Virus record (IMG/VR): IMGVR_UViG_3300009790_000099
Span: 1-21,029 of that record
Length of the DNA stretch: 21,029 nt
Reading direction: 5' to 3' (one strand)
From: a virus
The stretch's first letter is position 1. Each line of letters starts with the position of its first letter. Of this stretch, positions 1 to 21,029 are shown one piece after another. Under the pieces are notes generated by a model that saw only the letters and a program-made list of their open reading frames with translations, had not been told where the DNA came from and made no database searches. A program made the translations under genes and the position numbers.

Positions 1-150
1 TCCAGTATACTGAAAATCTGTAATACCATCCCCATCAGTTAAAGCAGCTCCACCCCCACCAGTCGTAACTTGCTTAGGTATAATCTTTTTATCGGGATTA
101 ACCTGAGCGTTTATGGTGTTTTGGGTAGTTATTTTTGCTTTAATCGACAT
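1..150 (-). CDS. Partial fibre-type virion protein (N-terminus only)
   Basis: The first 50 codons of a minus-strand gene lie here, and the gene runs off the left edge. The ATG at 148-150 gives a protein beginning MSIKAKITTQNTINAQV, with a four-glycine stretch at residues 31-34. It starts 9 bases after the stop of the 116-residue gene, in the same direction as the rest of the late block. Short starts of the type MSIKxKITTQNxINAQ are, from memory, common at the front of tail-fibre or virion structural proteins of marine T4-like phages, and the position after fibre-like genes agrees. The rest of the protein is outside the window, so function is inferred from context only. No Shine-Dalgarno sequence is visible; the upstream bases are an AT run. 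Confidence 0.6.
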   Translation of the reverse strand, partial: MSIKAKITTQNTINAQVNPDKKIIPKQVTTGGGGAALTDGDGITDFQYTG

Positions 151-159
151 TGATATATA

Positions 160-510
160 TTATGTTTCTGGTGCAGATGAATCAAATGTAACTCCTGGTG
201 TGACATCGATCTGGCCCTCTATAATCCTTGTTACTACAGCTGGAGTAGAAGGAGATACGATAATAATGTCATAAACATATCTTCCAGGTTTAAGAGCTGC
301 AGTCTGAGCGGCAGTTAGTGAAATTGATACTACTTTGGCACTACTATCAACAGTTGCAGAAAATGTCGCCTTTGCAGTACCGTCATAAGATTTAGCAACC
401 TTACCCGCAGCGGTGTAGTTAGTAAGTGATAAACCTGGAGTGTCGGATAGGTCAATTGTTGTATTAAAATTAGACCCCTGATCTATGAATAGGTTTGAAA
501 ATGTTGACAT
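160..510 (-). CDS. Small beta-rich virion structural protein, function unknown
   Basis: A 116-residue protein with no signal peptide or membrane segment. It shows alternating short hydrophobic strands, the pattern expected of a small beta-sandwich. Visible landmarks are LTNYTAAGKVAKSY (about residues 29-42) and GRYVYDIIIV (about 76-85), ending IDVTPGVT before an acidic tail. Small proteins with this LTNYT...GRYVYD...VTPGVT pattern occur, as I recall, beside fibre genes in marine T4-like phages and are usually labelled structural; an adaptor or baseplate-decoration role is an inference. The fold resembles the N-terminal domain of baseplate upper proteins (BppU type), but I cannot test this. 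The gene starts 7 bases after the fibre-like gene's TGA and ends 9 bases before the next start, so it is probably co-transcribed with both. Confidence 0.7.
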   Translation of the reverse strand: MSTFSNLFIDQGSNFNTTIDLSDTPGLSLTNYTAAGKVAKSYDGTAKATFSATVDSSAKVVSISLTAAQTAALKPGRYVYDIIIVSPSTPAVVTRIIEGQIDVTPGVTFDSSAPET

Positions 511-517
511 ATGATTA

Positions 518-1597
518 TCAAGCAGTTGTTGTTATAATTAATGTAGGTGAAGCTAGTTTTTTAGAAGCCGAGCTGGCAACACCATCAACACCATTCTGAT
601 CATGATCCCTATTCCGGTAATATCTTGAACTAAATAATCCTACTACATTATTTGTTCCATGCTCATTGCGAAATCTAGTGAAAATTGTGTTCGTATCTCC
701 TACCGGCCAATGTATTTTACCATCAGCTGCAGATGCAACTACATCACCAGGAGCCGAATCTAAACATTCGATAACAAATCTATTCCTATATTGTCCATTA
801 ATTTCAGTGGAATTAAGCTGATAATAATTAAACGAATTATCTATTGGTAGAAGTCCAGAAGGATAGTTGTAAACATCGCTTTCCTCGCTTGTGTTTTGGT
901 TGGAGTTGCTACCATCGATAACCTGTTCACTATCAAAGTTGTTGCCTTCTACTTTAAATCCGCTAGATCTTTTATCAACATATGCTAATGTTGACCAAAT
1001 CCCAAATGCATCCGAGTCTCCAAGATCTGGTGGTGGGTTAGTATTATCCCACCCTGCTTGATAATCAAAGTCATATATGATATATTTAATTCCCGTCGGC
1101 CGTGTAATTCGTACTGCGCCAATAACTTCTCCAGTATTAGTAGGCTTAGCTGATGTAGTAATATTTGGCATAACTACATTGCCTGATATTGAAGAAACAG
1201 TTTGACCTACGCATCTTCCTCCATATGTTTCAACTACCATTCCACTCTTGAAGACAGTATCGTTAACATGATCTTTAACAGCTTTAGATGTAGGAATTTT
1301 ATCATCAGAATCTTGAAGGCCTGATGCAGTAACGTCAATTTCGATTTGACTAACATTAGCAGTACTACCGCTTACATTACCTAGAAGCTTATTATCGCCT
1401 ACTTGTTCTATCTTACCAAGAGTTAGTGAATTATTATTAACATTAGATGTATTAACTTTTGTTTCTAAATTATCTAAAGCAGTAGCCTCTGTACTAATTT
1501 TTGTTATAATACCATTCGTCTTCTTCCTCCAACTAGAAAGTGTATCGCTAAGTTCTACACCATCGGTAGTAAAGGTGTCAAAATTTATAGAGTCCAT
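518..1597 (-). CDS. Fibre-like tail or baseplate appendage protein
   Basis: A 359-residue protein with the build of a phage fibre. Residues 1-55 are helical and Ser/Thr/Asn-rich. Residues 57-90 carry SLTLGKIEQVGDNKLLGNVSG, a repeat type typical of trimeric tail fibres. Residues 101-111 carry IPTSKAVKDHV, the IPTSKAV motif common in T4-like fibre shafts. From about residue 118 a separate beta-rich domain begins (VVETYGGRCVGQ) and runs to the C-terminus; it includes an acidic DHDQNGVDG stretch that looks like a calcium-binding loop. This could be the head or receptor-contacting domain, but I do not recognise it. The gene lies just downstream of the giant baseplate gene and the 62-residue gene, with a late-promoter-like octamer 5 bases before its ATG. 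An appendage role is well supported; the exact T4 equivalent is not known. Confidence 0.75.
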   Translation of the reverse strand: MDSINFDTFTTDGVELSDTLSSWRKKTNGIITKISTEATALDNLETKVNTSNVNNNSLTLGKIEQVGDNKLLGNVSGSTANVSQIEIDVTASGLQDSDDKIPTSKAVKDHVNDTVFKSGMVVETYGGRCVGQTVSSISGNVVMPNITTSAKPTNTGEVIGAVRITRPTGIKYIIYDFDYQAGWDNTNPPPDLGDSDAFGIWSTLAYVDKRSSGFKVEGNNFDSEQVIDGSNSNQNTSEESDVYNYPSGLLPIDNSFNYYQLNSTEINGQYRNRFVIECLDSAPGDVVASAADGKIHWPVGDTNTIFTRFRNEHGTNNVVGLFSSRYYRNRDHDQNGVDGVASSASKKLASPTLIITTTA

Positions 1598-1601
1598 GTT
1601 G

Positions 1602-1790
1602 CTATTTATCTAATATTAATGTGTTAAGTATTTTTTTCAGTCCGTTAATTTCAGCCCTTAAGTATTGAATTTCTTCTTCTTGGGATTGATGTTTTTGACT
1701 ATTTTTCTTTGCTATTATTCTTGCATTATAAGCCGACTCATCTTTATTAATAAGTACTCCTAGACCTTTTCTTATAAACTTACTTTCCAT
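1602..1790 (-). CDS. Small coiled-coil protein of unknown function
   Basis: A 62-residue basic protein. The N-terminal half (MESKFIRKGLGVLINKDESAYNARIIAKK) is followed by a predicted amphipathic helix at about residues 35-60 (EEEIQYLRAEINGLKKILNTL) with heptad-spaced Ile/Leu, so a short coiled coil is likely. Its ATG overlaps the stop codon of the 1881-residue gene by one base (TAATG), which suggests translational coupling and argues that this is a real gene. Its TAG stop overlaps the late-promoter-like octamer of the next gene. It lies between the giant baseplate protein and the fibre-like protein, so it may be a small structural linker or a chaperone for fibre assembly. That is inference from position only. 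No family is recognised. Confidence 0.7.
   Translation of the reverse strand: MESKFIRKGLGVLINKDESAYNARIIAKKNSQKHQSQEEEIQYLRAEINGLKKILNTLILDK
1603..1610 (-). promoter_or_regulatory. Candidate T4-type late promoter octamer (GATAAATA)
   Basis: Read on the minus strand this is GATAAATA, matching the NATAAATA form of the T4-like late promoter. It overlaps the TAG stop of the 62-residue gene and ends 5 bases before the ATG at 1597. The T4 consensus has T in the first position, so this is a weaker match. A transcript starting a few bases downstream would be leaderless or nearly so, which makes this less certain than a normally spaced site. Confidence 0.4.
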
Positions 1791-4700
1791 TATAGAGATG
1801 CAATAATTCTAAGGTTCTTAATTTCAGGAACGTGGGCTCGGTTCGAAGATCTAAATATAATCTTAATAGCAACTTGATCAAATTCTTCAGTGACTGAACC
1901 TGTATAATGTACTTCACCAAATTGATAGTTAGAACTTACTGGAACTTCACCATCTGTTTCAATCTTAGTCCATGGAATAGTATTAAAAGCATTACCGGAA
2001 GTTCTGTTAGCAAATCTAGCATAAACTTCAAGCGATGTAGATTCGTCTGGTCGAACAGCATCAAAGTAAACATCAACTTGATCAGAAGGATTTTCAAGTT
2101 TAACACTCTTCGTGATATACCTTGCAGCACACTGTCCGTCGTCCTCTGTTGTTTCAAACTCGTTTGAATCGTTAACAATACTATCAAATGTAACAAGTGA
2201 AATACGATCTAAGTCAACAACCGGAGAAATTTTAGGATCAGTCGTGGTAAGAGTAGCTTGAAGTTTTAACTGGTCTGCACCAGAACCATCATGAGCACTA
2301 GTAGAATCGTGTGTAACACGCTTACCTGTATAAATCAATTCTCCAGGAAATACTGTATATGCATCAGTCGCACTATCATTTAATGTATAATTAACATTTG
2401 ATTCTGGAAGGAGCATGTCTTGAATAATAGGAAGATATGCAGAAGCTTTCCAAACATCTTTTTCGGCAGTTGCCGCAGCAGTTGAAGTAGGAAGAAGGGT
2501 TTGTTCTGCATGTCCTACTGATCCTAAAGTTATTGCGGTTCCTCCTGCACTTGCACTTAGTTGTATTAATCGACTATGTGAAACTTCATTCCCATTAGAA
2601 TCAACAGTTTTCGCATGGTATTCGGTTCCCGACTGTAAATTTGTAATCGCAGATCCTCCGCTACCGTTCTTTTTATACGTAAACTTTTGTCCATTAACTG
2701 CTTCCATAACATTATCTGGAAGAATAATTCTATCATTAGTAGTGTCAACACCTGCTGCACTATTTACAATACTAATTTCACTAGGAGCGGCAATAGCAAC
2801 ATCAGGAACACCTGTGTAACCAACACCGTTTGTCACAACTTCAATATAGTCAATAACTCCTCCTTTTTTAACAAAGGCTTTAGCAGTTGCTTGTGTTGAA
2901 GCACCCGCAGCTGTTGTTCCTCCAATAGTTATTGCAGGAGGACCTGCAAGATAACCAGAACCTCCGTTAGTAACGTTAATATATGTGACTTGTCCTCTTT
3001 GCGGTGAAAGTCCAGTAAACAATCCTGTCTGAGAAGCAGTTTTAAATTCCGCACGGTTTAGTGTAAACTTAAGATCTTTATTTTGATCAGGTGTCCATGT
3101 TGAAGCATTCTGACTCTTAAGAAGAACACCCATATTAACGTTCTTATTAATTTTTTCACCGTTGGTTCCAACATCTGTACCGCCAACTTCAGCGTGCCAT
3201 ACACGATACCTTGCACTATTCGAAAGAAGAACAATTGCATATTCAACACCAGGTTGTAAATAAACTGGAGTATCAAACATGAACTTAGTTTCTCTGCTGG
3301 CATCAGCATTTGCAGTAACACCTGAAGGCCAGATGTCAGCAGGAAGTTTAGTTACCTTTGAAAATGGAATTGTCTTTTGTGTAGGAATACCGTTCTCAAC
3401 TGAAACAATACTAAGTTCAACAGGTAAGTTAGGATCTTTCCCTTGGAAGAAAATATCAACTGAAGAAAGGAAAATACCTGTAGGCTCATTTCCAATCATA
3501 AAGGTCTGTGCGACAGGATCCCTACGAACAACGCGCTCACTTATTAGAACGTTTCTTCTTTCTTGAAGACGTGTTCTTTCTAAGACAAGTTGACGTGTTG
3601 AAAGAATTGTTTGTTGGCGGGTTTCCAATAATCCTTTAGCATGGTAAGTACTTTCTGCAGCGGAAAGTTCTAGTACTCTATTATTGTTTGCATTATCGGT
3701 GAGTCTAACTTGCCGTGAACCTGTGCGGAACCTAAGAGTATCGTTATTAGGAATAACAAACCAACCATCAACTTCACCAGCAGAGTTTGAAACAATACCT
3801 GAAGATAAAGAGCCTGTTATAATATCGCTTCCTTGTTTACCTTCGTATCTTGCTACGTCTGTTCCTCCAGCGGCTGCAACACCACCTCCGAATTGAACAA
3901 ATGCTTCATCGTCAGTAGCGTAAGATGTAATGTTAACATCATCAAAATAAAGGAAGAAAGTAGTATTCGGCTTAAGCATACTTGCTTTAAAGTGAACCTT
4001 ACGTGAACGAATGAATGGAACGAACGTGATATTTAAGACTCTATCGTCGATCACTTCTCTTTGGAAGTTTTCTACAAGAGATGTTTGAATACCTTCACGC
4101 AGTTCTCTTCGGAATGTTCTACGGAGAGCTCGTCGCTGAGAGAGACGCTCATCTTCACTAAATGTGTCGGTTCTGTTAGTTCGCCGGCCGGAAGAAGTAA
4201 AGCCGGGTGACCATTCACTTTCCCATTCATTCCATTCTGTACCTAATATATTTGGATCGTTTGCAACTTGTTGCAGAATAGCACTATTATCACCGTCAAT
4301 ATTTGTAACAATTTCAGGAGCATTAGTAACATCTTTCCATTCATCACTAGATGGTGAAAGTTCAAGGTTACCACTCCATGTTGCAACGTCATAAGGATTA
4401 ACACTGATGTGATCTGAAGCAAATGGCTGATCAACTAATACCTTTTCAATAAAGTCAAGTGTAAGAGAGTTTTTGCGTTTTCCAGAATAAGAGGTTGTTG
4501 ATGAAATACTTTGTCCGTTCCAAGAAGTAACGGAAACACCATTTGCACCCATTCCGCTAATATAACTCCAACGAGCATTATCAGAAAGATACATTGGACG
4601 TCCCGTAAAGTTATCGCGATCAATTGCAGCACGATAACCAGCACTATTGGTATCTCCAACGCCGTGTCCTCTAAATGCATCAGTAATAATACCACCTTTA

Positions 4701-7435
4701 AATCTTGGAAGGCCATTACCGTCATTAATTTGTGTTTCAGCAGCTTCAGATTCTAATTGTGATAATGCCGTATAATATTCAAGATTATGAATACGCTGTT
4801 CAAGATCGCCGATATCCCTCATTGTATATCTACGATTGTTGGCTACTTCAATATCCAAATCATTAAGGGAATATAAATATCCTGGCTTATTAATTCTGTA
4901 AAGTATTAAAGAATCCGAAGGTATTTGTGGAAATACCGGACTTTCAGATGCATTACCTTTTACATATTTAAGTTCACCTAGCTGAGATAAAGCTATAATA
5001 TCCCTTCGTGCTTTATAGTAAGTAAATGTAATATCAGCAACTGAATTTGGTTTAGTCTCATTACCTTCAGTAGAAATTTCAATTGATTGTCTAAAGTCTA
5101 AACAATTTGATAATTTGAGATCTTCATATCGTGGAATATCTTCTAAATCAACAAGTGTTGAACCATTAGATTTATAGTATGAATTAGCTGCAAATACTCC
5201 AGGTGTTGTATGAGTATAATGATCAAAACTAACAACTACAGCTGCAGATCTTAAGCTTTGTGATCCTTTATAAACAACTTGTGAAAAACCATAATGCGTA
5301 TCAGTTTGTCCGCCAATTAATTCAAAATCGGAAACAGGTAAAGCATTTCCATTATGCGTTACACCGGTGATACTATATACATCGATTTTATTTAAAGTAA
5401 TAATATCACCATGACCTAAAGTCCGCGTTTCTGTATATGTTGAAGACGTTTGTGTTTTCTTTCCGAGGGGCATTTGTTCTTCAACTGGAGCAAACACAAC
5501 AATAGCTTTACTATTAGTAGTTTCAGGAGCAACACCACTCGCACGCCTAAGTTTAATTGTAGCAACCTGGCCGCTAATCGTAACATCCTTTGCAAATGTT
5601 TCACCTGCTGCGCTATCAGTTCCAGCTGATTCCTGAACAATTACATAATCATCTGGATCTGTGCTTGTAAAACTGTCACCACTAGCAGCAGTAATCGTAA
5701 TAGTTCCTGCAGTACCTGTACCAGGAGCTGAATAGCGCTTCTGAACAATACGTTCTGCATTTGTAATATCAACACTTTTTACATCATATCCTCCAAGAGG
5801 ATATACCATACGAGAAGCATTTTCGGCAATATCTTTGAGTTCAAACCCGCTGCTATTTTGTAAAACTGTATGTGTACCGGGTGTAGTAGTAGCAGGATTT
5901 AGAATAAGAGCTTTTGCATTACTAAGTTTTTTACCACTTAACAATTGTATGTCATAGATATAAAGTCTTTTAGAAGCTTGTACTGCGGTTGGTCCAGCAA
6001 CATTACTAATATTGTTAACATCAGTATTTTCAATTGCATGAATTCTGCAAGTACCAACTTGATCGTTAGCATTAGTAGAATCGTGCGCGCTAAAAAGTTT
6101 GTATTGTTTATTTGGTGCAAAATTGAAAGCACTAACATCAGCAATTACTAATTCACCATTTGAGTCAGTAAATGATCCTTCAATGAATTGTCCACGATTA
6201 ACTGATAACTTATAATTAGATTCAGTTCCTTGATCGGAAGATTCTCGTCCTTTATCGCAAACAACATCCTGTTTGTCTTCAAGCTCTACACGATAACCTT
6301 GGACATATGCAACTCCGGGTTCAACACCTACAACAAATCTTTTTTTACCCTCGGTCGTAGCAGTTGCAGTATCAGTAACATTTGGAAGAAGAGCATTTGC
6401 TTCTGAACCATTAAATATTTCAGCGGCTGTATATTTACCACGGTTACCAGCACCATCATTAAAGTATTCACGAACTTCGTTCTTAAATGGATTAATGACG
6501 TATGAACCACTTTCTTCTTGGGTTCTTTCTGCAAGTGCTTTACCAAGCTCGCTATATTCAGTCCGCGCTGGGTTAACAACTCTGTCTTCTTTAATATCAA
6601 GTAGTTTAATTCGCTGCTGTCCAGATGAAACACTTGTGTCGGTAGAAGAAATAAATTTAAGGTCTAGAGTAATCTTATAACGATCTGCACCTGGTGCATT
6701 TTCATTAGGTTCGCCATTAGCGTTATCTAAAAGTGAAGTATCTGTTGAACTTTCTACTATTGTTTCTGTTATATCAAAAACAGCAGTTCCAGTTAACTTA
6801 GAAACAACACCACTATTTACAGTCTTAGCAAAAAATGCTTCTGTTGCATCAGTATGAACAAAGTGTCCTTTAACAAAGAATACTCCGGCATCCTGGAAAA
6901 CAGCACCATGAAAACCAGCCGCCTCAACAGCTGTAAGATGAGTTGCAATTGTAGCAGTTGCAGTATATGTGTTTCCTGGTATTGTAATACTTGCTTCGCC
7001 TGCTGCTAGAGCTATAGAATCATTATTTGCGATTGTCCCTGCACCACCAATTAATTTTATATATAAGCGATAACCATCTGTCCCATCAGTTACTTTAATA
7101 GCACTAAGAATCTTTGCTCTCCAATTAGTTGATGTTATCTCTTTCCCCTTTAACGCTGTAAGTTGGGCTGCAGTAAGACTAGTTGATCCGTTCGCCCATG
7201 TGATTCCAATACTTTGGATAGAAGAATCATAATTAGTATATCCGTCTAATACACGATCTCCATCTTTAAAAATATGGCGACCAAATTTATCAATCTGATC
7301 TTGAATATTAGATTGAAGCTGATTCAGCTCTCTTACTTGAACGCTTCTACCCGGCCTAAAAAGAATTCTTAAATAATTCTTGTCCTGGCTAAAGTCATCA
7401 GAATAAGGAGCCGCAGAGTATGTGGTTATTGCCAT
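1790..7435 (-). CDS. Giant DUF4815-type baseplate/tail structural protein
   Basis: An 1881-residue protein, the largest in the window. The N-terminus (YSAAPYSDDF, then LRILFRPGRSVQVRELNQLQ at about 20-40) matches the start of the DUF4815 family found in large structural proteins of T4-like marine phages. At about 1085-1130 there is an Arg-rich helical stretch, followed near 1135-1165 by FIRSRKVHFKASMLKPNTTF, and near 1305 by RRDPVAQTFMI; both are recurring landmarks of these proteins. Two copies of a GYxxxP beta repeat lie near residues 1490 and 1540. The last 180 residues look like a beta-sandwich ending in EIKNLRIIASL. It follows gp8, so an outer-baseplate or proximal-fibre role, perhaps replacing T4 gp10 or gp7, is likely; the exact equivalence is unproven. 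Its stop overlaps the 62-residue gene by one base. Confidence 0.85.
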   Translation of the reverse strand: MAITTYSAAPYSDDFSQDKNYLRILFRPGRSVQVRELNQLQSNIQDQIDKFGRHIFKDGDRVLDGYTNYDSSIQSIGITWANGSTSLTAAQLTALKGKEITSTNWRAKILSAIKVTDGTDGYRLYIKLIGGAGTIANNDSIALAAGEASITIPGNTYTATATIATHLTAVEAAGFHGAVFQDAGVFFVKGHFVHTDATEAFFAKTVNSGVVSKLTGTAVFDITETIVESSTDTSLLDNANGEPNENAPGADRYKITLDLKFISSTDTSVSSGQQRIKLLDIKEDRVVNPARTEYSELGKALAERTQEESGSYVINPFKNEVREYFNDGAGNRGKYTAAEIFNGSEANALLPNVTDTATATTEGKKRFVVGVEPGVAYVQGYRVELEDKQDVVCDKGRESSDQGTESNYKLSVNRGQFIEGSFTDSNGELVIADVSAFNFAPNKQYKLFSAHDSTNANDQVGTCRIHAIENTDVNNISNVAGPTAVQASKRLYIYDIQLLSGKKLSNAKALILNPATTTPGTHTVLQNSSGFELKDIAENASRMVYPLGGYDVKSVDITNAERIVQKRYSAPGTGTAGTITITAASGDSFTSTDPDDYVIVQESAGTDSAAGETFAKDVTISGQVATIKLRRASGVAPETTNSKAIVVFAPVEEQMPLGKKTQTSSTYTETRTLGHGDIITLNKIDVYSITGVTHNGNALPVSDFELIGGQTDTHYGFSQVVYKGSQSLRSAAVVVSFDHYTHTTPGVFAANSYYKSNGSTLVDLEDIPRYEDLKLSNCLDFRQSIEISTEGNETKPNSVADITFTYYKARRDIIALSQLGELKYVKGNASESPVFPQIPSDSLILYRINKPGYLYSLNDLDIEVANNRRYTMRDIGDLEQRIHNLEYYTALSQLESEAAETQINDGNGLPRFKGGIITDAFRGHGVGDTNSAGYRAAIDRDNFTGRPMYLSDNARWSYISGMGANGVSVTSWNGQSISSTTSYSGKRKNSLTLDFIEKVLVDQPFASDHISVNPYDVATWSGNLELSPSSDEWKDVTNAPEIVTNIDGDNSAILQQVANDPNILGTEWNEWESEWSPGFTSSGRRTNRTDTFSEDERLSQRRALRRTFRRELREGIQTSLVENFQREVIDDRVLNITFVPFIRSRKVHFKASMLKPNTTFFLYFDDVNITSYATDDEAFVQFGGGVAAAGGTDVARYEGKQGSDIITGSLSSGIVSNSAGEVDGWFVIPNNDTLRFRTGSRQVRLTDNANNNRVLELSAAESTYHAKGLLETRQQTILSTRQLVLERTRLQERRNVLISERVVRRDPVAQTFMIGNEPTGIFLSSVDIFFQGKDPNLPVELSIVSVENGIPTQKTIPFSKVTKLPADIWPSGVTANADASRETKFMFDTPVYLQPGVEYAIVLLSNSARYRVWHAEVGGTDVGTNGEKINKNVNMGVLLKSQNASTWTPDQNKDLKFTLNRAEFKTASQTGLFTGLSPQRGQVTYINVTNGGSGYLAGPPAITIGGTTAAGASTQATAKAFVKKGGVIDYIEVVTNGVGYTGVPDVAIAAPSEISIVNSAAGVDTTNDRIILPDNVMEAVNGQKFTYKKNGSGGSAITNLQSGTEYHAKTVDSNGNEVSHSRLIQLSASAGGTAITLGSVGHAEQTLLPTSTAAATAEKDVWKASAYLPIIQDMLLPESNVNYTLNDSATDAYTVFPGELIYTGKRVTHDSTSAHDGSGADQLKLQATLTTTDPKISPVVDLDRISLVTFDSIVNDSNEFETTEDDGQCAARYITKSVKLENPSDQVDVYFDAVRPDESTSLEVYARFANRTSGNAFNTIPWTKIETDGEVPVSSNYQFGEVHYTGSVTEEFDQVAIKIIFRSSNRAHVPEIKNLRIIASL

Positions 7436-7441
7436 AAATCT

Positions 7442-7449
7442 TATTTATT
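7442..7449 (-). promoter_or_regulatory. Candidate T4-type late promoter octamer (AATAAATA)
   Basis: The minus strand reads AATAAATA, an NATAAATA match that overlaps the TAA stop of gp8 and ends 6 bases before the ATG at 7435. The first base departs from the T4 consensus. The close spacing to the ATG is the same as at three other genes here, which is the main reason to list it. Confidence 0.35.
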
Positions 7450-9091
7450 AAAGTTGTATAATGAGTTTCACCTCTTCGGTCTGAGTTGTGCTTCGAGTGA
7501 ATGCTTTACGGTTTTCATGGAAAATAACTTCCCCATTGAATTCGCCATGGTCAGTGGTTCCGTCGGTAGTACCTGAAACTACTCTAGATTGATATTCGGG
7601 TACAATTACTCCTGGTGCAGCAACTCCAGCGGAGACTTGATTACCATTCAAAGCTGTTCCAATCCCATAAGAATTATTAGCTACTGGATCAATTTGGTTT
7701 ATTTCTCCGTCTGAATTTTGATGATAGAATAATGTGGTAGTACCTGAAACTACTTTGTGATGATCATAATAAAATTTAGCACCAGATGTTTGTTGATATA
7801 AAATCTGTCCTGCAGTTAAAGTTGGAAAAGAACTTGCAGGAGTGTGCAAAGTTATAGATTTAAGAGCATCAAGAGTATTCAAAGAAGTATCACCAGATTC
7901 AGTAGTTCTAACAAAGTTTTTCAACAAAGATACTTGTCTAAACTTAAGTGCTAGCGCATCGTTGTCAGTCTCTAGTCCTTCAAAATCAACATTAATACCC
8001 ACAAACCACGTAGGTAATACATCTATTGCGTTCTTTGCGTATCCAGTAGAAGGAGCTATAGTGCCACTTAACTGTGCACCAGTTCCACCGGTCTCACCTG
8101 ATCCTCCACTACCGGGATCTGAAATGTGAAAGTTAATAGATTTAATTCTATCCAAAATAGCCAAACCGCTACCAACCATTTGATCAGCATCTGAATTGAT
8201 CACTCCGTTCCAAAATTCGTAAGATCCAGTATCAGCAGGAGAATTTTGTGGGTCACGAATATCAACGCGTTGAATAACACCACCAGAAATAATTGGCGTG
8301 AAAGATATAGGGTTAGTAGAATTGAGAGTTCTGACATCCCCGTCATGATCAACAATAGTCGCCGTAATAGTTGTATTACTACTATAACCTGATCCTCCAG
8401 AAACAACACCAACGTGGGATAGAAGTCCTGCGGTTCGCTTTCGCTGTGCTGCAGTTATTGTCGGGCTATCTGGAATTGGAACAAACTGATTTGTTATAAG
8501 ACTATCATTTGCATCTAGCTTCGCGACCTCACACCAAACATATCCGTGTGTTGAGATTTTAAATCCATAATCGCTGTCTACACTAGGAGCCGTGCCCGAA
8601 CCAACAACTGAAGTAAATCCGTTATTTACAGCCGTATTTGAAAGACATAAATAAACGCTATTTCCGTGTGTTGCATAACAAGGATATAAATCACCTGTTG
8701 CATAAAACGCGTCGGGATCAGCTGAATCATATACTTTATATTTTCTTCCTGATGTCCAAGTGTTTTTAGCAATCATCTGTTTTACAGATCCTCCTGCAAC
8801 ATCTTTAAGAGTAAAAAGATTATTAATAACATCTTCATCTTCTTGTCTGATTCCAGTAGGAGCCGGGACAACGAAATTTGTAGCGTCTTCGCCAACTGAA
8901 CCGGCGTTATCAGGCCATGAATCTGATTTACCAAGACCTACTGCATACCTGTTATTACCTCGGTAAGGCCAATTTGTTTCATTGGAGTTATCCGCGGGTG
9001 AGTCAAATTTAGAATCAGCTGAAGCCTTAATGTCATTGACTAAAAGCCTTGCTTGATTTCTACGAAAGTGATCTGTAATGATTGCTGCCAT
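7448..9091 (-). CDS. 8: Baseplate wedge protein gp8
   Basis: A 547-residue protein recognised as T4 gp8, a wedge subunit that joins gp7 and gp10 in the T4 baseplate. The N-terminal part carries VGLGKSDSWPDN at residues 51-62, the counterpart of the T4 stretch around FGRSEPW. The extreme C-terminus (NGEVIFHENRKAFTRSTTQTEEVKLIIQL) lines up with T4 gp8's C-terminus (GEMIYMENR...QTEEINILF). T4 gp8 is 334 residues; this one is about 210 longer, with extra beta-rich, Gly/Ser-rich material in the middle, including a GGSGYSS segment near residue 232. Larger gp8 proteins are, as I recall, usual in marine T4-like phages. Two tandem late-promoter octamers lie 23-39 bases upstream, so gp8 probably starts its own transcript. 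Confidence 0.92.
   Translation of the reverse strand: MAAIITDHFRRNQARLLVNDIKASADSKFDSPADNSNETNWPYRGNNRYAVGLGKSDSWPDNAGSVGEDATNFVVPAPTGIRQEDEDVINNLFTLKDVAGGSVKQMIAKNTWTSGRKYKVYDSADPDAFYATGDLYPCYATHGNSVYLCLSNTAVNNGFTSVVGSGTAPSVDSDYGFKISTHGYVWCEVAKLDANDSLITNQFVPIPDSPTITAAQRKRTAGLLSHVGVVSGGSGYSSNTTITATIVDHDGDVRTLNSTNPISFTPIISGGVIQRVDIRDPQNSPADTGSYEFWNGVINSDADQMVGSGLAILDRIKSINFHISDPGSGGSGETGGTGAQLSGTIAPSTGYAKNAIDVLPTWFVGINVDFEGLETDNDALALKFRQVSLLKNFVRTTESGDTSLNTLDALKSITLHTPASSFPTLTAGQILYQQTSGAKFYYDHHKVVSGTTTLFYHQNSDGEINQIDPVANNSYGIGTALNGNQVSAGVAAPGVIVPEYQSRVVSGTTDGTTDHGEFNGEVIFHENRKAFTRSTTQTEEVKLIIQL
7565..7754. repeat. 19-bp direct repeat inside gp8
   Basis: The 19 bases at 7565-7583 (ggtagtacctgaaactact) recur exactly at 7736-7754, 171 bases apart. 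Both copies are in the gp8 frame and encode VVSGTT, once as SRVVSGTTDG and once as HKVVSGTTTL, near residues 440 and 505. It looks like a local duplication or a repeated strand motif in the C-terminal part of gp8. Confidence 0.7.
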
Positions 9092-9113
9092 AATTAGTTG
9101 TTTTCTTAAATGT

Positions 9114-9121
9114 TATTTATA
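9114..9121 (-). promoter_or_regulatory. T4-type late promoter octamer, gp8-proximal
   Basis: The minus strand reads TATAAATA, an exact match to the T4 late promoter recognised by gp55-containing RNA polymerase. It ends 22 bases before the gp8 ATG at 9091, leaving room for a short leader. It lies in the 67-base gap between the 365-residue gene and gp8, the widest gap in the block. Confidence 0.75.
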
Positions 9122-9122
9122 A

Positions 9123-9130
9123 TATTTATA
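9123..9130 (-). promoter_or_regulatory. Second, tandem T4-type late promoter octamer upstream of gp8
   Basis: A second exact TATAAATA on the minus strand, one base upstream of the first octamer. Together they read TATAAATATTATAAATA. Either could be used; two copies 9 bases apart would give two transcript starts for gp8 and the downstream giant gene. Confidence 0.65.
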
Positions 9131-9158
9131 CGAGTGTATTTTTATTCTTATACGCTTT

Positions 9159-10256
9159 TTATGTGTTCTCCTTTGTTGTTATTTCAGGTAGTGGTTGTGG
9201 CGCGTCGACAGTCTCTAATCGACCTGCTGCGTATTCTTGTTGATATTCATTAATTAAAAGTGATAAAGGTACTTCAAATAAAGTTAGTTCCTGAAGTGTT
9301 GCGGGATCATCCCAGAATCCTCTAGTAAAGTATTGTTCAGCATTAATGCTGTTTGGCCAATTAGTATTAATAATATTAAGTATAACATGAATTATTACAC
9401 TTCGATCAAAGGAAGAATTGTTGGGATTATTAGGTTCTGAAGATCCATAATAATTTTCAAATGCAGCATCGATTAATTCTGCAATAGCAGTACTAAGCCA
9501 ACCTGGTTGATATCTAGGTGTATGATAACCTTCAGAGGGGTTAAAACTTCTTAATCTAGGAGGTCTTAAACTCTCAAGCCAATTATCTGGATCATCAACA
9601 GTGCCGGTATATGTTTGAAAATCTTCCCAGCGGTTTTCTAATACTGAGTGAATAAGAACTGAAACAAAAAATTTCATTCCGGCAGGATGGACTAAACGCC
9701 CAAATGAATCTATCCATCTCTCAGTAGACATAGCAGATTTTATTTGATAACTGAAATCTTGCCAAAAGTGTGAGTCTTGAATTTTATCAATCCCTGATAA
9801 ATCTCCATTTCGTTTAGTATAATCACTACTTGCTGTGTCGTAGGTTCCTGCAGATAGTTTAAATAAATTATCAGAAGGATAGTAGACCTCAATCATACTA
9901 TCAAACATTATTTGAAAAAATACATCAACACTTTCGGGCGTCCCTTTGATACGGTAATAATGAACTATTCTTTTGTAGAGTGTGTTTCTATCAACTACAT
10001 TTGAGTTAGGAACTACCTTCGCAATCTCCCCTTGAATAGCATCAAGGTATTTTTCACTTGTAACATCAATATCATTTTCGGCGATAGCATGTCCTAGTTC
10101 GTATGAAGCAAACCCTTCACGGTTCAAGTAATCATAGTACTCTTCCATGAAAGAAATCAAATTAGATGCTCCATCCCTGAGATACTGTGGGACGAGCTCT
10201 CTTACTTTAGATCTCTCGTGGTTTGGAGGTCTATAATTGGCAATCGATGTGTGCAT
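9159..10256 (-). CDS. Baseplate wedge-region structural protein of marine T4-like phages
   Basis: A 365-residue soluble protein with no signal peptide or membrane segment. The start is alpha-helical (SKVRELVPQYLRDGASNL). Residues 100-136 hold the clearest landmark, YRIKGTPESVDVFF followed by IMFDSMIEVYYP and LFKLSAGTY. I recall this pattern from virion structural proteins next to gp6 in marine T4-like phages. Its ATG overlaps the gp6 stop by one base (TAATG), so it is translationally coupled to gp6. It lies between gp6 and gp8, where T4 has gp7 (1032 residues); it may do part of gp7's job of linking the wedge, but it is much shorter and I see no clear gp7 similarity. The structural role is likely; the specific function is inferred. 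Confidence 0.75.
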   Translation of the reverse strand: MHTSIANYRPPNHERSKVRELVPQYLRDGASNLISFMEEYYDYLNREGFASYELGHAIAENDIDVTSEKYLDAIQGEIAKVVPNSNVVDRNTLYKRIVHYYRIKGTPESVDVFFQIMFDSMIEVYYPSDNLFKLSAGTYDTASSDYTKRNGDLSGIDKIQDSHFWQDFSYQIKSAMSTERWIDSFGRLVHPAGMKFFVSVLIHSVLENRWEDFQTYTGTVDDPDNWLESLRPPRLRSFNPSEGYHTPRYQPGWLSTAIAELIDAAFENYYGSSEPNNPNNSSFDRSVIIHVILNIINTNWPNSINAEQYFTRGFWDDPATLQELTLFEVPLSLLINEYQQEYAAGRLETVDAPQPLPEITTKENT

Positions 10257-12076
10257 TAGTAGTCTTCGCGTGGTGTTGTAACATAATCACCTGCACCGGA
10301 TGTACCGCGGACGGCAATAGTGTCAATTGTTGATTCTATTGTTGTGTTAGCTAAATCAACCTGTATAATTTGGTTTCTCTTAGGAGCTATATCGTTTGAT
10401 GCCGGCCTAACAAAAATTGAAATAGTTGTTTCAGCTGTTATATCAAAATCATTAATTTCAACAATACCTGTTGAGCAATCTACTGTTCCACAATCTCTTT
10501 TATCTAAAACTTCAACATCATCTGCATTAAGAGAATAACGATATATATTTCTAATATTTTCTGTTGAGGATTCTTCATCTTTAAAATAATATGTAACACC
10601 GTTAAACACATATCCTGTAGATGTTATTAATGATTTAGTTGGATCTAATGGTTTTTCTAACTCAAACCCAAAATTTATTTTATACTTAGCTGTATTAGAA
10701 GTAGTTGCAACAAAATCTTTCTTACAAAATATCCTTGCAAATACACTTAATATCGAAGGATCTAAATCAGTTAGATAGTTTAAAAATTGTGAATATCTAA
10801 ATATTCCTTCGAAGCTTTCAAGAAAGTCGCTACTAAATTGACTAAGACCGGTTCTAATAAGTGATGATATACCGTCTTGTGCAAGATTGGTTAGAGTAGA
10901 ATTGTAATTAGTGAAAATATTAAAATAGATAGAGATAAATTCTGGATCGACAAACTTAGGCCGGACTGTTAAGATCCCCTTTGAATCTAGTATAGGTAAC
11001 AACCGGGTTTTTTCGGAATCGGAAAGCGTGTTTCCTACAGAAGGTTTTGCTGAGATAAAGACTTTACCATATTCAGGCGGGTCGTTATCTTCTCCTCCCC
11101 AGACTGATACTGTTTCTGCAGTTGAGTTACTACGAACAATAGCCTTATAATCATCAACTGTAACAGCTCTGTTTTGAGATACAAATTGAAGAGGAGCGTT
11201 TGCTCTAATACTTTCAATACCTTCCGGAGAACCTCCCCCTGAAGAAGCAGCACTCGCAGTTATTGTAGGTTTACTAACACTATCAAATAAAGAATCTGAT
11301 GTTGTAAAGACTGATAAACCGTTGGCCGCGGCAGCATCTGTAGTTAAATATTTAATTGATATAAGAGATCCAGGTAAAGGCTTTTTACCTATTATACCAT
11401 CACCAAAAGAGATTTCATATTTACCACTCGGATTTTCATTGAGGAAATATACTGCTGTCGTATCGTCTAAACCAGGAAGCTCAGAAAACTGAGTATAAGT
11501 TTCCTTCTGTGTACTACTAACAGAATCGCTGACTGTTATTACGAGCTTTGACTTATCAATATTTGTGTCAGGTATTTCAAACTTAAGATTGGGTACCGTG
11601 TCGTCGAACAGATATTCTTTTGTTTTAATCGCACCCTGAAAAACTGTAAATTCTATACCTTCTCCAACCTCAGCATTTTCGAAAGTAATAAAGTTATATG
11701 TTTCATTATTTAATGTATCAGAAGATGTAAATGCTGTACCTTCCGGAAGAGATGTAATAGATGCATCGAGACCTGTCATCTTAAGGATGACCGAGGATGC
11801 TGAAGCACTTTTAGGTGTATAACCAAGGGTCTTTGCACGAGCTACAACATTCTTTCTAAGCTGTGCAGAAGCGATAAATGATTCATTTGCTGCAAGGTGT
11901 GCTAATACAGCATTATAGTGTGTATTGTGTGCAAGAATATCAAGGAGCACATTAAGACCAGAACCATCAAAATCAAAGTCCTTAAACGGACCATCAGTTC
12001 TTTTGTAATATGATTTAATTTCATCCTTGATCTTGTCGAAGTCAAGTTCTGCGATATTGAATTGTTTAATTGCCAT
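10256..12076 (-). CDS. 6: Baseplate wedge protein gp6
   Basis: A 606-residue protein clearly related to T4 gp6 (660 residues), whose dimers tie adjacent wedges into the ring around the hub. The N-terminus (FNIAELDFDKIKDEI, then LLDILAHNTHYNA at about 44-56) matches the gp6 N-terminal domain. The strongest block is at 291-345: RANAPLQF, QNRAVTVDDYKAIV and VWGGEDN, then PPEYGKVFISAKP. This is the signature of gp6 and of the wider baseplate J family. The gene starts 6 bases after the gp25 stop and overlaps the next gene by one base. A TATAAATA octamer inside the end of gp25, 41 bases upstream of the ATG, could give it its own late transcript. The gp25-gp6 order suits their partnership in the wedge core. 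Confidence 0.96.
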   Translation of the reverse strand: MAIKQFNIAELDFDKIKDEIKSYYKRTDGPFKDFDFDGSGLNVLLDILAHNTHYNAVLAHLAANESFIASAQLRKNVVARAKTLGYTPKSASASSVILKMTGLDASITSLPEGTAFTSSDTLNNETYNFITFENAEVGEGIEFTVFQGAIKTKEYLFDDTVPNLKFEIPDTNIDKSKLVITVSDSVSSTQKETYTQFSELPGLDDTTAVYFLNENPSGKYEISFGDGIIGKKPLPGSLISIKYLTTDAAAANGLSVFTTSDSLFDSVSKPTITASAASSGGGSPEGIESIRANAPLQFVSQNRAVTVDDYKAIVRSNSTAETVSVWGGEDNDPPEYGKVFISAKPSVGNTLSDSEKTRLLPILDSKGILTVRPKFVDPEFISIYFNIFTNYNSTLTNLAQDGISSLIRTGLSQFSSDFLESFEGIFRYSQFLNYLTDLDPSILSVFARIFCKKDFVATTSNTAKYKINFGFELEKPLDPTKSLITSTGYVFNGVTYYFKDEESSTENIRNIYRYSLNADDVEVLDKRDCGTVDCSTGIVEINDFDITAETTISIFVRPASNDIAPKRNQIIQVDLANTTIESTIDTIAVRGTSGAGDYVTTPREDY

Positions 12077-12082
12077 GGTCTT

Positions 12083-12526
12083 TTAGCGGATTCTGTCGAG
12101 GTAGAAAGATACCTCGGTATTTATATTTGTATTTCTAATTTGAAAAACTATTGTTACGAGAAGGCGGTTATATTCTTGATCAAGTTGTACTTCTACTTTT
12201 GGGTTAGTGACTCTAGGCTCTCGTCTTTCGATGATCCTTAATATTTCATCTCTAATTCCCATAGCAGTAAACTGATCGGCATTCTCGAAAAGATAACGCG
12301 TTACATTAGCACCAAGTTCAGGATGAAATGGTCTATCAGAAAAATTACTTAAAACAAGAATCTTTACGGCCTGCCGGATAGCTTGAATGTCTGTAATAGG
12401 ACGAATATCTTTTGTATTGGGATGAGCAATAAAGTCAAGGGGGAGATCAGCAAAAAGGCCAGATTTATCAACCGTAGCGATTGATGGTACCTTCTCGTTA
12501 ACATTTAAATCTGATCTTAATCCCAT
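12083..12526 (-). CDS. 25: Baseplate wedge protein gp25
   Basis: A 147-residue member of the GPW/gp25 family (T4 gp25 is 132 residues). gp25 bridges the wedge core and the tail sheath and carries the family's EPR motif, seen here at residues 103-105 (RREPRVT). Other family landmarks are the helix ending in LVLSNFSDRPFHPELG (57-72) and VEVQLDQEYNRLLVTIVF in the C-terminal beta part. About 15 extra residues lie at the N-terminus. The gene sits between the 141-residue gene and gp6. A TATAAATA octamer ends 7 bases before its ATG and overlaps the previous stop codon, so this may be a short-leader or leaderless late transcript. No Shine-Dalgarno sequence is visible. Confidence 0.97.
   Translation of the reverse strand: MGLRSDLNVNEKVPSIATVDKSGLFADLPLDFIAHPNTKDIRPITDIQAIRQAVKILVLSNFSDRPFHPELGANVTRYLFENADQFTAMGIRDEILRIIERREPRVTNPKVEVQLDQEYNRLLVTIVFQIRNTNINTEVSFYLDRIR
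12118..12125 (-). promoter_or_regulatory. T4-type late promoter octamer inside gp25, upstream of gp6
   Basis: The minus strand reads TATAAATA within the last codons of gp25, ending 41 bases before the gp6 ATG. The match is exact and the distance suits an ordinary leader for gp6. It overlaps coding sequence (the NTNINTEV region), so part of the match may come from codon choice. Confidence 0.5.
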
Positions 12527-12533
12527 ATTATTC

Positions 12534-12541
12534 TATTTATA
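12534..12541 (-). promoter_or_regulatory. T4-type late promoter octamer upstream of gp25
   Basis: An exact TATAAATA on the minus strand. It contains the TAA stop of the 141-residue gene (12537-12539) and ends 7 bases before the gp25 ATG at 12526. If it is a promoter, the transcript would begin at or very near the ATG. Confidence 0.6.
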
Positions 12542-12962
12542 TAAAAATTACACCGTTTACCTCAGGAAGCTTACCTTCTCTTAATATTAACTCTTCGTAT
12601 AACCGAACACCTTCAGCAATATTAACCTCAGGCAGATAAAGCTTTTGGCTATCAATTTCAGGACAGGTCGTTGGATTCACGCTAAACAGGCCTATGCGTT
12701 CTGTCTCTTCCAAAAGGCCTGTTGAGGAATATGATTGTACAACAGTATTAAAGTTAGCATTCAGTTGAGAAGACTTCTTCATTATTGAAATAAAGTATAG
12801 CGCATACTCTTCTGGTTTACCACCATAAACCTTATGTTTGTTCCCATTGGCCGGAAGATAGCTGTTGAGCTTTGTCTTACGTACTTGATCAGAAATTGCA
12901 ACAGTAAGAAATTTCTCACGTACAATTCCGTTAATGTCTGGTTTTAAATATATATTTTTCAT
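12537..12962 (-). CDS. Conserved-position protein of unknown function between the peptidase-bearing protein and gp25
   Basis: I place the start at the ATG at 12960-12962, giving 141 residues beginning MKNIYLKPDINGIVRE. A longer reading from 13037 (166 residues) would overlap the upstream gene by 74 bases, and its extra 25 residues look like out-of-frame translation. With the shorter start the two genes are joined as TAAAATG, one base apart. The protein is soluble, has no signal peptide, and shows mixed short strands and helices, with VYGGKPEEYALYFISIMKKSS in the middle and an acidic C-terminal part ending EVNGVIFI. I do not recognise the family. Its place beside the hub genes and gp25 suggests a hub or wedge assembly factor, such as T4 gp26 or gp51, but no similarity to these can be shown here. 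Confidence 0.75.
   Translation of the reverse strand: MKNIYLKPDINGIVREKFLTVAISDQVRKTKLNSYLPANGNKHKVYGGKPEEYALYFISIMKKSSQLNANFNTVVQSYSSTGLLEETERIGLFSVNPTTCPEIDSQKLYLPEVNIAEGVRLYEELILREGKLPEVNGVIFI
12709..12728 (-). repeat. 20-bp dispersed repeat, copy 1 (in the 141-residue gene)
   Basis: The plus strand reads tccaaaaggcctgttgagga. It matches 14567-14586 at 19 of 20 bases in the same orientation. Here it encodes the SSTGLLE part of SYSSTGLLEETER. Confidence 0.6.
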
Positions 12963-12963
12963 T

Positions 12964-15678
12964 TTAAACTCGATTGTCGAAGGCTGAGGATAACCATTGC
13001 GGTGCATATTTTCTCCTATAGCTGCTGCCGCTTGCACCCCAACACGCTTTTGCGTATTTGTATGGACCTAAATGTGCAATATCTAAATGGAGGTTTCCAT
13101 TCATATAATCACTGTCGGCTCCTACAGAACCGATGCCATTCTTTAAAAGTATTAGTACAAACTCTCTTAGTGCAGCAATATCTCTAGAACTAGTGCTGGC
13201 CGCGTGTATTCTTCGTCCTTTGTCGTTATAAACACGGACGTCCGCTGCGTATCCTCCATCATGTCTTTTTCCACCAATTCTCCTCGTACCCCGGCCTGCG
13301 AAATCTTGTCCACCTGAGTATATCACAATACTATAATTTTTCTCAGCAGCAGAAGCTTCTAAGATTTTAAATAAAGCTGGTTGTATTTCTTGATTGCGAA
13401 TTGTACCTGTGGAATAGTTGTAACTTACCTTTCCTTTAGTTACAAATTTAAATTCTTCGGAGATCGCTGGTCCAATACTATCGTCGGCGGGGTCGCCTGT
13501 ATCACCAGCCACCGAGGAAGTTGATGTAGTCGTAGTTGAAGAAGATAAGCTTACATCTACATCTTCTATTTGAGGAAGCATAGTTCCTTCCACCCCAGCA
13601 GGTCCTCCCTGAGGCAATTCATCAGAATCTTGCTTGTCTTTAGTCTTATATTCAGAAGGCATGCCGACTTTAATAATCTCGACCGCGGATAATATATCTT
13701 CATTAAAGATTTGGTGCTTTATTGCGCCGATGAGTTTACCTTTTGTTGTGACATCGAGATATTCATAGTCGAACTCATCCATACGTGCAAAGACTGCATT
13801 AGGGTATTTAGATCCAATGTCTAATATTTCGTGTGGAGTCCAATATGATAGAGGATTGTCATCCGGGACAATAACAGTACTATCGGTAGACAGGAGTTTG
13901 TGTGTGATTTGTTTCTGGGCATCAGCTACAGCTTTTGATACCCATGTCGCTTTGTAAAGCCAATTAAAGACTTTAATTTCCTTTTCTTTCATCCTTGAAC
14001 CGAGATCTAAGCCAGGATCCTTTTTATTGTTGACCAACTCTAATAACCTTTGATAATCTGGTGTATTACGTAAATCATCAACATCCTTCTGATATCTTTC
14101 CATCTCCTCTATCAATGTAGAGTATGATTCCGAAAATCGAACCTTCCTCCATGCTTCATTATATTTTTCCCGTGCAGCCTCAGCCTTTTGAGGTGTATAA
14201 CCTGTAGTAGCCTGGGCTTCATCCTGAGGTGTAGCCTTTGACGGTATAGGAACATACGTACTCTGCTCAGGCACCTCAATAGCTTTCACAGGCACTGCCG
14301 GAAGCTCGGGCTTCTTCACCAAACTACCGTCGGCCGCTGTCTTTCCCTTAAGGCCAATCAATGAACATATGTCTATATCTAAGATATTATCTAAGTAACT
14401 AGTTACGTTATCAACCGCACCCTTCCACTTTTCGTTAATTATATCTATTGCATTAAAATTGCTGGGATCCAGACTCGCTATATCAGCAGCCAGATTTTGT
14501 ATCTGAGCCCCTTTTGGTAGGCTGTCTAATAAACGGTCCTTAAACCCCTCGAGCCTTTTCTCAATATCCAAAAGGCCTGCTGAGGATGCTGCTGATGCCA
14601 CTGCTGCTTTTAGCTCTTTAAGTTTTTCACTGATACCATCTGTTGCGATGCCTGGTATTTTTATATCGCCGGGAAATCCAACGCACTTTGTTGGATCTAA
14701 TCCTGGAACAACTGCTGCAACAACTGCTAATGCAGTAAGTGTATCTTCATAACTTGGTGTATCATCGAGACCATCTCCCGTCGTATCTCCCGGCACATCT
14801 CTATATTTTATTTGCGGTTGCATCGCTTCAACAGTAAATGGATAATCGTTTTCTATATCTGCTGTATTAGTATAATGTACCGCTGCATTATTCGATGTAT
14901 CATATGTCGGACCAAATAATGTTTTATAAGCACTGTTAGTCCCGTCATAAGTTCGATATATCCAATCTTTTTCTGCACCATATAACGTTTGAAATTGTTC
15001 GTATGTAGCAAATGGTGCAAATAAACCATATATGTAATCACTTAATTTACCATTGGCATTCGTTAATGGGTGCTGCGCAGTACCCCAACCAATTATCCAT
15101 GGTACAGTTGTAGCATTTGCTGTAGCAAAACCACCCCACACATTTGATGTTCTCCCCCACTTATCCGCGACAATTTCTTTATAGCTTCTATTAGCATCCC
15201 AGAAACCTGTCTTAAAACCAGCAGCAGTACCCTGTGCATGTATATTTTTATTTCCTACAGTTAATGGATAGTAAGGTCCATCGGTTATAAGAGTACTAGA
15301 CATCGGATCCTTGCCATCATCGCCTACCATTTTAACGTATGTTGAAAGAGCCGGATACTGTATTTCACCCACACTTCCATTCAATAATGCTGGATATGCA
15401 ATATTATTACCTAACTGATACTCTTCCTGGGGGTCTGGTACTACATCGATAAGTATATAAATTGCTTTCTTATCATATTCGCGATACCAACACCAAACAA
15501 AATTGCCGGTCCGCACTACAGTAGGGAATGTTGCAACACGATCCCAACCACTAATGATACTAGTATCATAAGACCATGTATTAATATAGCTATTTGTAAT
15601 ACCACGAGCAATCACTTCAGCGCTTCCCTTTGCACTGAGTGTTGTTGTTTGATATGGATAATTGACTTGTTTTGACAT
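12964..15678 (-). CDS. Large baseplate/tail protein with C-terminal M15-type peptidase domain
   Basis: A 904-residue multidomain protein. Residues 1-290 are aromatic and Gly-rich (FVWCWYREYDKKAIYILIDV). Near 296-307 is an Asp-rich DTTGDGLDDT loop of the calcium-binding type. Residues 360-580 are largely helical. An STTTTSTSS linker lies near 710-725. The last 160 residues form a candidate peptidase M15 domain: SGG at 788-790, the zinc motif H806-x6-D813 (RHDGGYAAD), and GSVG...NGNLHLDI with H864 and D866, the pattern of M15A/M15_2-type peptidoglycan peptidases. M15 enzymes are zinc peptidases that cut D-amino-acid-containing wall peptides. The gene follows the lysozyme-less gp5-like spike by 13 bases, so it probably supplies wall cutting during infection. 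The domain call is from motifs; the N-terminal parts are unrecognised. Confidence 0.82.
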   Translation of the reverse strand: MSKQVNYPYQTTTLSAKGSAEVIARGITNSYINTWSYDTSIISGWDRVATFPTVVRTGNFVWCWYREYDKKAIYILIDVVPDPQEEYQLGNNIAYPALLNGSVGEIQYPALSTYVKMVGDDGKDPMSSTLITDGPYYPLTVGNKNIHAQGTAAGFKTGFWDANRSYKEIVADKWGRTSNVWGGFATANATTVPWIIGWGTAQHPLTNANGKLSDYIYGLFAPFATYEQFQTLYGAEKDWIYRTYDGTNSAYKTLFGPTYDTSNNAAVHYTNTADIENDYPFTVEAMQPQIKYRDVPGDTTGDGLDDTPSYEDTLTALAVVAAVVPGLDPTKCVGFPGDIKIPGIATDGISEKLKELKAAVASAASSAGLLDIEKRLEGFKDRLLDSLPKGAQIQNLAADIASLDPSNFNAIDIINEKWKGAVDNVTSYLDNILDIDICSLIGLKGKTAADGSLVKKPELPAVPVKAIEVPEQSTYVPIPSKATPQDEAQATTGYTPQKAEAAREKYNEAWRKVRFSESYSTLIEEMERYQKDVDDLRNTPDYQRLLELVNNKKDPGLDLGSRMKEKEIKVFNWLYKATWVSKAVADAQKQITHKLLSTDSTVIVPDDNPLSYWTPHEILDIGSKYPNAVFARMDEFDYEYLDVTTKGKLIGAIKHQIFNEDILSAVEIIKVGMPSEYKTKDKQDSDELPQGGPAGVEGTMLPQIEDVDVSLSSSTTTTSTSSVAGDTGDPADDSIGPAISEEFKFVTKGKVSYNYSTGTIRNQEIQPALFKILEASAAEKNYSIVIYSGGQDFAGRGTRRIGGKRHDGGYAADVRVYNDKGRRIHAASTSSRDIAALREFVLILLKNGIGSVGADSDYMNGNLHLDIAHLGPYKYAKACWGASGSSYRRKYAPQWLSSAFDNRV
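14567..14586 (-). repeat. 20-bp dispersed repeat, copy 2 (in the peptidase-bearing gene)
   Basis: The plus strand reads tccaaaaggcctgctgagga, differing by one base from 12709-12728. It encodes the SSAGLLD part of ASSAGLLDIEKRL. The two copies lie about 1.86 kb apart in neighbouring genes. Confidence 0.6.
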
Positions 15679-15690
15679 TTGCTATATGTG

Positions 15691-16995
15691 TTATGTTCCT
15701 ACTCCTGTTCCTGCTGTAGATGGTGCTGTATCTGCTCCCCCGCCTTGATCATTACCATTTTTCTGTGTATGAACATGTGTTATAAGAGAAACACCACCGC
15801 CTCCAGCTAATACATCTCCACTAACTTTTGCGTTAGGTGTATTTATGAATATTTTTTTAGGACAGTTAATAGACATACTATTATTAGATGACATTAATTT
15901 CTGAGATAAACATATATCATAATCGTTTCCTGTTATACTAGTACTTCTTTCACCGCCTACAATTAATGTATCGTTTGTTAATACGTTTGAACTGCGATTT
16001 GCACCTACTTTTAATATTTGATCAACTCCGATCTCAGTTAATTGATCATCGCCTATACTAATAGTTTGTCCATCGCCTACTTTAAGAAGATCAGTAGTGC
16101 CTATATTAAATTCTCTTTTGCCGACCACTTCTGTAATAGTATCGCCGCCTATTTTCGTTTTCACGTTTCCCAGCACGTTAGTAACCATATCGCCCTCTAC
16201 ATCGATGACATAATCACCCCCACACTTAACGTTTACGTCTCCATCGACGGCCAAATTGCAATTTCCGACTATATAGACAGTGTTATCTTTGGAGTATACT
16301 GAGTATCCATCTCCTACAATCGTATCTATCTTAGATCCATCATGTATAATATCAGTTGATGTACCAGAGCAGTGTGTACTAGATAGTCTCTCATAACCAG
16401 GTGTATCATCTTGTTCGATTATGTGTCCAGACTGACTTTGTGTGACTTTATTGTATGGATATTGCGGTTGACAGTATGTTTTTGGGTCAGGCGTTGATAC
16501 ACCTTTATCTTCTGGTTTATCTTCATCTGATAGACTAGATAGTTGTGGACGTGTGGCAATAGGTATATCAACAACTCTTTGTGCTACTCTATTTTTGTAT
16601 ACTAATGCGTTAGGCTGAGCAGCAGCATTAGGTGTATCTGGTCCGCTTGCCTTAGGATATATTAATTCAGGGTCTTTAAAACCTTCTCCGTCTTGTGCTG
16701 GTTTTGTGCTTTCTCCAGGTAATGAGCCAAGTATTAAGGCGTCTTGTTCGTTCGGGCCGTCAATAAATGTACCAAACACCCAGCTACCTTGTACGAGCCC
16801 GAGTGTCTGCCCTACACCTGATGTCGATGCGGCTGTAACCGGCATAACTACATTATACCATGGTAGTTGCCCGGTCGGCAGTAATGTTATATCTTCTGTG
16901 TGCTTACCAAATATACGTGCACGTACACGATTTAATCGTAATGGATCGTTGATATCTTCTATGACACCAATAAAGAATTGTGGATTTGTGATCAT
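15691..16995 (-). CDS. 5: gp5-like baseplate hub spike lacking the lysozyme domain
   Basis: A 434-residue spike protein. Residues 1-95 are the gp5/VgrG-type OB-fold domain (GVIEDINDPLRLNRVRARIFG, then GSWVFGTFIDG and DALILGSLPG). Residues 95-205 are a Pro/Asp/Ser-rich linker. From about 205 to 400 comes a repetitive beta-helix built of short VxVxxxGxxxxxV strands (VDGDVNVKCGGDYVIDVEGD), as in the T4 spike needle. The C-terminus has THVHTQ with His407 and His409, followed by a Gly-rich end; HxH pairs bind iron at the tip of P2- and phi92-type spikes. T4 gp5 (575 residues) has a lysozyme domain between OB fold and needle; here there is none. The ATG overlaps the hub gene's TGA by four bases (ATGA), matching gp27-gp5 partnership. 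The spike identity is firm; iron binding is inferred. Confidence 0.9.
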   Translation of the reverse strand: MITNPQFFIGVIEDINDPLRLNRVRARIFGKHTEDITLLPTGQLPWYNVVMPVTAASTSGVGQTLGLVQGSWVFGTFIDGPNEQDALILGSLPGESTKPAQDGEGFKDPELIYPKASGPDTPNAAAQPNALVYKNRVAQRVVDIPIATRPQLSSLSDEDKPEDKGVSTPDPKTYCQPQYPYNKVTQSQSGHIIEQDDTPGYERLSSTHCSGTSTDIIHDGSKIDTIVGDGYSVYSKDNTVYIVGNCNLAVDGDVNVKCGGDYVIDVEGDMVTNVLGNVKTKIGGDTITEVVGKREFNIGTTDLLKVGDGQTISIGDDQLTEIGVDQILKVGANRSSNVLTNDTLIVGGERSTSITGNDYDICLSQKLMSSNNSMSINCPKKIFINTPNAKVSGDVLAGGGGVSLITHVHTQKNGNDQGGGADTAPSTAGTGVGT

Positions 16996-18356
16996 AATGT
17001 TGTTTCTGGCTGTAACGAATCAGTCTTTGCTACTAGTTCTGTCTCATGTACACCATCTTGAAATGTGTGCACACACGAAAATATAAGGTACTGGCCCGAT
17101 AACATAAGGTCAAACGGCTCTGTATCTGATTTTCCAGTGTAACCTTTGTAAATAAGTGGATCGGTTGCCTTAGGAAATTGTAATGATATTGTTCTTCCTG
17201 GGTTAAGAAAGGCATCTCCCATCACTGTAAAACTATGAGAACATGCATCATAATTAGAAATATATGCACGTGAGATATGTGCCTGCTCTTCTGCGAGCTC
17301 ATTCATATTCTTCGGTCCATTATATGCTGAACGATTCACATAATGGTATGCTATATTTGCTTGTGGTATCTTATTCAATGGTGATCCAGCCTCAGATTCA
17401 CGTTTATTCTTCACTGATTGACCGTATGTTACATCCTTTTTTGATGTACTATGCTCGCTTTTTAATACCTTTGAAGCATCGAATATGTGCTTACGATAAG
17501 TCTTTTTAGCAATATCAATGTAACGATTTTCAGATGCAAATGCACCTTTCTTTGCTTGTAACGTTGGTGCAAGGCCAATATTCGAATTGACTTTCAACAT
17601 CTGTGTCGATCGCTCTAGATAGTTGGCATGAGTATTCGGTGTAGTAATCAGTTTCTGTTTATTAACGAATGTTTTATAAATAGGACTCTCATCACGATCG
17701 TTAATATAGCTTAAAGGCGTGAGCTGGACAAAACCTGAAAGGTCTTGATACAAAAAATATGGTGTGCGATTAATATCTGCAGCAGTATCTAGTACTGACA
17801 TAGCAGCTTTAAGCGGATTCGAGATGTTTATATTACCATCAAACTGTGTACCACACTTACCAAATGCAGCAAATTTAGATACATTCAAGTCGTCTTTCAT
17901 AATTCGTTCAATAATAGACGAATTAGTTCCAGATATTTTCCGCGAAATTGTTTTAAGTGGTGCAATATAAGCATGCTCTGATACAGCAACTAGAGTATAA
18001 GCCTGAACCTGTGTGTTTTCAGCATTTCTAGCATAATCATTGTATTCTTGAACGTAAAACTTATAAGATAACGTGTTTTCAAAATCAAATGATTTGATGT
18101 CGATTTCGATATGAAGAATTTCGTTACCAGTAATATTAAATTCTTCTAGAAAGTTTGATTCATCACGTATACCAACCTCGCAAACAAGTGCCGGCGCAAA
18201 AATACTTTCATGTATCTTAATATAGCCTACCATAGAACTTATGTCCCGGGTATCACCATCAACGTTTTCAATAATACATAGCGGCAGTTTATAGGTAGAA
18301 TTCGCTATAGAATTACCCTTTTCATCAGAAACTCCTCTGTTAAATTTATCACTCAT
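16992..18356 (-). CDS. 27: gp27-like baseplate hub protein
   Basis: A 454-residue protein (T4 gp27 is 391). In T4 a gp27 trimer forms the hub ring that holds the gp5 spike and docks the tube. Near the N-terminus, MVGYIKIHESIFAPALVCEVGI and DESNFLEEFNITGNEILHIEI (about 42-85) show the pattern of the first tube-like beta domain of phage hub proteins. VQAYTLVAVSEHAY (about 118-131) continues that domain. The C-terminal third has FLNPGRTISLQFPK and GQYLIFSCVHTFQDGVHETELV, as in the gpD/gp27 superfamily. The start overlaps the gp53 end by 8 bases, and its TGA overlaps the spike ATG, so hub and spike are translated together. The identification rests on motif pattern and location next to gp5 rather than on clear T4 identity. 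Confidence 0.8.
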   Translation of the reverse strand: MSDKFNRGVSDEKGNSIANSTYKLPLCIIENVDGDTRDISSMVGYIKIHESIFAPALVCEVGIRDESNFLEEFNITGNEILHIEIDIKSFDFENTLSYKFYVQEYNDYARNAENTQVQAYTLVAVSEHAYIAPLKTISRKISGTNSSIIERIMKDDLNVSKFAAFGKCGTQFDGNINISNPLKAAMSVLDTAADINRTPYFLYQDLSGFVQLTPLSYINDRDESPIYKTFVNKQKLITTPNTHANYLERSTQMLKVNSNIGLAPTLQAKKGAFASENRYIDIAKKTYRKHIFDASKVLKSEHSTSKKDVTYGQSVKNKRESEAGSPLNKIPQANIAYHYVNRSAYNGPKNMNELAEEQAHISRAYISNYDACSHSFTVMGDAFLNPGRTISLQFPKATDPLIYKGYTGKSDTEPFDLMLSGQYLIFSCVHTFQDGVHETELVAKTDSLQPETTL

Positions 18357-19371
18357 TTAGCAAATGTTTAAATTCACGTGTAAACGATTCGATATATTGC
18401 GGTGATGTAGCCTTTATTGTTCTACGATCATCGTTTTCTTTTATCATATCATCATATATCGACACATAATTGGTTGCTTCAGGGCCAGCATTAAATTCAC
18501 TTATTTCTTCGGTAATATTTGTTGCATCATAATAATAAGCAGGAGCAAGAGAACCATCTTTCCAATATTGAGTAGATGTTAGTATATAGGTTGAATCTAA
18601 TTTATCGTCTGCCACAAGCTCGGATGATGAACCCGGCTGGAATCTTTCAGCAGATAACCTAACCTTATCAATAAAAGCGTTGCGGAGTGTATCTACTTGT
18701 GCAGTACCATCACTAATGAATTGTATAGTAAAATCTGCAGAATCTTCAGAATAAAACATCTCCGTCTTTGATCGTGACGAATACAATGTATCAAGTGTGC
18801 CACCATCACCAACTTGAGCATTAACTGTAGCTTCTTCAGAAAACCATGTAACATCACTATTATCAATCCAAATAAGTGACTTATTCGGATCATAATCTAC
18901 AATCTTAGCAGATGAAAAAACTTGTTGGTCAGTTTGGCCTTCTTTATCAATTATTTTGCATAGTCTCAAGTATGGCAAATACGATTCATTTTTTATAGGA
19001 ATTCCGAGTAATGTAGACCTATTTCCATTACTATTAAGTTGTCCAAAAGGGAACCTAAAGGCAGAAATGTTTTTATATTGATTCGCTAAATAGTTTTTAA
19101 TCTCAGAATCACCTTTCGGCCACGCTGTTATTCCATCTTTCAGACTATCGTTAGTAATAAAAAACGTCCAATAATAATCAGGTGTGCCATAAAGGCGATA
19201 TGAAAGTGTATCTGGTCGTTCGGAATCTAGAATATCAACAGCCGAATAAGCGTATGTATTTTGTGCCAGTCTATCAATAACATCAACGTATCGAAAATAG
19301 TCGGTAATTACACTTTGTATAGCGTTGTTCTCTATACTATATTGTGTTTTGGGGAATTGATTAAAAAACAT
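18349..19371 (-). CDS. 53: Baseplate wedge protein gp53, extended
   Basis: A 340-residue protein related to T4 gp53 (196 residues), the wedge subunit that joins the wedge to the hub. The N-terminus (FFNQFPKTQYSI, then ITDYFRYVDVIDRL) and the block YRLYGTPDYYWTFFITND at residues 58-75 match the gp53 pattern IYGNPQLYWVLLMCND. About 140 residues beyond the usual length follow the core. This extra part contains a YDPNKSLIWIDN strand pair near 165 and a FQPGSSSELVAD segment near 240; it is not a recognised domain and no signal or membrane segment is seen. The gene starts 12 bases after the gp48-like stop and overlaps the hub gene by 8 bases. No Shine-Dalgarno sequence is visible before the ATG (GTAAAATAATATG). 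The gp53 call is firm; the role of the extension is unknown. Confidence 0.88.
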   Translation of the reverse strand: MFFNQFPKTQYSIENNAIQSVITDYFRYVDVIDRLAQNTYAYSAVDILDSERPDTLSYRLYGTPDYYWTFFITNDSLKDGITAWPKGDSEIKNYLANQYKNISAFRFPFGQLNSNGNRSTLLGIPIKNESYLPYLRLCKIIDKEGQTDQQVFSSAKIVDYDPNKSLIWIDNSDVTWFSEEATVNAQVGDGGTLDTLYSSRSKTEMFYSEDSADFTIQFISDGTAQVDTLRNAFIDKVRLSAERFQPGSSSELVADDKLDSTYILTSTQYWKDGSLAPAYYYDATNITEEISEFNAGPEATNYVSIYDDMIKENDDRRTIKATSPQYIESFTREFKHLLNE

Positions 19372-19383
19372 ATTATTTTACAA

Positions 19384-20466
19384 TTATTCTGTAGTTTTAG
19401 TTTCTGCCTTTAACTCAGCTGCTCTCGCGTCAGCGGCCTTTTTGTCGAGCCTATCACCAACTGTTTTTACAGCATCACTAACATCCCTAGTTAATTCATT
19501 ATAGGCGTCGTCATCACGGTTAAATCTAACACCCCCTTCAAGAGCATTAATTTCATCTCGATCAAGTATTTTTGTTTCTTGAAATTGTAAAGACACGTCA
19601 ACTTCATAAGGAGATAAATCAGTACGAAATGTGTTTGATGAGCTATTTACAACCGTGTTTGCAGATGTAAGGTAGCAAGTAAAAATTTTAGGCATGTATT
19701 GCAATTCATTACCATCTCGAGGGTCTATAAACTTCACAGTCCATTGACTTGGATATTGCTGCATTATAGTGCTAGTACCATTTAACTTCGAAGCATAAAC
19801 TTGTTCCCTAAAGAAAGATTGTATTTCGTTTATTTCATCAACCTCTTTTGGGTCTTTTCCAATCATCTTAAAATCAAATTGAAAATTTCGTAATTGATTA
19901 CCTGAAAATGCCGTATTTGTTCTAGGGTTTCTTACACTTTTATTGGCAAATTCAAGCGCTGTAGCTGCATCATTTGCTCCCAAAGTTTTCAATGCTAATA
20001 TGCCTCCGCCTACTGCACCCAATCCTGCTGCTTGCTTCTTAAATGCACCAGCAGCTGCACCGGCCATCTCTGAAACAGATCCACCCTTAGCAACAATACT
20101 CGCGATGTCGCCAATGATGCCCATATCGACTGTCGTATAATCTCCGCCATCATTAAAGCTTACACCGCCAGGGCACGGTAGGTTAACAGATGTCATAGCT
20201 TGACCACCATTAGCTGGTTTACATGTAAATCTAATATAAGGCCGTTGACTTTCAACTAGCATATCTCTAGGAAACACTAATTCAGGTTTCCGGGCGCGCT
20301 GAGCTTGAGGCAGAACACTTTTAGTTGCTTCGTTCCATCCGCCCATGAAATCGTTTGTCTGCTCTTTGACAAAACCTACGGTTGAATCACCAAGGTCGGT
20401 AAAATATCTACTAGCGGCGGCAGAGCCATTTCTGAAAGCGCTACCTATATCTGAAGAATCGGGCAT
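19384..20466 (-). CDS. 48: Baseplate tail-tube cap/initiator protein, gp48-like (possibly gp54)
   Basis: A 360-residue protein in the size range of T4 gp48 (364) and close to gp54 (320), the two related proteins that seat the tail tube on the hub. The most telling block is at 180-230: NPRTNTAFSG, LRNFQFDFKMIGKD and NEIQSFFREQVY, followed by a C-terminal domain with YPSQWTVKFIDPR, YMPKIFTCYLTS and SPYEVDVSLQFQETKIL (about 240-325). This is the tube-like fold pattern shared by gp48, gp54 and gp19. Residues 117-165 are Gly/Ala-rich and may be a flexible or membrane-like insertion loop. The C-terminus is charged and helical. It is the first gene of the minus-strand block, with a TATAAATA promoter 43 bases upstream. 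The family is well supported; gp48 rather than gp54 is a choice by length. Confidence 0.78.
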   Translation of the reverse strand: MPDSSDIGSAFRNGSAAASRYFTDLGDSTVGFVKEQTNDFMGGWNEATKSVLPQAQRARKPELVFPRDMLVESQRPYIRFTCKPANGGQAMTSVNLPCPGGVSFNDGGDYTTVDMGIIGDIASIVAKGGSVSEMAGAAAGAFKKQAAGLGAVGGGILALKTLGANDAATALEFANKSVRNPRTNTAFSGNQLRNFQFDFKMIGKDPKEVDEINEIQSFFREQVYASKLNGTSTIMQQYPSQWTVKFIDPRDGNELQYMPKIFTCYLTSANTVVNSSSNTFRTDLSPYEVDVSLQFQETKILDRDEINALEGGVRFNRDDDAYNELTRDVSDAVKTVGDRLDKKAADARAAELKAETKTTE

Positions 20467-20489
20467 AATTTGGTAATTGGTTTATACTT

Positions 20490-20497
20490 TATAAATA
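20490..20497 (+). promoter_or_regulatory. T4-type late promoter octamer for gp4
   Basis: An exact TATAAATA on the plus strand, ending 28 bases before the gp4 ATG at 20526. It lies in the 59-base divergent gap and faces a matching minus-strand octamer 12 bases away. Confidence 0.7.
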
Positions 20498-20509
20498 AGT
20501 ATTTAGTGT

Positions 20510-20517
20510 TATTTATA
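20510..20517 (-). promoter_or_regulatory. T4-type late promoter octamer for the minus-strand baseplate block
   Basis: The minus strand reads an exact TATAAATA, ending 43 bases before the ATG at 20466. It is the likely main start of the gp48-gp53-hub-spike transcript. With the plus-strand octamer it forms an inverted pair with a 12-base spacer. Confidence 0.72.
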
Positions 20518-20525
20518 ACAAAACC

Positions 20526-20966
20526 ATGGCTTATTCTGGGCGATATAGAGTAAAGAATCCAAAAAAATATGAGGGTGATTTTAACAAAGTCAAATATAGA
20601 TCTCTATGGGAAAGACAGACATTTAAATGGTTGGATAATAATCCAGGAATAATAGGTTGGTCTTCCGAAGAAGTTGTTATACCTTATAGATGTAAGACTG
20701 ATGGTAAAGTGCATCGCTATTTTGTAGATCTATTTATTCGTACAAAAGATGGTAAAGTCTTTCTAATAGAAATCAAACCTAAAAAGCAAACGCTTCCTCC
20801 TAAAAAACCCGGCCGTAAAACTAAAAGGTATCTTACAGAAGTATTAACGTACGCTAAAAACCAATCAAAGTGGGAAGCCGCTACAGCATACGCAAACAAG
20901 TATGGGATGACATTTGAAATATGGCATGAAGACACTTTAAGGTCATTTGGTATAAAAATCCTATAA
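20526..20966 (+). CDS. 4: Head completion nuclease gp4
   Basis: A 146-residue protein matching T4 gp4 (gp50/65, about 150 residues), needed to finish the DNA-filled head before tail joining. The N-terminus GRYRVKNPKKYEGD and the block YRSLWERQTFKWLDNNP (24-40), then WSSEEVVIPY (45-54), are characteristic. The nuclease core of the TnsA-like PD-(D/E)xK type is visible: Glu29 in the SLWER helix, Asp68 in HRYFVDLFI, and Glu82/Lys84 in LIEIKP. The proline usual before the Asp is replaced by valine. It is the only complete gene on the plus strand and diverges from the gp48-like gene. No Shine-Dalgarno sequence precedes the ATG (AACAAAACCATGG). A second gene begins 9 bases after its stop, probably in the same transcript. 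Confidence 0.94.
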   Translation: MAYSGRYRVKNPKKYEGDFNKVKYRSLWERQTFKWLDNNPGIIGWSSEEVVIPYRCKTDGKVHRYFVDLFIRTKDGKVFLIEIKPKKQTLPPKKPGRKTKRYLTEVLTYAKNQSKWEAATAYANKYGMTFEIWHEDTLRSFGIKIL

Positions 20967-20969
20967 ATA
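20962..20969 (+). promoter_or_regulatory. T4-type late promoter octamer overlapping the gp4 stop
   Basis: An exact TATAAATA on the plus strand. It contains the gp4 TAA stop (20964-20966) and ends 6 bases before the ATG of the next gene at 20976. The arrangement mirrors that at gp25. Confidence 0.55.
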
Positions 20970-20975
20970 GAGTTA

Positions 20976-21029
20976 ATGGCCACGTTTATTAATAGGATCG
21001 AAAATAGAGCAACTCTTGCTGGTATTGAA
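20976..21029 (+). CDS. Partial gene of unknown function downstream of gp4
   Basis: Eighteen codons are visible before the right edge, reading MATFINRIENRATLAGIE, with no stop. The frame opens 9 bases after the gp4 stop in the same direction, and a TATAAATA octamer lies just before it. In T4 the genes next to gene 4 encode other head and tail completion proteins (gp2, gp3, gp53), so a completion role is possible. Too little sequence is present to identify it. Confidence 0.5.
   Translation, partial: MATFINRIENRATLAGIE

Follow-up and report, generated by a model that had tools for sequence, protein, structure and literature searches.

In phage T4 the late-promoter octamer is described as spanning positions -13 to -6 (PMC1524935), about one helical turn upstream of the transcription start and with AT-rich sequence just downstream (PMC2988020). 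With an octamer at -13 to -6, the A of an ATG that follows after a 5-nt spacer coincides with +1. The lambda cI message is an example of a leaderless mRNA, and mycobacterial genes include leaderless ones. Phage transcripts are often leaderless according to a remark made in passing in the paper on phage AR9 (PMC5312081). In a survey of pelagimyophages, the method used to predict late promoters in cyanophages is reported to have had no success on the pelagimyophage genomes (PMC7029224), and the authors of the Melnitz genome, where they count 15 late promoters by motif, make no remark there on leaderless starts (PMC9004378). The word "leaderless" appears in the Mosig and Melnitz papers in a reference only. 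Here we compare a viral sequence and its relatives and propose that T4-type late promoters placed such that leaderless or near-leaderless late mRNAs are predicted represent a real and widespread arrangement. We did not find it in print, as a search of the open-licence literature returned no prior report of leaderless T4-type late transcripts, although absence there is weak evidence.

Materials and methods

Octamers were counted in three groups of sequences. The clade of the window comprises 12 contigs, several of them fragments, with 456 called genes; the pelagi/OM43 group comprises four genomes (HTVC008M, Mosig, Melnitz and G015) with 722 genes; and the leadered group comprises seven sequences (50 kb of T4, KVP40, S-PM2, C48C1, G012, AG-345-L05 and XG4) with 1367 genes. 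The Rhodothermus phage RM378 served as a yardstick for a host that does not use Shine-Dalgarno (SD) motifs and was kept out of the pooled groups, and contigs G013, G014 and G016 are outside all counts. Genes were called with a simple script that admits ATG starts only; in HTVC008M the called start of the octamer genes is the annotated start in 15 of 15 cases. The clade contigs are related to one another, and the 78 clade and 30 pelagi/OM43 genes with a near octamer (4-9 nt before the start) fall into 44 families, 6 of which occur in both groups. Because G001, G003, G006, G007 and G008 were chosen for length among the gp4 relatives after the gp4 junction had been seen, one junction per contig is a biased draw.

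Results

The window analysed here is the whole of the 21,029-base IMG/VR virus record IMGVR_UViG_3300009790_000099, a T4-like phage region for baseplate and head completion that includes relatives of gp25, gp6, the hub/lysozyme protein, the tube cap and gp4. No near relative was found by megablast against 50,697 phage records. By gp8 and gp6 the nearest isolates are C48C1, the Pelagibacter phages HTVC008M and Mosig, and the Methylophilales/OM43 phage Melnitz, all below 60% identity; by gp25, cyanophages are on top among the matches listed. PF04965 (gp25-type protein) is present in 13 of 14 related records. The features that matter for the argument are the following.

518..1597, minus strand: ORF of 359 aa with no PHROG match (E 0.001); late gene predicted to be leaderless
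1603-1610, minus strand: late-promoter octamer GATAAATA; ATG 1597, spacer 5; the stop TAG 1602-1604 is the octamer's last two bases plus base 1602
1790..7435, minus strand: 1881-aa protein of unknown function (phrog_358); late gene predicted to be near-leaderless
7442-7449, minus strand: octamer AATAAATA; ATG 7435, spacer 6; the stop TAA 7448-7450 overlaps the 5' edge of the octamer
9114..9130, minus strand: two octamers, with cores at 9114-9120 and 9123-9129, lying 22 and 31 nt upstream of ATG 9091 of the baseplate wedge gene; leadered geometry, without SD motif
12083..12526, minus strand: gp25-type baseplate wedge protein (phrog_261, 2e-36)
12534-12541, minus strand: octamer TATAAATA; ATG 12526, spacer 7; stop TAA 12537-12539 within the octamer
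20490..20497, plus strand: octamer TATAAATA, 28 nt ahead of gp4; leadered geometry
20510..20517, minus strand: octamer 43 nt ahead of the tube-cap ATG 20466; faces the gp4 octamer
20526..20966, plus strand: gp4-type head closure protein (phrog_218, 7e-57), upstream of the fourth junction
20962-20969, plus strand: octamer TATAAATA; ATG 20976, spacer 6; stop TAA 20964-20966 within the octamer
20976..21029, plus strand: start of the next gene, cut off by the end of the window; by synteny probably a gp2 (DNA end protector) orthologue

At all four junctions NATAAATA lies 5, 6, 7 and 6 nt ahead of the ATG and overlaps the upstream stop, exactly where the initial annotation had placed four octamers that overlap stop codons and end 5-7 bases before an ATG. 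The window holds 14 octamers: these four, five at 22-43 nt before a start (at 9114, 9123, 20491 and 20510, and at 12118 inside the gp25 gene), and five that have no start considered here within 60 nt. Of the 15 called starts, 3 have an octamer 4-9 nt upstream, compared with 0.1 on average and at most 1 in 100 shuffles; the gene at the fourth junction, being cut by the end of the window, is uncalled and absent from this count. Over-representation of the octamer in the window as a whole was considered and rejected (14 observed, 11.8 expected, 14 reached in 33 of 100 shuffles). Clade genes at the gp2 position cluster with HTVC008M 18392-18916, which is annotated as DNA end protector, and members of the phrog_358 family are preceded by a near octamer in six clade contigs, the window included.

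Several features of the window stand apart from these junctions. The octamers at 20490-20517 face each other at a distance of 12 bases within the 59-base gap between gp4 (plus strand) and the tube-cap gene (minus strand), such that the two late transcripts would cross, and in T4 a comparable pair separates genes 4 and 53. The gene at 12964-15678, which lies between the hub/lysozyme gene and gp25, encodes a 904-aa protein without PHROG match; G002, G003 and G004 encode proteins of 714-899 aa directly upstream of gp25 that have no match to reference phages. The listed GTG start of the ORF upstream of gp25 (12537-13037) overlaps the 904-aa gene by 74 bases, and the true start of this ORF may be further downstream.

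Octamer-to-ATG distances were counted in the window and its relatives against shuffled controls, as the initial annotation had proposed, and they exceed these controls clearly: in the clade, called starts are preceded at 4-9 nt by 79 octamers, compared with 3.5 expected from the summed shuffled means. Each of the 12 clade contigs is above the maximum of its 100 shuffles (observed 3-20, maxima 1-4), the closest being G009 with 3 against 2. The same holds for HTVC008M, Mosig and G015 (11, 7 and 9 against maxima of 4, 5 and 3), whereas Melnitz taken alone is within its shuffles (3 observed, mean 0.7, maximum 4), all three of its octamers being at exactly 5 nt. In the clade, the numbers at spacers of 0 to 3 are 0, 1, 0 and 0, followed by 4, 26, 22, 11, 8 and 8 at spacers of 4 to 9. 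The pelagi/OM43 group has 30 octamers at 4-9 nt, with 25 at a spacer of exactly 5; the leadered group has 1 at 4-9 nt and 112 at 14-40 nt. Spacers below 4 are nearly absent, numbering 1 in the clade and 2 in the pelagi/OM43 group, which is expected if the transcript has to include the ATG. The spacing is looser in the clade, mostly 5 to 9, than in the SD-using pelagi/OM43 group, where it is sharp at 5; such a sharp optimum would be in line with ribosomes that otherwise use SD motifs and require the AUG more strictly at the 5' terminus. The enrichment is specific to genuine starts, with an octamer 4-9 nt upstream of 78/454 start ATGs but only 24/17131 other ATGs in the clade, and of 30/720 but only 21/22058 in the pelagi/OM43 group. 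It is also specific to the motif: among 20 permuted 7-mers the best reaches 44 in the clade (TAAATAA, which overlaps the motif) and the next 26, and in the pelagi/OM43 group the best reaches 9 compared with 30 for the octamer.

At gp25 the octamer is unchanged in all 29 sequences compared (17 of them distinct), while the spacer is 5, 6, 7 or 8 nt; some upstream coding positions are also unchanged in this set, and the contrast is that between octamer and spacer. Left out of this count are six of the 34 gp25 loci retrieved, namely L030, which is without its 5' end, L031 (66% identity), where the octamer is 8 nt ahead of an ATG, and L032-L035 (39-47% identity), which show no octamer within the 60 nt inspected upstream of a guessed start. 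Among the best 80 of 241 gp25 loci of the HTVC008M lineage, HTVC008M included, the octamer is 5-9 nt from the ATG in 80/80, with 42 distinct upstream sequences. At the gp4 junction the best 80 of 598 IMG/VR relatives have an octamer 5-9 nt before an ATG in 45 cases, 28 of these at exactly 5, in a count that accepts any ATG and leaves the gene opening at each locus unverified; the remaining 35 are L073, L074, L079 and L083-L115 except L091. Upstream of gp4 itself, the 31 distant loci L084-L115 except L091 carry CTAAATA within 50 nt in 23 cases, ATAAATA only in 3 and neither in 5, and CTAAATA is described as a late-promoter variant of phage Aeh1 (PMC1524935).

The gp25 spacer is 7 nt in the window, 5 in HTVC008M and 20 in C48C1. 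By gp17 and gp55, clade contigs G001 and G011 are nearer to the leadered C48C1 than to HTVC008M, and HTVC008M is nearer to the leadered G012 than to G001 and G011. Because these affinities cross between leadered and leaderless phages, repeated gain or loss of the leaderless form is probable, as judged from gp17/gp55 similarities rather than from a tree.

The overlap with the upstream stop is far more variable than the spacing. Within the window alone the stop takes three registers relative to the octamer (at its 3' edge, at its 5' edge and twice inside). At the gp4 junction it overlaps the octamer in 8 of the 45 octamer-bearing relatives and lies 0-9 nt upstream of it in the other 37. When near-octamer genes with a same-strand upstream gene are considered, the stop overlaps in 29/74 in the clade and in 2/22 in the pelagi/OM43 group, where 20/22 are without overlap. 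Fusion of stop and promoter as one unit is contradicted by this drift of the stop at conserved octamer-to-ATG spacing.

The base before the ATG also fits a transcription start. At a spacer of 5, pyrimidines occupy position -1 at 50 of 51 sites in both groups together, as opposed to 469/847 other genes (clade, 26/26 versus 195/293; pelagi/OM43, 24/25 versus 274/554), and a pyrimidine-purine step is common at bacterial transcription starts. No clear purine preference is seen at the sixth base after the octamer where this base falls in the spacer (R 0.49 of 53). Spacers of 6-9 nt, the clade majority (49/79), would give leaders of 1-4 nt if the T4 offset is strict.

SD motifs separate two kinds of late genes in the pelagi/OM43 group: they are present in 3/30 near-octamer genes but in 40/43 leadered octamer genes (14-40 nt; Fisher 2e-13), and 372/647 of the other genes use them. 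In the clade none of the 78 near-octamer genes has an SD motif. We dropped this absence as proof of leaderlessness there, since clade genes in general hardly use SD motifs; among genes without an octamer they occur in 27/342, with about 19 expected, and most of the excess is from G011 (7/22), a partial exception. RM378 likewise makes little use of SD motifs (25/136 compared with 19.2 expected), and it has no octamer at 4-9 nt. The contrast between leader with SD and no leader holds cleanly for both the pelagi/OM43 group and T4 (12/13) but not for cyanophage-like genomes, which are often without SD; in the leadered group, 46/109 octamer genes have an SD motif. Near-octamer genes are enriched as first gene on their strand in the pelagi/OM43 group (8/30 versus 40/690) but not in the clade (4/78 versus 39/375).

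Relatives of gp55, gp33 and gp45 are all encoded in clade contig G001, with gp55 also in G011 and gp33 relatives in six contigs (G001, G002, G003, G006, G007 and G008). None of the three has a match in the window, a 21-kb fragment of the phage, and the presence of this machinery applies to the clade only. The genes of the window are mostly baseplate and head genes, and in keeping with T4-type late promoters a TATAAATA-like octamer is present and placed before virion genes. In HTVC008M, structural genes make up 10/15 octamer genes compared with 25/183 of the rest (p 1.4e-5, based on the annotation with labels assigned by the author), and 6/11 when near-octamer genes are taken alone.

Discussion

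How could a promoter come to sit so close to a start codon? We consider it likely, with a probability of about 0.78, that gp55-type late promoters are placed such that leaderless or near-leaderless late mRNAs arise. The four octamers of the window would be late promoters of the T4 type, recognized by the host RNA polymerase with the phage sigma factor gp55 bound to it, transcription would start at the A of the ATG or 1-4 nt before it, and the resulting late mRNA would not have the octamer-to-ATG leader with SD motif that T4 has; the ribosome is assumed to recognize an AUG at or next to the 5' end. Direct observations are where the octamers lie and how they are spaced and conserved, the specificity of the motif, the preference for a pyrimidine at -1, the lack of SD motifs and the gp55, gp33 and gp45 relatives in the clade. 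The start site is carried over from T4, and promoter activity and translation of leaderless RNA are inferred as well. The suggestion of the initial annotation that the late transcripts would be leaderless or nearly so is strongly supported by the comparative sequence evidence from spacing, SD usage and the pyrimidine at -1.

It is conceivable that an AT-rich genome with TAA stops and short intergenic gaps places octamers before ATGs by chance, and the total octamer count of the window is indeed at expectation, as is Melnitz within its own shuffles. Such an origin can practically be dismissed, however, as all clade contigs along with HTVC008M, Mosig and G015 surpass their shuffle maxima and the octamer is present at every one of the 80 gp25 loci of the HTVC008M lineage. 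Hardly more credible is a single compact stop-promoter-start element conserved as a whole, which the initial annotation had entertained on the grounds that the stop is overlapped at 4/4 junctions of the window. Such overlap recurs in the clade (29/74), but the register varies already within the window and the stop is separate from the octamer in 37/45 gp4-junction relatives and 20/22 pelagi/OM43 genes with the spacing kept. Judged from these counts, the stop-octamer fusion is incidental and the true signal is the octamer-to-ATG distance. The overlap would be a by-product of tight gene packing, facilitated because ATAAATA contains TAA.

The other possibility raised initially, an AU-rich signal that only resembles a promoter, is disfavoured as well. 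In its most explicit form, an A at -3, -6 and -12/-13 aids initiation in a host that does not use SD motifs, akin to a Kozak sequence, and the promoter look is coincidental. Flavobacterium johnsoniae is described to use A-3, A-6, A-12 and A-13 (PMC6847099), ATAAATA at a spacer of 5 supplies A-6 and A-12, and clade genes without octamer hardly use SD motifs and are A-rich at -6 and -3, HTVC008M also being A-rich at -3. Nevertheless, we regard this as improbable: the exact 7-mer beats 20 letter permutations of equal A content, the same spacing recurs in the pelagi/OM43 phages whose other genes do use SD motifs, and T4 and other relatives keep the octamer 14-40 nt upstream. The lower edge of the spacing also coincides with the T4 start offset, a pyrimidine is preferred at -1, and the gp25 spacer shifts by single bases while the octamer is unchanged. 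A Kozak-like signal leaves the SD-using group, the sequence specificity and the leadered relatives unexplained, although a secondary contribution of this kind could add something in the clade of the window. A less remote scenario, if still a doubtful one, is dual use, in which the octamer is a promoter for leaderless mRNA and also enhances translation on mRNAs that read through from upstream promoters. Such read-through mRNAs are likely in the clade, where 74/78 near-octamer genes follow another gene on the same strand within 400 nt, and A-6 and A-12 again coincide at a spacer of 5, but the promoter part alone suffices to explain the spacing.

The scarcity of SD motifs and the A-rich -6 and -3 positions suggest that the host of the clade does not use SD motifs and is perhaps a member of the Bacteroidota, as A-rich -6 and -3 positions are described to help initiation in Flavobacterium (PMC6847099). 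Clade contigs G001 and G003 yielded four tRNA genes. The only direct host lead is a tRNA-Tyr pattern that matched five genome contigs, titled Verrucomicrobiota (4) and Neomarinimicrobiota (1). When 10 chosen clade proteins were searched against Pfam, the matches were to a cytosine methylase and to repeat domains, plus one that fell below the cut-off.

All four phages with bimodal late-promoter spacing encode ribosomal protein bS21 (HTVC008M 91228-91431, G015 64028-64225, Mosig 9980-10141 and Melnitz 35455-35628). With the HTVC008M copy as query (tblastn, E 0.01), neither the window nor RM378 gave a match, nor did any of the seven leadered sequences or of the clade contigs, which are mostly fragments. 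It is tempting, but a long shot, to speculate that marine T4-like phages of streamlined or SD-less hosts use one sigma factor for a leaderless and a leadered class of late mRNA, that leaderlessness acts as a late translational switch and that in the pelagi/OM43 group phage bS21 may adjust ribosomes towards either SD-led or leaderless messages.

If leaderless late transcription by gp55-type promoters is true, widespread ocean phages, including cultured SAR11 and OM43 phages, make several virion proteins from leaderless mRNAs. It would provide a simple rule for finding late promoters, namely an octamer 5 nt before an ATG, and turn HTVC008M-type genomes into a natural internal comparison of SD-led and apparently leaderless late genes within one promoter class.

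Among the closest known systems is the gp55/gp33/gp45-dependent T4 late promoter (TATAAATA), with which the arrangement described here shares the octamer, the AT-rich sequence just downstream and the position before virion genes, along with the gp55, gp33 and gp45 relatives in G001. It differs in geometry: 50 kb of T4 hold 13 called genes with an octamer 12-35 nt before the ATG, 12 of them with an SD motif, whereas here the distance is mostly 5-7 nt and there is no SD motif. The cyanophage late promoters NATAAATA of S-PM2 and Syn9 are described as an octamer with a variable first base, as here (PMC2984593). S-PM2 differs, however, in that none of its octamers is at 4-9 nt, compared with 23 at 14-40 nt. 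The likeness to leaderless mRNAs lies in the A of the AUG, predicted to be at or near +1, and in the missing SD motif; what sets the present case apart is the prediction that a single dedicated phage sigma factor directs such mRNAs for many genes.
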